The notes beneath the pieces were generated by a model. It was given only the letters and a program-made list of their open reading frames with translations, did no database searches and had not been told where the DNA came from. DNA of 64,000 nt from an uncultured Gammaproteobacteria bacterium. GTDB taxonomy: Bacteria; Pseudomonadota; Gammaproteobacteria; JAADHQ01. This document shows, piece by piece, positions 1 to 64,000 of the stretch; the first letter of the stretch is position 1; each line of letters starts with the position of its first letter. Both the position numbers and the translations under genes were made by a program. The stretch is taken from the NCBI GenBank assembly GCA_947258755.1, contig CAMYJO010000011.1, forward strand, positions 1-64,000. The letters are read 5' to 3'.

Positions 1-3
1 AAT

Positions 4-70
4 GTAGGAGCGGCCCTTGGCCGCGATGGGTTTGATGGACTTAATAATCGCGGCCAAGGGCCGCTCCTAC
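4..70. repeat. Paired REP-like palindrome (BIME-like)
   Basis: Two perfect 24-nt inverted arms (4-27 and 47-70) begin and end in GTAG/CTAC and are separated by 19 nt. Each arm starts GTAGGAGCGGCCCTTGGCC and is itself a small GGCC-centred hairpin. A GTAG foot followed by a GC-rich hairpin is the known signature of REP elements mobilised by RAYT (Y1) transposases; that link is inferred, as no RAYT gene lies here. The same arm recurs at 8113, 8240, 8355, 8482 and 8597. It sits downstream of leftward recN. Confidence 0.85.
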
Positions 71-130
71 TGTATTGTCTACAGGGGTACGGATTCAGGC
101 TAGATGCTTACTGGTTTGTCGTTTTGACAA

Positions 131-1843
131 TTACGCGCTTTTACGTGACTTTTTGCTCTGCTTCTTCTTGACCTGCTGTCCACGTTCAATCATTTCCCTT
201 GCATGCGACAGACTTTGATCGGTGATCTCGATTCCGCCCAGCATGCGTGCAGTTTCCTGAATGCGCTGGGTCTGGTCGAGGGCTTGTACATTTGATGTTG
301 TATTGTTTTTGTTGATCTGCTTTGAAACCAGCAAATGCTGGTGCGCCTGTGATGCCACCTGGGCCAGATGGGTCACACATAAGACCTGGCGATTGCCGCC
401 GAGCTCATTCAGTTTTTTACCGACCACTTCAGCCGTAGGCCCGCCTATGCCTGAATCGACTTCATCATAAATCAACGTAGGAATGTGCGTGGAATCGGCC
501 AGTACGGTCTGTATGGCCAGGCTGATTCGAGATAGTTCACCACCCGAGGCAATTTTGCGTAATGGTTTTTGTGGCTGACCGGGGTTGGGCGAGATCATGA
601 ATTCGATGCTTTCATTGCCCTGCAGATTGATGTCCTTATCGGTATTCTTTTCAAGTTGTACCATGAAACTAATCGACGGCATGCCCAATTCCCTGATCGT
701 GTCGGTCACCGATTTATCGAGCTTTTTGGCCGCCTTGGCCCTTTTCTGGCTTAGTTGTTTGGCCTTGGCATGATAGTCTTTTTCTAGTGCCTGTAATTCC
801 TGCTCAAGAGTGTCGAGGTTCTGGTCGGCATCATTCAGACTCAACAGTTCAGCTGATAATTTGTTTTGCAGCTCGGGCAATGCCTCAGATGTGACCTGGT
901 GCTTACGCGACAGCTCATGGATCACGCCGATGCGTTCCTCTATCCATGCCAGTCGCTCCGGGTCGAGTTCGATATTGTCGAGGTAATTGCGCAGGTCACT
1001 GCTGGCTTCCTGTATCTGAATCGCGGCATTATTCAGCATCGTGACCATGTCTTTTAATTTAGGGTCGAAATCAAGCAATGCCTCCAGTGAGCGGGTGATC
1101 TGACTCAAGGCCTGGTGGGTGCTGGATTGCTCCGCATCATAGAGCTCGTACAGACTGGATTGTACGGTGCTGCGTAGTTTTTCCGCGTTTGCCAGGCGTG
1201 CTTGTTCTTCCGGCAATTCCTGCAGTTCGCTTTCCTGCAGTTCCATTTTTTCCAGTTCCTGGACCTGGTAACGTAATAATTCCGAACGCGACTGGCGTTC
1301 ACTGCTGGATTGTTGCAGTTGACTGAGGGTGTCGTGTTTTTGTTGCCACTGTCGATACAGGTTTCTCAGTGTCAGCAAGATTTCCTGGTTACCGGCAAAG
1401 TCATCGAGTAGCTGCCGCTGTATGTCGCGCTTCAGCAGTGATTGGTGCTCGTGTTGGCCGTGGATATCAACCAGCATTTCACCGATGTCCTTCAGTGATT
1501 GCATCGGTACCGGGCTACCATTAATAAAAGCCTTGGAGCGGCCTTCACGACTAATGACGCGGCGGATCAGGCATTCGTTGTCTTGTTCCAGGGCCTGTTC
1601 GGCAAGCCATTGCTGAGCAGCACTATCCTTATCAATGCTGAATTGCACGCTGATTTCTGCGCGTTCGGCATCATGGCGAATATTGCCGCTATCGGCGCGG
1701 TCACCCAGCGCCAGATTGAGCGCATCCAGTAGAATAGATTTACCGGCGCCGGTCTCGCCGGTCAATACACTCATGCCGGCGTGCAGGTCTAGAGACAGTT
1801 CATCGACAATGGCAAAATTACGGATGGTAATATGGTTTAGCAT
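131..1843 (-). CDS. recN: DNA repair protein RecN
   Basis: 570-residue SMC-like ATPase that acts in recombinational repair of double-strand breaks. Seen: Walker A GETGAGKS at residues 29-36, a long Glu/Gln/Leu-rich coiled-coil middle, an ABC signature in KIASGGELSRISLA and a Walker B in LIYDEVDSGIGG. The length is slightly above the usual ~550, because of a Lys/Ser-rich basic tail (KKKQSKKSRKSA). It begins six bases after the nadK stop, so the two genes are read leftward as one unit, the common gammaproteobacterial pairing. No LexA box was searched for upstream of nadK beyond visual reading, and none was noticed. Confidence 0.97.
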   Translation of the reverse strand: MLNHITIRNFAIVDELSLDLHAGMSVLTGETGAGKSILLDALNLALGDRADSGNIRHDAERAEISVQFSIDKDSAAQQWLAEQALEQDNECLIRRVISREGRSKAFINGSPVPMQSLKDIGEMLVDIHGQHEHQSLLKRDIQRQLLDDFAGNQEILLTLRNLYRQWQQKHDTLSQLQQSSSERQSRSELLRYQVQELEKMELQESELQELPEEQARLANAEKLRSTVQSSLYELYDAEQSSTHQALSQITRSLEALLDFDPKLKDMVTMLNNAAIQIQEASSDLRNYLDNIELDPERLAWIEERIGVIHELSRKHQVTSEALPELQNKLSAELLSLNDADQNLDTLEQELQALEKDYHAKAKQLSQKRAKAAKKLDKSVTDTIRELGMPSISFMVQLEKNTDKDINLQGNESIEFMISPNPGQPQKPLRKIASGGELSRISLAIQTVLADSTHIPTLIYDEVDSGIGGPTAEVVGKKLNELGGNRQVLCVTHLAQVASQAHQHLLVSKQINKNNTTSNVQALDQTQRIQETARMLGGIEITDQSLSHAREMIERGQQVKKKQSKKSRKSA

Positions 1844-1849
1844 AGATCC

Positions 1850-2728
1850 TCAGGGATGCTCGGCCCAGTGCAGTTTGGCACGCAGGATATCATAGTAATC
1901 ATAGCCCTTCGGATGCAGTAGCTGCAGTCGCTTGGATTTTTTTTCGATCAAGATTTCGTCACCGATCGCCAGCTCCTGCAAGAACTGTCCGTCACAGGTT
2001 ACTTGCCCGGGATTGCGGCCGCTGGTGCTGAGTACGATCCTGACCTTGCTGCTGGACTGAACGGCGATCGGCCGATGGCTAAGAGTGTGTGGGCAGATGG
2101 GCACTATTTCCAAGGCCTCGAGTCCGGGTTGGATAATTGGACCGCCGCCGGACAGGGCATAGGCCGTGGAGCCGGTCGGCGTTGCCGTGATAATGCCGTC
2201 GGAGCGGTGGGTGTGGACGAAGTGATCATTAATATAGGTATCGGTCTCGATCATGTGGGCCACATGCCATTTGTGCACGACAACATCATTCAGGGCAGTA
2301 CCGCTGGTGATCTCCTTACCGTCACGCATGACCCGGGCATCGAGCAGGAAGCGTTCCTCGACTTCGTAGTGGCCGCCCAGAATATCGTCTATTTTTTCGC
2401 GGGTTTCATGCGGTGAGACATCTGCAAGAAAACCGAGGCGACCCAGGTTAACACCGACCAGTGGCACGCCGGAATCACATAGCGTACGCGCCGCATCCAA
2501 CATGGTGCCATCACCGCCAACGACAATAACCAGGTCACATTGTTGCCCCAGCGCTGCACGCGGGGCGATGGATAGGTTGCTAATGTGAATTTCATTCGCG
2601 GTTTGCTCATCCAGTAGTATCTGGATGCCGTTGGTGGACAGGTGCTGGCTGATGCCATGAATAGCATTACCAATACCAGGGTCAGCTGATTTACCTATTA
2701 GTCCGATCGTGTTGAATTTGCTGGTCAT
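1850..2728 (-). CDS. nadK: NAD kinase
   Basis: 292 residues; phosphorylates NAD to NADP in the cytoplasm. The diagnostic GGDGT motif lies at residues 71-75, with HRSDGIITATPTGSTAYALSG further on, both hallmarks of the PpnK/NadK family. Length matches the family. It is the first gene of a leftward pair with recN and is divergent from hrcA; the 159-bp intergenic region holds the hrcA promoter and CIRCE. No convincing promoter for nadK itself was recognised on the minus strand. Confidence 0.97.
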   Translation of the reverse strand: MTSKFNTIGLIGKSADPGIGNAIHGISQHLSTNGIQILLDEQTANEIHISNLSIAPRAALGQQCDLVIVVGGDGTMLDAARTLCDSGVPLVGVNLGRLGFLADVSPHETREKIDDILGGHYEVEERFLLDARVMRDGKEITSGTALNDVVVHKWHVAHMIETDTYINDHFVHTHRSDGIITATPTGSTAYALSGGGPIIQPGLEALEIVPICPHTLSHRPIAVQSSSKVRIVLSTSGRNPGQVTCDGQFLQELAIGDEILIEKKSKRLQLLHPKGYDYYDILRAKLHWAEHP

Positions 2729-2810
2729 TGTTTTATGGGCTTTATTGTCTCAGGCAATTTATCATGATGCAGAGATTGCGCAAAGTGGAATTTTATTATT
2801 GTTTCAATGG

Positions 2811-2839
2811 TTGACGCTGTCATACTGGCACTCTAACAT
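2811..2839 (+). promoter_or_regulatory. Sigma-70-type promoter of hrcA
   Basis: TTGACG (2811-2816), a 17-nt spacer and TAACAT (2834-2839) give a good housekeeping promoter. The -10 box lies inside the spacer of the CIRCE operator, so HrcA binding would directly block RNA polymerase. hrcA starts at 2888. Confidence 0.75.
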
Positions 2840-2851
2840 ATAGAGTGCTAA
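2825..2851. promoter_or_regulatory. CIRCE operator (HrcA binding site)
   Basis: Inverted repeat CTGGCACTC (2825-2833), exactly 9 nt, then GAGTGCTAA (2843-2851). The right arm is a perfect match to the CIRCE consensus TTAGCACTC-N9-GAGTGCTAA; the left arm differs at two positions. CIRCE is the established HrcA operator, so hrcA is probably autoregulated and, by read-through, grpE and dnaK too. Confidence 0.92.
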
Positions 2852-2887
2852 AAGCACTCAATAACCCAGGATAAGTAGTAACGTAGT

Positions 2888-3943
2888 ATGGCAAACAAAG
2901 CAGAGGTCAAAGGTCTAAATGAGCGTGCCCAGCACCTGTTGAAGGTATTGGTGAATCGCTTTATTGAGGAAGGCCAGCCGGTCGGTTCCAAGACCCTGGC
3001 TGAATCTGCGCAGCTGGATGTCAGTCCGGCAACGATTCGCAATGTCATGTCTGAGCTGGAAGACCTGGGTTTCGTTGAATCTCCGCACACATCGGCGGGC
3101 CGTGTGCCAACTGTTCAGGGTTATCGTTTTTTCGTTGACAGTTTGATCGAATCACAGCCGGAGGGCCATCAGGTCTTGTTCGATGAATTGCAGACTCAGC
3201 TGGAACAAGGCAAAAATACCCACGAACTGATCAGTAGTGTGTCTGAATTTCTATCTGGCGTTACCAAGCTGGCCGGTATTGTGACCTTGCCCAAGGTGCA
3301 ACAGATTCGATTACGACAGCTTGAGTTTATCCCGCTTTCCGAGCGCCGGGTGCTGGCCATCCTGGTAACCAGTGATGACGAAGTGCAAAATCGAATCCTC
3401 GATGTGCATCGTGACTTCACTCTCGATGAGCTACGCATGCTGGCCAATTTCTTTAATCAAGAGTTTTCCGGTATGGATGTCAGCCAGGTCCGGCAGGTCT
3501 TGTTGAGCCAGATTCAGAATGACCGTGATCATATGAACCGAATGATGAATGTGGCCGTGGAAATGGCTGATAGCCTGTTTGCGCCGGTGTCCAGTGATGA
3601 TGACTATATACTGGCTGGTCAATCGAACCTGATGGGTAAGGATAAATTGTCGAATATAGACAAGCTCAGGATGTTATTCGATGCCTTTACGCAGAAACAG
3701 GAAGTACTGCGCTTACTGGATCAATGCATTAATACCGAAGGCGTACAAATCTTTATTGGTAATGAGTCCGGCTACCAAATTTTTGATGAATGCAGTGTGG
3801 TGACCTCATCCTATTCCATTGCTGGTACCGCACTAGGCGTGCTGGGTGTTATCGGTCCGACCCGCATGCAGTATGACCGAATTATTCCGATTGTTGATGT
3901 GACCGCAAAAGTGATGGGCGCGGTCTTGAATTCCCGGACTTGA
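2888..3943 (+). CDS. hrcA: Heat-inducible transcription repressor HrcA
   Basis: 351 residues, normal for HrcA. The N-terminal winged helix is visible in VGSKTLAESAQLDVSPATIR and the following SELEDLGFVESPHTSAGRVP. The C-terminal half carries the dimerisation/GAF-like part ending in GVLGVIGPTRMQYDRIIPIV. HrcA represses chaperone genes by binding CIRCE and depends on GroE for folding (family knowledge). It heads hrcA-grpE-dnaK-dnaJ and has a CIRCE overlapping its own promoter. No strong Shine-Dalgarno precedes the ATG; GGATAAG at about 2870 is the nearest. Confidence 0.97.
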   Translation: MANKAEVKGLNERAQHLLKVLVNRFIEEGQPVGSKTLAESAQLDVSPATIRNVMSELEDLGFVESPHTSAGRVPTVQGYRFFVDSLIESQPEGHQVLFDELQTQLEQGKNTHELISSVSEFLSGVTKLAGIVTLPKVQQIRLRQLEFIPLSERRVLAILVTSDDEVQNRILDVHRDFTLDELRMLANFFNQEFSGMDVSQVRQVLLSQIQNDRDHMNRMMNVAVEMADSLFAPVSSDDDYILAGQSNLMGKDKLSNIDKLRMLFDAFTQKQEVLRLLDQCINTEGVQIFIGNESGYQIFDECSVVTSSYSIAGTALGVLGVIGPTRMQYDRIIPIVDVTAKVMGAVLNSRT

Positions 3944-4031
3944 CCCATACATAAGCAGCTAATCCGGATTTAAATCGAAGGGTTGATCAGCATCATGATT
4001 ATAAATGACTTTAAGTTTGTGGAGAAAGTAG

Positions 4032-4631
4032 ATGTCTAATAAAGATAAGCAGGTGGAAGCATCCGATCAGGATCAGGGCGAGGAGGCGCAGATAGACAGC
4101 GCTGAGGAGACAGCTTCTGCCGATGAGGATGTCCATCTGTTACTGGAAGATGCCCGTAACAAGGCCGATCAGCACTGGAATGACCTGCTGCGTGTTCAGG
4201 CAGAGCTCGAGAACCTGCGTAAACGCAACAGCCGTGATCTGGAAAATGCACACAAGTTCGGTATGGAGAAATTCATCCAGGAGATCCTGCCTGTGTGGGA
4301 CAGCCTGGCCATGGCCGTTACCGCAGCCAGCGACGATAATGTCGACCTGGACAAAATGCGCGAGGGCATGGACCTGACCCTGAAAATGATGTCGTCGGCT
4401 ATGGACAAGTTCAATGTCGAGGAGATCAATCCCGAGGGCCAGCCCTTCGACCCGGAGCAGCATCAGGCGATGTCGATGCAGGAAACCAGCGATGCCGCAG
4501 CGAATACCGTCATTAATGTATTTCAAAAGGGTTACCTTTTAAATGGTCGCTTGATCCGCCCGGCGATGGTGGTCGTGGCCAAGGCACCTGCCGCTGGCAC
4601 GGCCGGTAGAAAAGTTGATGAGCAGGCTTGA
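4032..4631 (+). CDS. grpE: Nucleotide exchange factor GrpE
   Basis: 199 residues. GrpE releases ADP from DnaK. Seen: an acidic, low-complexity N-terminus (residues 1-40, many E/D/S/A), a long helix containing LLRVQAELENLRKRNSRDLE, and a C-terminal beta-wing ending NVFQKGYLLNGRLIRPAMVVVA, which is the GrpE signature. GGAGA six bases before the ATG serves as ribosome site. The last codons of grpE contain the -35 box of a sigma-32-type promoter for dnaK, so the two genes can be uncoupled under heat shock. Confidence 0.97.
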   Translation: MSNKDKQVEASDQDQGEEAQIDSAEETASADEDVHLLLEDARNKADQHWNDLLRVQAELENLRKRNSRDLENAHKFGMEKFIQEILPVWDSLAMAVTAASDDNVDLDKMREGMDLTLKMMSSAMDKFNVEEINPEGQPFDPEQHQAMSMQETSDAAANTVINVFQKGYLLNGRLIRPAMVVVAKAPAAGTAGRKVDEQA

Positions 4632-4655
4632 AATAGCCAAATAAAGCCCCCATCT
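4627..4655 (+). promoter_or_regulatory. Sigma-32 (RpoH) heat-shock promoter of dnaK
   Basis: CTTGAAA (4627-4633), 14 nt, then CCCCATCT (4648-4655). This closely matches the RpoH consensus CTTGAAA-N13-15-CCCCATNT. The -35 box overlaps the grpE stop codon (4629-4631). Transcription would start near 4661, about 60 nt before dnaK. Confidence 0.85.
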
Positions 4656-4721
4656 TTTGCCCTAGAACAGACATTTGTATAGAAAATTTATTAAGTAACT
4701 GAATATTGGAGATATTTTATC

Positions 4722-6656
4722 ATGGGAAAAATTATCGGCATCGACCTCGGAACCACTAATTCATGCGTCGCCGTGATGGAAGGTGGTACTGCGAAGGTCA
4801 TCGAGAATAGTGAAGGTGATCGTACCACCCCGTCTATCGTCGCCTTTGTCGGTGATGATGAGGTCGTGGTTGGCCAGTCTGCCAAACGTCAGGCGGTCAC
4901 CAATCCTGAGAATACCTTATATGCTGTCAAGCGCCTGATCGGACGTAAGTTCACCGATAAGGAAGTGCAGAAGGATATCGACCTGGTTCCATATAAGATT
5001 ATCAAGGCCGAGAACGGTGATGCCTGGGTTGAGGCTGCCGGCAAGAAAATGGCTGCCCCCGAGATTTCCGCGCGCGTATTGCAGAAAATGAAAAAGACCG
5101 CTGAGGACTACCTTGGCGAAGAAGTGACCGAGGCCGTTATTACGGTACCGGCTTATTTTAACGATTCGCAACGTCAGGCGACCAAAGACGCGGGCAAGAT
5201 CGCAGGTCTCGATGTCAAACGCATTATCAATGAGCCGACGGCTGCGGCCCTGGCCTTTGGTATGGACAAGAAAGAAGGCGACCGCAAGCTGGCCGTGTAT
5301 GACCTGGGCGGTGGTACCTTTGATATCTCCATTATCGAAATCGCTGAAATCGATAACGAACATCAGATCGAGGTGCTGTCCACAAATGGTGATACCTTCC
5401 TCGGTGGTGAAGATTTTGACCAGCGCCTGATCGATTATCTGGTCGAAGAGTTCAAGAAAGATCAGGGCATCGATCTGAAGAACGACCCGATGGCCCTGCA
5501 GCGCCTGAAAGAGGCGGCGGAAAAGGCCAAGATCGAGTTGTCTTCCAGTCAACAGACCGATGTCAATCTGCCGTTTATTACCGCAGATGCCTCCGGTCCC
5601 AAGCATATGAATCTGAAAATCACACGTGCCAAGCTCGAATCCATGGTCGAGGATCTGGTCAAGCGTTCACTGGACCCATGCAAGCAGGCGCTGACCGATG
5701 CCGGCGTGAGTGCATCCGAGATCGATGACATCATCCTGGTCGGTGGTCAGACGCGTATGCCGATGGTGCAAAAGGCCGTGCAAGATTTCTTTGGCAAAGA
5801 GCCGCGTAAGGATGTGAACCCGGATGAGGCCGTCGCTGTCGGCGCTGCAATCCAGGGTGGTGTATTGGGTGGTGAAGTTAAAGACGTGCTGTTGCTTGAT
5901 GTTACGCCGTTATCACTGGGTATTGAAACCATGGGTGGGGTCATGACCAAGCTGATCGACAAGAACACTACGATCCCGACCAAGGCCAACCAGGTATTTT
6001 CTACTGCTGACGACAACCAGACTGCGGTAACGGTACATGTGTTACAAGGTGAGCGTGAAATGGCCACGGCCAACAAGTCGCTGGGACGTTTTGATCTGAG
6101 CGATATTCCACCCGCGCCACGGGGTATGCCACAGATCGAGGTTACCTTTGATATCGATGCCAACGGTATTCTTAATGTGCACGCACAAGACAAGGCCAGC
6201 GGTAAAGAGCAATCTATTGTCATCAAGGCATCCAGTGGTTTATCCGACGATGAAGTCGACCGTATGGTTAAGGATGCCGAGGCTCATGCCGATGAAGATA
6301 AGAAGTTCCATGAGCTGGTGGATACACGTAATCAGGCCGATAACCTGATTCATGCCACCAACAAGGCCCTGAGCGAATATGCCGATCAGCTTGAAGAAGG
6401 CGAAAAAGAAGGTATTGAAGCTGCCATTAAGGACTTGCAGGAAGTGATTAAGGGTGAAGATAAGGATGAGATCGAGGCCAAAACCAAGGTTCTCGGTGAG
6501 AAGTCCAGCAAGCTGACCGAACGTGCCTATGCCGCACAGGCCGAAGCCAATCAGGCGCAAGGTGCCGGTGATCAGGCGGGTGCTGCTGAGGCCGAGGCCG
6601 GTAGTGCCGAAGATGTTGTCGATGCCGAGTTTGAAGAGGTCAAAGACGACAAGTAA
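4722..6656 (+). CDS. dnaK: Chaperone protein DnaK (Hsp70)
   Basis: 644 residues, standard bacterial Hsp70 length. The N-terminus reads [17 protein letters not shown]; the ATPase domain contains [30 protein letters not shown] and [13 protein letters not shown]; the substrate-binding domain follows [20 protein letters not shown]; the tail ends in EEVKDDK, close to the EEVKDKK tail of proteobacterial DnaK. It folds and disaggregates proteins with DnaJ and GrpE. A sigma-32-type promoter precedes it at 4627-4655, and a Shine-Dalgarno TTGGAGA lies about nine bases before the ATG. Confidence 0.99.
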
Positions 6657-6682
6657 ACGCACCCCATATAATAGGTGCCCAG

Positions 6683-6715
6683 TGGCAGTTTGCGGCTAAT
6701 ATCTGCAAGCTGCCA
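6683..6715 (+). other. Stem-loop between dnaK and dnaJ
   Basis: TGGCAGTTTGC (6683-6693) pairs with GCAAGCTGCCA (6705-6715): 11 pairs including one G-U, with an 11-nt loop. No T-run follows, so it is not a classical intrinsic terminator; it may protect the dnaK mRNA end or attenuate read-through to dnaJ. Confidence 0.5.
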
Positions 6716-6748
6716 TCTGCGTGTCAGGATCAATGAAAACAAGGGATG

Positions 6749-6867
6749 CTCTGATTAATTTGAAATTGTTTGTCATTGCGAGCGCAGCGCGGCAATCTGC
6801 TACTTAGAATCACGTAGTTACAGATTGCTTCGTCGTTTCTCTCCTCGCAATGACATATTAATCAGAG
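6749..6867. repeat. Dispersed palindromic repeat, family B (TGTCATTGCGAG), copy 1
   Basis: The termini TGTCATTGCGAG (6771-6782) and its inverse ending at 6855 enclose an imperfect palindrome containing GCGCGGCAATCTG and CAGATTGCTTCGTCG. An outer inverted pair CTCTGATTAAT (6749-6759) / ATTAATCAGAG (6857-6867) extends it. Related copies occur at 9559, 21153 and 22784. Nothing else was seen in the dnaK-dnaJ gap besides the stem-loop at 6683. Confidence 0.85.
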
Positions 6868-6934
6868 GGTACCCAAGAAATCCACTGGCTTTTAGTATGG
6901 TGGGCCATTAACCGGCAAAAAGTGATTGATTAAT

Positions 6935-8071
6935 ATGTCAAAACGAGATTATTACGAAGTTCTGGGTGTTGCCAAAAACGTCAGTGATGCTGATTTGAAA
7001 AAGGCATTCAAACGTATGGCAATGAAATATCACCCGGATCGTAGTCCCGATGATAGTGAAGCGGAAGAAAAGTTTAAGGAAGCCAAAGAGGCCTATGATA
7101 TTTTGGCAGACGCGCAAAAACGCGCGGCCTATGATCAGTTCGGGCATGCCGGAGTGGATTCCTCAATGGGCGGTGGTCCCGGCGCCGCTGGCAGCGGTAA
7201 TTTTAGTGACATCTTTGGCGATGTCTTCAGTGATATTTTTGGTGGTGGCGGTGGTCGCGGCGGCGGCCAACGCGCCTACCGTGGTGCGGACCTGCGCTAT
7301 AAGCTAGACCTTGATCTGGAAGAGGCCGTAGCCGGTACCACGGTCAAGATACGCGTACCGGTCATGACTGCCTGTGATGAATGTGGTGGCAGTGGTGCCA
7401 AGAAAGGGACGACGCCGACGAGTTGTACTACCTGCGGTGGTCAGGGCCAGGTGCGCATGCAGCAGGGCTTCTTCTCGGTGCAACAGAGTTGTCCGCGTTG
7501 CCATGGCACCGGCAAGATGATCACGGATCCCTGTGGTAAATGTCAGGGTCAAGGCAGGGTCAAAGAAACCAAGACATTGTCGGTCAAGGTACCGGCCGGG
7601 GTTGATACCGGTGATCGTATCCGCTTGAGCGGTGAGGGTGAAGCTGGCGAATTCGGTGGACCGGCGGGTGATCTGTATGTTGAAACCCATGTACGCGATC
7701 ATGCGATCTTTACTCGTGAAGACAGCAACCTGTACTGTGAGATGCCGATCAGTTTTGTCACTGCAGCAATGGGCGGCGAACTCGAAGTGCCGACCCTGGA
7801 AGGCAAGGTCAAACTGAAGGTGCCGGCCGAGACTCAAAGCGGTAAGTTGTTCAGGCTGCGAGGCAAGGGCGTCAAACCAGTACGCGGCGGACCGGTCGGC
7901 GACCTGATGTGCCGGGTGGCTGTTGAGACACCGGTTAATCTGACCGCCAAGCAAAAAGAGCTGTTGACCGAATTTGAGCAGACCCTAACTGACGCTCAGG
8001 ATCGGCATAATCCGCGCTCAAAAAACTGGCTGGATGGCGTCAAAAAATTCTTTGAAGGCGTGAAATTCTAG
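6935..8071 (+). CDS. dnaJ: Chaperone protein DnaJ (Hsp40)
   Basis: 378 residues. The J domain starts [13 protein letters not shown] and carries the HPD triad in MKYHPDRS; a Gly-rich linker follows (GGGPGAAG to [10 protein letters not shown]). Four zinc-finger repeats are seen: [24 protein letters not shown] and CGKCQGQG; then the C-terminal substrate-binding domains. ATG at 6935 is preferred over an in-frame TTG three codons upstream because DnaJ proteins begin M-x-K-R-D-Y-Y. The Shine-Dalgarno is weak. It lies 278 nt after dnaK, separated by a repeat, and no separate promoter was recognised. Confidence 0.98.
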
Positions 8072-8112
8072 TCCGGTACCTGAGCTTCGCACGAAAGCAG
8101 CAGCACTGACTT

Positions 8113-8620
8113 GTAGGAGCGGCCCTTGGGCGCGATCAATCGAGTAGCTAGGGACGAGTGGCTAGTGGCTAGAAAAAGACTCAAATTTAGGCTCTATTTT
8201 ACCTCGCTACTAGCTACTCGTCACTCGCTACTGTTTTTTCGCGGCCAAGGGCCGCTCCCACATCGGTCTCGCTGTTACGTTTCAGCATGATACATCGGTG
8301 ACACCATCGACTCCCTGCAGTGGAACTTTTAAGCGAAGGCAGCAACAGTGACCTGTAGGAGCGGCCCTTGGCCGCGATCAATCGAGTAGCTAGGGACGAG
8401 TGGCTAGTGGCTAGAAAAAGACTCAAATTTAGGCTCTATTTTACCTCGCTACTAGCTACTCGTCACTCTCTACTGTTTTTTCGCGGCCAAGGGCCGCTCC
8501 CACATCGGTCTCGCTGTTACGTTTCAGCATGATACATCGGTGACACCATCGACTCCCTGCAGCTGAGCTTCTAAGCGAAGGCAGCAACAGTGACCTGTAG
8601 GAGCGGCCCTTGGCCGCGAT
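8113..8620. repeat. 242-bp tandem duplication of REP-like palindromes
   Basis: The arm GTAGGAGCGGCCCTTGG starts at 8113, 8355 and 8597, spaced exactly 242 bp. Inverse arms lie at 8240-8261 and 8482-8503. Two nearly identical units thus stand in tandem, followed by a lone arm. Inside each unit the arms enclose a second imperfect inverted repeat rich in CTAG (GAGTAGCTAGGGACGAGTGG against CTACTAGCTACTCGTCACTC), so each unit can fold into one ~150-nt hairpin. Copies differ at only a few bases (for example GGGCGCGAT/GGCCGCGAT). This fills the dnaJ-dapB gap; no gene is seen. Confidence 0.92.
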
Positions 8621-8628
8621 AAACTTGA

Positions 8629-9513
<885 letters not shown>

Positions 9514-9558
9514 TGGAGCCTGTGTAAGACTAAAATTCCCATGGGGACTAGCTTTCGC

Positions 9559-9723
9559 TGTCATTGCGAGGTCAAAGTGCCATTCTTTGGAAAGATCTAT
9601 AAACGGCAACGAAGCAATCTCGATACATATAGCTTTAAAATCAAAGATTGCCGCGCTGCGTCGTTCTCGGCCGTCCGTGGCCTTCACGACATAAGGCCAT
9701 CCTGGCCAAACCTCGCAATGACA
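9559..9723. repeat. Dispersed palindromic repeat, family B, copy 2
   Basis: Bounded by TGTCATTGCGAG (9559-9570) and the inverse CTCGCAATGACA (9712-9723). The right part (about 9644-9712) is an inverted near-copy of 21165-21232, differing at about three positions by eye. It fills much of the dapB-carA gap; the rest of the gap holds the carA promoter and leader. Confidence 0.85.
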
Positions 9724-9842
9724 GCATTTCTGCTTAAGTTAACTGCCATTCGGCACTGATCGCGCTATTTAGGCAAGCAGCCAGTCAATTCATGAATTTC
9801 ATGCAAGCAGCAAAAGAATCTCGAATTTAATCTCTATGAGCC

Positions 9843-9871
9843 TTTAAACCTTGGGCACTTTTCAGTAAAAT
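9843..9871 (+). promoter_or_regulatory. Candidate sigma-70 promoter of carAB
   Basis: TTTAAA (9843-9848), 17-nt spacer, TAAAAT (9866-9871). This predicts a start near 9878 and a leader of about 90 nt before carA. A 12-bp palindrome AATTCATGAATT lies at 9787-9798 upstream; its role is unknown. Confidence 0.5.
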
Positions 9872-9910
9872 AAGTCACCTGCACTTGGTCAGATGGCCAA
9901 TGTTGAAGCG

Positions 9911-9942
9911 GGGAGGCGCCGAACAGGTTCCTCCCTATTTTG
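9911..9942 (+). promoter_or_regulatory. Terminator-like hairpin in the carA leader
   Basis: GGGAGG (9911-9916) pairs with CCTCCC (9930-9935), with two further pairs possible inside, followed by TATTTTG. A reading frame from ATG 9893 crosses it and has three consecutive Arg codons (AGG CGC CGA, 9914-9922) in the hairpin. Leader attenuation of carA by arginine or pyrimidine is known in Pseudomonas. Here the frame runs on into carA without a stop, so the mechanism is open. Confidence 0.5.
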
Positions 9943-9967
9943 TGCGTGCCAGTTTTTGGAGGTCCCG

Positions 9968-11125
9968 TTGCGTAAGCCAGCCCTGTTAGCTCTTGAAGAT
10001 GGAAGTCTGTTTCACGGGCTTTCTATCGGTATTGATGGCCAGACGACAGGTGAAGTGGTGTTTAACACTGCATTGACAGGCTACCAGGAGATCCTCACCG
10101 ACCCATCTTATTGCAAGCAGATTGTCACCCTGACATACCCGCATATCGGCAATGTCGGCACCAATGATGATGATGAAGAATCATCGCATATTGTCGCCAG
10201 CGGCCTGGTCGTACGCGATGTGCCCTTGCTGGCCAGTAACTGGCGCAGTGAGCGAACACTTGAAGACTATTTGCAGCACAACAAGGTGATCGCCATTTGC
10301 GATATCGATACCCGTCGCCTGACCCGCATCCTGCGTGAAAAGGGTGCCCAGGGTGGTTGCATAGTCGCTGGCGATAACATCGATGCCGAAGCCGCGGTCG
10401 CAGCCGCCAGGCAATTCCCCGGATTGAAGGGCATGGACCTTGCCCAGGAAGTGACGGTGTCGGTGCCCTATGAATGGGCCCAGGGTAGCTGGACACTGGA
10501 TGGTGGCATACCGACAGCGCCGCATCCAATAGATGAGAAGTTACCCTATCGCGTCGTAGCCTACGATTACGGTATTAAGCGTAATATCCTGCGCATGCTG
10601 GTCGACCGCGGATGTCAGGTCACGGTCGTGCCTGCACAAATGCCGGCTGCCGATGTGCTGGCCTTGAATCCGGATGGCATCTTTTTATCCAATGGGCCGG
10701 GAGATCCGGAACCTTGTGACTATGCCATTGAGGCCATCCAAACGCTGACTTCATCCCGTATTCCGATGTTTGGAATTTGTCTGGGGCATCAGTTGCTGTC
10801 ACTGGCGAGTGGCGCAAAGACTGTAAAAATGAAATTCGGCCATCACGGTGCCAACCATCCGGTACAGGAGTTGGACAGTGGTGAGGTCATGATCACCAGT
10901 CAGAACCATGGTTTTGCGGTTGACGAACAGAGTCTGCCCAAGAATCTACAGGCCACGCACCGCTCCTTGTTCGATGGTTCATTGCAAGGCGTACATCGTA
11001 CCGATATTCCGGCCTTCAGCTTTCAGGGGCATCCGGAGGCTAGCCCCGGTCCACATGATGCGGCGCCGTTGTTTGATCACTTTATTGAATTGATAAAAGA
11101 AAAGCGTGGTGAAGTTCAAGGGTGA
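9968..11125 (+). CDS. carA: Carbamoyl-phosphate synthase small subunit
   Basis: 385 residues from a TTG start. The subunit hydrolyses glutamine and passes ammonia to CarB for arginine and pyrimidine synthesis. The start is chosen because GGAGG (9958-9962) lies five bases before TTG 9968 and CarA proteins begin near [13 protein letters not shown]. An in-frame ATG at 9893 would add 25 unusual residues. The class I amidotransferase nucleophile is in [16 protein letters not shown] and the His/Glu partners in [12 protein letters not shown]. It is followed 68 nt later by carB in the standard order. Confidence 0.96.
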
Positions 11126-11193
11126 CAGGCAATAAGTTTATCCTGTAGCCATACCTATATTGCCAACAAGCATACATTAACTGAATTGGAATT

Positions 11194-14100
11194 ATGCCAA
11201 AAAGAACTGACATACAAAGCATCTTGATTATCGGCGCCGGGCCTATCATCATCGGTCAGGCCTGCGAGTTTGATTACTCCGGTGCGCAGGCGTGCAAGTC
11301 ATTGCGCGAAGAGGGCTATAAGGTCATCCTGGTAAATTCGAATCCGGCAACTATCATGACCGACCCGGAAACCGCCGATGTCGTTTATATCGAACCGATC
11401 AACTGGAAAACTGTCGCCCGTATTATTGAAAAGGAGCGTCCGGATGCATTGTTGCCGACCATGGGTGGGCAAACGGCGCTGAACTGTGCGTTGGACCTGG
11501 ATCGCGAAGGCGTACTGGAGCAATTCAATGTAGAGATGATCGGTGCCGACAAGAACGCAATCGACAAGGCCGAGGACCGCGATCGTTTCCGTCAGGCCAT
11601 GCAAAAGATTGGCCTCGATATGCCGCGTTCATCGATTGCACATAGCATGGAAGAGGCGCATCAGGTGCAGGTGCAGATCGGTTTTCCGACTGTCATCAGG
11701 CCGTCGTTCACAATGGGCGGTAGTGGCGGTGGTATTGCCTATAACCGCGAAGAGTTCGTCGAGATCTGTGAGCGCGGACTGGATCTGTCACCGACCAACG
11801 AACTATTGATTGAAGAATCCATCGTTGGCTGGAAAGAATACGAAATGGAAGTGGTGCGTGATCATAAGGACAATTGCATTATTATTTGTTCGATCGAGAA
11901 TTTTGACCCAATGGGCGTGCACACCGGCGATTCGATTACGGTCGCGCCTGCGCAAACCCTGACCGATAAGGAATACCAGATCATGCGAGACGCCTCATTG
12001 GCTGTGCTCCGTGAGATCGGTGTTGATACCGGTGGTTCCAATGTACAGTTCTCGATCAATCCTGACAATGGACGCATGATCATTATCGAAATGAATCCAC
12101 GTGTGTCGCGCTCGTCGGCGCTGGCATCCAAGGCGACCGGTTTTCCAATCGCCAAGGTGGCGGCCAAGCTGGCGGTTGGCTATACCCTGGATGAATTGCA
12201 AAACGAAATCACTGGCGGGGCAATGCCAGCATCGTTCGAACCGAGTATTGATTATGTGGTCACCAAGGTGCCACGTTTTACCTTTGAAAAATTTCCGCAG
12301 GCAGATGCCAGGCTGACCACACAAATGAAGTCTGTCGGTGAAGTCATGGCCATTGGCCGCACCTTTCAAGAGTCATTGCAAAAGGCTTTACGCGGACTGG
12401 AAGTCGGTGTTGACGGCCTTAATGAAAAGCTCGATCTCAGTGGTGAGGGAGTCGAATCTCACCTGCGTCGAGAATTACAGGTGCCAGGTGCTGAGCGTCT
12501 TTGGTATGTCGCTGATGCAATGCGTTTTGGTATGACATGCGAACAGATTTTTGATCTGTGCAAAATTGATCCATGGTTCCTGGTGCAAATCGAGGAATTG
12601 GTCCTGCTTGAAGATGAGATCCGCCAACAGGGCGAAGCGAGTCTGGAGAAAGATCGCTTATATTACCTTAAACGCAAGGGCTTCTCTGATCGGCGCCTGT
12701 CCAGTCTGCTGGGTAAGAGCGAAGACCAGATTCGCGCGATTCGGCATAAACTCGATATCCATCCGGTCTACAAACGTGTCGATACCTGTGCGGCGGAGTT
12801 TGCCTCGAGTACGGCCTATCAATACTCGACCTATGAAGAGGAATGCGAGGCCGATCCGAGTGCGCGCGACAAGATCGTCGTGCTCGGTGGTGGGCCGAAT
12901 CGTATCGGTCAGGGCATCGAGTTTGATTATTGCTGTGTGCATGCAGCGCTGGCTATGCGTGAAGACGGTTATGAAACCATTATGGTGAACTGTAATCCAG
13001 AGACAGTATCGACGGATTATGACACTTCTGACCGACTCTACTTTGAGCCGTTGACGCTGGAAGATGTACTGGAAATTATTAACAAAGAGAAACCGAAAGG
13101 CGTGATAGTGCAGTATGGCGGGCAGACGCCGTTGAAGCTTGCGCGTGCATTGGAAGCGGCCGGCACACCAATAATTGGTACAACACCGGATTCCATTGAT
13201 CTGGCCGAGGACCGTGAACGCTTCCAGCAAATGGTCAATGACCTGGATCTGTTGCAGCCGCCGAATCGTACCGCGCGTACCGAAGAAGAGGCTATGCAGC
13301 TGGCACGTGAGATTGATTTCCCGCTGGTGGTCCGGCCTTCGTATGTGCTCGGTGGTCGCGCCATGGAAATTGTTTACTCGGAAGAAGATCTTGCCCGTTA
13401 TATGCGCGAGGCCGTGCAGGTCTCGAATGAATCGCCGGTGTTGCTGGATCATTTCCTCGACAATGCTGTCGAGGTTGATGTTGATGCGATCTGCGATGGA
13501 GAAGATGTGTTGATAGGCGGTATTATGGAACACATCGAACAGGCCGGTGTGCATTCGGGCGACTCTGCCTGTTCCTTACCCCCGTATACACTTAGTCCAG
13601 AAGTACAGGATACCTTGCGTCAGCAAATGACTAGCATGGCGCATAGCCTGAAGGTCGTTGGTCTGATGAATGCACAGTTTGCGATCCAGGATGGCAAGGT
13701 CTATATCATCGAGGTCAATCCGCGTGCCTCGCGCACGGTACCGTTTGTATCCAAGGCCATCGGCATTCCGTTGGCGAAGATTGCCGCACGATGCATGGTT
13801 GGTCAAACCCTTAAGCAGCAAGGCGTCACTAAAGAAATCGTTCCGCCTTATTATGCCGTCAAGGAAGCGGTGTTCCCGTTTGTTAAATTCCCGGGCGTGG
13901 ACCCATTATTAGGACCGGAAATGAAATCGACCGGAGAAGTGATGGGTGTAGGGCGTAGCTTTGGTGAGGCCTTCAGTAAGGCCCAGGCAGGCGCTGGTGT
14001 TGATTTGCCGACGCAGGGGCAGGCTTTTGTGAGTGTGCGTGAGCGTGATCGGGACGCGGCCGTTGAGATTGCTAGACAATTACATGATCTGGGTTTTAAA

Positions 14101-14415
14101 CTCAGGGCCACGAGTGGTACGGCGCGTGCATTGGAGGCAGCCGGCATCGAAGTAAGCTCGATTAATAAGGTGGGCGAAGGGCGGCCGCATATTGTCGATG
14201 CAATTAAAAACGATGAGATCAGTCTGATTATCAATACTACAGAAGGTAAGCAAGCCATCGCCGATTCCTTTGCGATTCGGGGCGCTGCTTTGCAACATAA
14301 AGTAGCTTATACAACAACGATTGCTGGTGCGCGGGCGACTTGCCTGGCATTACAGCAGATGGATAATGAAAATGTGCATGTGCTACAGGACTTGCATAAG
14401 GAGGTTCTTTCATGA
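11194..14415 (+). CDS. carB: Carbamoyl-phosphate synthase large subunit
   Basis: 1073 residues, standard length. The two homologous ATP-grasp halves are visible: the first opens [20 protein letters not shown], the second [20 protein letters not shown]. Ligand motifs [18 protein letters not shown] and [18 protein letters not shown] lie in the two halves. The C-terminal allosteric MGS-like domain contains [15 protein letters not shown]. CarB makes carbamoyl phosphate from bicarbonate, ammonia and two ATP. Its stop overlaps the greA start (ATGA, 14412-14415), implying translational coupling. Confidence 0.99.
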
Positions 14416-14888
14416 GCAAGGTGCCATTAACCAAGCAGGGCGCAGATGTGATGCGCGAAGAATTGAGGAAACTCAAGAACGAAGACAGGCCACGTGTTAT
14501 CGCCGCGATAGCCGAGGCCAGAGAGCATGGTGATCTAAAAGAGAATGCCGAATACCATGCTGCTCGCGAAGAGCAGGGTTTTATCGAGGCCCGTATCAAG
14601 GACTTTGATAGCAAGCTCTCGAATGCGCAAATTATAGACATCTCGCAGATACCGCATTCCGGCAAGGTTATTTTTGGCGTTACAGTTTTGTTATCGGATG
14701 AAGATACCGGTGAGGAACTGAGCTACATGATTGTTGGTGAGGATGAAGCCGATATCAAGCAAGGTAAGATTTCAGTCAATTCGCCGATTGCGCGTGCCTT
14801 GATCGGTAAAATGGAAGGGGATGTTACGACTGTGAGGACGCCTGGTGGCGACAGAGAGCTGGAAATTGTTGAGGTTCGCCACGTTTAG
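14412..14888 (+). CDS. greA: Transcription elongation factor GreA
   Basis: 158 residues. GreA inserts its coiled coil into the RNA polymerase secondary channel and triggers cleavage of backtracked RNA. The N-terminal coiled coil shows [21 protein letters not shown], with the acidic tip residues typical of GreA. The FKBP-like C-terminal domain ends in [20 protein letters not shown]. The start overlaps the carB stop and is preceded by AAGGAGG at about 14398, a strong ribosome site. The arrangement carAB-greA is common in Gammaproteobacteria. Confidence 0.98.
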
Positions 14889-14897
14889 GATGCCGGC

Positions 14898-15347
14898 TTG
14901 AACCGCGACTACCTGGCAGTGGGCGAAAAAATACTGCTGACTCTCTGGGTTGGCAGTATGTGGTTTGCCGGGTATGTTGTTGCCCCGGTTTTATTTCAGA
15001 GTCTGGATCGAGCCGCAGCCGGCATGCTGGCCGGGCAGATCTTCACGGTCAGTGCCTATATCGGCCTGGTCTGTGCTGTGTTTCTTATTCTTGGTCAATT
15101 GTTTTCCGCTCGGCGTGGTTTTCGTTTGTGGATTTTGTTGGTCATGCTGTGCGTTATACTGGTAGGGCAGTTTGTATTGTCACCGATGATGCAGGAACTG
15201 AAACAGATGGGTATTGCTGTCGGTAGCGAAGGCGCTGCTGAATTTGGCCGATTACACGGCCTGTCTTCAATTCTTTATTTGTTGAACAGTATATTGGGTT
15301 TGGTGCTGGTGGTCGTCGGTATCCGACCGGTACAGGCTACGGCGTAG
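14898..15347 (+). CDS. DUF4149 family membrane protein
   Basis: 149 residues with four hydrophobic segments, roughly residues 12-32, 44-66, 73-92 and 124-145, and no known activity. The conserved opening (LLTLWVGSMWFAGYVVAPVLF) and position after greA match the DUF4149 family common in Beta- and Gammaproteobacteria. The start is TTG at 14898 with no clear ribosome site; the only nearby ATG (14890) is followed at once by a stop in its frame. It converges with yhbY, leaving only 11 nt between them. Confidence 0.8.
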   Translation: MNRDYLAVGEKILLTLWVGSMWFAGYVVAPVLFQSLDRAAAGMLAGQIFTVSAYIGLVCAVFLILGQLFSARRGFRLWILLVMLCVILVGQFVLSPMMQELKQMGIAVGSEGAAEFGRLHGLSSILYLLNSILGLVLVVVGIRPVQATA

Positions 15348-15358
15348 CCAAAAGCGGA

Positions 15359-15646
15359 TTAGGGCAGTTGTATACGTGGCTTTTTAGCGGGACGATACAT
15401 GATTACAATATGGCCAATCAACTGAATCAATGTTGCGTTCATGTCCGCGCAAACCTTGGCGGCGATGGTTTTCAATTCGTCACGATCAACGCCGCTGACA
15501 CGGACCTTGATCAGCTCATGGGCAGACAGGGCAATGTCAATTTCACGTAATACGCCCGCGGACATACCGGCATTGCCGGCAGTGACAACGGGTTTGAGGT
15601 GATGTGCGCTAGCACGTAGGAATTTTTTCTGTTTATCGGTAATCAT
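15359..15646 (-). CDS. yhbY: Ribosome-associated RNA-binding protein YhbY (CRM domain)
   Basis: 95 residues forming a single CRM domain: [20 protein letters not shown], then the AGNAGMSAGVLREIDIALSAHELIKVRV core with its small GxxG-like loop. E. coli YhbY binds pre-50S particles (family knowledge). ATG at 15644-15646 is preferred over a start 18 codons upstream because family members start MxLTxKQ. It is divergent from rlmE, and its ATG overlaps base for base with the ATG of the small plus-strand gene starting at 15645. Confidence 0.95.
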   Translation of the reverse strand: MITDKQKKFLRASAHHLKPVVTAGNAGMSAGVLREIDIALSAHELIKVRVSGVDRDELKTIAAKVCADMNATLIQLIGHIVIMYRPAKKPRIQLP

Positions 15647-15935
15647 GAATATCAGCAACCATAAGGACAGCAATAAAGGCGACGCAAGTGTACCACGCAA
15701 GCGCGGTCATTTGACAGTTGCGCCGAGCCCGTTGAATGGCGTCAAGCTTGATCTGGCTATCATCATCGTCCTGGCGCTTATTATTATAGTCATGGTGTCC
15801 AGTCTTATAGATAGTCAGTTGCAGCAGTTTATCTGGCTTGGGGCATATGGGGTTTTATCGATGCTATGGTTAGTGTGGCGGGTGCGCCGGGTCGTGCAAT
15901 CCTGTCAACGTACACAGGACGCAGATGAAACGTAG
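15645..15935 (+). CDS. Small membrane protein upstream of rlmE
   Basis: 96 residues, not recognised. A polar, basic N-terminus (residues 1-35) is followed by two hydrophobic segments at about 37-56 and 63-79, then a basic [13 protein letters not shown] tail; it is probably an inner-membrane protein with two spans. It overlaps the rlmE start by 11 nt in a different frame, so it would be cotranslated. Its ATG overlaps the yhbY ATG on the other strand (a shared CATG). The hydrophobic pattern and overlap support coding, but no homologue is recalled. Confidence 0.6.
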
Positions 15936-16545
15936 CAAGAGCAGTCAGCGCTGGATGAAGGAGCATTTTGACGATGAGTATGTGCGTCGCGCGCAGAAAA
16001 TGGGTTACCGCTCACGCGCCGTGTTCAAACTGGAAGAAATCCAGCAAAAAGACCAGCTGATCAAGCCGGGCATGGTTGTGGTTGATCTCGGTGCCGCCCC
16101 CGGTGGTTGGTGCCAATATGCGCAAAAACTAATCGGTAAGCAGGGCCGTATCATTGGTCTGGATATCCTGCCGATCGAAGCACTCGATGGTGTTGAGCTG
16201 ATCCAGGGTGATTTCCGTGAACAGGTAGTGCTGGACCAGCTGCTGCAAAGTCTCGATGGTCAGCCGGTAGACCTTGTAATTTCGGATATGGCCCCCAATA
16301 TAAGTGGACAGAGTGCCGTCGATCAGCCGCGCGCCATGTATCTGTGTGAATTGGCGCTGGATTTTGCCCAACAAGTATTGAAGCAGAATGGTGATTTATT
16401 GATCAAGGCCTTTCAGGGTGAGGGATATCCGCAGTTGGAAAAAAGTCTGCGTGCTCACTTCAACAAGATAATTGTAAGGAAACCAAAGGCTTCTCGCCCA
16501 CGTAGCAGGGAAGTTTATATTCTAGCCAGAGGCTATAATTTGTAG
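15925..16545 (+). CDS. rlmE: 23S rRNA (uridine-2'-O-)-methyltransferase RlmE
   Basis: 206 residues. This SAM-dependent enzyme methylates U2552 of 23S rRNA and is heat-shock linked in E. coli (FtsJ/RrmJ). The SAM site is [16 protein letters not shown]. The catalytic K-D-K-E tetrad is visible as K in [11 protein letters not shown] in [13 protein letters not shown] in [12 protein letters not shown] and E in [10 protein letters not shown]. It is divergent from yhbY and followed 62 nt later by ftsH, the conserved order. Confidence 0.98.
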
Positions 16546-16607
16546 TATGTTTGCACTAGATAAGTGTATGAATGGCAAGCATTCTGTATTGATTTGAGGA
16601 TTGAATT

Positions 16608-18539
16608 TTGAGTGACATGGCAAAAAACATTATTCTTTGGGTGGTTATAGCGATCATCCTGATGTCTGTGTTTAATCAGTTTGGACCGACGACCGGTAAT
16701 TTTCAGAAACCGACGTATTCGCAGTTTCTAGAACAGGTCCGTGCTGCTCAGGTCAGAAAGGTGTTGGTGACAGGACGTACGATCAAGGGTGAGTTCAGCA
16801 ACGGGCAGCCATTTGTGACCTATTATCCTGCCGGCGATGAAAAAGGCCTGTACAAGGACTTGATCGAACACAAGGTCAATGTCGAGGCCAGCCCACCGGA
16901 ACGTCCTTCTATCTGGCAAACCATTTTTATCTCCTGGTTCCCTATGTTGCTGTTGATTGGTGTGTGGATTTTCTTCATGCGCCAGATGCAGGGCGGCGGC
17001 GGTGGCCGTGGCGCGATGTCATTCGGTAAGAGCAAGGCCAGGATGCTGGGCGAAGACCAGATCAAGATCAATTTCAGTGACGTCGCCGGTGTCGAGGAAG
17101 CCAAGGAAGAGGTCGCCGAACTGGTCGAATTCCTGCGTGACCCTGGCAAGTTCCAGAAACTAGGTGGCAAGATTCCGCGTGGCGTATTGATGGTCGGCTC
17201 ACCGGGTACCGGTAAGACTTTATTGGCGCGCGCTATTGCCGGTGAGGCCAAAGTACCATTCTTCACGATCTCGGGTTCGGACTTTGTTGAAATGTTTGTC
17301 GGTGTCGGTGCATCACGCGTACGCGACATGTTTGAACAGGCCAAGAAGCATGCTCCCTGCATTATCTTCATCGATGAGATTGATGCCGTCGGTCGCCATC
17401 GTGGTGCCGGTCTCGGTGGTGGGCATGATGAGCGTGAGCAGACCTTGAATCAGTTATTGGTCGAGATGGATGGTTTTGAAGGTAACGAGGGCGTTATTGT
17501 TATTGCCGCCACAAACCGACCCGATGTACTCGACCCTGCGTTGTTACGACCTGGTCGTTTTGACCGGCAGGTGGTTGTACCGTTGCCGGATGTCAGGGGT
17601 CGTGAGCAAATCCTGAAGGTGCATATGCGCAAGGTTCCGCTCGACGATGATGTTAAGCCTGCCTTGATCGCACGTGGCACACCTGGTTTTTCCGGTGCCG
17701 ACCTGGCCAATCTGGTTAACGAGGCAGCCTTGTTTGCAGCACGTGCCAACAAACGCCTGGTCGATCACAATGACTTCGAGGCTGCAAAGGACAAGATCAT
17801 GATGGGCGCCGAGCGCAAGTCTATGGTCATGAGTGAGGACGAAAAGAAACTGACCGCCTATCACGAAGCGGGTCATGCCATCGTTGGTTTGAACCTGCCT
17901 TCACATGACCCTGTGTACAAGGTCACGATTATTCCGCGCGGCCGCGCCTTGGGTGTGACTATGTTTCTGCCCGAAGAAGACCGTTACAGTTATAGTAAGC
18001 AACGTTTGAACAGTCAGATATCGAGCCTGTTCGGTGGACGTATTGCCGAGGAAATTATTTTTGGTGATGACTTAGTTACCACCGGTGCGCAAAACGATAT
18101 CCAACGGGCGACAGAAATCGCGCGCAGCATGGTAACCAAGTGGGGTCTGTCAGACAAGCTGGGGCCATTGGCCTACGGTGAGGAAGATGGTGAAGTATTC
18201 CTGGGTCATTCAGTAACACAGCACAAGAATATTTCCGATGGCACTGCGCATGATATCGATGAGGAAGTGCGTAGTATCATTAATAGTAACTATCAGCGTT
18301 CAGAAAAAATACTGAACGATAATATGGATATTCTGCATGCAATGGCCGATGCCTTGATGAAATTCGAAACCATCGATCAGGATCAGATCAGTGATCTGAT
18401 GAATCGTAAGCCACCACGTCCGCCTGAGGACTGGGAAGAACCAGATCAACCCGCCAGTGGTGATACCCAGGCGGATGACAAAGCAAAAGCTAGCGTCGAT
18501 AAGGGTTCATCCATCGGTGGTGCGGCGAACGAGCATTAA
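16608..18539 (+). CDS. ftsH: ATP-dependent zinc metalloprotease FtsH
   Basis: 643 residues. FtsH is a membrane-anchored AAA protease that degrades sigma-32, LpxC and misfolded membrane proteins. Two N-terminal transmembrane segments (about 6-24 and 104-126) flank a periplasmic domain. Walker A reads GSPGTGKT (197-204), with Ser where most have Pro. The second region of homology is in [20 protein letters not shown] and the zinc site is HEAGH (419-423). The start is TTG at 16608 because GAGGA (16596-16600) is spaced seven bases from it; the ATG three codons later would be 16 bases away. A strong terminator follows. Confidence 0.98.
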
Positions 18540-18556
18540 GCATTAACAGCATGGCT

Positions 18557-18589
18557 AAAGGCCGGTGGGAAACTACCGGCCTTTTTTTT
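18557..18589 (+). terminator. Intrinsic terminator of the rlmE-ftsH unit
   Basis: AAAGGCCGGT (18557-18566) pairs with ACCGGCCTTT (18575-18584) around an 8-nt loop and runs into eight T (18582-18589). Classical rho-independent structure 18 nt after the ftsH stop. Confidence 0.93.
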
Positions 18590-18693
18590 GCACACGGATG
18601 TGCTTATTGCGCGTGAGCACATGGACGTGCGTAGCGCTTTTGCACATGGATGTGCTTATGGCTCGAGAGCACATGGACGTGCGAAGAGCCTTT
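18590..18693. repeat. Two tandem 52-bp repeats
   Basis: Units start with GCACACGGATGTGC at 18590 and GCACATGGATGTGC at 18642, and a third GCAC begins at 18694. Each unit contains two near-palindromes, GCACAyGGATGTGC and GCACATGGACGTGC. The gap to folP (282 nt) holds this, the G/C palindrome at 18700 and no convincing gene. Confidence 0.8.
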
Positions 18694-18699
18694 GCACTT

Positions 18700-18720
18700 C
18701 CCCCTCCTCCAAGGAGGGGG
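18700..18720. repeat. Palindrome CCCCCTCCT-AGGAGGGGG
   Basis: CCCCCTCCT (18700-18708) and AGGAGGGGG (18712-18720) form a 9-bp stem with a 3-nt loop. Such CCTCC/GGAGG palindromes are scattered in many proteobacterial intergenic regions (general knowledge). No T-run, so not a terminator. Confidence 0.6.
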
Positions 18721-18871
18721 CTAGGGGGTGGTGATATAATGCATTTATACGATAATACATTTATCACCACTTCAGCCTCTAGGCTTTGGTTTCAATCGTC
18801 AACGTAAAGACTCCTTTCAGGCCTTATTGGTGAGGGAGAGGTTGTTAACACTACAGTAGTAACAAAATTTT

Positions 18872-19708
18872 ATGAACAGTCTCGATTGCGCCGGAACCAT
18901 TGTCGATCTGAGTATGCCCAAAGTGATGGGTATACTGAATGTCACGCCCGATTCTTTTTCCGATGGCGGTCGCTACAGTAAGCTGGATGCTGCCATCGCG
19001 CAGGCCGAGAAAATGGTCAGTCAGGGCGCCAGTTTTATCGACATTGGTGGCGAATCTACGCGCCCGGGTGCCGCTGACGTGGATCTGGATGAAGAGACGC
19101 GTCGTGTGCTACCGGTGATTGAGGCCCTGTGCAAGCGTAACCTTCAGGCCGTGATTTCGGTCGATACCAGTAAACCAAAATTGATGCAGCGAGCAGTCGA
19201 GGCGGGTGCCGGGTTGATCAATGACGTCTGCGCATTGACTGCGCCAACTGCCATTGACGTTGTGGCCGGATTGCAGGTGCCTGTCTGTCTGATGCATATG
19301 CAGGGCCAACCGCGTACCATGCAGACTGAGCCGCAATATGAGAATGTGGTGAGCGAAGTGTCTCGCTACTTATCTGATCGCGTCGATGCCTGTGAACAAG
19401 CAGGCATCAGTAGGGAACGACTACTCATCGATCCAGGTTTTGGTTTTGGGAAAACGGTCGAACATAATATGAGTTTGCTAAAACATTTGCCGGATTTCAC
19501 GGACATGGGCCTGCCTGTTTTGGTCGGTTTATCGCGCAAGAGTATGATGGCTTCGATCCTGGATAAGGCAGTCGATGACAGACTGTCTGGCAGTATTGCC
19601 GCGGCCTGTTTTGCGCTGATGGGTGGGGCTGCGATCATCAGGGCCCATGATGTTGATGAAAGCATGGATGCGATCAGGATGTATGCGGCGATGCGCAATG
19701 CGGATTGA
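18872..19708 (+). CDS. folP: Dihydropteroate synthase
   Basis: 278 residues. FolP joins p-aminobenzoate to the pterin in folate synthesis and is the sulfonamide target. Seen: the pterin-site motif VMGILNVTPDSFSDGGRY, then IDIGGESTRPGA, LINDVCALT, LLIDPGFGFGKTVEHN and LVGLSRKSMM, all FolP landmarks in order. The ATG at 18872 lies in an A/T-rich stretch with no clear Shine-Dalgarno. It stands after the ftsH terminator and before glmM, the standard ftsH-folP-glmM order, and probably has its own promoter in the repeat-rich gap. Confidence 0.98.
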   Translation: MNSLDCAGTIVDLSMPKVMGILNVTPDSFSDGGRYSKLDAAIAQAEKMVSQGASFIDIGGESTRPGAADVDLDEETRRVLPVIEALCKRNLQAVISVDTSKPKLMQRAVEAGAGLINDVCALTAPTAIDVVAGLQVPVCLMHMQGQPRTMQTEPQYENVVSEVSRYLSDRVDACEQAGISRERLLIDPGFGFGKTVEHNMSLLKHLPDFTDMGLPVLVGLSRKSMMASILDKAVDDRLSGSIAAACFALMGGAAIIRAHDVDESMDAIRMYAAMRNAD

Positions 19709-19789
19709 TGCCCATCATTTGCTGCAACGGTAATATATAATCATGCATGAAAGAAGTGGTCGTCAAGACAAATGGAGAATGTAGTAAAC

Positions 19790-21133
19790 ATGAAAAGAAA
19801 GTATTTTGGAACCGATGGTATTCGCGGCAAAGTCGGTGAGCATCCGATTACGCCGGACTTCATTATGAAACTCGGCTGGGCCGTCGGTAAAGTATTGTGT
19901 AAAGAAGGCCGCGGTAAAGTCATAATCGGCAAGGATACTCGTATATCCGGCTATATGTTTGAATCGGCATTAGAAGCAGGGCTGTCGGCCGCCGGTGTGG
20001 ATATCCTGTTACTGGGTCCGATACCGACCCCGGCTATTGCCTATCTGACCCGTACCCTGCATGCGGATGCCGGTATTGTTATTAGCGCGTCACATAATCC
20101 TTATTTTGACAACGGTATCAAATTCTTTTCAGCCAATGGCACCAAGTTGCCTGATCAGGTGGAGTTGCAAATAGAAGCCATGCTGGAAGAACCAATGACG
20201 ACGGTATCATCCGACAAGTTAGGCAAGGCGGAGCGTATGGAAGATGCCCGCGGTCGTTATATCGAATTTTGTAAAAGCACGATCGCCTCCGATATCAACT
20301 TAAAGGGTATCAAGGTGGTCGTGGACTGCGCTAACGGCGCTACCTATCAGGTCGCACCGGTCGTGTTTAGTGAGATCGGTGCTGATGTGATCAGCTTGGG
20401 TAATCAACCCGATGGTCTGAACATCAATCAGGATGTTGGTTCAACAAAACCCGAGTCTATGCGCGAGACCGTGTTACGAGAAGGTGCCCAGGTGGGTATC
20501 GGCCTGGATGGTGATGGTGATCGATTGATCATGGTCGATGAAATGGGCGAGATTGTTGATGGAGACGAGATCCTGTTTATTATCGCCATGGACCGTCACC
20601 AGCACGATGTCTACCGGGGAGGGGTCGTTGGCACGCAAATGACCAATCTGGGTATGGAAATCGCTCTACGTGATGAAAATATCACATTGCACCGCAGTCA
20701 GGTCGGCGACCGCTATGTACTGGAAATGATGCAAGCCACTGATTCTTTGATTGGTGGTGAAGGTTCCGGGCATATTATCTGCCTGGATTGCCTGAGCACG
20801 GGTGACGGCATTGTCGCTGCATTGCAGGTGTTGGCGGCCATGAAGCGTAGCGGTAAGGGCTTGCATGCACTAAAATCGAGCATGCGCAAATTTCCGCAGA
20901 GCCTGGTCAATGTGACTCTGTCGCGCCGCATCGATCCGGATGGTGATGATAAAATCAACAATGCAATCAAGCAAGTAGAGGACGAGTTGGGCGATGATGG
21001 GCGGGTATTATTGCGCCTTTCCGGGACCGAGCCCCTGGTGCGAGTCATGGTCGAGGGACGCGATCATGATCAGGTCAGCATGCTCGCCCGGCAATTGGCC
21101 CAGGTGGTTGAGGACGCGGTCTCCGGGGAATGA
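19790..21133 (+). CDS. glmM: Phosphoglucosamine mutase
   Basis: 447 residues. It converts glucosamine-6-phosphate to glucosamine-1-phosphate for UDP-GlcNAc, feeding peptidoglycan and LPS. The phosphoserine loop is in [14 protein letters not shown], the metal loop is [14 protein letters not shown], the sugar loop GEGSGHI and the phosphate loop [12 protein letters not shown]. The start is taken at the ATG of [13 protein letters not shown], the conserved family start, with GGAGA (19774-19778) upstream; a start six codons earlier is in frame but unlikely. Confidence 0.98.
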
Positions 21134-21152
21134 CTCAGGGATTCAGGATGGG

Positions 21153-21270
21153 TGTCATTGCGAGGTTTGGCCAGGATGGCCTTATGTCGTGAAGGCCACG
21201 AACGGCCGAGAACGATGCAGCGCGGAAATCTGTTGAATAGAATCACGAACTTACAGATCCCTTCGTCCCA
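21153..21270. repeat. Dispersed palindromic repeat, family B, copy 3 (partial)
   Basis: Opens with TGTCATTGCGAG (21153-21164). The following ~68 nt is an inverted near-identical copy of 9644-9712. The element ends around 21270 without the expected inverse terminus, so it is truncated or degenerate on the right. It occupies much of the glmM-tpiA gap; no gene is seen between 21134 and 21455. Confidence 0.8.
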
Positions 21271-21455
21271 ACCCACACAGAACGCCTCTCAGGCTTTACC
21301 GTGCTGCCCGCGGCATGCCTGCACTGACTAATGCCCCGGCGTTTCCTGAAGCGTTTAATTTCACTTTTTCCAGATCAAATAATTGATTTTTCTGGACATT
21401 ACCGGTAAGCTTGCCGTCATTTTTAGCACAAGACGAGCGATTTGGAGAAGTACAT

Positions 21456-22208
21456 ATGCGCACTAAGCTGGTAGCCGGTAACTGGAAACTAAATGGTTCC
21501 CTGAGCAGTATCCGAGAATTGATTGATGGCATGCTTGCTGGAGTGGATGCAGTCAAAACCGCCGGGGTTGCCGTCTGTCCGCCGGCCATCTATATACCGG
21601 AAGTGACTGCGATGGTGAAGGATTCAAAAATTGCCGTTGGTTCACAAAATGTTTGTGATCAGGACTCGGGTGCGTATACCGGTGAGATTGCAGGTGCGAT
21701 GCTGAAGGAATTCGGTTGCGAGTATGCCATTGTCGGTCACTCCGAGCGCCGCAGCCTGTATGGCGAAGATGATGCAATGGTCGCCGCTCGCTTCGCGGCC
21801 GCGCGTCGCAATGGTCTGAAGCCGATCCTGTGTATCGGTGAAAAGCTGGAAGAACGCGAACAGGGTGTCACCGAGGATGTTGTTAGCCGTCAGATTGATG
21901 CCGTGATTGCTGTTGAAGGCATTAGCGCCTTCGCCGACGCCGTCATCGCCTACGAACCGGTATGGGCCATTGGCACCGGCAAGACTGCGTCACCACAGCA
22001 GGCCCAGGATGTGCACGCGTTCATCCGTGGCAAGCTGGCTGCACTGGATGCAGGCATTGCCGAGAACATTATTATCCAGTACGGCGGCAGCATGAATGCA
22101 GGCAACGCCGAAGAACTGCTGGGTATGCCGGATATCGATGGTGGCCTGATTGGTGGCGCATCATTAAAAGCAGCAGACTTCCTGGCCATTTGTCAGGCTG
22201 CTGGTTAA
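21456..22208 (+). CDS. tpiA: Triosephosphate isomerase
   Basis: 250 residues. TpiA interconverts glyceraldehyde-3-phosphate and dihydroxyacetone phosphate. The catalytic Lys lies in LVAGNWKLNG, the catalytic His in AIVGHSERR, and the catalytic Glu in IAYEPVWAIGTGKT; the phosphate-binding YGGSMNAGNA follows. The start is the ATG at 21456, five bases after GGAGAAG (21444-21450). The gene is followed 14 nt later by secG, the usual pairing. Confidence 0.98.
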   Translation: MRTKLVAGNWKLNGSLSSIRELIDGMLAGVDAVKTAGVAVCPPAIYIPEVTAMVKDSKIAVGSQNVCDQDSGAYTGEIAGAMLKEFGCEYAIVGHSERRSLYGEDDAMVAARFAAARRNGLKPILCIGEKLEEREQGVTEDVVSRQIDAVIAVEGISAFADAVIAYEPVWAIGTGKTASPQQAQDVHAFIRGKLAALDAGIAENIIIQYGGSMNAGNAEELLGMPDIDGGLIGGASLKAADFLAICQAAG

Positions 22209-22222
22209 ACGAGGAAATAGTC

Positions 22223-22666
22223 ATGCAAACTTTTTTACTGGTCATGCAGGTCCTGATTTCAATATCACTGATCGCATTGATTCTATTACAACATGGAAAG
22301 GGTGCCGATGCCGGTGCTGCATTTGGTAGTGGTGCATCGTCCACGGTGTTTGGCGCTAGTGGTTCAGCATCCTTCCTCAGTCGTGCAACAGGTATCCTGG
22401 CTACCTTGTTCTTTGCTGTGAGCCTGTCATTGAGTGTCATGGCCCATCGCCAGACAGAACAGCAAAGCATAGTTGAGAAATATGTAACCCCTGCAGAGCA
22501 GGCGGTTGAAAAACTGAATGAAGCGGCTAATGCCAAACCCGGTAGTGATGTCCCGGCAGCCCTAGCCAGCGACGTACCTGCTGCTCCTGCCAGTGATGTG
22601 CCAGCGACACCGACCGCCGAATCACAACCAGCCGTTCCTGCACCTGAAAGCAAAAAGGAACAGTAA
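22223..22666 (+). CDS. secG: Protein translocase subunit SecG
   Basis: 147 residues, an accessory subunit of the SecYEG channel. Two hydrophobic segments are seen, about residues 3-24 and 54-74; between them is GKGADAGAAFGSGASSTVFG, the SecG signature. The C-terminal ~45 residues are an Ala/Pro/Ser-rich tail with repeated SDVPA units, longer than in E. coli (110 residues). GAGGA at 22211-22215 precedes the ATG by seven bases. tRNA-Leu follows immediately, as in many Gammaproteobacteria. Confidence 0.95.
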   Translation: MQTFLLVMQVLISISLIALILLQHGKGADAGAAFGSGASSTVFGASGSASFLSRATGILATLFFAVSLSLSVMAHRQTEQQSIVEKYVTPAEQAVEKLNEAANAKPGSDVPAALASDVPAAPASDVPATPTAESQPAVPAPESKKEQ

Positions 22667-22674
22667 GCCTATTA

Positions 22675-22759
22675 GCCGATGTGGTGGAATTGGTAGACAC
22701 GCCATCTTGAGGGGGTGGTAGCGTAAGCTGTGCCGGTTCGACTCCGGCCATCGGCACCA
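22675..22759 (+). tRNA. tRNA-Leu (anticodon GAG)
   Basis: 85 nt with the long variable arm of class II tRNAs. The acceptor stem pairs GCCGATG with CATCGGC; discriminator A and encoded CCA (22757-22759) follow. The anticodon loop CTTGAGG gives GAG, decoding CUC/CUU. The T-arm contains GGTTCGACTCC. It lies eight nt after the secG stop and is probably cotranscribed with it. Confidence 0.95.
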
Positions 22760-22783
22760 ATTTTATTACATATAAAACAACGT

Positions 22784-22812
22784 TGTCATTGCGAGTAGCG
22801 CGAAGCAATCTG
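22784..22812. repeat. Half of a family B repeat, copy 4
   Basis: TGTCATTGCGAG followed by TAGCGCGAAGCAATCTG, the left half of the family B palindrome, ending without the inverse arm. It lies just after tRNA-Leu, a common junction site. The rest of the 22760-23199 gap is A/T-rich, and no gene was recognised in it. Confidence 0.65.
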
Positions 22813-23199
22813 AATATCGAAGCCAGATAACGAAACACTCCTTCTAGCAAAGCCTCTCAATCATTCTTTGATATTGCCATCCCGCTATACCCGTTTTTTA
22901 TGTAACAAAACAGTAAAAACATTCGAAAAACTAAAATGTCCTGCGCTATTACTTTACTAAGCCATTTAAGCCTGAAGAGTTGCAGGGTTATCTGCAGCAA
23001 TATGCGTTAAAATCTTAATGAATAAGACTAGCGAGCGGAAGAAATAATTCCTATACTTCTGGTAATGACTGCTGTTACAGTATAGTAATTCTTTACGTTA
23101 CACAGTATTGTTAAAGCGGACTTGTGGTCAAGCTGATGTTTGCGATGCCTATATATAATAGTTACTCCTCTTCATGTCTGTTCCTTATGGCCCGTTACT

Positions 23200-25137
23200 A
23201 TGCGGCCAAATAATAAACGTTATTTTCAATTAGTCTGGGGTCGTTATACCCGGATTGCATTGGCGCTGGCACTGGTATTTTGGCTGGCTGACTCTGGCAT
23301 GGATTCGCTCATTTTTGAGGAATCAGATTTTATCGCTGAATTATGGCCAGAGGATGGCAAAGAATTATTTATGCGTTGGCTGGTGGTATTTTTAGCCATC
23401 TCATTCGGTATTTATGTCCAGGCTGTATTTGGCCATTTGAAGCATGTAGACGACCGTTTGCATTTAAGTTCGAGAATATTTCAAAGTGCAACCGAAGGGA
23501 TAATGGTAACTGACAACAGCAATAATATTGTTGAGGTCAATGAGGCCTTTGAAAAAATCACCGGTTACAGTAGTGCTGAAATCCTGGGAAAGAATCCGAG
23601 AATCTTGCAATCGGGTCGGCATGACAAACAATTCTATCAGGCCATGTGGACGGAATTGAGCGAAACAGGTCAATGGGAGGGGGAAGTCTGGGACCGTCGT
23701 GCGAATGGTGAAATCTATCCCAAATTGCTGACCATTACTGTGCTCAAAGATGAGCGGGGTGAGATTGTTAATCATGTTGCAGTTTTTCGAGATATTACAT
23801 CGGCGAAAGAAACGGAAAATAAACTTCATCATATGGCTAATCATGATGCTTTGACGGGCCTGGAAAATCGTTTTCAATTGCAAGTCAACCTTGAGAAAAT
23901 TTTAAAGCATGCCAACCGTCATAATCGGAATATTGGTGTTCTTTTTATTGATCTTGACCATTTCAAGGATATCAATGATACCTTGGGGCATACCATAGGT
24001 GATCAGGTTCTGCAGGATGCTGCGCAGCGATTACAGGACTGTGTGCGCGGTAGTGATATTGTAGCGCGTCTTGGTGGTGATGAATTTGTCATTGTCCTGG
24101 ATGAACTGCTAAATGAAAATATTGCGTCAGATATTGCCAGCAAAATTTTCGATTTTTTCAGTCAGCCTTTTAGAATAGAAAATTATGAACTCTATGTGAC
24201 CGCAAGCATTGGCATTAGTATTTATCCTGAAGATGGCGAGAGTGCTGATGAGTTACTCAAAAATGCAGACGTGGCTATGTACCATGCCAAGGATACAGGG
24301 CGTAATAATTACCAGTTTTTCTCCAAGCAGTTGAATAGTACGGCAGCTCGCAGATTCAAGCTACTTTCAGCCCTGCGTTATGCTATCGATAATCGAGGTT
24401 TTGAGCTTCATTATCAACCGCAAATTGATTTTACTAGCGGTAAGATTTGCGGTGTAGAAGCACTCATTAGGTGGAATCATGAGGAGCTTGGAGCTATCGC
24501 ACCGGACGAATTTATTCCCCTGTGTGAAGAAACCGGATTGATAGAGGAGGTTGATGACTGGGTGTTGTTGGAAGCGTGTCAACAATTTTGTTCCTGGCGT
24601 GAACAGGGTTGTGAATTGCCCAGCATTGCAGTCAATATCTCTGCGCGGGAGGTTAAACAGTCACGATTTATTGATCGTATTAAACGAGTTATCAATGTTA
24701 CCAATATGGATCCGCGTCATCTTGATCTGGAGATCACTGAGCACCTGTTGGTTGAGCGAGATCCCATTGTCATGCAAACCCTTGAACGTTTAGGGGCGCT
24801 TGGTATTACGTTAGTAATGGACGATTTCGGCACTGGTTATTCTTCCCTGAGTTATCTGAAGCGATTGCCCTTTGATATAATCAAGGTAGATCGTTCGTTT
24901 GTTGGTGATATTCCCGCTGATCAGGACGATACGGCCATTACTGCGGCGATTATTGCGATGGCGCACAGTTTGAGACTCAGAGTCATCGCTGAGGGAGTGG
25001 AAACACAAGAACAAATTGACTATTTACGCGAACAGGGATGCGATATGGGGCAGGGCTACAAATTCTGTCGGCCGACCAGCGCAGATGAAGTGAAAAAACT
25101 CTTGCTTGGGCAAACTACACTACTGAAAACGACTTGA
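23200..25137 (+). CDS. Membrane-bound PAS-GGDEF-EAL cyclic-di-GMP enzyme
   Basis: 645 residues from ATG 23200; a TTG 20 codons upstream is in frame but less likely. Two transmembrane segments (about 16-33 and 58-75) are followed by a PAS domain (about 88-205), a GGDEF domain and an EAL domain. GGDEF is intact at 292-296 with an RxxD inhibitory site (RGSD) five residues before it. EAL is intact at 420-422, and VMDDFGTGYSSL carries further EAL-domain metal ligands. Both synthesis and breakdown of c-di-GMP are therefore possible. It stands alone between tRNA-Leu and a glycosyltransferase set; no Shine-Dalgarno is evident. Confidence 0.9.
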   Translation: MRPNNKRYFQLVWGRYTRIALALALVFWLADSGMDSLIFEESDFIAELWPEDGKELFMRWLVVFLAISFGIYVQAVFGHLKHVDDRLHLSSRIFQSATEGIMVTDNSNNIVEVNEAFEKITGYSSAEILGKNPRILQSGRHDKQFYQAMWTELSETGQWEGEVWDRRANGEIYPKLLTITVLKDERGEIVNHVAVFRDITSAKETENKLHHMANHDALTGLENRFQLQVNLEKILKHANRHNRNIGVLFIDLDHFKDINDTLGHTIGDQVLQDAAQRLQDCVRGSDIVARLGGDEFVIVLDELLNENIASDIASKIFDFFSQPFRIENYELYVTASIGISIYPEDGESADELLKNADVAMYHAKDTGRNNYQFFSKQLNSTAARRFKLLSALRYAIDNRGFELHYQPQIDFTSGKICGVEALIRWNHEELGAIAPDEFIPLCEETGLIEEVDDWVLLEACQQFCSWREQGCELPSIAVNISAREVKQSRFIDRIKRVINVTNMDPRHLDLEITEHLLVERDPIVMQTLERLGALGITLVMDDFGTGYSSLSYLKRLPFDIIKVDRSFVGDIPADQDDTAITAAIIAMAHSLRLRVIAEGVETQEQIDYLREQGCDMGQGYKFCRPTSADEVKKLLLGQTTLLKTT

Positions 25138-25271
25138 TCAATGCATTTAGCGGGACTGTGAAGATCTGGCAAGGCATATGTTCTGATGCGATATAGTTTA
25201 AATAGTTTGACGCTTGTATTAAGTATAATCTTGATGTACAAAGTATGAATTTACAATAATCATAATAATGG

Positions 25272-26657
25272 ATGCGTGCCATGGGTATTGATAGGGAAAT
25301 AAAGAGCGGTAATCGAAATTTCACGCTTATCGTGTTAGTTACACTGCTTACGTTTCTAGCTCTATACCTTCGAATTGGCGCGGTTAATCATTCCTATGTC
25401 CATGCGCCTGTTCGGGCTGATGCACAAGCTTATTATAGTTATGCCTATAACTTGCGCAATTTTGGTGTATATTCCAGATCGACAGATTACCTCAAGGGTA
25501 TCGATACGCCACCTAAACCAGATGCCTTACGTAGCCCGGGTTATTCACTGCTAATTACTCCCTTGGTCAGTGGATTGCCGAACAATAGAATTATATTGAA
25601 TATAACGTTATTACATGTCGTTTTAAGTGTTCTTACCGTCATCATATGTTTTGCAATTTATCGTCGGTTTTTGCCGGATAAATTAGCAGCTATTCCGACC
25701 TTGCTAACAGCCATTAGTCCGCATTTGATCAATATGAACATCTATATTCTTTCAGAAAGTCTGTTTACCTTCTTATGTGCGTTATTTGTTTGGTTGTTCA
25801 TCCAGATTCTGGAGAAGACTGAAAGTAAGTGGCCTGCCATGTTGATGGGTCTGGTCATGGGTTATACCACTTTAACGCGGCCCTCTTTGCAGTATTTTGT
25901 CGTGTTACTGGTCATTTTTATGTTTTTAGTGCGTCGGGGCAATGGCATCAAGATTGGTAACAAGCAGATTGTTTTACTGGTCCTGGCGTACTGTATAGTC
26001 GTGCTTCCCTGGCATGTCAGGAACTTAGATGCCATAGGCAGCATGAGTGATAATTATCTCAAAGTGAATGCTCTGCATCATGGTGTTTATCCTGATTTAA
26101 TGTACAAGGGGCGTCCTGAGACATTCGGATTTCCGTATCGTTTTGATCCCAAGGCGAGTGAAATAAGCCAAAACATGGAAAATCTTGTTGCTGAAATCCA
26201 ACGTCGTTTTACTGAGGAAACTGCGGTACATCTTCAGTGGTACCTTATTGGCAAGCCAGTCACCTTATGGTCTTGGAATAGTATTCAAGGGATGGGTGAC
26301 AGTTTTATCTATGAGGTCACTAAGTCCCCGTATTTTGAAAAGCAGGCATTTATATACACACATGCAGTCATGAGAAAGCTGCATTACCCCTTGGTGATTA
26401 TTGCTGCTTTAACTAGTATTTTTGTCTGGTTACCATATGCAAAGAAACTGATGGGGGCTAATGCTTTAATTATCTTACGCTTCATTAGCATGGTGTTGGT
26501 ATATTTTATGGCGGTACATATCGCTACGGCTCCTTTTCCTCGATATAATATTCCATTGCGTCCTTACATGCATGGTTTCGCAATTCTTGGTGTTTGGCTG
26601 AGCTATCTGGTCATCAAAGCTGGTGTGAGAAGTAAGAGAGGCAAAGTAGCCTTGTAA
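25272..26657 (+). CDS. Polytopic membrane glycosyltransferase, PMT/ArnT-like
   Basis: 461 residues with about ten hydrophobic segments. The first loop contains VRADAQAYYSYAYNLRNFG; acidic residues in that loop are catalytic in the PMT/ArnT (GT-C fold) superfamily, and PDALRSPGYSLLITPLV also resembles it. Such enzymes transfer a sugar from polyprenyl phosphate to a periplasmic acceptor. The convergent genes at 26675-27800 encode a DPM1-like GT2 and a GtrA-like protein, which would supply and flip the lipid-linked sugar. The acceptor is unknown. ATG 25272 is used; ATG 25281 is equally possible. The family call is by eye. Confidence 0.7.
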   Translation: MRAMGIDREIKSGNRNFTLIVLVTLLTFLALYLRIGAVNHSYVHAPVRADAQAYYSYAYNLRNFGVYSRSTDYLKGIDTPPKPDALRSPGYSLLITPLVSGLPNNRIILNITLLHVVLSVLTVIICFAIYRRFLPDKLAAIPTLLTAISPHLINMNIYILSESLFTFLCALFVWLFIQILEKTESKWPAMLMGLVMGYTTLTRPSLQYFVVLLVIFMFLVRRGNGIKIGNKQIVLLVLAYCIVVLPWHVRNLDAIGSMSDNYLKVNALHHGVYPDLMYKGRPETFGFPYRFDPKASEISQNMENLVAEIQRRFTEETAVHLQWYLIGKPVTLWSWNSIQGMGDSFIYEVTKSPYFEKQAFIYTHAVMRKLHYPLVIIAALTSIFVWLPYAKKLMGANALIILRFISMVLVYFMAVHIATAPFPRYNIPLRPYMHGFAILGVWLSYLVIKAGVRSKRGKVAL

Positions 26658-26674
26658 GGGCTGTTTACTATTAG

Positions 26675-27379
26675 TTATTTCAGCCTCAATAAGCCATATT
26701 TTAGTATGCATGCTATGGCACTTACGCCATCGCGCCAGCCAATCTTCTTGCCTTCATGGTAGGTTCTACCAAAATAGCTAATGCCGACCTCATAAATACG
26801 AATTTCTGGAATGCGCGATAATTTAAGTGTTATTTCAGGCTCAAAGCCAAAACGATTTTCACAAATGTTGACCTGCTGGATTATTTCTTTTCGGAATAGC
26901 TTGTAACAGGTTTCCATGTCAGTCAGATTCAGGTTGCTGAACATGTTGCATAAAGTAGTCAGAAAGTGGTTGCCGACGGAGTGCCAGTAATAGAGTACGC
27001 GATGCGCGCCTGAGCCGGCAAAACGGCTCCCATAGACTACATCTGCTGTACCGTCGAGTATGGGTTGTAACAAGATTGGGTAATCCTGGGGGTCATACTC
27101 TAGGTCGGCATCTTGAACTATGACATAGTCTCCGGTGACATGTTGAAAGCCGGTTCTTAGGGCGGCGCCTTTTCCCTGGTTGATGTCATGGCGAATAAAC
27201 TTATCAATCATAGGTCGGAGGTCGTTTTCCAGAAGTTGGTCAACGCCATCGGTTGATGCGTCATCAATGACTATTATTTCGATATTTTCAATGGGTGACT
27301 GTCTGACCGCATTGATAATATCTCTAATGGTATTGCGCTCATTGAAACACGGGATAACAACTGAAAGTTTATAACTCAT
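26675..27379 (-). CDS. GT2 family glycosyltransferase (polyprenyl-phosphate sugar synthase-like)
   Basis: 234 residues, soluble, without the C-terminal membrane segments of GtrB. The GT2 fold opens [18 protein letters not shown], followed by [11 protein letters not shown] and a second acidic motif in [12 protein letters not shown]. The DPM1-like features [10 protein letters not shown] and YGSRFAGSG suggest it makes polyprenyl-phosphate-linked hexose on the cytoplasmic face. Its start overlaps the end of the GtrA-like gene by 11 nt, so the two are cotranslated. It converges with the PMT-like gene with a 17-nt gap and no terminator seen between them. Confidence 0.85.
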
Positions 27380-27800
27380 TCTCTTTTACGCTCTTGTGAG
27401 AAAAAATAAAAAATTTTCGTGCGGAATAATTCCATAAAAACACAATGGCTGTGGCCAGTATTTTCGATAACACAATTTCAACGCCCCAGTATTCGACAAA
27501 ATGGTACAGTAACATTTGGTGCAGCAGAAGTCCCAGTCCGCTGACGAGAAAAACAAACATGATCTCCATATTGCGCGTATGCCGAGCACCACTGGTAAAC
27601 ACAAAGCGAACGGATAAGATGTAGTTGACTGCTGTTGCAATAATAAAGCCTGCAGCGCCGACCCAGAAATAGTTCAGGCCTGCCAGTTTTGCCAGCAGAA
27701 TGAAAAAGAGCAGGTCGACAAACGCAGCAACTCCACCAACAAAAAAATAGGGGACGAGTGTTTTGGAGTATCTGATTTTGTTCAATAATGCTCTAATCAT
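27369..27800 (-). CDS. GtrA-like membrane protein (putative lipid-linked sugar flippase)
   Basis: 143 residues with four hydrophobic segments. The opening [24 protein letters not shown] and the [12 protein letters not shown] segment match the GtrA family, thought to flip polyprenyl-phosphate sugars across the inner membrane. It is the first gene of a leftward pair with the GT2 enzyme, and their overlap supports joint function. With the convergent PMT-like enzyme this makes a three-part periplasmic glycosylation route (inferred). Confidence 0.85.
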
Positions 27801-28286
27801 GGTTTCTGCTAAATACCGTAAATTTTTAGAATTGACGTGCGCGTCACTCTGGGTTTAGTCAATGACTGATTGTACTGGAGCCAGCAAGAATAGACTATGT
27901 CGCTATTATCTGTTGATGGTGGTATCCGACTGCCAATTTACTGCCGTGATACTTTTGCGGCAGGATTTCGGATTCTCTTTAATGTCATGTTTATTGCAAA
28001 AACAGCAGGTGCTGGAAACGTCGCATATAGTCGTGAGCAGGGTGTCCAGATCGATTGATGCCTGTCGGGTTTTAAATTACATAATGTAATACCCGTTTAG
28101 GTGATACTGTATTGAGTGTTGTGTCCTTAATCATGCTTACTTGGTTAGGGGCCGCTGTCGGCCGAAATTGATTAAATTTTGATCAATCTTGATGTGATCG
28201 TAGAGTCGTATCGACATACTGTTTTTTTATACCCCCAGCAATACTATAACTATATGTTTATATTGACTATATTAAATACCTCTAAC
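27801..28286. other. Non-coding region upstream of nuo
   Basis: 486 nt between the divergent GtrA-like gene and the nuo promoter. It is A/T-rich. A 75-codon plus-strand frame (27862-28089) has no ribosome site or recognisable motif and is not called. No repeat of family A or B was seen. Confidence 0.6.
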
Positions 28287-28316
28287 TTGACATAAGTTTA
28301 CAAAGTAGCCTAGACT
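28287..28316 (+). promoter_or_regulatory. Candidate promoter of the nuo operon
   Basis: TTGACA (28287-28292), a perfect -35, then 18 nt and TAGACT (28311-28316). The predicted leader to nuoA is about 105 nt. Good -35 and moderate -10; no other strong candidate was seen closer to nuoA. Confidence 0.5.
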
Positions 28317-28427
28317 GCATTGCATTATTCAATAGCTGAACGCCAAGATTCAGTAATAACGATAGAAATTTAACTTGTGCGAATGACTGCTGGGTCTTCG
28401 TCTGGTTGTTGAGGAGCGAGAGCGCTG

Positions 28428-28784
28428 ATGCTGGAGAACTATCTGCCAATTCTTGTTTTTATTGGTATCGGGATCTTGTTTGGTATAGGACCTATCCTTG
28501 CCGGTGCAATTTTGGCCCCACATAAGCCCAATAATGAAAAGCTGTCACCTTATGAGTGTGGATTCGAGGCCTTCGAAGACGCTCGTTCTACCTTTGATGT
28601 TCGTTACTACCTGGTTGCCATCCTGTTTATTCTGTTCGATCTGGAAATTGCCTTTATGTTTCCATGGGCTGTGGTCCTGGACCAGCTCGGTTGGTATGGT
28701 CTGATCTCGATGAGCGTGTTTCTGGGTATCCTGGTAATTGGCTTTATATATGAGTGGAAGAAGGGGGCCCTGGAATGGGAATAG
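28428..28784 (+). CDS. nuoA: NADH-quinone oxidoreductase subunit A
   Basis: 118 residues, three transmembrane segments. The conserved loop [21 protein letters not shown] between spans 1 and 2 is diagnostic for NuoA, and the third span ends in [11 protein letters not shown]. It is part of the proton-pumping membrane arm of complex I and first gene of nuoA-N. GAGGAG at 28411-28416 precedes the ATG by 11 bases. The end overlaps nuoB by 10 nt. Confidence 0.98.
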
Positions 28785-29254
28785 AGGGCGTACTTGAAAA
28801 GGGTTTTGTTACCACTTCGGCAGATAAACTGATTAACTGGGCTCGCACAGGATCCATGTGGCCAATGACCTTTGGATTGGCCTGTTGTGCGGTAGAAATG
28901 ATGCAGGCGGGTGCGTCGCGATACGATCTGGACCGTTTTGGTATTCTGTTTCGCCCCAGTCCGCGGCAATCGGATGTGATGATTGTTGCCGGTACGCTGT
29001 GTAATAAAATGGCGCCGGCCTTGCGTAAGGTCTATGAGCAGATGCCGGAACCACGTTGGGTGATCTCAATGGGTTCTTGTGCCAATGGCGGTGGTTATTA
29101 CCACTACTCCTATTCTGTCGTGCGCGGTTGTGACCGCATCGTCCCGGTTGATATCTATGTGCCTGGTTGCCCGCCGACGGCCGAGGCATTGCTGTATGGC
29201 ATTATTCAGCTGCAAAATAAAATTAAAAGAACTAATACCATTGCTCGCGCATAA
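28775..29254 (+). CDS. nuoB: NADH-quinone oxidoreductase subunit B
   Basis: 159 residues. NuoB holds the terminal Fe-S cluster N2 that passes electrons to quinone. Ligands are seen in [21 protein letters not shown] and [13 protein letters not shown] 28775 is chosen because NuoB proteins begin [11 protein letters not shown]; a GTG seven codons upstream is in frame within nuoA. It overlaps nuoA by 10 nt. Confidence 0.98.
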
Positions 29255-29277
29255 TCACACAGTAGAGACATTTTAAT

Positions 29278-29988
29278 ATGGCAGATTCGCAAACTCTGGC
29301 TGCACGTTTGAAAGAGCGCTTTGCCGATAATCTGGTCAGCTGTAGCGTCGACCTGGGTGAAGTGACGTTGGAAGTCCCGGCCGCGGATATTTCCGATGTA
29401 TGTACGGTGTTACGCAATGATGCCGAGCTTGGTTTTGAGATACTGATCGATCTGTGCGGCGTGGATTATTCCGCTTATGGCCTGACTGAGTGGGATACCG
29501 ATGAGACCACCGATACCGGTTTTAGTCGTGGTGTAAGTCGCTCACTACCGGGCAAGTCGCTGGAAAATACTAAAGATGCGGGCAAGCCGCGTTTTGCTGT
29601 TGTTTATCACTTATTGTCGATTGCCAATAATCATCGTCTGCGAGTATGCGCCTATCCTGAAAGCAGTGAATTTCCAATTATTGATTCTGTTCATGCCATC
29701 TGGAGCGGTGTCGACTGGTTTGAACGTGAGGCCTTTGATCTCTATGGTATCGTTTTTGAAGGCCATCCCGACCTACGTCGAATTTTGTCGGACTATGGCT
29801 TCATCGGTCACCCGTTCCGTAAGGATTATCCACTCAGTGGTCATGTGGAAATGCGTTATGACGCCGACAAAGGCCGGGTTATTTATCAGCCGGTCAGTAT
29901 AGAGCCGCGCGTATTGGTGCCGCGTGTGATCAGAGAAGATCATCGCTATCATGATGACCAGGCTGGCGAGGAGTCTTCGAATGCCTGA
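29278..29988 (+). CDS. nuoC: NADH-quinone oxidoreductase subunit C
   Basis: 236 residues, encoded separately from nuoD (fused in E. coli). It belongs to the peripheral connecting arm of complex I. The 30-kDa subunit signature lies in [28 protein letters not shown], followed by [19 protein letters not shown]. It overlaps nuoD by 8 nt. Confidence 0.98.
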
Positions 29989-31234
29989 ACTACGTAATAT
30001 GACGCTTAATTTCGGGCCGCAGCATCCAGCTGCCCATGGCGTGTTGCGCCTGATTCTGGAAATGAATGGCGAAGTTATCGAACGTGCGGACCCGCATATC
30101 GGCCTGTTGCACAGGGCGACTGAAAAACTGGCGGAAAGCAAACCCTACAATCAAAGCATCGGTTATATGGATCGTCTCGATTATGTCTCGATGATGTGTA
30201 ACGAGCATGCCTATGTGATGACGATCGAAAAAATGCTGGGCATCGAGGTGCCGGTACGTGCACAGTATATCCGCGTTATGTTCGATGAGATTACCCGTAT
30301 CCTCAATCACCTGTTATGGATAGGTGCGCACGGTTTGGACGTAGGTGCAATGACCATGTTCCTGTACGCCTTTCGTGAGCGTGAAGATCTGATGGATGTG
30401 TATGAGGCTGTGTCTGGTGCACGTCTGCATGCGACTTATTATCGTCCCGGTGGTGTTAATCGTGACCTGCCTGACTGTATGCCACAATTTGAAGCCAATC
30501 AGTGGCGTAGTGAGAAAGAGACGAAACGTTTGAATGCTGATCGCGACGGTTCCATGCTCGATTTTATCGAAGACTTTTGCAAACGTTTTCCAGGTTATGT
30601 CGATGAGTATGAGACCCTATTGACCGATAACCGTATCTGGAAACAACGTACGGTCGGTATCGGTGTGGTCAGTCCGGAACGGGCCATGCAATTAGGCTTT
30701 ACCGGGCCGATGTTACGCGGTTCAGGTGTGGAGTGGGATCTGCGCAAAAAGCAGCCCTATGAAGTCTACGACAAGATGGATTTCGATATACCAGTCGGCA
30801 CCAATGGTGACTCCTATGACCGCTATCTGGTACGTATGGAAGAAATGCGTCAGTCTAATAGAATCATCAAGCAATGTGTTGATTGGTTACGTGTTAACCC
30901 GGGTGAGGTGCTGCTTGAAGATAACAAAATAACGCCACCCCGTCGTGAAGTGATGAAGGGTAATATGGAATCATTGATTCACCACTTCAAGCACTTTACC
31001 GAGGGCTATTGTGTCCCGGCCGGCGAGGCCTATGCCGGCATTGAACACCCGAAGGGTGAGTTCGGTGTGTATATGATCTCGGATGGCGCCAACAAGCCAT
31101 ACAGAGTCAAAATCCGTGCCCCTGGTTTTGCCCATTTGGCCTCACTCGACGAAATGGTTCGCGGGCATATGCTCGCTGATGTGGTCGCCGTTATCGGAAC
31201 CCAGGATATTGTGTTTGGGGAGATAGATCGCTAA
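29981..31234 (+). CDS. nuoD: NADH-quinone oxidoreductase subunit D
   Basis: 417 residues. With NuoB and NuoH it forms the quinone site. The N-terminus contains [18 protein letters not shown], with the conserved His loop, and later [19 protein letters not shown] 29981 is chosen because GAGGAG (29968-29973) lies seven bases upstream and the family begins [10 protein letters not shown]; an earlier ATG at 29951 would add ten unrelated residues. The stop overlaps the nuoE ATG (TAATG). Confidence 0.98.
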
Positions 31235-31740
31235 TGACACAGTTAGATAATTCATCACTACTGGGTTTACTCAACCAGGAAGTACGCAAAGAAATCGATC
31301 ATTGGGTAGCAAAATACCCGCCCGAACAGAAGCAGTCTGCCGTGATGGCAGCGCTCAGGATCGTGCAGGAAAATCATCAAGGTTACCTGACCGAGCCGTT
31401 GATGGATGCCGTTGCTGAATACCTGGATATGCCGCGCATTGCCGTCTACGAGGTGGCTACTTTTTATTCGATGTATGAACACCAACCCGTCGGTCGGCAC
31501 AAGATTTGTGTGTGTAATAGTATTTCGTGTTTATTGAATGGCTCGCATGAAATGTTGACTTATCTTCAGGATAAGCTCGGTGTCAAACTCGGCGAAGTCA
31601 CTGCTGACGGCAAATTTTCAATCAAGGAAGTAGAGTGTCTCGGTGCTTGTGTCGGTGCACCAGCCGTGATGATCGGCAAGCAATACTACGAGGATCTGAC
31701 CCCGGCAAAAATTGATCAAATACTGGAAGAGCTGGATTAA
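31234..31740 (+). CDS. nuoE: NADH-quinone oxidoreductase subunit E
   Basis: 168 residues, thioredoxin-like subunit of the NADH-input module carrying a 2Fe-2S cluster (N1a). Cluster ligands are visible in [13 protein letters not shown] and [12 protein letters not shown]. The gene is intact and begins within the nuoD stop. Its direct structural partner NuoF, encoded next, is broken by a frameshift. Confidence 0.97.
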
Positions 31741-31742
31741 CT

Positions 31743-33013
31743 ATGGCCAATGAAGTTTGTTTCAGAAATGAACACCTGGATAAGCCATGGCAATTGGATG
31801 CCTATCGCCTTAGTGGTGGCTATGAGGTCCTGAAAAAAATCCTGGAAGAAAAGATACCGCCTGAGGATATCATCGAGGAATTAAAACTGTCTGCGTTACG
31901 TGGACGTGGTGGAGCCGGAAATGGAGCTTTATGCCACGTAATGCGCCGGGACAGAAATATATTGTCTGTAATTCAGATGAAGGTGAGCCTGGTACCTGTA
32001 AGGACCGCGATATCCTGCGCCACAATCCACACCAATTGATAGAAGGTATGATTATCGCCGGTTACTGTATCGGTGCCAGTGTTGGTTATAACTATATACG
32101 TGGTGAATTCTGGGAGCCATTTGAACGCACAGAAGCTGCGATTGAAGAGGCCCGACGTGCTGGTCTTCTTGGTGAAAATATTTTCGGTTCTGAGTTCAGC
32201 TTTGACATGCACAACCATCTCGGTGCCGGCGCCTATATTTGCGGTGAGGAAACCGCCTTGCTCGAATCACTTGAGGGTAAGAAGGGGCAGCCGCGTTTCA
32301 AGCCGCCATTCCCGGCGGGTTTTGGTTTATATGGCAAGCCAACAACAATCAATAATACCGAATCACTGGCTTCGGTTCCTGAGATCCTGCGTAATGGCGG
32401 CCAATGGTTCCTCGACCTTGGCAAACCGAATAATGGTGGTTCAAAACTATTCTGCGTCTCCGGCCATGTTAATAAACCCGGAAATTTCGAGATCCCAATG
32501 GGCACGCCGTTCTCTGAATTATTGGAGATGGCCGGCGGTGTACGCAACGGCCATAAACTGAAGGCTGTTATCCCCGGGGGATCGTCGGTGCCGGTAGTGC
32601 CTGGTGACGTCATGATGGATGTGGATATGGACTATGACTCAATCACCGCGGCAGGATCCATGTTAGGCTCGGGGGCCGTGATTATCATGGACGAACACAC
32701 CTGTATGGTGAATGTGCTCTCCAACCTGTCGCATTTCTATTACAACGAATCCTGTGGTCAATGTACGCCGTGCCGTGAAGGCACTGGTTGGCTGTCCAGG
32801 GTTGTGCATCGCATTGAACACGGTCAGGGCCGACCCGAAGACCTGGATAACCTTGATCGGATAGCCGGACAGATCGGCGGTCATACGATCTGCGCATTGG
32901 GAGATGCGGCGGCGATGCCGGTGCAGAGTTTTATCAAGAATTATCGTGATGAATTTGAATATCATATCGAACATAAAAAATGCATGGTAGCCATGAAAAA
33001 GAGTTTTTCGTAG
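31743..33013 (+). pseudogene. nuoF: NADH-quinone oxidoreductase subunit F, frameshifted
   Basis: NuoF binds FMN, NADH and cluster N3. The first frame (31743-32039) reads correctly to ALRGRGGAG (codon 59), then turns to nonsense and stops at 32039. The second frame resumes at 31919 with [20 protein letters not shown] and runs normally to 33013, including [14 protein letters not shown] and the [15 protein letters not shown] cluster site. Family members have GRGGAGF(P/S)TGLKW here, so the junction at 31918/31919 lacks 16 nt (the FPTGL codons plus one base) at the FMN/NADH site. Re-initiation at ATG 31931 would lack that motif and the N-terminus. It is either a real deletion or a sequencing/assembly error; the remainder looks under selection. 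Confidence 0.9.
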
Positions 33014-33035
33014 CGCTACCATTTAGGTTGAATGA

Positions 33036-35387
33036 ATGAGTGACGATCAGATAAATATCGAAATAAATGGCACGCCCCTAAAAGCGGATAAGGGTTCTAT
33101 GCTTATTGAGGTTGCCGACAAGGCGGGTATTCGTATCCCGCGTTTTTGTTACCACAAAAAACTGTCGGTTGCGGCCAACTGTCGTATGTGTCTGGTCGAG
33201 GTCGAAAAGGCTCCCAAGCCTTTGCCAGCCTGCGCCACTCCGGTTATGGACGGCATGAAAGTATTCACCAAATCGCCCAAGGCACTGGCTGCGCAAAAGG
33301 CGACCATGGAATTCCTGTTGATTAACCATCCTCTGGACTGCCCAATCTGTGATCAGGGTGGGGAATGTGAGTTACAGGATGTGGCGATGGGCTATGGCGG
33401 CGATGTTTCGCGTTATACAGAAAACAAGCGCGTTGTCGCCGACAAAAATCTGGGCGCATTGATCTCAACCGATATGACGCGTTGCATTCACTGTACGCGT
33501 TGTGTGCGCTTTGGTCAGGAGCTGGCTGGTGTGCGCGAGTTGGGTGCGACAGGGCGGGGAGAACATACCCGAATCGGTACTTATATTGAACAGGCCATTG
33601 AGTCGGAGATGTCGGGTAACATAATCGACCTTTGTCCGGTCGGTGCCTTGACTGCGAAGCCATCACGTTACGCGGCGCGCGCTTGGGAAATAATGCAACA
33701 TGCGACGATTGCCCCGCATGACTGCCTTGGCTCCAATCTGTCGCTGCATACCTTTCGTGGCAATGTGATGCGTGCCGCTCCAGATGATAATGAACAAATA
33801 AATGAGTGTTGGCTGTCGGACCGCGATCGCTTTAGTTATGAAGGGCTGAATAGCGCTTCACGTTTAACCACGCCGATGATTAAACGTAATGGTGAGTGGC
33901 AGGAAACTGACTGGGATACTGCACTGGAAGTTACTACAAAAGGTCTGTTGGGTGCTGGCGCTGATACCGGCATGCTGGTATCACCGAATGCGACGCTGGA
34001 AGAGATGGGCCTAATGCGCCAATTGGCTAAGGGTTTGGATAGTGCCAACCTCGATCATCGCCTGCGACAAATAGATTTTCGTGATCAGGACAGCGCGCCA
34101 CGTTTCCCAGGCCTTGGTTTAAAGATTGCAGAACTGGAGCAGCTTGATGCGGCGCTGTTGATTGGTTCGAATGTGCGTAAGGAGCAGCCGATAGCAGCAC
34201 ATCGTTTACGCAAGGCGGCCATGCGTGGCGCCAACGTGATGTTTATCAATAGCCGTGATTACGATATTCATTTTAACGTTGAAGAAAAAATAATTGCCAC
34301 ACCGGAAGAGATGGTCCAGGCATTGGCAGGTGTTGCCAAGGCGGTCGTGGATGTGACCGGCATGACTGTGCCGACAAACTGTAAACATATTCTCAGTAAT
34401 GCAAATACAAATGATACGCAACTGGCCATTGCCGAGCATTTGAAGGCCGCAGATAACGCGGCAGTATTGTTGGGTTCGCAGGCACTGATGATGCCGTACC
34501 TGATGGAAATGCGTGTATTGTCCAGTCTGATTGCACGCGCTACCGGAGCCAGCTTCGGCTACCTGAGTGATGGCGCCAATAGCAGCGGAGCCTACCTGGC
34601 TGGCATATTACCCACCAGGTCAGCTGATCAAAAAGGTATGCATACACAACAAATGCTGGCGAACGGTATGAAGGCATTTATGTTGTTGGGTATCGAGCCG
34701 GAGTTTGATGTGGCTAATCCGGCACAGGCGCTCAGCACTCTGAACAAGGCTGATTTCGTTGTTTCATTAACGCCTTTTGTCAGTGAGTCTATGAAGGCCT
34801 ATGCGCATGTGCTGTTACCGGTCAGTCCGTTTAGCGAGACATCCGGTACCTATATTAATATCGAGGGCCAGCAGCAGAGTTTTGCCGGTGCGACCCGTCC
34901 TGCAGGTGATGCGCGGCCTGCATGGAAGGTATTACGGGTCATGGGCAATCTCCTTGATCTGAATGGTTTTGAATATAACAGTTCGGAACAGATTCGCGAT
35001 GAAGAACTTGCCAGTATTGGCGACGTGGCGATGAATAATACTGCTGTCAGCGAGGAGGAGGTCAAAATGCCTGCTGATGCTGTCGGCCTGCAACGCATCG
35101 GCGCTGTGTTGGCTTACCATGAGGACAATGTGGTCCGCCGTGCGGGATCCCTGCAAAAAACGCCGGATGCCAATGAAGGCGGACTTCGCATCAACCCGGC
35201 CCTGGCGACGCGCCTGGGTTTGACCGATGCCGAAAAATTAATGGTCAGCCAGGGTGGAGCGGCGGTCAGTTTGTCATTCAGCCTCGACGAAAGCATACCG
35301 GATGATTGTATTTGGCTGGCAGCGGCAACGCCGGAGAGTGCCGAACTGGGTTCCTTGTTCAGTTCGATACAGGTGGAGGCTGACTGA
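33036..35387 (+). CDS. nuoG: NADH-quinone oxidoreductase subunit G
   Basis: 783 residues, the large Fe-S subunit. Seen in order: a 2Fe-2S ferredoxin domain ([20 protein letters not shown]), the His/Cys ligands of N5 ([18 protein letters not shown]), 4Fe-4S ligands in [30 protein letters not shown], and then a molybdopterin-oxidoreductase-like domain without evident cofactor function. Length is within the bacterial range (E. coli 908). The gene is intact even though nuoF upstream is frameshifted. Confidence 0.97.
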
Positions 35388-35389
35388 TT

Positions 35390-36487
35390 ATGATGGAGAT
35401 GTTTATTGATCTGCTCTTTATCCTGTTAAAGGCCTTCGCGATTATTATTCCGTTGATGCTCGGTGTAGCCTATCTGACCTACGCTGAGCGTAAGCTAATT
35501 GGCTATATGCAAATTCGTGTCGGCCCGAATCGTGTAGGTCCGAAAGGGTGGCTGCAGCCCATCGCTGATGCATTGAAGTTGTTGATGAAAGAAATCGTCA
35601 TACCGACCAATGCCAACAAATTTCTGTTTATCATCGCGCCGATGTTATCAATTGGCCCGTCCCTGGCAGCCTGGGCCGTAGTGCCATTTAGTGAAGGTTT
35701 GGTATTGTCCAATATCGATGCCAGCCTATTGTATATTCTGGCCATGACCTCGTTGGGTGTTTACGGTGTTATCGTCGCCGGTTGGGCATCAAACTCGAAA
35801 TATGCCTTTTTGGGTGCGATGCGCTCGGCGGCGCAAATCGTGGCCTATGAAATCGCCATGGGCTTTGCCCTGGTCGGTGTGTTGATGGCGGCGCACAGTA
35901 TTAACCTGTATGAAATTGTCATGCAGCAATCCGGCGGAATCTGGCATTGGTACTGGATGCCTTTGTTTCCTTTGTTCCTGGTTTATTTTATCTCGGGTGT
36001 GGCCGAAACCAATCGTGCACCGTTCGATGTGGCCGAAGGTGAATCTGAGATCGTTGCCGGTTTCCATGTTGAATATTCGGGCATGACTTTCGCGGTGTTC
36101 TTCCTCGCCGAGTATGCCAATATCATCCTGATTGCGGTATTGACTGCGCTGATGTTTATGGGGGGTTGGTTGTCACCGTTCCAGGGGATTCCCGGTCTGG
36201 AATCGACCTTCCTGGCTGCACCCAGCATCATCTGGTTCCTGGCCAAGTCGGCATTTTTTGCCTTCCTGTTCTTATGGTTCAGGGCCACCTTCCCACGCTA
36301 TCGTTATGACCAGATAATGCGTCTGGGTTGGAAAGTATTCATTCCCATTACCATTATCTGGATCCTGGTGCTGGGGGCAGTGATCGCTGCCAAGGCTTCC
36401 TATGTGACGCTAGGCCTGTGTACTGTCGGTATAGCAGGGGCCTATATGTTGTTCAACAAACTGCAAACGGCTTCGAGGTCATCATAA
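35390..36487 (+). CDS. nuoH: NADH-quinone oxidoreductase subunit H
   Basis: 365 residues, about eight transmembrane helices; anchors the peripheral arm and lines the quinone channel. Signatures: [25 protein letters not shown] near the N-terminus (written in two parts in the protein, residues about 25-50), [20 protein letters not shown], and [18 protein letters not shown]. It starts two bases after the nuoG stop and overlaps nuoI by one base (TAATG). Confidence 0.98.
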
Positions 36488-36978
36488 TGGTCAAGACACT
36501 CAGAAACGCGTTTCATAGTCTTTTCCTGCTGGAGCTTCTAAAAGGCATGCGTCTTACCGGTCGCTATATGTTTGCCAAGAAGATTACCATCCAGTACCCG
36601 GAACAAAAAACGCCAATGTCACCACGCTTTCGTGGCTTGCATGCCTTACGACGCTACCCTAACGGTGAAGAGCGCTGCATTGCTTGTAAATTATGTGAGG
36701 CGGTCTGTCCGGCATTGGCAATAACCATAGACTCAGAAGAACGTGAGGATGGCAGTCGGCGTACCACGCGATATGACATTGACTTGTTTAAATGTATTTT
36801 CTGTGGCTTCTGTGAAGAAGCCTGTCCGGTGGATTCGATCGTCGAGACCCGACATTTTGAATACCACTTTGAAGAACGTGGCGAGCAGATAATGACCAAA
36901 GACAAATTACTGGCGATTGGCGATAAGTTTGAAGCACAAATCGCGGCAGACAGGGAAGCCGATGCTCCCTATCGTTGA
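36487..36978 (+). CDS. nuoI: NADH-quinone oxidoreductase subunit I
   Basis: 163 residues. It carries two 4Fe-4S clusters (N6a, N6b) with ligand motifs [12 protein letters not shown] and [15 protein letters not shown] 36487 overlaps the nuoH stop, and the family begins with a short amphipathic stretch such as [14 protein letters not shown] longer in-frame extension upstream lies wholly within nuoH and is rejected. Confidence 0.98.
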
Positions 36979-37002
36979 ATAAACAACAGGCGCAATGACA
37001 TT

Positions 37003-37608
37003 ATGACATTTGAAAAAATAATTTTTTATCTGTTTGCGACCATCTTGGTGTTGGCTGCAGTTAGGGTGATTACCTCACGTAATCCGGTGCACTCGGCCTT
37101 GTTCCTGGTGCTGGCATTTTTCTCCAGCTCGGCCTTGTGGATTCTGATAGAAGCGGAGTTTCTCGCCATCACCCTGGTGTTGGTGTACGTAGGCGCGGTC
37201 ATGGTGTTGTTCCTGTTCGTGGTGATGATGCTGAATATTAATGTCGATGTCATGCGCGAAGGCTTTATTAAGTATCTGCCTATTGGTGTGGCCGTGGCTA
37301 TTATCAGTGCGATTGAAATGGGTATAGTTATTACGGGTAATTTTTCCGGCGACAAGAGTCCGGCACTGGTGCGAAAGGGTGCGGATTACAGTAATACCGA
37401 GGCCATCGGTCAGGTTTTATACACAGAATACCTGTTTGCATTTGAGGTCGCGGCGGTGTTGCTACTAGTGGCTATCGTCGCTGCGATCTCATTGACGATG
37501 CGCAAGCGACCTAATACCCGCAGCCAGAATCCATCCAGCCAGGTGATCGTGAAGAAGGAAGATCGTCTGCGTGTTGTGAAAATGGATGCGGAGGGTAAAG
37601 GCTCATGA
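37003..37608 (+). CDS. nuoJ: NADH-quinone oxidoreductase subunit J
   Basis: 201 residues with five hydrophobic segments. The helix-3 region [20 protein letters not shown] is diagnostic for NuoJ/ND6. The stretch after the last span is polar and basic. It overlaps nuoK by 4 nt (ATGA), so the two are coupled. Confidence 0.97.
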
Positions 37609-37910
37609 TTACACTTGCGGATTATCTGGTTGTTGGTGCGATCTTATTTTGTCTGTCATTGGCGGGTATTTTTCTGAATCGCAAGAATGTCATTATTCTG
37701 CTGATGTCGATCGAGTTGATGCTACTGGCGGTTAATATGAACTTTGTCGCCTTTTCGGCATTCAATCAGGATATTGCCGGACAGGTATTTGTGTTCTTTA
37801 TCCTGACCGTTGCTGCGGCCGAAGCCGCCATTGGTCTGGCTATTCTGGTTGTATTGTATCGCAGTAAGCAATCCATCAATGTCGATGATATGGATTCCAT
37901 GAAGGGTTAA
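37605..37910 (+). CDS. nuoK: NADH-quinone oxidoreductase subunit K
   Basis: 101 residues, three transmembrane helices (ND4L-like). Conserved Glu residues in the second and third spans, needed for proton translocation, are visible in [18 protein letters not shown] and [16 protein letters not shown]. Start overlaps the nuoJ stop. Confidence 0.98.
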
Positions 37911-37914
37911 TGCC

Positions 37915-39879
37915 GTGACTGATAATATGCAAAGTATATATCTGGCTATTCCACTCGCGCCTTTACTGGGTGCGATGATAGCCGGCTTTTTCGGTTGGAA
38001 GATAGGGCGTACTGCATCGCATATCGCGGCCATCACCGGTGTCGCCGTGGCCTTCGTATTATCAGTGATCGTGTTCAAGCATATTGTGATCGATGCAGCA
38101 GAGCCCTTCAATGGCACGGTCTACACCTGGATGGTCAGTAATGGTATTAATTTCCAGATCGGTTTTCTGATTGACAAGCTGACGGCAGTCATGCTGATTG
38201 TCGTCACCTTCGTATCGCTGATGGTGCATATCTATACGATCGGTTATATGCATGATGATCCGGGTTATCAGCGTTTCTTCAGTTATATTGCCTTGTTTAC
38301 CTTTTCCATGCTGATGTTGGTTATGTCGAATAACTTCCTGCAGTTATTTTTTGGCTGGGAAGCGGTGGGCCTGGTGTCTTATCTGCTGATTGGTTTCTGG
38401 TATAAGAAGCCCACGGCTATCTATGCGAACCTGAAGGCCTTCCTGGTCAACCGTGTCGGTGATTTCGGTTTCCTGCTCGGTATTGCTGCGGTGCTGATGT
38501 ATACCGGTAGTCTGGATTATGCCGAGGTCTTCAAACAGGCGCCGTCATTGAGCGGGCGCACGATGGAGATATTTGACGGCCATGCCTGGTCGATCCTGAC
38601 CGTCACCTGCATCCTGTTATTTATCGGCGCCATGGGTAAATCGGCGCAGGTGCCATTGCACGTGTGGCTGCCTGATTCGATGGAAGGCCCGACGCCGATC
38701 TCTGCCTTGATCCATGCCGCAACCATGGTGACTGCGGGTATCTTCATGGTAGCGCGCATGTCCCCCTTGTTCGAGTTGACTGAGACGGCCTTGAGTTTTG
38801 TGTTGGTCATTGGTGCGACCACGGCCTTGTTTATGGGCTTTTTGGGATTGGTGCAGAACGATATCAAGCGTGTGGTTGCCTATTCGACCTTGTCGCAATT
38901 GGGTTATATGACAGTCGCCTTGGGCGTGTCGGCTTATTCTGCTGGTATCTTTCACCTGATGACACACGCGTTCTTCAAGGCACTGCTTTTCCTCGGTGCC
39001 GGTGCCGTCATTATCGCCATGCACCATGAGCAGGACATGCGCAAGATGGGTGGTTTGCGCAAGTACATGCCAATCACCTGGATTACTTCGTTGATAGGCT
39101 CACTGGCATTGATCGGTACGCCTGGTTTTGCCGGTTTCTACTCCAAGGACGCGATTATTGTCGCCGTCAGGGAATCTAGTCTCGCCGGTGCTGGTTATGC
39201 TTATATGGCGGTGCTGATTGGCGTGTTCATTACCGCCCTGTATAGCTTCCGAATGTATTTCATGGTCTTTCATGGTAAAGAGCGCATGGATGATCATACC
39301 CGCGAACACCTGCATGAATGTTCCAAGGTGGTGACAGTACCGTTGATACTGCTAGCGATACCGTCTGTGATAGCAGGGGCAATATTTGTTGATCAGATGG
39401 CCTTTGGCGGTTTCTTTGGTAGCGCCATTGTTGTCGATGAGAGTCATCGTATTGCCACTGAAGTGACGCATCACTTTGATAGTTGGTGGGGCTTGATCCT
39501 GCACTCGTTTGCTGACTACCCGGTCTATCTGGCTGCGGGCGGGGTTTTTACCGCCTGGTTCCTGTATATGAAACGCCCGGATCTACCCGATATGATCCAG
39601 CAACGCTTTGCGCTGGTACACAAGGTTCTGGTCAACAAGTATGGCTTTGACCGTTTCAATGAAATCGTTTTCGCTGGTGGCAGTCGTTTACTCGGCGGCA
39701 TGTTCTGGCGTGTGGGTGATGAGAAACTCATCGACGGACTGGTCGTAAACGGTTCGGCTAAATCGATTGGCTGGTTCTCGTCCATTGCACGTCGTTTCCA
39801 GAGTGGTTACCTGTATCACTACGCCTTCGTCATGATTATCGGGCTGTTGTTATTGTTAACCTGGATTGTGTTTCGCTAG
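37915..39879 (+). CDS. nuoL: NADH-quinone oxidoreductase subunit L
   Basis: 654 residues, the distal antiporter-like proton pump. Seen: FFGWEAVGLVSYLLIGFW, GKSAQVPLHVWLPDSMEGPT with the key Lys, and FLGLVQNDIKRVVAYSTLSQ; the C-terminal lateral helix and final span follow. GTG 37915 is used; ATG 37927 is a plausible alternative and neither has a strong ribosome site. Confidence 0.97.
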   Translation: MTDNMQSIYLAIPLAPLLGAMIAGFFGWKIGRTASHIAAITGVAVAFVLSVIVFKHIVIDAAEPFNGTVYTWMVSNGINFQIGFLIDKLTAVMLIVVTFVSLMVHIYTIGYMHDDPGYQRFFSYIALFTFSMLMLVMSNNFLQLFFGWEAVGLVSYLLIGFWYKKPTAIYANLKAFLVNRVGDFGFLLGIAAVLMYTGSLDYAEVFKQAPSLSGRTMEIFDGHAWSILTVTCILLFIGAMGKSAQVPLHVWLPDSMEGPTPISALIHAATMVTAGIFMVARMSPLFELTETALSFVLVIGATTALFMGFLGLVQNDIKRVVAYSTLSQLGYMTVALGVSAYSAGIFHLMTHAFFKALLFLGAGAVIIAMHHEQDMRKMGGLRKYMPITWITSLIGSLALIGTPGFAGFYSKDAIIVAVRESSLAGAGYAYMAVLIGVFITALYSFRMYFMVFHGKERMDDHTREHLHECSKVVTVPLILLAIPSVIAGAIFVDQMAFGGFFGSAIVVDESHRIATEVTHHFDSWWGLILHSFADYPVYLAAGGVFTAWFLYMKRPDLPDMIQQRFALVHKVLVNKYGFDRFNEIVFAGGSRLLGGMFWRVGDEKLIDGLVVNGSAKSIGWFSSIARRFQSGYLYHYAFVMIIGLLLLLTWIVFR

Positions 39880-39900
39880 TGGCGATATAAGGAACCACAG

Positions 39901-41409
39901 ATGCTATTTGATTTACCCATTTTAAGTACACTGATCTGGACACCTATTATTGGTGGTCTGCTGGTATTACTGGCGGGCGAAAGGTGGGCACGCGTCGTTG
40001 CGTTGTTAGTGTCAGTGCTGACCTTTGTGCTCAGTATTTCACTGTATACACAGTTCGATGTTACTACTGCGGCCATGCAGTTTGGCGAACTTAAATCCTG
40101 GATACCTTCATTTAATATTTTTTATCAGCTGGGCGTGGATGGCATCTCCATGCCGCTGATTATCCTGACGACCTTCACAACCGTGCTGGTGGTACTGTCT
40201 GCCTGGGAAGTGATCAAGAAAAAGCCGGAACAATACTTGGCCGCCTTCCTGATTATGGAAGGCGTTATGGTGGGTGTGTTTTCGGCGCTGGACGCTATCC
40301 TGTTCTATGTTTTCTGGGAAGCTATGTTGATCCCGATGTTTTTGATTATCGGTGTCTGGGGCGGGCCCAGGCGTGTGTATGCGACCATTAAGTTCTTTTT
40401 GTATACCTTCCTCGGATCGGTATTGATGCTAGTGGCCCTGATCTATATGTCGATCAAGGCCGATGGTAGTTTCTCATTGCTGGGCTTCCATAGCTTGCCG
40501 TTGTCACTGCATGAACAGCTGTATATATTCGCCGCCTTCCTGCTCGCTTTTGCGGTCAAGGTGCCGATGTGGCCGGTGCACACCTGGTTGCCCGACGCCC
40601 ATGTTGAGGCGCCGACCGGTGGTTCTGTGATCCTGGCAGCGATCATGCTCAAAATAGGTGGCTACGGCTTCCTGCGTTTCAGCCTGCCGATTACCCCGGA
40701 TGCCAGTAATGAGCTGGACTGGTTGATCATTCTGATGTCGCTGGTGGCGGTTGTTTATATCGGTTTCGTCGCCCTGGTGCAAACCGATATGAAAAAACTG
40801 ATTGCCTACTCATCGATTGCGCACATGGGTTTCGCCACCCTTGGCTTTTTCCTGGTGTTCAGCATTATCGACAACACCGGTAGTTGGCGCGAGGCGGCGC
40901 TGGGCATGGAAGGCGGCCTGGTGCAAATGATCTCACATGGATTTATATCGGCTGCGATGTTCCTGTGCGTGGGGGTCATCTATGATCGTATGCACAGCCG
41001 CAATATTGCCGATTATGGCGGCGTGGTTAATACCATGCCCATTTTCGCGGCCTTTATGGTATTTTTCTCGATGGCCAATGCAGGCTTGCCAGGCACCTCA
41101 GGCTTTGTTGGTGAATTCATGGTTATCCTGAACAGCTTCAAGGCCAATTTCTGGATTGCCTTCCTGGCGGCGACGACATTGATTCTAGGTGCTGCCTATA
41201 CATTGTGGATGGTCAAGCGCGTGCTTTATGGCGAAGTGGCTAATGACAATGTTGCCGCGCTCAAAGATGTCACAGCGCGCGAATTTTTAATACTTGGACT
41301 GTTGGCCATCGCCGTGCTGTTTTTTGGCATCTATCCGGGGCCGCTGACAGAAGTCATGCATGCTTCGGTTGAACATTTATTGCAACATGTTTCCATTCAG
41401 AAATACTAG
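39901..41409 (+). CDS. nuoM: NADH-quinone oxidoreductase subunit M
   Basis: 502 residues with about 14 transmembrane helices; second antiporter-like subunit. Signatures: LGVDGISMPLIILTTFTT, YVFWEAMLIPMFLIIGVWGG, VKVPMWPVHTWLPDAHVEAP and VQTDMKKLIAYSSIAHMGF. AAGGA at about 39890 precedes the ATG. Length is typical. Confidence 0.98.
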   Translation: MLFDLPILSTLIWTPIIGGLLVLLAGERWARVVALLVSVLTFVLSISLYTQFDVTTAAMQFGELKSWIPSFNIFYQLGVDGISMPLIILTTFTTVLVVLSAWEVIKKKPEQYLAAFLIMEGVMVGVFSALDAILFYVFWEAMLIPMFLIIGVWGGPRRVYATIKFFLYTFLGSVLMLVALIYMSIKADGSFSLLGFHSLPLSLHEQLYIFAAFLLAFAVKVPMWPVHTWLPDAHVEAPTGGSVILAAIMLKIGGYGFLRFSLPITPDASNELDWLIILMSLVAVVYIGFVALVQTDMKKLIAYSSIAHMGFATLGFFLVFSIIDNTGSWREAALGMEGGLVQMISHGFISAAMFLCVGVIYDRMHSRNIADYGGVVNTMPIFAAFMVFFSMANAGLPGTSGFVGEFMVILNSFKANFWIAFLAATTLILGAAYTLWMVKRVLYGEVANDNVAALKDVTAREFLILGLLAIAVLFFGIYPGPLTEVMHASVEHLLQHVSIQKY

Positions 41410-41448
41410 CGGATCGATGCAGATGACTGTATCGAGGTTAAACTGATT

Positions 41449-42900
41449 ATGAATAATGAAATGGCTGTTATTGAAATGCCCAATCTTGCCTTGGTGATGC
41501 CGGAGATGTTCCTGCTGGGTATGACCTGTGTGCTTCTGGTTCTGGATCTTTTCCTGAATGACAGAAACAGGATAATAACCTATCTACTGGCGCAGTTGAC
41601 CTTGTTCGGTGCAGTAGTCATTACCTTTAGCCAGATGGGTGGAGAAGCAGTCACAGGCTTTAGCGGCTCTTTCGTGCGTGACAGCATGGGTGATATTCTC
41701 AAGATTTTCATCTACGTGGTAACTGCCATCGTCTTTTTGTATTCACGCCAATACCTGCAATTACGTAATATGTTCAGAGGAGAGTACTACGCCCTCGGTC
41801 TGTTCGGTGTGCTGGGTATGATGATCATGGTGTCTGCGCATAGTTTCCTGACGGTGTATCTGGGCCTGGAGTTATTGTCCCTGTCGCTATATTCAATGGT
41901 TGCTCTGAATCGGGATTCCGAGGCCTCTACTGAGGCGGCGATGAAATATTTTGTCCTCGGTGCAATGGCCTCCGGCATGTTGCTATATGGAATGTCGATG
42001 ATTTATGGCATAACCGGCTCACTCGATATTAAAGAGGTGGGTAGTTATATAGCTAACAATGGTGCGAATAATATTATCCTCAGTTTTGGACTCGTCTTTG
42101 TAGTTGTTGGTCTGGCCTTCAAGCTGGGGGCGGTACCATTCCATATGTGGGTGCCGGATATTTATCAAGGCGCACAAACGCCGGTGACTTTATATCTCGG
42201 CGCGGCACCCAAAATTGCTGCCTTTGCCATGGTCATGCGTTTGTTGGTCGATGGTATGGAGGCCTTGTATGTTGATTGGCAACAAATGCTCACTATCATG
42301 GCAGTATTATCCCTTGCTCTGGGTAATGTTGTAGCGATTGCGCAAACCAATATCAAACGCATGCTGGCCTATTCAACCATTTCACACGTGGGCTTCCTGT
42401 TGCTGGGTATCATTGCTGCCGGGCCCGATGGTTATTCCGCCTCCATGTTTTATGTGCTGATCTATGCATTGATGTCGACCGGTGCATTCGGCATGATAAT
42501 TTTGTTGAGTCGGGCCGGATTCGAGGCCGACACACTGGATGATTTTAAGGGCCTGAATGAACGCAGTAAGTGGTATGCCTTTATTATGTTGCTGATCATG
42601 TTCTCGATGGCTGGTGTGCCGCCTACTGTCGGTTTCTTCGCCAAGTTATGGGTATTGGAAGCCGTGTTGAATGTCGATATGGTCTGGCTGGCTGCGGTTG
42701 CGGTGTTGTTCTCGGTCATTGGTGCCTACTATTACATCCGCATCGTAAAGCTGATGTACTTTGACAAAGCCGAAGACAACAGCGTTATTGTCGCTGATGT
42801 GGACCTGAAGGTGGTCGTCAGCGCCAATGGTATCCTGATGCTGGTGCTGGGTCTGTTTCCGGGTATGCTGATGGCCGTGTGCCAGCAGGTCCTGGCCTAA
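41449..42900 (+). CDS. nuoN: NADH-quinone oxidoreductase subunit N
   Basis: 483 residues with about 14 transmembrane helices; third antiporter-like subunit. Signatures: YLGLELLSLSLYSMVALNRD, FKLGAVPFHMWVPDIYQGAQ and AQTNIKRMLAYSTISHVGF. It is the last gene of the nuo operon. No strong intrinsic terminator was recognised in the 290-nt gap that follows. Confidence 0.98.
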   Translation: MNNEMAVIEMPNLALVMPEMFLLGMTCVLLVLDLFLNDRNRIITYLLAQLTLFGAVVITFSQMGGEAVTGFSGSFVRDSMGDILKIFIYVVTAIVFLYSRQYLQLRNMFRGEYYALGLFGVLGMMIMVSAHSFLTVYLGLELLSLSLYSMVALNRDSEASTEAAMKYFVLGAMASGMLLYGMSMIYGITGSLDIKEVGSYIANNGANNIILSFGLVFVVVGLAFKLGAVPFHMWVPDIYQGAQTPVTLYLGAAPKIAAFAMVMRLLVDGMEALYVDWQQMLTIMAVLSLALGNVVAIAQTNIKRMLAYSTISHVGFLLLGIIAAGPDGYSASMFYVLIYALMSTGAFGMIILLSRAGFEADTLDDFKGLNERSKWYAFIMLLIMFSMAGVPPTVGFFAKLWVLEAVLNVDMVWLAAVAVLFSVIGAYYYIRIVKLMYFDKAEDNSVIVADVDLKVVVSANGILMLVLGLFPGMLMAVCQQVLA

Positions 42901-43190
42901 AGATTCTGATTCGCTATGGCCTCAGGTCGCGTTGGCGGCTGCTTGGGCATGGCTTAGACTGCTGATTCATCGGCCAGCGCCGCTTCGTAGCGATGACCCA
43001 TGCCACATCAGGTTTCTCCAATACATAGAATATTTCTAGATAATACTTGCATATTATTGAATTAAAATAAGAAAATACCGTTCTCCATTACCCCTTATGG
43101 GTGCCAATATATGGCTCAATTTAATATTTTTCGTTTGCCTAAATTCTGAATTAACTACTGCAATTTGCAATATATGTTAAGCTTATACCC

Positions 43191-45152
43191 ATGCAGTTGA
43201 GACAGAAACTATTCCTTGTTCTGGGTCTGATGGCTCTGGTACCACTGTTGTTTCTTCTATTTGGTGTTGCTGGCCATATTGAACAGGATCTGGAAGACAG
43301 CACCGGCAAAGAGATTGGCAAGACCCTTGGCAAGCTTTCACATGAGCTGTCCAGCTTGCTGGATAATCAGAAATCGATTGTCCAGGGCCTGGCCAAGGTA
43401 CCGGTGGTCAGGGATTTTGCGGCGTCTATATCGGCCACCGACAACACGGCCGTATATGAGCGCAAAGTCACCAATCTCATGGCCTTTTTTCTTAATTATC
43501 AGTCCACTGTGCCGAGCATTCAGGCGATCAGGTTTACCGATACGCAGGGCAAGGCACTTGTCAAGATAAAGGAAGGTCAGCTGATCCCGCTTGAGAAAAA
43601 ACTCGATAATGGCAGACTGTATGTTGAAGACCTTGCCGCCAAGCCCTTTTTCCGCTGGGCTCAAAAAACAGATGAGGATATTTCCATCTCTGATTTTGAA
43701 CGTGGCCAGGTCTCGGGCGAGGTCGACTTTTGTCCTGCGATGGTGCGCTATAGCGTACCGATCAGGGATGAGCTTGAATCGCCTCTGGGCATGCTGATAG
43801 TCAATATGTGGGGATTGCGAATCGACGATGCCGTTGAGGCCGCACTGGCAGGCTATCCCGGACAGGCCTATATTGTTGAAATTAATAAGGACCAGGACAG
43901 GGATGGTATCTACCTTTATCATCAGGATGCCGATAAACGTTTCTCCAACCAGCTTGGAACTTCGATCCGATTTTCAACGGATATTGGTGACAAGTTATGG
44001 CAGCAGATTAAGGATGGATCTCGAACAGGTATGGTAGCGACAGAGCAGGATCAGTATGTCTATTACCATAAATTATCTCCCTTCCAGGAGCGCGATACGC
44101 GTTGGTTGCTGGTCATCGAAATGGCCAGGGATACTATCCTGGCCCCTATCCTAGATCTGAAAAACTGGATTGTGTACCTGATTTTACTTGTCGTTATTGT
44201 CAGTCTAATCATGGCGCGATGGGCTGCATCGCGGCTGTCGAAACCGGTGCATGATCTGGCGCAGATCATAACGCGCTATGCGGATGGTGATCGCAAGGTA
44301 CATTATAGTGATGACCGTCGTGATGAGATTGGTCTTGCCGGCAAGGCGTTTAACTACCTGACCAATAAATTGGAAAAAACCCAGAAACAACGCATTAAAG
44401 CTGAACTTACGGCGAGACAATCCGAGCGTCTGGCAGCGGTTGGACAAATGGCAGCAGGCATAGGACATGAGATCAATAATCCCTTAATGAATATTATGTC
44501 ACTGGCTTCATTGGTGGAGAAGAGTGTGCCTGAGCAGGACGAGCAAATGAAGGATGATCTCAAGGCCCTGCAAAATGAGGGTGAACGCTGTGCGCGTATT
44601 GTTCAGGGCGTTCTTAATTTTGCCAGGGAAAACAAGCCAAAATATGAAGAGTTTGATTTTTCTAAATTGATGCGGGAAACAGCGGCCATATTTGAACATC
44701 GTTTGCGCAACTCAAATATTAGTTTGTTGCTGGACCTCGATGGGCCTTTGATCATGCAAGGTGATTCAAGCCAGTTACAACAGGTTCTGGTCAATGTGGT
44801 TATCAATGCCTTGCATGCCTCACAGCCTGGTTCTGAAATTATCATGCGCGCACGCGAGGCAGATGGAAAAATAATGGCAGAAATTCTAGATAACGGTAAT
44901 GGCATCAGTGATGATAATCTCGCCCGTGCTTTCAGCCCGTTTTTCACAACAAAACCGGAAGGTTCGGGCACAGGGCTGGGGCTTTCCGTTAGTTATGGCA
45001 TTATTAGAAAGCATGGTGGATCTATCGTGCTGGAAAACAGGCCGCAGGGAGGGGTCAGGGTTGAAATAATCCTGCCCCGATCGAGTTCGAATGAGGAAAC
45101 AATGATGGCAGAAATGGACTTAGTATCCGAGGTTGGCAATGAAGGAAAATAA
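43191..45152 (+). CDS. Membrane sensor histidine kinase
   Basis: 653 residues. The N-terminal span (about 8-26) and a second span (about 329-347) enclose a ~300-residue periplasmic sensor region, probably dCache-like by size and by VRYSVPIRDELESPLGMLIVN. Then come HAMP, HisKA with the phospho-acceptor His at 426 (GIGHEINNPLMNIM), and a HATPase with N box in NVVINALHASQ, G1 DNGNGISDDN and GTGLGLSVSYGIIRKHGG. The GHEINNPL form is typical of NtrB/AtoS-type kinases that pair with sigma-54 regulators. It overlaps the next gene, which encodes exactly such a regulator. No Shine-Dalgarno is seen. The ligand is unknown. Confidence 0.93.
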   Translation: MQLRQKLFLVLGLMALVPLLFLLFGVAGHIEQDLEDSTGKEIGKTLGKLSHELSSLLDNQKSIVQGLAKVPVVRDFAASISATDNTAVYERKVTNLMAFFLNYQSTVPSIQAIRFTDTQGKALVKIKEGQLIPLEKKLDNGRLYVEDLAAKPFFRWAQKTDEDISISDFERGQVSGEVDFCPAMVRYSVPIRDELESPLGMLIVNMWGLRIDDAVEAALAGYPGQAYIVEINKDQDRDGIYLYHQDADKRFSNQLGTSIRFSTDIGDKLWQQIKDGSRTGMVATEQDQYVYYHKLSPFQERDTRWLLVIEMARDTILAPILDLKNWIVYLILLVVIVSLIMARWAASRLSKPVHDLAQIITRYADGDRKVHYSDDRRDEIGLAGKAFNYLTNKLEKTQKQRIKAELTARQSERLAAVGQMAAGIGHEINNPLMNIMSLASLVEKSVPEQDEQMKDDLKALQNEGERCARIVQGVLNFARENKPKYEEFDFSKLMRETAAIFEHRLRNSNISLLLDLDGPLIMQGDSSQLQQVLVNVVINALHASQPGSEIIMRAREADGKIMAEILDNGNGISDDNLARAFSPFFTTKPEGSGTGLGLSVSYGIIRKHGGSIVLENRPQGGVRVEIILPRSSSNEETMMAEMDLVSEVGNEGK

Positions 45153-46506
45153 GAATACAAGGATTTTGTTTGTTGATGATGACTCGGTGACCTGTTCGGT
45201 CATGCAACGAAACTGTGACCGAGTCGGTTATAGTTGTCATGTTTATCAGTCTGCAAAAGAGTGCTTGGCTGACTTTGAAAAGAATGGGGCAGACATGTTG
45301 GTGACCGATCTGCGTATGCCCGAGATGAGTGGCTTTGAATTACTTGGAAATGTCAGGGAAATCGATAAAGACATTCCTGTTTTGGTGATGACCGGTTATT
45401 CGTCAGTGGAAAATGCGGTGGAAGCAATGAAACTGGGCGCCACCGATTTTATTAAAAAACCATTCGATTTTGAGGAATTGAAGCTGATAATCGACCGTAA
45501 CCTGAGTGCAATGCGACTACAGGATGAAAATGAATTATTACGGAAACGTCTGCAGACAGGCCGCAACCGCTTTGGCATGATAGGTGATACGCCGGTGATG
45601 AAGACTCTGTTTTCAACAATCGAGAAGGTGGCTACGGTCAGCTGTAACGTGATAATCAGTGGTGAATCCGGAACCGGTAAGGAACTGGTTGCACGCGCCT
45701 TACATGATTACAGTCCGCGTAAGGATGCACCCTTTGTTGTCATCGACTGTGGCGCCTTGACCGAAACCCTGCTTGAGAGTGAGTTGTTCGGTCATGAGAA
45801 AGGTTCATTCACCGGTGCGACGCAAAGAAAGCGCGGCTTGATGGAGCAGGCCAGTGGCGGCACTTTATTTCTCGACGAGATATGCAATATAAGCGACTCG
45901 ATGCAAATGAAGTTGATGCGCGCACTGGAGAGCCAGACCATTACCCGAGTCGGCAGTACGCAGGGAATCCCAATCGATTTGCGCGTGATTGCCGCCAGTA
46001 ATCGTGATCTCGAGGCGATGGTCAAGAAAGGTGAATTTAGGCACGATTTCTATCATCGCCTGAACGTAGTCAATATTCACGTTCCTTCCTTGAGTGAACG
46101 GCGCGAGGATATACCTTCTCTGATAGAATATTTTGTGCAGGAATTTACCGAACGTTACCAACGACCGATCAAGGGTTTTGATACGGTGTCAATGAACAAC
46201 CTGTATCAGGCCGAGTGGTCAGGTAATATTCGCGAGTTGAAGAATATTGTCGAGCGTTGTGTGATATTGTCAGACAAGCCGGTGATGACCTGGCCAGAAA
46301 AACTATCAACAGCCATGGAAGTTGATGACAACCAAGGTATTCAGTTCCCGCAAGAGGATTTCCCGTCATTGGAAGAACTCGAGCAGGAATATATTGAACA
46401 TGTACTGGAATTATCGGGCGGAAAAAAGACCAAGGCCGCGGATATTCTCGGCATTGACAAGACCACGCTATGGCGAAAATTACGTCGCTTCAGTGAGGCA
46501 GAATAG
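45139..46506 (+). CDS. Sigma-54-dependent response regulator (NtrC family)
   Basis: 455 residues from ATG 45139, six bases after GAGG. Receiver domain: acidic pocket in FVDDDSV, phospho-acceptor Asp57 in LVTDLRMPEMSG, and Lys in FIKKPFDF. AAA+ domain: Walker A GESGTGKE, sigma-54 contact loop GSFTGA (canonical GAFTGA with Ala to Ser), Walker B TLFLDEI and an Arg-finger region. A Fis-type helix-turn-helix lies at the C-terminus (KTKAADILGIDKTTLWRKLR). It overlaps the kinase gene by 14 nt. A matching -24/-12 promoter lies 131 nt downstream, before the DsrE-like lipoprotein gene, which is the likely target. Confidence 0.95.
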   Translation: MKENKNTRILFVDDDSVTCSVMQRNCDRVGYSCHVYQSAKECLADFEKNGADMLVTDLRMPEMSGFELLGNVREIDKDIPVLVMTGYSSVENAVEAMKLGATDFIKKPFDFEELKLIIDRNLSAMRLQDENELLRKRLQTGRNRFGMIGDTPVMKTLFSTIEKVATVSCNVIISGESGTGKELVARALHDYSPRKDAPFVVIDCGALTETLLESELFGHEKGSFTGATQRKRGLMEQASGGTLFLDEICNISDSMQMKLMRALESQTITRVGSTQGIPIDLRVIAASNRDLEAMVKKGEFRHDFYHRLNVVNIHVPSLSERREDIPSLIEYFVQEFTERYQRPIKGFDTVSMNNLYQAEWSGNIRELKNIVERCVILSDKPVMTWPEKLSTAMEVDDNQGIQFPQEDFPSLEELEQEYIEHVLELSGGKKTKAADILGIDKTTLWRKLRRFSEAE

Positions 46507-46525
46507 GGCATTTTACAGTGTTATT

Positions 46526-46550
46526 GTTGCACTATTCTGCATATTGCAAC
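46526..46550. promoter_or_regulatory. Candidate enhancer (UAS) for the sigma-54 regulator
   Basis: Inverted repeat GTTGCA (46526-46531), 13 nt, TGCAAC (46545-46550). It lies about 115-140 bp upstream of the predicted start of the sigma-54 promoter at 46638, the usual distance for an enhancer-binding protein. A related 12-mer, TGCAATTTGCAA, lies before the kinase gene (43159-43170). Binding is inferred, not shown. Confidence 0.45.
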
Positions 46551-46637
46551 TACCTATAATGGCATTTACTTATTTATTAATATTAATTAAATGAATAAGT
46601 TACTGATAAATCGAAATTATAAAATAATTTGCAAACC

Positions 46638-46652
46638 TGGAATAGAGTTTGC
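46638..46652 (+). promoter_or_regulatory. Sigma-54 (RpoN) -24/-12 promoter
   Basis: TGGAATAGAGTTTGC: the TGG and TTGC blocks stand at the exact spacing of the consensus TGGCACG-N4-TTGC. Invariant GG and GC are present; the CACG part is not matched. The predicted start is near 46664, about 66 nt before the lipoprotein ATG. A gene for an NtrC-type activator lies directly upstream. Confidence 0.65.
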
Positions 46653-46660
46653 TATTAATA

Positions 46661-46698
46661 CTAGGTACAAACCTAGTAATATTTAGGTACAGACCTAG
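46661..46698. promoter_or_regulatory. Two tandem 16-bp palindromes in the lipoprotein leader
   Basis: CTAGGTACAAACCTAG (46661-46676) is a perfect 6-bp inverted repeat around ACAA. TTAGGTACAGACCTAG (46683-46698) is the same with one mismatch. Their starts are 22 bp apart, two helical turns. They lie at and just after the predicted sigma-54 transcription start and before the ribosome site AGGAGGA (46714-46720), so they could be a double operator or two mRNA hairpins. Confidence 0.75.
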
Positions 46699-46729
46699 AA
46701 TAATTATCCTGTTAGGAGGAGTCAACTAC

Positions 46730-47182
46730 ATGAAGAAGTTAACAGCAATTGCAACTACCGCATTAATCAGTGCTACCCTTATTGGCTGTACTGATCAAGA
46801 GTTAAAACCTGCCAAGAACGGTTATCACCAGCAAAAAGTGGTTTACCATGTTAACAATCTGCAGACTGCCAATGGCGCCCTGCGTAATGTTAAAAACCAT
46901 CTTAATGCCCTGGGTGATAAGAATGCAGAGATCATTGTCGTCACGCATTCCAGCGGTGCATTTTCCATGGTTGAAGGAACCAAGGACAAGAAGGGTAATT
47001 CTTTCGAAGATACCATTCAAAAACTGGCAAACCGTGGCGTTAAATTCACTATCTGTGCTAACACCATTCGCGGCAAGAAAATCGATAAAAACAGAATCAA
47101 CCTGAATGCGAAGGTTATTCCATCAGGTGTTGCTGAGGTTGCTGAACTGCAGCAGAAGGGCTATCTGTACGTTAAGCCTTAA
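46730..47182 (+). CDS. DsrE-like lipoprotein
   Basis: 150 residues from ATG 46730, nine bases after AGGAGGA. A lipoprotein signal peptide ends in the lipobox LIGC with lipidated Cys20. The rest (KVVYHVNNLQTANGALRNVK to EIIVVTHSSGAFSMVEG and KFTICANTIRGKKI) follows the DsrE/DsrF-like fold, including a conserved Cys in the TICANT segment, similar to small COG1416-type proteins. DsrE-family Cys residues carry sulfane sulfur in some members; a periplasmic role here is inferred. It is a single-gene unit under a sigma-54-type promoter, with its own terminator. Confidence 0.8.
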   Translation: MKKLTAIATTALISATLIGCTDQELKPAKNGYHQQKVVYHVNNLQTANGALRNVKNHLNALGDKNAEIIVVTHSSGAFSMVEGTKDKKGNSFEDTIQKLANRGVKFTICANTIRGKKIDKNRINLNAKVIPSGVAEVAELQQKGYLYVKP

Positions 47183-47209
47183 TCTGATAGATCATAATCA
47201 GACCAATCG

Positions 47210-47238
47210 ACGGGTGCTTTAGGCACCCGTTTTTTTTT
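47210..47238 (+). terminator. Intrinsic terminator after the DsrE-like lipoprotein
   Basis: ACGGGTGC (47210-47217), loop TTTAG, GCACCCGT (47223-47230), then T-run to 47238. Strong rho-independent terminator 28 nt after the stop. Confidence 0.93.
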
Positions 47239-47259
47239 ATGAAAAAAGCCCTGCGCCCC

Positions 47260-47288
47260 TTGAAAATAAACAGGTAGCCCTGTAAGAT
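47260..47288 (+). promoter_or_regulatory. Promoter of tRNA-fMet
   Basis: TTGAAA (47260-47265), 17-nt spacer, TAAGAT (47283-47288), followed by a GC-rich discriminator (GCGCTCTCG) typical of stringently controlled stable-RNA promoters. The tRNA starts 17 nt later. Confidence 0.75.
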
Positions 47289-47304
47289 GCGCTCTCGTTG
47301 TTAG

Positions 47305-47381
47305 TGCGGGGTGGAGCAGTCTGGCAGCTCGTCGGGCTCATAACCCGAAGGTCACAGGTTCGAATCCTGTCCCCGCTACCA
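47305..47381 (+). tRNA. Initiator tRNA-fMet (CAT)
   Basis: 77 nt with encoded CCA (47379-47381). Anticodon CAT lies in loop CTCATAA, flanked by three G-C pairs (GGG/CCC), the hallmark of initiators. Position 1-72 is unpaired (T-T), as required for formylation. The T-arm is GGTTCGAATCC. It has its own promoter and terminator, so it is a separate transcription unit, unlike the metY-rimP arrangement of E. coli. Confidence 0.96.
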
Positions 47382-47392
47382 CTATTTATAAT

Positions 47393-47425
47393 AAAACCAG
47401 ACGGTTACAGCCGACTGGTTTTTTT
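47393..47425 (+). terminator. Intrinsic terminator of tRNA-fMet
   Basis: AAAACCAG (47393-47400) pairs with CTGGTTTT (47415-47422), with an inner CGG/CCG pair-set across an A-A mismatch, and a T-run to 47425. Confidence 0.88.
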
Positions 47426-47576
47426 ATGTCAGTCGTCCAGTAATTGCTTAGTAGTATAATGTTCCCGATTCTCACGCTTCTGGCCAGTTATGCTGGAAAC
47501 GGCCTATTTTTTAGCAAAGCAGATGTTTATTGCCTGATGATTTCTAAGCAGGTACAGTGAACAGAAGTTGGAAGTC

Positions 47577-48080
47577 ATGTCACGAAGCACTATGGATCAA
47601 TGGTATGTCATAAGGACCAAACCCCGTCAGGAACAAGTAGCCCTTGAAAACCTGCAGCGGCAGGATTATCGATGTTTTTATCCCAGAATAAAACAAATGC
47701 AGAGAAGGCGCGGCAAAAGACAGTTGTGTATCGAGGCATTGTTTCCTGGATATCTGTTTGTCAAACTTAACCTGGATGTTACCAACACCGCGCCAATTCG
47801 GTCGACGCGTGGCGTTACAGGGCTGGTCATGTTTGGTACTGAAATCAGGCCAATCGCGGACGAGGTAATATCAGCAATACAAGGTAAGGCAGATCAACTG
47901 GGTATTATTGAAGATGATCAGGCAGAATTCAGGGCAGGGCAGCAGGTGCGCATTGAATCAGGCGCGATGCAGGGACTGGAAGCGATATTCCAGCAAAAAA
48001 GTGGTCAAGATCGGGCTATCTTATTGTTAAATTTAATGGGTGCCGAACGCACAGTTGAAATAGCGTTGTCGGACCTATAG
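47577..48080 (+). CDS. RfaH-like NusG paralogue (transcription antitermination protein)
   Basis: 167 residues from ATG 47577; TTG 47568 or ATG 47592 are alternatives. The NGN domain opens QWYVIRTKPRQEQVALENLQ and contains IEALFPGYLFVKLNL; a C-terminal KOW-like domain contains FRAGQQVRIESGAMQGLEAIF. This is the RfaH/NusG-specialised layout; RfaH is recruited at ops sites and increases expression of long surface-polysaccharide or secretion operons. No ops-like GGCGGTAG was seen in the window, so its target is elsewhere or it is diverged. The next gene is an outer-membrane barrel, 292 nt on, which could be a partner. Confidence 0.85.
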   Translation: MSRSTMDQWYVIRTKPRQEQVALENLQRQDYRCFYPRIKQMQRRRGKRQLCIEALFPGYLFVKLNLDVTNTAPIRSTRGVTGLVMFGTEIRPIADEVISAIQGKADQLGIIEDDQAEFRAGQQVRIESGAMQGLEAIFQQKSGQDRAILLLNLMGAERTVEIALSDL

Positions 48081-48372
48081 AGAACGAGTAGCGCTGAAAA
48101 ATATAGCTATAATTGTCGATTTAATTTACATAATTTGTTCGCAGGGCTTCAAAAATAACTAAAAGCAAGTCAAAAACTAACACAGATAAATATAAAACGA
48201 CATTCAGCATATATGTTAATCAATATTATACATCTGTTGGCCAAGCAAAGATTAAATTAATGATGTTGTTGTTGTTCCCTGATTTCGATTTTATTAGCCA
48301 GGACAAAATAGTACATGTCTTAATAATAACCAGAAGAGCATTGTTACACCTTTTTGGCTAGCCCTGAGTAAC

Positions 48373-49518
48373 GTGGCTTTACTGAGCCTGTTTTTCCTGC
48401 CGGGTGTTTCTTATGGCGAGGCCTGGGTAGTCACTCCTTCCGCAAGTATTGCTGCTACGTATGATGATAATGCTTCTTTAACGACACAGCCACACAGTTC
48501 CAGTTACGGCGAGATCGTAACCGCGAATATCAAATTTAGCCGATTGACAGATATATCCGAGGTTGCAGGACAGGCATATATTGACTATACGAATTTTAAT
48601 TCTGAAAGTGAATTGTCAGATCAGAGTGGAAACCAATTTCTTTCGCTTTACTCTAAATACAAGACAGAACTAGGACAGTGGAACCTGGATGCCTCATATC
48701 TGCGTGATTCAACATTGCGCTATGATTTCGATGATTTGAATATTGACGTAATCCAGGATCAGGCCAGACGTACTACGATTAGACTTGAACCATCCTGGAC
48801 GCAGCATCTGTCAGAAAGGCTGAGATTCAATATTGGATATGCATTTAATGATGTACGTTACAGTGATGAGTCGATAAGCACGAGTTTGTTCGATTATGAC
48901 CAACAATACCTGCGCGGTTCCTTAACCAGAGATCTGTCAGAGAGAGACAGTATCGTCGGTTCCTTGCGTGCAGGCCTGTATCGAGCACCAGATAACAATG
49001 ATGCTGAAACAACAAGCTATGAGTTGGTAGGTACTTATAATCATGCCTTTTCTGAAATCACAAAAGGTGGAATAGGTGTAGGCTTAAGCCACAGGTCTTC
49101 TAGTAGCTTGTCGGTCGATGAGGATGACAATGGTTATCTCGTCCGTATGTTTATGTCACATCAGACTGAGCTGCAGCGCATTCGGGTTGAGCTGTCTCAT
49201 GATATCAGGCCGAGTGGACTCGGAGAGGTCGTTGAAGTCAATAAATTCACACTTGAAGGCTCTCAGCATTTAAGCAGCCAGTTGACGGGCACTCTGCAAG
49301 CGAAAGCGCACGATAGTAAATCCCTAGGTGCTAACACTTCGAATGATAGGACTTACTTCGTGGTTGAGCCTGCATTGCGCTGGAATGTCAGCCCGTCATG
49401 GTATGTAGAGGCGAAGTATCGTTATCGACGGCAAAAATATGATGATTTACAGGATTCCGCAGACAGTAATTCTGTGTATTTGACGCTCGGATATAGCGAG
49501 GCCTCTTTGTTGGATTGA
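48373..49518 (+). CDS. Outer-membrane beta-barrel protein
   Basis: 381 residues from GTG 48373. It begins with the hydrophobic part of a signal peptide (ALLSLFFLPGVSYGEA), then alternating polar/hydrophobic strands through to a C-terminal SVYLTLGYSEASLLD. It resembles putative beta-barrel porin 2 / EpsL-type proteins of exopolysaccharide loci (by eye). The signal peptide lacks a basic n-region in this frame. ATG 48315 with AGGA upstream would supply one (SNNNQKSIVTPFW) if one T near 48320 were absent, so the start may be frameshifted. No strong ribosome site precedes the GTG. It follows the RfaH-like gene. Confidence 0.7.
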   Translation: MALLSLFFLPGVSYGEAWVVTPSASIAATYDDNASLTTQPHSSSYGEIVTANIKFSRLTDISEVAGQAYIDYTNFNSESELSDQSGNQFLSLYSKYKTELGQWNLDASYLRDSTLRYDFDDLNIDVIQDQARRTTIRLEPSWTQHLSERLRFNIGYAFNDVRYSDESISTSLFDYDQQYLRGSLTRDLSERDSIVGSLRAGLYRAPDNNDAETTSYELVGTYNHAFSEITKGGIGVGLSHRSSSSLSVDEDDNGYLVRMFMSHQTELQRIRVELSHDIRPSGLGEVVEVNKFTLEGSQHLSSQLTGTLQAKAHDSKSLGANTSNDRTYFVVEPALRWNVSPSWYVEAKYRYRRQKYDDLQDSADSNSVYLTLGYSEASLLD

Positions 49519-49961
49519 GGTGTCATTGTCGGTAGTAGCAATACACATTGTTACCGTGTCTGACGCGCTCTCTTGAGATAGGTGTTCGCAGGGCCTGGTC
49601 TTCCTGATTTCATCGACGGCTGCATTGATTGATGTGAGTCATACTTATATGTTGAGACATGAATGCGCCTTATTCCCTCATAAAAAATAATAGAATATAC
49701 GCGGTATATTTTCTAACAATTACTAATGACGCATTTTGTATCTGCCCCTGTGATTTCAACTTCGAAATTTAATGAATTAGTATAGATTAATTTACTTGAG
49801 TACTGGCATTATCCATACGGCAATTGCCTGTCAGGCATTTACTCTCCTCGATTAAGACGATAGTATAATGATCACGATATTCATGGTGGTTACACCTGAA
49901 GTATATAAACAGGCCTAATAAGGCCAAAGTATAAATATAACGACCAAAGAGGATAATAGAG
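49519..49961. other. Non-coding region before the small lipoprotein gene
   Basis: 443 nt, A/T-rich. A perfect TATAAT at 49864-49869 could be a -10 box for the lipoprotein gene, but no good -35 lies 16-18 bp upstream. No repeat or further gene was recognised. Confidence 0.4.
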
Positions 49962-50288
49962 ATGAGAACACCTCAAATCGCAAAGTTATTTGCTGTTTTG
50001 CTTCTAACATCAGGTTTCGCTACCGGTTGTTCATCACAGCCTGGAAAACCATCAGCATCGCCTGAAGCAGTCAGTGCTATTAGTGCTGCTAAAGCGGCTA
50101 ACAAAAAAGCCAAGGCTGTCGGTTATGAATGGCGTGATACTGGTAAAACACTGAAAAAAGCAGAAGCATTAGCGAACAAAGGCGATTCAGCGGGCGCCAT
50201 CAAATTGGCCAAAAAAGCTGAATCCGAAGCGATGTTAGCTGTAAAGCAATATGAGCTTGAAAAAAGCATGGATCGATCACTTAAATAG
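49962..50288 (+). CDS. Small lipoprotein, possibly SoxXA-binding-protein-like
   Basis: 108 residues. A signal peptide (MRTPQIAKLFAVLLLTSGFATGC) ends at a Cys23 lipobox. The mature part is Ala/Lys-rich helical: WRDTGKTLKKAEALANKGDSAGAIKLAKKAESEAMLAVKQYE. The W-R-D-T...AEALA..GD...AIKLAKKA pattern resembles small SoxXA-binding (SoxK-like) or DUF4398-type lipoproteins; the assignment is tentative. AGAGGATAATAGAG precedes the ATG, including AGAGGA at about 49948. It is a monocistronic unit with a strong shared terminator. Confidence 0.75.
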   Translation: MRTPQIAKLFAVLLLTSGFATGCSSQPGKPSASPEAVSAISAAKAANKKAKAVGYEWRDTGKTLKKAEALANKGDSAGAIKLAKKAESEAMLAVKQYELEKSMDRSLK

Positions 50289-50328
50289 TATCAACTTGTC
50301 CGCACGCAAATGTCGGACATTTAAATCC

Positions 50329-50367
50329 AAAAAAAGCAGGTCGTCAGATGACGATCTGCTTTTTTTA
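50329..50367. terminator. Bidirectional intrinsic terminator
   Basis: A 16-bp stem (50330-50345 with 50350-50365, one G-U) and a 4-nt loop has an A-run on the left and a T-run on the right. It ends the lipoprotein transcript and the convergent leftward HD-GYP/EAL transcript. Confidence 0.93.
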
Positions 50368-50408
50368 TTGGCGGCATTCCGATACTGTCAGGCCGCAGTA
50401 TAAAATAA

Positions 50409-51710
50409 TTACTTCTGAGGATTTTTGTTGCTATTCCATGTTGTGCTATTGAGCCAGTGCTGCATCTCATCCATAGGCAGCGGACGACTGATGTAATAAC
50501 CTTGGCCAATATCGCAACCCATACCGCGGAGTTCAGACAGTGTTTGTTCTGATTCTATGCCTTCTGCGACGACCTTCAGATCGAAATTATGGCCCAGGTC
50601 GATGACCGAGCGGACAATTTTCCTGTCATCTTCATTTTCATTCATATTCATGACAAAGGATTTATCAATCTTGATTTCATTGACCGGGAGTTGCTTTAGG
50701 TAGGACAGGGATGAATGACCCGTACCAAAGTCATCAATGGAAATATTTACGCCGAGACCATTAAGTTCATGCAAGGTCTGCATACTTTTGTCTGGGTCGA
50801 CCATCATTGCACTTTCAGTTACTTCCAGTGTCAGGTTATTCGCATTGATTCCCCAAATTTGCATCGATTGTCTGATCATCTCAACCAGGTCAGGTTCGTG
50901 TAACAGGACTGCAGACAGATTAATAGAGACACTAAAGTTCTGCCAGCTTTCGAAACAGTTTTTGCAGTGACGCAGAGTAGTGTTCAGTGTCCATAAGGTC
51001 AGCGGAACGATCAGTCCACAGTTTTCTGCCAATGATATAAATCTGTCCGGTGATATCATACCGGTCTTGGGGTGCTGCCACCGTACCAGGGCCTCGACAC
51101 TGTTAACATATTGCTGCTGTATTGAGATCTGTGGCTGGTAGTGCATTAGCAGTTCGTCGCCATCGATGGCATCTTTTAATTCCTTTTCCAGAATATGATT
51201 TCGTCGCTCAATATTGACATTGCTGTGGCAGTAAATGTTGTATTCACTGCGTGTGGATTTCGCTTGATCAAGTGCCTCCTCGGTGTTCTGTAATAATGAC
51301 TGGGCATTTTCGGCATGCTCAGGATATAGGGCTACACCTAAAGTGGCTTTGATCTGGACCTTGCTGCCATTAATCCTGAAGGGTTCATCGAGTAGGGTCA
51401 GTATTTTATTGGCAGCCAGCGTTGCATGGCCGCTATTCATGATAGAGGTCAGGATCAACGCAAATTTATTATCGCCGATACGGGCAGCCGTATCTGTTTC
51501 TCGGAGTATTCTCCGTATGCGTTGTGCAAATTCCTGTAATACCGTATCGCCGATATCGTAGCCAAGGGACGAGTTTATCTTTTTCAACTCATGAATATTA
51601 ATAATCAGGCAGGCAATCTTGCCTGGTTTTTCTGAGAGCGATTGAACCTGCTTATTAAGTTTATCAAAAAAACCCTTTCTGGAAGGCAGGCTGGTGAGAT
51701 GATCAAGCAC
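50409..51710 (-). CDS. Degenerate GGDEF-EAL protein (likely c-di-GMP phosphodiesterase)
   Basis: 433 residues from GTG 51710; an in-frame TAA lies two codons upstream, fixing the start. It consists of GGDEF (about 1-165) and EAL domains with no sensor domain. The GGDEF motif reads GDNKF (79-83), so cyclase activity is unlikely, but RETD five residues before keeps the RxxD c-di-GMP site. EAL is intact at 206-208 (SVEALVRWQHP), with IDDFGTGHSSLSYL and VVAEGIESEQT, so phosphodiesterase activity is plausible. It starts 16 nt after the HD-GYP gene, in an operon. Confidence 0.9.
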   Translation of the reverse strand: MLDHLTSLPSRKGFFDKLNKQVQSLSEKPGKIACLIINIHELKKINSSLGYDIGDTVLQEFAQRIRRILRETDTAARIGDNKFALILTSIMNSGHATLAANKILTLLDEPFRINGSKVQIKATLGVALYPEHAENAQSLLQNTEEALDQAKSTRSEYNIYCHSNVNIERRNHILEKELKDAIDGDELLMHYQPQISIQQQYVNSVEALVRWQHPKTGMISPDRFISLAENCGLIVPLTLWTLNTTLRHCKNCFESWQNFSVSINLSAVLLHEPDLVEMIRQSMQIWGINANNLTLEVTESAMMVDPDKSMQTLHELNGLGVNISIDDFGTGHSSLSYLKQLPVNEIKIDKSFVMNMNENEDDRKIVRSVIDLGHNFDLKVVAEGIESEQTLSELRGMGCDIGQGYYISRPLPMDEMQHWLNSTTWNSNKNPQK

Positions 51711-51726
51711 CGGTTAGGCTCACTGA

Positions 51727-52953
51727 CTACAGGTAGAATGTTTTCGGGTCTATGCCAAAAGCCCCGGGTTCATGAGTGGCGACGATGTCGAGAGCATTGC
51801 CATGCTTGTCTTCCATTTCTAATACCAGATCTACAACCGGAAAACTCTCATAGGCCACCTTGTGCTCATCCAGTATCAACATGACCTTGGGGCGCAGGCG
51901 CCTGACCCGATTTTGGGACAGTATGACGCCGACCTGGCCAGTGCTGAGCTCGACCAGGCTGCCCGTTGGGTAGATGCCCAGGCATTGAATGAATTGTTCT
52001 ATCAATTCAATCTGGAAATCGACATTGCCCCATTCATATAACTGCTTTATGGCTTCATGCGATGAAATGGCCCGATTATAGGTACGGTCACTGGTGATTG
52101 CATCGTAGCAATCCACGATAGCGGCGATGCGGGCAAATACCGGTATCTCGGTACCTTTCAGGCCTTGTGGGTATCCATTGCCATTGTGTCGTTCATGGTG
52201 AAACTGGGCAATTTCGATGGCCCTGGCGGGCATCCCCTTTATACCCTTCATGATTTCCACGCTAAAGTCCACGTGTTTCCTGACTAATGCGAATTCCTCG
52301 TCAGTCAATCGTCCCGGTTTATTGAGAATGTTGGCAGGTAGTTTTACTTTGCCTATATCAAAAAGCAGTGAACCGATAGCGAGGTCTTTTAGTTCACTTT
52401 TGCTCAGTCCCAGATGCCTGCCGAGGCTGACGGCGAGAATGGAGGAATCCATAGCATGACGATAGGTATATGAATCCGTATCTTTGAGTTTTGTCAGCCA
52501 CATAAACGCATCAGGGTTGCGCGCTATGCTATCAATCATATTATTGACGGTTTTTTTGGTCTTGTTGAGGTCAATTTTGTTGCCGGACTTGACGTCCGCA
52601 GCCATACTTTCAACCGTCTGATTCAGGTCAGCATGGCATTCCCGGGCAATTACGATTTCATCTTCTACTGCTGTCGTGTCTTCATAATGCACTTTCCTGG
52701 CGGGCAAACCGGCAATTGAATTCGATGTGCTTTGCTTAGTGGAGACCAGGGTTTGCATCTTGTGATCGGCAATATTTTCTTTTGTGGAATCCGTATATAC
52801 AAAGCGACAGTGCTTTCTTAATGCAATGATGTCTTCATCGTCATGTATATAGAAGCCTTGAAACATAAATGGCGTATCCACCCAGGCGCGATCCAGTCGC
52901 GACACATACATTCCTATGCGTAGATCATTTATGTCTGTTTTCTGTTCAATCAC
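51727..52953 (-). CDS. DUF3391/HD-GYP domain protein with an altered HD motif
   Basis: 408 residues from GTG 52953, with AGGAC upstream. An N-terminal DUF3391-like region (LRIGMYVSRLDRAWVDTPFM) is followed by an HD-GYP domain (about 155-320): HHERHNGNGYPQGLKG (252-267) is good. The metal-binding HD reads FD (LLFDIGKVKLP, F198-D199). HD-GYP enzymes hydrolyse c-di-GMP; loss of this His may lower or abolish activity, as in some degenerate members. It is first in an operon with the EAL protein. Possible sensor or scaffold role. Confidence 0.88.
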   Translation of the reverse strand: MIEQKTDINDLRIGMYVSRLDRAWVDTPFMFQGFYIHDDEDIIALRKHCRFVYTDSTKENIADHKMQTLVSTKQSTSNSIAGLPARKVHYEDTTAVEDEIVIARECHADLNQTVESMAADVKSGNKIDLNKTKKTVNNMIDSIARNPDAFMWLTKLKDTDSYTYRHAMDSSILAVSLGRHLGLSKSELKDLAIGSLLFDIGKVKLPANILNKPGRLTDEEFALVRKHVDFSVEIMKGIKGMPARAIEIAQFHHERHNGNGYPQGLKGTEIPVFARIAAIVDCYDAITSDRTYNRAISSHEAIKQLYEWGNVDFQIELIEQFIQCLGIYPTGSLVELSTGQVGVILSQNRVRRLRPKVMLILDEHKVAYESFPVVDLVLEMEDKHGNALDIVATHEPGAFGIDPKTFYL

Positions 52954-53428
52954 ACTTGCTGTCCTGAATTAATCCCTGAAGGCAGGTTTTTTCTTTTATA
53001 GAAGTTGTCTTATGTATCGGCAACAAAGGAAATATGTTTAGAAAGCATAAACATAAGAGCCATATGTATCGCTTAAATACTTGATTTGTCAGAGACTGAT
53101 CGGAGATAGGAAATTATGCTGGAACGAGTGATGAATCTGTATACATTGATTCATTGACCAAGTGCTTTATTTCGGCATGACTTTATGTGACTGCTTCAGG
53201 GGGGGGCGTGGCGATACAAGTCGGGAGAAAACACTTTATAGATAACACAACTGCCGTACCCTTGATTAAAACAATAAAAATCAGTGTATTATAGTTTAAT
53301 CAGGTATAATAAGATCGTGTCGGACAACATCAGCATGCGCTACGGCAGCGCAAGCAAGTTGAAATGCAGGTTAATTTCAGCAATCCGGTTGTTTGAGTAT
53401 GATTATTATGAAATTTTTCATTACTTCA
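52954..53428. other. Non-coding region upstream of the rimP operon
   Basis: 475 nt between divergent HD-GYP and rimP transcription units. A/T-rich with a GGGGGGG run near 53200. No gene or dispersed repeat recognised. Confidence 0.5.
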
Positions 53429-53458
53429 TTGGAAAAAGTTAGATAAGGGGGTTATAAT
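53429..53458 (+). promoter_or_regulatory. Promoter of rimP-nusA-infB operon
   Basis: A consensus TATAAT (53453-53458) is preceded at 17-18 bp by TTGGAA/TGGAAA (53429-53435). The stretch after it (GCCCCGCGG) is a GC-rich discriminator like that of growth-rate-regulated promoters. Predicted start near 53465. Confidence 0.65.
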
Positions 53459-53487
53459 GCCCCGCGGAATAGCAAGATTGAATAATT

Positions 53488-53512
53488 AAGTGGGCCTGAG
53501 AGGCCCACTTTT
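53488..53512 (+). promoter_or_regulatory. Terminator-like leader hairpin before rimP
   Basis: AAGTGGGCC (53488-53496), loop TGAGA, GGCCCACTT (53502-53510), then TTTTAGTTT. It lies between promoter and rimP ATG, so it could act as an attenuator of the operon or end an upstream transcript. NusA, encoded downstream, stimulates termination at such hairpins, so autoregulation is conceivable. Confidence 0.6.
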
Positions 53513-53533
53513 AGTTTCCACGGCAGGGTAATT

Positions 53534-53989
53534 ATGGGGTATGTGCCTGAAAAGCTTCAGATGATTGTCGATAATGTGGTTACCTCACTCGGCTACGAAC
53601 TGGTCGGTGTGGAGTACCTGAAACATGATGGCGGCGGCCTGTTGCGGGTTTATATAGATAGTGAACAGGGCATCAAACTGGATGATTGTCAGGCTGTTAG
53701 TCATCAGATCAGTGGTGTGCTGGACGTTGAGGACCCTATAGCTGGAAACTATAATCTTGAGATTTCATCACCAGGATTGGATCGGCCCTTATTTAAGGCC
53801 AGCGATTATCAGCGTTTTGCAGGTAGTCAGGTCAAGATCAAACTGGCCAGAGCGCAAGAAGGGCGCAAGAATTACAAAGGTGTTTTGCAGGGCATAGAGA
53901 ATGATGAGGTCATTCTTGGTATTGAAGGGCAAGAGATTCGTTTGTCATTGGCAAATATTGAGCAATCAAGACTGGTACCTGAATTTTAG
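53534..53989 (+). CDS. rimP: Ribosome maturation factor RimP
   Basis: 151 residues; needed for 30S maturation. The N-terminal domain shows LVGVEYLKHDGGGLLRVYID and DCQAVSHQISGVLDVEDPI, followed by YNLEISSPGLDRPLF, the RimP signature, and a C-terminal SH3-like domain. First gene of rimP-nusA-infB-rbfA-truB. GGTAATT before the ATG is a poor ribosome site; CAGGG at about 53525 is closer to consensus. Confidence 0.97.
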   Translation: MGYVPEKLQMIVDNVVTSLGYELVGVEYLKHDGGGLLRVYIDSEQGIKLDDCQAVSHQISGVLDVEDPIAGNYNLEISSPGLDRPLFKASDYQRFAGSQVKIKLARAQEGRKNYKGVLQGIENDEVILGIEGQEIRLSLANIEQSRLVPEF

Positions 53990-54018
53990 AACCAAGGCGG
54001 ATTGTAGGAACTGACGGA

Positions 54019-55488
54019 ATGAACAAAGAGATATTATTAGTAGTAGACACGGTATCCAATGAGAAGGGTGTCGATAAAGAAATCATCTTCGAGGCAATCG
54101 AGGCCGCGTTGGCCTCTGTGGCCAAAAAGAAGCATGGTGGCGATATCGATACGCGCGTATCCATTGACCGCAAAACGGGTGACTACAGTACTTATCGACT
54201 CTGGGAAGTTATTGAGGACGATGCGGAAATGGAATTTCCACAGCGCCAGATGACACTGAGTGCGGCTCAATATGATAATTCTGAGCTTGAGCTGGGTGGC
54301 TTCTACGAAGAAGAAATGGATTCCGTTGCCTTTGGCCGAATTGCAGCGCAGACCGCCAAACAGGTTATTGTGCAAAAAGTCCGTGAGGCTGAACGTGCGC
54401 AAATCGTTGATGCTTACCAGGATCGTGTGGGTGAACTTGTCAGTGGTATTGATCTGGGTGGTAATGTTGAGGCCATGATCCCGCGCGAGCATCTTATCCC
54501 GCGTGAGGCTTTACGCTCCGGAGACCGAGTACGTGGTTATCTGTATGACGTACGATCTGAGGCCAGAGGGCCACAGCTGTTTATCAGTCGAACCGTGCCC
54601 GACTTTCTGGTTGAATTATTCAAACTGGAAGTGCCAGAAGTCGGTCAGGATCTGATCGATATTTTGGGTGCTTCACGCGATTCAGGATTGCGGGCTAAAA
54701 TTGCGGTCAAATCAAATGATTCCAGAATAGACCCGATAGGTGCTTGCGTAGGTATGCGCGGATCACGTGTACAAACCGTTTCAAACGAATTGTCGGGTGA
54801 ACGTGTTGATATCATTCTATGGGACTCTAATCCCGCACAGTTTGTCATCAATGCCATGTCGCCAGCTGAAGTGGTCTCTATCGTTGTTGACGAAGAAACC
54901 AATAGTATGGATATCGCGGTCAGTGATGAGCAGTTGTCACAGGCAATCGGCCGCGGCGGACAGAATGTCAAATTGGCCAGCGAGTTGACCGGCTGGACTT
55001 TAAATGTCATGAGCGAGAGCCAGGCCGAAGAGAAAACTGAAGGTGAACAGGAAGTAGTGCAAAAACTATTCATGGACCAGCTGGATGTTGATGAGGAACT
55101 AGCAGGCATCCTGGCGCAAGAAGGTTTTTCATCCATTGACGAAGTAGCCTACGTGCCCGCCAGTGAATTGCTCGAGATTGAGGAATTTGATGAAGATATC
55201 GTCGAGGAACTCAGAGGGCGTGCACGTGACGTGCTGCTAACTCGAGCAATTGTTGATGAAGAAAAAGTCGGTGACAATACCCCAGAGCAGGCGTTGCTTG
55301 ATCTGGATGGCATGACCGAAGAGCTTGCCATTGCTTTGGCGAACAAGGATATTACGACACTCGATGATCTGGCAGAGTTGTCCACGGATGAATTGATCGA
55401 AATCAAGGACATGAATGAAGAGAGCGCAGGCAAGTTGATTATGGCTGCACGTGCGCATTGGTTTGAAGACGAAGAGCAGAATGGTTAA
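54019..55488 (+). CDS. nusA: Transcription termination/antitermination factor NusA
   Basis: 489 residues. The N-terminal RNA-polymerase-binding domain begins EILLVVDTVSNEKGVDKEII; S1 is at about 135-200; KH1/KH2 contain IGACVGMRGSRVQTVSNEL and LSQAIGRGGQNVKLASEL. Two C-terminal acidic repeats (about 365-420 and 435-485, both with helix-hairpin-helix character such as EELAIALANKDITTLDDLAE) match the extended proteobacterial form. It binds paused polymerase and nascent RNA. Standard operon position. Confidence 0.98.
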   Translation: MNKEILLVVDTVSNEKGVDKEIIFEAIEAALASVAKKKHGGDIDTRVSIDRKTGDYSTYRLWEVIEDDAEMEFPQRQMTLSAAQYDNSELELGGFYEEEMDSVAFGRIAAQTAKQVIVQKVREAERAQIVDAYQDRVGELVSGIDLGGNVEAMIPREHLIPREALRSGDRVRGYLYDVRSEARGPQLFISRTVPDFLVELFKLEVPEVGQDLIDILGASRDSGLRAKIAVKSNDSRIDPIGACVGMRGSRVQTVSNELSGERVDIILWDSNPAQFVINAMSPAEVVSIVVDEETNSMDIAVSDEQLSQAIGRGGQNVKLASELTGWTLNVMSESQAEEKTEGEQEVVQKLFMDQLDVDEELAGILAQEGFSSIDEVAYVPASELLEIEEFDEDIVEELRGRARDVLLTRAIVDEEKVGDNTPEQALLDLDGMTEELAIALANKDITTLDDLAELSTDELIEIKDMNEESAGKLIMAARAHWFEDEEQNG

Positions 55489-55506
55489 TACCTGGAGAAG
55501 ATCTAG

Positions 55507-58002
55507 ATGTCAGATGTAACAGTAAAGCAATTTGCTGAAGTCGTTGGCGTGCCAGCAGACAGACTGTTGACTCAATTGAGTGAGGCAGGGCTGGAGTTTG
55601 CCGCTGAAAGCGACATGATTACTGATAAGCAAAAAATGCAATTGCTTGATCATCTACGTCTGAGTCATGGCAAGAGTGACGCGGATAAGAAAGAAGGGCC
55701 AAGAAAGATTACTTTGCGCAGAAAAACTCAGAGTGAGTTACGTGTAACCGGTAGTCATGGCAAGAGTAAAACGGTGAATGTGGAAGTGCGCAAAAAACGC
55801 ACCTACGTCAAGCGTGCAGATATTCTCGAAGAAGAGCAGCGGCAGAAGCAGGAAGAAGAAGAACGCCTGGCAGCAGAGCAAGCACTTAAACAGGCTGAAG
55901 AGGATGCGCGCAAGCAGAAGGAAGAAGACTCGCGCCAGAAAGCTGAACAAGAGGCCAAGCTACAAGCAGAGGAAGAGGTACGTAAGAAAGCCGAAGCCGA
56001 GGAAATGCTGCGCAAGGAAATGGAGAAGGCCAGGGAAGAGGTTACCAAAAAAGAAGAGCCTGCTGCCAAGACCGATAAAAAACCCGAGAAAAAAGGTAAG
56101 CGCAGAGATGATAAGTCTACCCGCTATGGTCGTGAAGAACTGCATGTATCGGGTAATAAAAGTGGCCGTAGAAAGAAAAAGAAAAAAGGCAGAGGCGTTG
56201 CCGTGTCATCTACTACGGAACATGGCTTTGAAAAACCCACTGCACCTGTGGTGCGTGAGGTTAATATTCCGGAATCAATAACGGTTGCTGAACTTGCGCA
56301 GAAAATGTCTGTCAAGGCAGCCGAAGTCATTAAGATCCTGATGAGCCTGGGTTCGATGGTCACTATTAACCAGGTGCTGGATCAGGAAACGGCAACCGTC
56401 GTCGTTGAAGAGATGGGTCATACGGTCAAATTGATCAGTGACGATGCCATTGAGGAAGAATTGATCATGGTCGAAGAGAGCGATGCGCCTCTGGAACCAA
56501 GAGCACCTGTTGTCACGATTATGGGTCATGTCGATCACGGTAAGACGTCACTACTAGATTATATCAGGAGCAGTCGTGTTGCTTCTGGTGAAGCCGGCGG
56601 AATAACGCAACACATCGGTGCCTACCATGTCGATACCGACAAGGGCATGATCACCTTTCTCGATACACCCGGACATGCGGCGTTTACTGCGATGCGGGCA
56701 CGTGGTGCCAAGTCAACCGACATCGTTGTTATCGTCGTTGCTGCAGATGACGGTGTCATGCCGCAGACCAAGGAAGCCATCCAGCATGCGCGCGCAGGGG
56801 ATGTGCCTATCATTATTGCCGTTAACAAAATTGATAAGGCCGATGCCCAGCCGGACAAAGTCAAACAAGAGTTGTCACAAGAGGACGTGGTGCCTGAGGA
56901 CTGGGGCGGTGATGTTATGTTCGTCAACGTCTCGGCGCATACCGGTGAGGGTGTCGATGCACTTCTTGATGGTATTTTATTGCAGTCCGAGGTCTTGGAG
57001 CTAAAGGCCCCGGTTGATACAACTGCCAGAGGTGTTGTCATCGAGTCCCGTCTTGATAAGGGCAGGGGTTCAGTTGCCAGTATCCTGGTGCAGGCAGGTA
57101 CCATACGCAAAGGTGACATTCTGATTGCCGGCGGTGAGTATGGACGCATTCGTGCGCTACTGGATGAAAATGGTCAGTCCATCGAAGCTGCTGGTCCATC
57201 GATACCGGTGGAGATTTTGGGTCTTTCCGGTACACCGAATGCCGGTGATGAAGCGATTGTGGTTGCTGACGAGCGCAAAGCGCGCGAAGTCGCCAGTCTC
57301 AGGCAAGGCAAGGTCCGTGAGACCCGATTGGCCAATCAGCAAAAAGCCAAGCTGGAAAATATGTTTACCCATATGGAAAGCGGTGAAACAAGTGCGTTTA
57401 ATGTTCTGGTTAAAGCCGATGTGCAAGGTTCTGTTGAGGCTATTAGTGCGTCACTGAATAAGCTTTCCACCGACGAAGTAAAAGTGAATATCGTCGCAAC
57501 TGGTGTAGGTGGGATAACGGAGTCTGACGTTAATCTCGCTGTCGCCTCGGGTGCGGTGATGTTTGGCTTTAATGTGCGCGCCGATGCCTCTGCCAAACGC
57601 CTGATCGAGGAAGAGGAAGTTGATCTGCATTACTTTAGTGTTATTTATGACCTGATCGATGAAGTTAAGAGTGCGATGACAGGCATGTTGGCACCGGAGT
57701 ACAAAGAAGAGATTGTTGGCCTGGCTGAGGTGCGCGATGTGTTTCGCTCTTCTGCTTTGGGCGCGATTGCCGGCTGCCTGGTTGTCGAAGGTGTGGTTAA
57801 ACGCAACAATCCGATCCGAGTACTACGCGATAATGTTGTTATCTACGAGGGTGAGCTGGAATCTCTGCGCCGCTTCAAGGATGATGCAAATGAAGTTAAA
57901 TCCGGGGTAGAATGCGGCATAGGCGTTAAAAATTATAATGATATTAAGTCTGGGGACCAGATAGAGGTCTTTGAGCGAGTGCTTGTTAAGCGCGAGTTGT
58001 AG
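55507..58002 (+). CDS. infB: Translation initiation factor IF-2
   Basis: 831 residues. It recruits fMet-tRNA to the 30S subunit and hydrolyses GTP. Small IF2_N domain at the start ([20 protein letters not shown]), a highly charged E/K/R/A-rich coiled region (about 105-200), a basic [10 protein letters not shown] patch, and a second IF2_N domain. The G domain then shows [29 protein letters not shown] and NKIDKADAQ, with C-terminal domains ending [13 protein letters not shown]. The tRNA it uses, fMet, is encoded 8 kb upstream. Confidence 0.98.
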
Positions 58003-58032
58003 CACCAGCCTGATATTATTATTTATTGAATC

Positions 58033-58404
58033 ATGCCAAAAGATTTCAGCCGCACACGCCGAATCGGCCTGCAAATCCAGCGAGACCTTGCAGACCTGAT
58101 TCGAAGCCAGATCAAAGATCCACGCATCGGCATGGTGTCTGTCAATGCGGTCAAAGTTTCGCGTGATCTCTCTCATGCAAAGATCTATATCACCACACTG
58201 GACGACAGTGAACGTAAACTGACGCTTGATATCTTACAAAAAGCGGCAGGCTTTTTGCGTCATGAGCTGGGTCAGATGCTGTCGATTAGAACAATTCCCC
58301 AATTACATTTCTTTTACGACGATTCTATTGAACAAGGGTCAAGACTCGAGAGCTTGATAGAGGATGCGATTTCCTCTGACAAGAAAAAACATCTTGATGA
58401 ATAA
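58033..58404 (+). CDS. rbfA: 30S ribosome-binding factor RbfA
   Basis: 123 residues; a late 30S maturation and cold-adaptation factor. KH-like fold: RRIGLQIQRDLADLIRSQIKDPRIG, VSRDLSHAKIYITTL and RHELGQMLSIRTIPQLHFFYDDS, all characteristic. Sits 30 nt after infB and 25 nt before truB, standard order. Confidence 0.97.
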   Translation: MPKDFSRTRRIGLQIQRDLADLIRSQIKDPRIGMVSVNAVKVSRDLSHAKIYITTLDDSERKLTLDILQKAAGFLRHELGQMLSIRTIPQLHFFYDDSIEQGSRLESLIEDAISSDKKKHLDE

Positions 58405-58429
58405 ATATTTTTAGCGGACATTTTCTGAT

Positions 58430-59350
58430 ATGGCACGAAAACGTAAACGGGGTAGACCTGTTAATGGCATTATCCTGCTCGATAAGCCGCAAGGCTTGAC
58501 CTCGAACAAGGCTCTGCAACGGGTCAAGACGTTGTTCTTTGTACAAAAGGCAGGCCACACTGGCAGCCTGGATCCGCTGGCAACTGGCATGTTACCGATT
58601 TGCTTCGGCGAAGCGACCAAGGTGTCTAATTATTTGCTGGATGCCAACAAACGCTACAGTTTTACTTGCCAGCTGGGAGTGGTAACCAACACCGGTGATG
58701 CCGAAGGTGAGATCACAGAGCGCCATGCTGTACCCAAGTTGGATGAGCAGGCCATTGAGGCTGTTTTGCAGACGTTCAGGGGCTCGATTGAACAGATACC
58801 GCCGATGTTTTCGGCATTGAAGCATAACGGTGAGCGCTTGTATGATCTGGCCCGGCAGGGTATCGAGGTGGAGCGAAAGCCGCGTACGGTACAGATCCAT
58901 GAGTTGAAATTGATCAAATTCGAGGGAAGTGAGCTGGTTCTGGAGGCTTATTGCTCAAAGGGTACCTATATTCGTACGCTGACTGAGGACATCGGCCGTC
59001 AGTTGGGCTGTGGTGCGCATGTTAGCCAGCTCCGACGTCTGACTGTGGGTCCATTCCAGGATCCGACACAGATGGTGACGATGGCGCAGCTGGAGCAGAT
59101 GCGTGAGCAGGACCGTGAGCAGCTTAATAGCCTGATCATGCCGATTGATGCGGCACTGATGGATTGGCCCGATATACAGCTGAATGCCGATCTTTCCTAT
59201 TACGTCCAGCAGGGGCAGGCCGTACAGGTACCGAAGGCGCCATCGATGGGCTGGGTGCGCCTGTATAACTCCGACAAGGGGGTTTTTCTCGGCATTGGTC
59301 AGATATCAGACGATGGCAAGGTCGCACCCAAGCGCCTTTTCCATGCTTGA
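58430..59350 (+). CDS. truB: tRNA pseudouridine(55) synthase
   Basis: 306 residues; makes pseudouridine 55 in the T-loop of tRNAs. The catalytic Asp48 lies in [20 protein letters not shown]. Further family motifs: [39 protein letters not shown] and [14 protein letters not shown] short PUA-like C-terminal domain is present. Last gene of the rimP operon in this layout, with rpsO after a 302-nt gap. Confidence 0.98.
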
Positions 59351-59439
59351 TATTGAAATATTTAACTTGAATATAGTTATGTATCCCATTGATATATATT
59401 GATTATGTAAAGGTAATCACTGTCTACGTCACGGTCGGT

Positions 59440-59461
59440 CTGAGCACGCAGCTGTGCTCAG
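59440..59461. other. Stem-loop in the truB-rpsO gap
   Basis: CTGAGCAC (59440-59447), loop GCAGCT, GTGCTCAG (59454-59461): 8-bp perfect stem without a T-run. It may end or process the truB transcript. The rest of the 59351-59570 stretch holds no recognisable gene. Confidence 0.4.
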
Positions 59462-59570
59462 CACGAGGCCGAATACTACGATGGTAGGCGATGTCAGGCG
59501 AGCCCAATGTCAGTCTACCGCCTGCTCAGCTAACTACTTATCTTTAATGGGATAATTTTGTCGTAATGGC

Positions 59571-59599
59571 TTGTTACTTGCGTGCGGCAAAGGTAAAAT
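59571..59599 (+). promoter_or_regulatory. Promoter of rpsO-pnp
   Basis: TTGTTA (59571-59576), 17-nt spacer, TAAAAT (59594-59599), followed by a GC-rich CGCCGC. Predicted start near 59606, about 47 nt before rpsO. Confidence 0.75.
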
Positions 59600-59652
59600 A
59601 CGCCGCTTGGTGTAAGTCGCTTTAGTAAATGATCTATCAGGAGTAAGTTTGT

Positions 59653-59919
59653 ATGTTAACCGTTGAAGAGAAAGCCAATATTGTTGAGGAGTACCAGCTG
59701 TCGGGGACCGATACCGGATCACCGGAAGTGCAGGTTGCCTTGCTGACCAGCAATATTAATAAATTGACCGGACATTTTAATGACCATAAACATGACCATC
59801 ATTCCCGTCAGGGTCTGTTGCGCATGATCAATCAGCGCCGTAAATTGCTGGACTACGTGAAAAAGAAAGATGCGGATCGTTATCAGAACCTCATCACACG
59901 TCTCGGTCTGCGTCGATAA
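59653..59919 (+). CDS. rpsO: 30S ribosomal protein S15
   Basis: 88 residues starting [16 protein letters not shown]15 binds the 16S rRNA central domain early in assembly. Signature: [20 protein letters not shown], then [20 protein letters not shown] and a C-terminal LGLRR. CAGGAG at 59638-59643 precedes the ATG by nine bases. The leader may carry the S15 autoregulatory structure, as in E. coli, but no pseudoknot was traced. Confidence 0.98.
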
Positions 59920-59934
59920 AAATTAAAATTAATA

Positions 59935-59955
59935 GTACTTATTACCTGCAAGTAC
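59935..59955 (+). other. Short hairpin in the rpsO-pnp spacer
   Basis: GTACTT (59935-59940) and AAGTAC (59950-59955) enclose 9 nt just upstream of the pnp ribosome site. In E. coli the pnp leader folds into a hairpin cleaved by RNase III for PnP autoregulation; this one is short, so a similar role is only a possibility. Confidence 0.35.
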
Positions 59956-59971
59956 ATGTAAGGAATATCCT

Positions 59972-62056
59972 GTGACACCAATTAGAAAAGAATTTCAGTA
60001 TGGTAAGCATACTGTCGTACTGGAGACGGGTGAAATAGCCCGACAGGCATCAGCAGCTGTTATGGTCAGCATCGAAGACACCGTGGTTTTGGTCACGGTC
60101 GTCGGTGAAAAAGAGGCCCAACAAGGGCGGGACTTTTTCCCCATGACCGTTAATTATCAGGAAAAGACCTACGCCGCAGGTAAGATTCCAGGCGGTTTTT
60201 TTCGTCGCGAAGGCCGCCCCAGCGAATCGGAAACACTGACATCGAGACTGATAGATCGCCCCTTACGTCCGTTGTTTCCAAAAGGCTACACCAATGAGGT
60301 GCAGGTTATCTGTACCGTGATGTCCCTGAACAAGGAAATTGAAACTGAAGTACCCTCGCTGATCGGTGCCTCAGCAGCACTGGCCATTTCCGGCCTGCCT
60401 TTCAACGGCCCACTGGGTGTTGCCCGTGTCGGTTACACCAACGGTGAATACATTCTCAATCCTACCATGACCGAAATGGAAACATCGGATCTTGATCTGA
60501 TGGTGGCCGGTACTGAACATGCCGTGCTGATGGTAGAGTCTGAAGCAAAAGAACTGTCTGAAGAGGTTATGCTGGGCTCGGTTTTATTCGGCCAGGAGCA
60601 GATGCAGGTTGTTGTCAAGGCAGTCACAGAATTTGCCGCTGAAGTCGGCGCCGGTTCTGTGGACTGGCAGGCACCGGAAGGAAATCAGGCGCTGGAACAG
60701 GCGGTCGCTGATGCTTGTGCTTCTGATCTGGATGCTGCATATCAAATCTCGGAAAAAATGGCCCGTTATGATCGTGTCGGCGAGATCAAGAATAGCGTGC
60801 TCGATAAATTGGTGACAGAAGATGAAGCCTCTCCTGCTGCAGCTGATGTCCTTGGCGCATTTGGCAAGCTCGAGAAGAAGATCGTTCGTGGTCGTATCAT
60901 CGAAGGCAAGCCCAGGATCGACGGTCGCGATACCAGTACTGTTCGCCAGATCAGCGTCAAGACCGGTGTACTGCCACGTGCGCATGGCTCAGCCCTGTTT
61001 ACCCGTGGCGAGACCCAGGCCCTGGTGGTCACTACTCTGGGTACTACCAAGGACTCACAGATTATTGATGCGCTGACCGGTTCAGTTCGTTCCAACTTTA
61101 TGTTGCACTATAATTTCCCTCCCTACTGCGTCGGTGAGACCGGTATGGTCGGCAGCCCCAAGCGTCGTGAAATTGGTCATGGACGTCTGGCCAAACGCGG
61201 TGTACAGGCGGTCATGCCCAGCGTTGATGAATTTCCGTATGCGATTCGTGTGGTATCTGAAATCACTGAGTCTAATGGCTCCAGTTCGATGGCTTCGGTC
61301 TGTGGTACCAGTCTGGCATTAATGGATGCCGGTGTACCGACCAAGGCACCGGTAGCTGGTGTTGCCATGGGTCTGATCAAGGAAGGCGAACAGTTTGCCG
61401 TGCTGACCGATATCCTCGGTGATGAGGATCATCTCGGCGATATGGACTTCAAGGTAGCTGGTACCCGTGACGGTATTAATGCATTGCAAATGGACATCAA
61501 GATTGATGGTATTACCAAAGAAATCATGGAGCAGGCACTCGAGCAGGCCAAGGCCGGCAGGTTGCATATCCTCGATGAAATGAGCAAGGCAATCTCGTCA
61601 CACCGTGAAGAAATGTCTGCCTATGCGCCTCGCATTATGACCTTCAGCATTAACCCGGACAAGATTCGTGACGTTATCGGTAAGGGTGGTGCCACCATCC
61701 GTATGATTACCGAAGAAACCGGTGCCTCTATCGATATTACTGATGATGGTGTCGTCAAGGTCGCTTGTGTCGATCAGGCAGCCGGAGACGACGCGAAAAA
61801 ACGTATCGAGCTGATCACCGCCGATGTTGAAGTAGGTGCGATCTATGAAGGCAAGGTGGCCAAGCTGATGGACTTCGGTGCCTTCGTTAACATTTTGCCG
61901 GGTAAAGATGGTCTGGTGCATATCTCACAGATCTCGGAAGAACGCGTCGAGAAGGTCAGTGACAAGCTATCTGAAGGCGATGTGATTCGCGTTAAGGTCC
62001 TCGAAGTCGACAAGCAGGGCCGTATCCGTTTAAGCATGAAAGCCGTCGATGCCTAG
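59972..62056 (+). CDS. pnp: Polyribonucleotide nucleotidyltransferase (PNPase)
   Basis: 694 residues from GTG 59972, preceded by AAGGA with seven-base spacing. PNPase is a 3'-5' phosphorolytic exoribonuclease of the RNA degradosome. Two RNase PH domains are seen (first with [22 protein letters not shown], second with [12 protein letters not shown]-like [20 protein letters not shown]), then a KH domain ([17 protein letters not shown]) and an S1 domain ([20 protein letters not shown]) at the C-terminus. A strong terminator follows. Confidence 0.98.
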
Positions 62057-62078
62057 TCATATGGTTTAGCTTAGTGTG

Positions 62079-62109
62079 AAAAAAGGAGGCTACATGGCCT
62101 CCTTTTTTT
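62079..62109 (+). terminator. Intrinsic terminator of rpsO-pnp
   Basis: AAAAAAGGAGGC (62079-62090) pairs with GCCTCCTTTTTT (62097-62108) around a short loop, ending in T at 62109. Confidence 0.93.
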
Positions 62110-62168
62110 ATAAATATTTTTTATGAAATCGATGGCATACTAAAATAGTTTCAGGTCGGAAGGCGATA

Positions 62169-62531
62169 GTGTTAATACAATACGAACAAGTAAAAGAATT
62201 TAAAACCAAAGATGGTTCCCTGATTCGGGAGTTAATTCATCCGCGCCATAGTGGCAATAAAAATCAGAGCCTGGCAGAGGCCATTGTTCCGGCAGGTAGC
62301 AAAACAGCCTTGCATCTACACCGATCATCCGAAGAGATTTACCATGTGACACAGGGCGAGGCCTTGATGACCCTTGGTATGAAAACGTTTACGATTACAG
62401 CAGGTGATACTGTCCTGATTCCACCATTAACCGCCCATTGTTTGCAGAATAATCATAGTGAAGACTTGCATGTGTTATGTGCCTGTTCGCCAGCCTATAG
62501 CGATGAAGATACAGAATTACTCGATTACTGA
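62169..62531 (+). CDS. Cupin-domain protein
   Basis: 120 residues from GTG 62169, six bases after GGAAGG. One cupin barrel: first motif in TALHLHRSSEEIYHVTQGEA (two His and a Glu suitable for metal), second in ITAGDTVLIPPLTAHCLQN with the third His. Small cupins of this kind bind a metal, and some bind sugars or amino acids; substrate unknown. Monocistronic between the pnp terminator and a DUF2892-like gene. Confidence 0.85.
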   Translation: MLIQYEQVKEFKTKDGSLIRELIHPRHSGNKNQSLAEAIVPAGSKTALHLHRSSEEIYHVTQGEALMTLGMKTFTITAGDTVLIPPLTAHCLQNNHSEDLHVLCACSPAYSDEDTELLDY

Positions 62532-62676
62532 GTAAGGCCTTGATTTCCTGACAGGTGTATTATTTGTGACTGTACTTTTTATGTCAAAGGGCATTTGTCA
62601 CTGGCGCTTACAGGTGAATTCCCGGTTAAATGATGGCATAGTTGATCGGCATTAATTAAAACAGTGGAGGTGTCCA

Positions 62677-62868
62677 ATGTCTGCTATGAGAATGTTGTTT
62701 TTATTTATGTCTGCTTTTATTTTGATTGGAATCTGGTTGACCGGTTTTAATGCGGTTCATTGGTTATTATATTTACCGCCTGCATTACTAGCATTTGCCG
62801 GCATTACCGGTATTTGCCCCGGCTTAATAATATTCAAGAAACTTGGGTTTAAGGGCGGTGATGCCTGA
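62677..62868 (+). CDS. DUF2892-like small membrane protein
   Basis: 63 residues, two hydrophobic segments (about 4-23 and 28-50), with the tail GITGICPGLIIFKKLGFKGG. The G(F/I)CP motif after the second span matches the DUF2892 membrane module, which is found fused to rhodanese in YgaP. GGAGG at about 62664 precedes the ATG by about eight bases. Function unknown; a role with sulfur-transfer proteins has been suggested for YgaP relatives. Confidence 0.8.
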   Translation: MSAMRMLFLFMSAFILIGIWLTGFNAVHWLLYLPPALLAFAGITGICPGLIIFKKLGFKGGDA

Positions 62869-62897
62869 TATGTATCTGTGTGATGACAGAGACTAAT

Positions 62898-62925
62898 AAA
62901 AAAGCGGGTTCAAACCCGCTTTTTT
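62898..62925. terminator. Bidirectional terminator between the DUF2892-like gene and acs
   Basis: AAAAAAGCGGGT (62898-62909), loop TCAA, ACCCGCTTTTTT (62914-62925). A-run and T-run on either side serve the convergent genes. Confidence 0.93.
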
Positions 62926-62942
62926 ATTGCGATATTTTGCGC

Positions 62943-64000
62943 TTACTGATTGGCCCTGTTTTCGACCAGATCGTCGACGACGCTGGGGTCAGCCAGGGTT
63001 GAGGTATCACCCAGGTTATCAATATCATTTTCTGCAATTTTGCGTAGGATGCGGCGCATTATTTTACCAGAGCGGGTTTTCGGCAATCCCGGAGCCCATT
63101 GGATGATATCCGGTCGGGCGATAGGGCCGATTTCTGAGCGCACAAGGTCAAAGAGTTCTTTTTTCAGCTCCTCAGAAGGTTCTATGCCGATGATAGGCGT
63201 AACATAGGCATAGATCCCTTGACCCTTTACATCATGTGGGTAGCCGACCACAGCAGCCTCAGCGACAGCCTCATGCAGTACCAGCGCGCTTTCGACCTCA
63301 GCGGTGCCCATGCGGTGACCGGAAACATTGAGAACGTCGTCCATGCGCCCGGTAATCCAGTAATCACCATCCTGGTCGCGTCGGGCGCCATCACCACTGA
63401 AATAGTAGCCTGGATAGGTCTTGAAATAGGTGTCGATAAAGCGTTGGTGGTCGCCGTAGACACTGCGCATCTGACCGGGCCAGGAGCTCGTTATGACCAA
63501 GGCCCCGGAGGCCTCGCCATTGCCGTCTATCAGTCTGTTGGTATTGGTATCAATAATGCCCGGGGTGATGCCGAAAAAGGGGCGCGTGGCCGATCCTGGT
63601 TTAAGGCGAGTGGCACCCGGCAGCGGTGTCAGCATATGGCCACCGGTCTCGGTTTGCCACCAGGTGTCGACAATCGGGCAGCGGCCATCGCCTACCACGT
63701 GGTAATACCATTCCCAGGCCTCTGGATTGATAGGTTCGCCGACAGAGCCCAGGATACGCAGGCTTTTTCTGGATGTTTGCTTGACCGGATCATCGCCTTC
63801 GCGCATCAATGCCCGGATCGCCGTTGGCGCGGTGTAAAACACCGTGACCTTATGTTTATCAACCGATTTCCAGAAACGCGATGCATCCGGATAGTTAGGT
63901 ACGCCTTCAAAAAATACCGTGGTCACGCCAATTGCCAGCGGCCCATACAGCAGGTAACTATGACCAGTGACCCAGCCGACGTCGGCAGTACACCAGAAGA
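62943..64000 (-). CDS. acs: Acetyl-CoA synthetase, C-terminal part (runs off the window)
   Basis: The leftward gene enters from beyond 64000; at least 352 codons are visible, starting in frame with [20 protein letters not shown]. Acs activates acetate to acetyl-CoA through acetyl-AMP. Seen: [18 protein letters not shown] (adenylation core), [40 protein letters not shown], and [15 protein letters not shown] near the C-terminus with the Lys that is acetylated to silence the enzyme in other bacteria. The N-terminal part is outside the window. Confidence 0.97.

Follow-up and report, generated by a model that had tools for sequence, protein, structure and literature searches.

Tandem palindromes at the predicted start of a sigma-54-dependent lipoprotein transcript: a possible 5'-terminal hairpin in a recurrent gammaproteobacterial module

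The window, that is, the whole stretch of 64,000 nucleotides analysed here, comes from an uncultured gammaproteobacterium and contains the genes of a sensor kinase and of a sigma-54 activator, followed by a short intergenic region and by the gene of a DsrE-family lipoprotein. The features of the locus are the following.

43191-45152, + strand: sensor histidine kinase (dCache-like, HAMP, HisKA and HATPase_c by Pfam, dCache_1 slightly below cut-off)
45133-46506, + strand: NtrC-type response regulator and sigma-54 activator with a Fis-type HTH (Pfam Response_reg, Sigma54_activat, HTH_8)
46538-46548, + strand: probable enhancer site TGCATATTGCA (TGCA-N3-TGCA), conserved upstream of orthologous promoters
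46638-46652, + strand: sigma-54 promoter TGGAATAGAGTTTGC, with the -24 GG at 46639-46640, the -12 GC at 46651-46652 and 10 nt between them, conserved in orthologs
46661-46676, + strand: palindrome 1, CTAGGTACAAACCTAG, perfect, with 6-bp arms and a 4-nt spacer, spanning the predicted +1
46664-46695, + strand: predicted 5'-terminal stem-loop if +1 is 46664, with stems GGU/ACC and ACCUAG/UUAGGU
46683-46698, + strand: palindrome 2, TTAGGTACAGACCTAG, with a T/G mismatch at the outer pair and perfect arms of 5 bp
46713-46722, + strand: strong Shine-Dalgarno sequence TAGGAGGAGT, with similar sites in orthologs
46730-47182, + strand: DsrE-family lipoprotein gene, 150 aa (PF02635, E 1.2e-11), with a lipobox-like N-terminus read from the sequence

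Judged by its letters and by its conservation in orthologs, the promoter is of the activator-dependent sigma-54 type, as had been proposed from the sequence of the window. Transcription from such promoters usually begins 12 nt from the -12 GC, which here would place +1 at about 46664, in the left arm of palindrome 1. The palindromes had been described as lying right after the start, and this is wrong: the predicted +1 falls inside the first of them. An imperfect inverted repeat, ATAATTTGCAAAC / GTTTGCTATTAAT (46624-46659), also flanks the -24 element. An Rfam scan of 46500-47450 returned no leader or riboswitch family; it matched the tRNA gene at 47305-47378, plus one far-sub-cut-off match on the opposite strand, outside the leader. 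The tRNA gene is followed by a gene for an RfaH-type antiterminator (47568-48080, TIGR01955 above cut-off).

The arrangement recurs in orthologous loci (L003-L101), where the DsrE lipoprotein gene is accompanied by an NtrC-type activator gene and by a sigma-54 promoter with a TGCA-N3-TGCA site some 100 bp before it. Of 52 orthologous loci, 46 have the activator's DKTTLWRKL-type HTH motif no more than 700 bp upstream. A -24 GG / -12 GC promoter was found in 36 of the 52 (L083, among the other 16, has almost no upstream DNA), and the activator motif is upstream of 35 of these 36 promoters. The TGCA-N3-TGCA site stands 85-121 bp upstream of the GG in 33/36, and at 98-102 bp in 24 of those 33, a count that has to be read knowing that the presence of the site was weighted in choosing the promoters. 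Site and promoter together occur once per genome in all four genomes of the genus, upstream of the DsrE lipoprotein gene; among six more distant genomes one (G005) has two matches and the other five none, and the reversed pattern has no match in any of the ten. With one such combination per genus genome, the regulator apparently has a single neighboring target, and the kinase/activator module looks like a one-target regulator whose activator would act by binding the TGCA-N3-TGCA site. AtoSC-, ZraSR- and PEP-CTERM regulator-like systems share with it the kinase, the NtrC-type activator, a palindromic upstream site and the -24/-12 promoter, but they differ in the site, which here is TGCA-N3-TGCA, and in the target, here a DsrE lipoprotein; moreover, the 25 best-matching NCBIfam families were listed for each module protein, and none of their cut-offs was reached.

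The statistics on orthologs use these 36 promoters in 27 lineage groups, the groups being assigned by hand. The 16 loci in which no promoter reached the score stand outside them; 11 of these were read and six folded, while L009, in spite of its upstream site, lies outside the folded set. The initial set showed 30 loci. Weaker homologs among L010-L031 were excluded (L021 was kept), L047-L050 were taken out as duplicates or near-duplicates, L067 and L070 were dropped and L102 was never included. The hairpin idea was first noticed in part of the data, and a second set of 11 groups was fetched after it arose; L086 and L094 in this second set are kin of L050 and L049, both seen earlier. Searching the orders of G134, G047 and G149 added no locus, and a second class-wide draw added one, L290, which lies at a contig edge and is outside all counts.

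The two palindromes form one 22-bp unit repeated directly, with 82% identity and a spacing of 22 bp. The sequence-only reading had described two 16-bp palindromes phased by 22 bp and recurring nowhere else in the window; the coordinates, the spacing and the first palindrome are right, and the second is mismatched at its outer pair. Within the window, these two are the sole matches to the motif at up to three mismatches, for 0.20 expected. The arms of palindrome 1 can be extended to 8 bp (TACTAGGT..ACCTAGTA). In the whole 3.2-Mb genome TAGGTACARACCTA is perfect at this leader only, and the 15 matches with at most two mismatches comprise two perfect ones, both here, one with a single mismatch and 12 with two. 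The single-mismatch copy sits within the coding sequence of a 4Fe-4S membrane protein, which we take to be CcoG-like. An operator regulon was rejected at this point, the reversed control pattern giving 39 and 40 matches on the two strands, more than the motif itself. As for the quality of the stem, 5 of 184 leaders (464 kb of the same genome) hold one that scores at least as well, so that stems of this quality, taken singly, are not uncommon; what is unusual about the palindromes is their duplication and their position. The strongest dyad among those leaders is TTAGCACTC-N9-GAGTGCTAA (L105), upstream of the gene at 13620, presumably a CIRCE-type heat-shock operator.

Three genus mates were searched, with proteins 95% (G002), 87% (G003) and 81% (G001) identical to that of the window. 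All three retain the activator gene, the enhancer site, the promoter and the ribosome site, and in all three the palindromes are absent from leaders that are 19-24 bp shorter than that of the window. As far as the sequence goes, this is the outcome that had been named beforehand as refuting the idea, and together with the absence of other copies in the genome it makes a conserved double operator, as had been suggested from the sequence, unlikely. The same observations fit a neutral history, in which an AT-rich leader free of constraint happened to contain a palindrome, slippage in this species doubled it, and the result has no function. The 82% identical tandem repeat, the longer leader and the equally good stems elsewhere in the genome all agree with it, as does our test for a 5'-proximal hairpin (no more than four unpaired bases at the 5' end, folding energy of -3 kcal/mol or lower), which one of the four genus members passes and L003, L004 and L005, the three mates, fail. 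Where the two copies differ, the TAGGT/ACCTA arms are left untouched, which speaks against neutrality, though weakly, the differences being so few. We hold neutral duplication to be a serious rival, for this species particularly, if on the whole a doubtful one; it leaves aside what is found at the same point in many other lineages.

Indeed, unrelated inverted repeats occupy the same place elsewhere, such as GCAACCTAGGTTGC (L005), GCACCGttatCGGTGC (L060), GCTTTAGtatCTAAAGC (L064) and AACTTAG-N6-CTAAGTT (L049/L078). Between -13 and the ribosome site, perfect inverted repeats number 12.2 versus 4.2 expected over the 36 promoters in 27 groups (z 4.7; the leader end of L093 was set by hand for this count). 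The same count gives z -0.6 in the stretch upstream of the promoter, 0.95 at the coding start and 2.7 around the TGCA-N3-TGCA site, which is a dyad in its own right. The excess is present in the first 18 groups (7.5 versus 2.64 expected, 4/1000 shuffles) and in the second set of 11 (6.0 versus 1.56), where 0/1000 shuffles did as well at the main threshold and 28/1000 at the strictest. Leaders of the window's genome generally have a slight repeat excess (Z 2.67 over 184), which amounts to 0.20 score units each as against about 1.1 in the orthologous leaders. A common sequence motif was dropped as an explanation, since no shared k-mer clearly stands out in the orthologous leaders; the best 6-mer is found in 3/27 groups, without correction for the number of k-mers. 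Scanned along the sequence, the perfect-repeat signal is broad, with Z of 2.7-4.6 for starts from -24 to 0 and about 2 at +28 and +32.

These repeats give some ground to a second rival, in which the two dyads across +1 would be bound as DNA, by a repressor dimer or by the activator, and open-complex formation would thereby be blocked or tuned. The dyads of the window are 22 bp apart, in phase, and overlap +1, and the ortholog repeats are enriched from -13 onward, with dyads wholly or partly upstream of +1 in L005, L060, L064 and L090. In L005, L060 and L064 the perfect dyads have the G of the -12 GC as their first base and run from -13 to +1, +3 and +4, so that an RNA hairpin cannot explain them. 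Sigma-54 promoters that carry an additional operator at +1 or downstream of it likewise have dyads over the start; the present case differs from them in that no operator sequence is conserved and the genome offers no further perfect copy. With no copy in the genus mates either, and no k-mer clearly prominent in orthologous leaders, each lineage would require a regulator with a specificity of its own, and we consider a DNA operator rather improbable.

The folding potential of the transcript is more sharply placed than the repeats. Sliding windows were compared with dinucleotide shuffles over the 36 promoters in 27 groups, with positions given relative to the predicted start. For 28-nt windows on the sense strand, the folding Z is -2.74 at -8, -4.06 at -4, -4.21 at the predicted start, -2.04 at +4 and +0.36 at +8; over starts between -80 and -12 and between +8 and +40 it stays within -1.4 to +2.0. 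The potential is thus highest for windows starting between -4 and +2, and is gone by +8. Windows of 24 nt give -4.10 at offset 0 and -4.58 at +2, with 0/400 shuffles as good, and at offset 0 still -3.51 without the genus of the window. The second set alone reaches -4.37, and the first set minus the genus (13 groups) is weak, with Z -0.92 at offset 0 and -2.0 at -4 (24 nt). A coding control reached -2.18, and the whole leader plus 30 coding bases has no folding excess (Z +0.84); these two figures, like the 1.1 score units given above, were obtained with a misplaced leader end for L093.

Counting hairpins leads to the same position. A 5'-proximal hairpin is found in 10.0 of 27 groups (16/36 promoters) versus 3.37 groups expected, a count equalled in 0/300 shuffles, and at a threshold of -4 kcal/mol in 9.0 versus 2.2 expected. 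The excess holds when the assumed start is set at -3, 0 or +3 (z 3.2 to 3.9), and is absent when it is moved by -6, +6, +10 or +15. The letters of the hairpins vary from lineage to lineage. The stems of L086, L087 and L089 contain G-U pairs or bulges, which fit RNA better than perfect DNA dyads. However, the antisense strand folds about as well as the sense strand, so the two kinds of structure are not cleanly told apart, and the near-equality suits a DNA operator as well; at offset +4 (24 nt) the sense strand is ahead of the antisense, -3.42 versus -1.68. RNAalifold with MAFFT gave no usable consensus for L078/L094/L086/L050 because the arms were misaligned.

Six further orthologs, from two genera (L091, L092, L095, L096, L081 and L082), have the upstream site and a GG 103-106 bp away without a canonical -12 GC, and each folds into a hairpin at the assumed +1, at -2.9 to -12.3 kcal/mol. 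Their promoter positions were hand-picked after the hairpins had been seen, so they serve as an illustration, outside the statistics, and not as a test.

Other sigma-54 promoters, drawn from the genus and 13 genomes of G126's order, served as controls, part of the listed sites being fetched; 169 distinct sites in the fetched stretches yielded 62 promoter-like and 61 non-redundant ones, of which 53 were long enough for the hairpin count. They were selected by the TGGCAY consensus, whereas TGGAA is what most orthologs read. These 61 promoters have no significant folding excess at offset 0 (Z 0.45 for 24 nt, -0.09 for 28 nt), and their hairpins are in small, non-significant excess (12/53 versus 9.1 expected). 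Orthologs fold better than controls by a one-sided Mann-Whitney test (p 0.0017 for 24 nt, 0.010 for 28 nt) and differ from them by Welch's t (0.012 and 0.019, respectively). Also, 13 sigma-54 promoters of the genus hold 2 dyads versus 1.9 expected. A hairpin as a general trait of sigma-54 leaders thus finds support neither in the 13 genus promoters nor in the 61 controls.

The controls bear on two of the rivals. Neutral duplication does not account for a structure excess at the same point in many lineages, nor for the lack of a significant one at 61 other sigma-54 promoters. A third rival is mutational: template switching in the melted promoter could perfect quasi-palindromes near +1, producing recurrent unrelated dyads with no selection at all. 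The dyads do vary by lineage and sit near the melted region, and the signal is nearly strand-symmetric. Yet the 61 control promoters, presumably melted alike, are without significant excess, and hairpins are similar within one genus (L081/L082, and L091, L092, L095 and L096, although the RNAalifold consensus of the latter four lacked the hairpin that each forms singly). We regard mutation bias as quite improbable.

For the window itself, the folding depends on where transcription begins. An RNA from 46664 to 46712 folds at -8.9 kcal/mol (z -0.90), little better than shuffles, and one starting at 46660 at -14.3 kcal/mol (z -2.77). In the model, a start near 46664 would give one nested hairpin, ending about 17 nt short of the Shine-Dalgarno sequence, and a start near 46660 two tandem hairpins. 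The sequence-only reading had offered, as its alternative to an operator, an RNA with two hairpins before the ribosome site; the position-specific folding across the family is in favor of leader hairpins, of which there would be one, and nested, if +1 is about 46664.

The account that we favor, tentatively and as somewhat short of an even chance, is that the transcript of a dedicated sigma-54 target carries a hairpin-forming segment at its very beginning, of which the palindromes are the form taken in this species, and that this segment is probably a 5' stabilizer like that of ompA. In this scenario, the kinase and the NtrC-type regulator would act through the TGCA-N3-TGCA site about 100 bp upstream and switch on the adjoining DsrE lipoprotein gene. 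The mRNA would start with a stem-loop, preceded by a few unpaired bases at most and with the strong ribosome site after it. If ompA is a guide, pairing at the 5' end would slow the attack of RppH and RNase E and lengthen the life of the transcript; a promoter that leaks little could then yield much protein once triggered. The stem of this species would have come with the 22-bp duplication. A broader claim, that selection asks of the mRNA start of this one-target module to be a hairpin whatever its letters, so that the stem is remade from unrelated sequence in each lineage and stays locked to +1, is in our view conceivable and rather doubtful.

The ompA stabilizer requires few unpaired 5' bases. 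In reviews (among PMC12316311, PMC3997798 and PMC7509114), 5'-terminal stem-loops are described as protecting ompA and papA mRNA, and a strong Shine-Dalgarno sequence as playing a part in ompA. Besides ompA and papA of Escherichia coli, the 5' UTR stem-loops of Acinetobacter recA and Helicobacter vacA also lie a few bases from the 5' end, as the predicted one of the DsrE leader would, and the likeness to ompA would extend to the strong Shine-Dalgarno sequence after the stem-loop and to an mRNA that codes for an envelope protein. The segment may work as a stabilizer of the ompA type. Unlike such stabilizers, the predicted DsrE leader hairpin is tied to one sigma-54 promoter and is made of unrelated sequences across lineages. 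A literature search found no report of such a hairpin, which does not prove its absence in print.

A recurrent kinase/activator/DsrE-lipoprotein module of Gammaproteobacteria is defined by these data, and its leader is a clean test case because the -12 element allows +1 to be predicted. If the broader claim above is true, the module would contain a leader element that keeps only its position and its pairing, and that searches for conserved motifs or RNA families would miss. It would stand as a sequence-free regulatory element defined by position, through which a tight sigma-54 switch is coupled with a long-lived mRNA.
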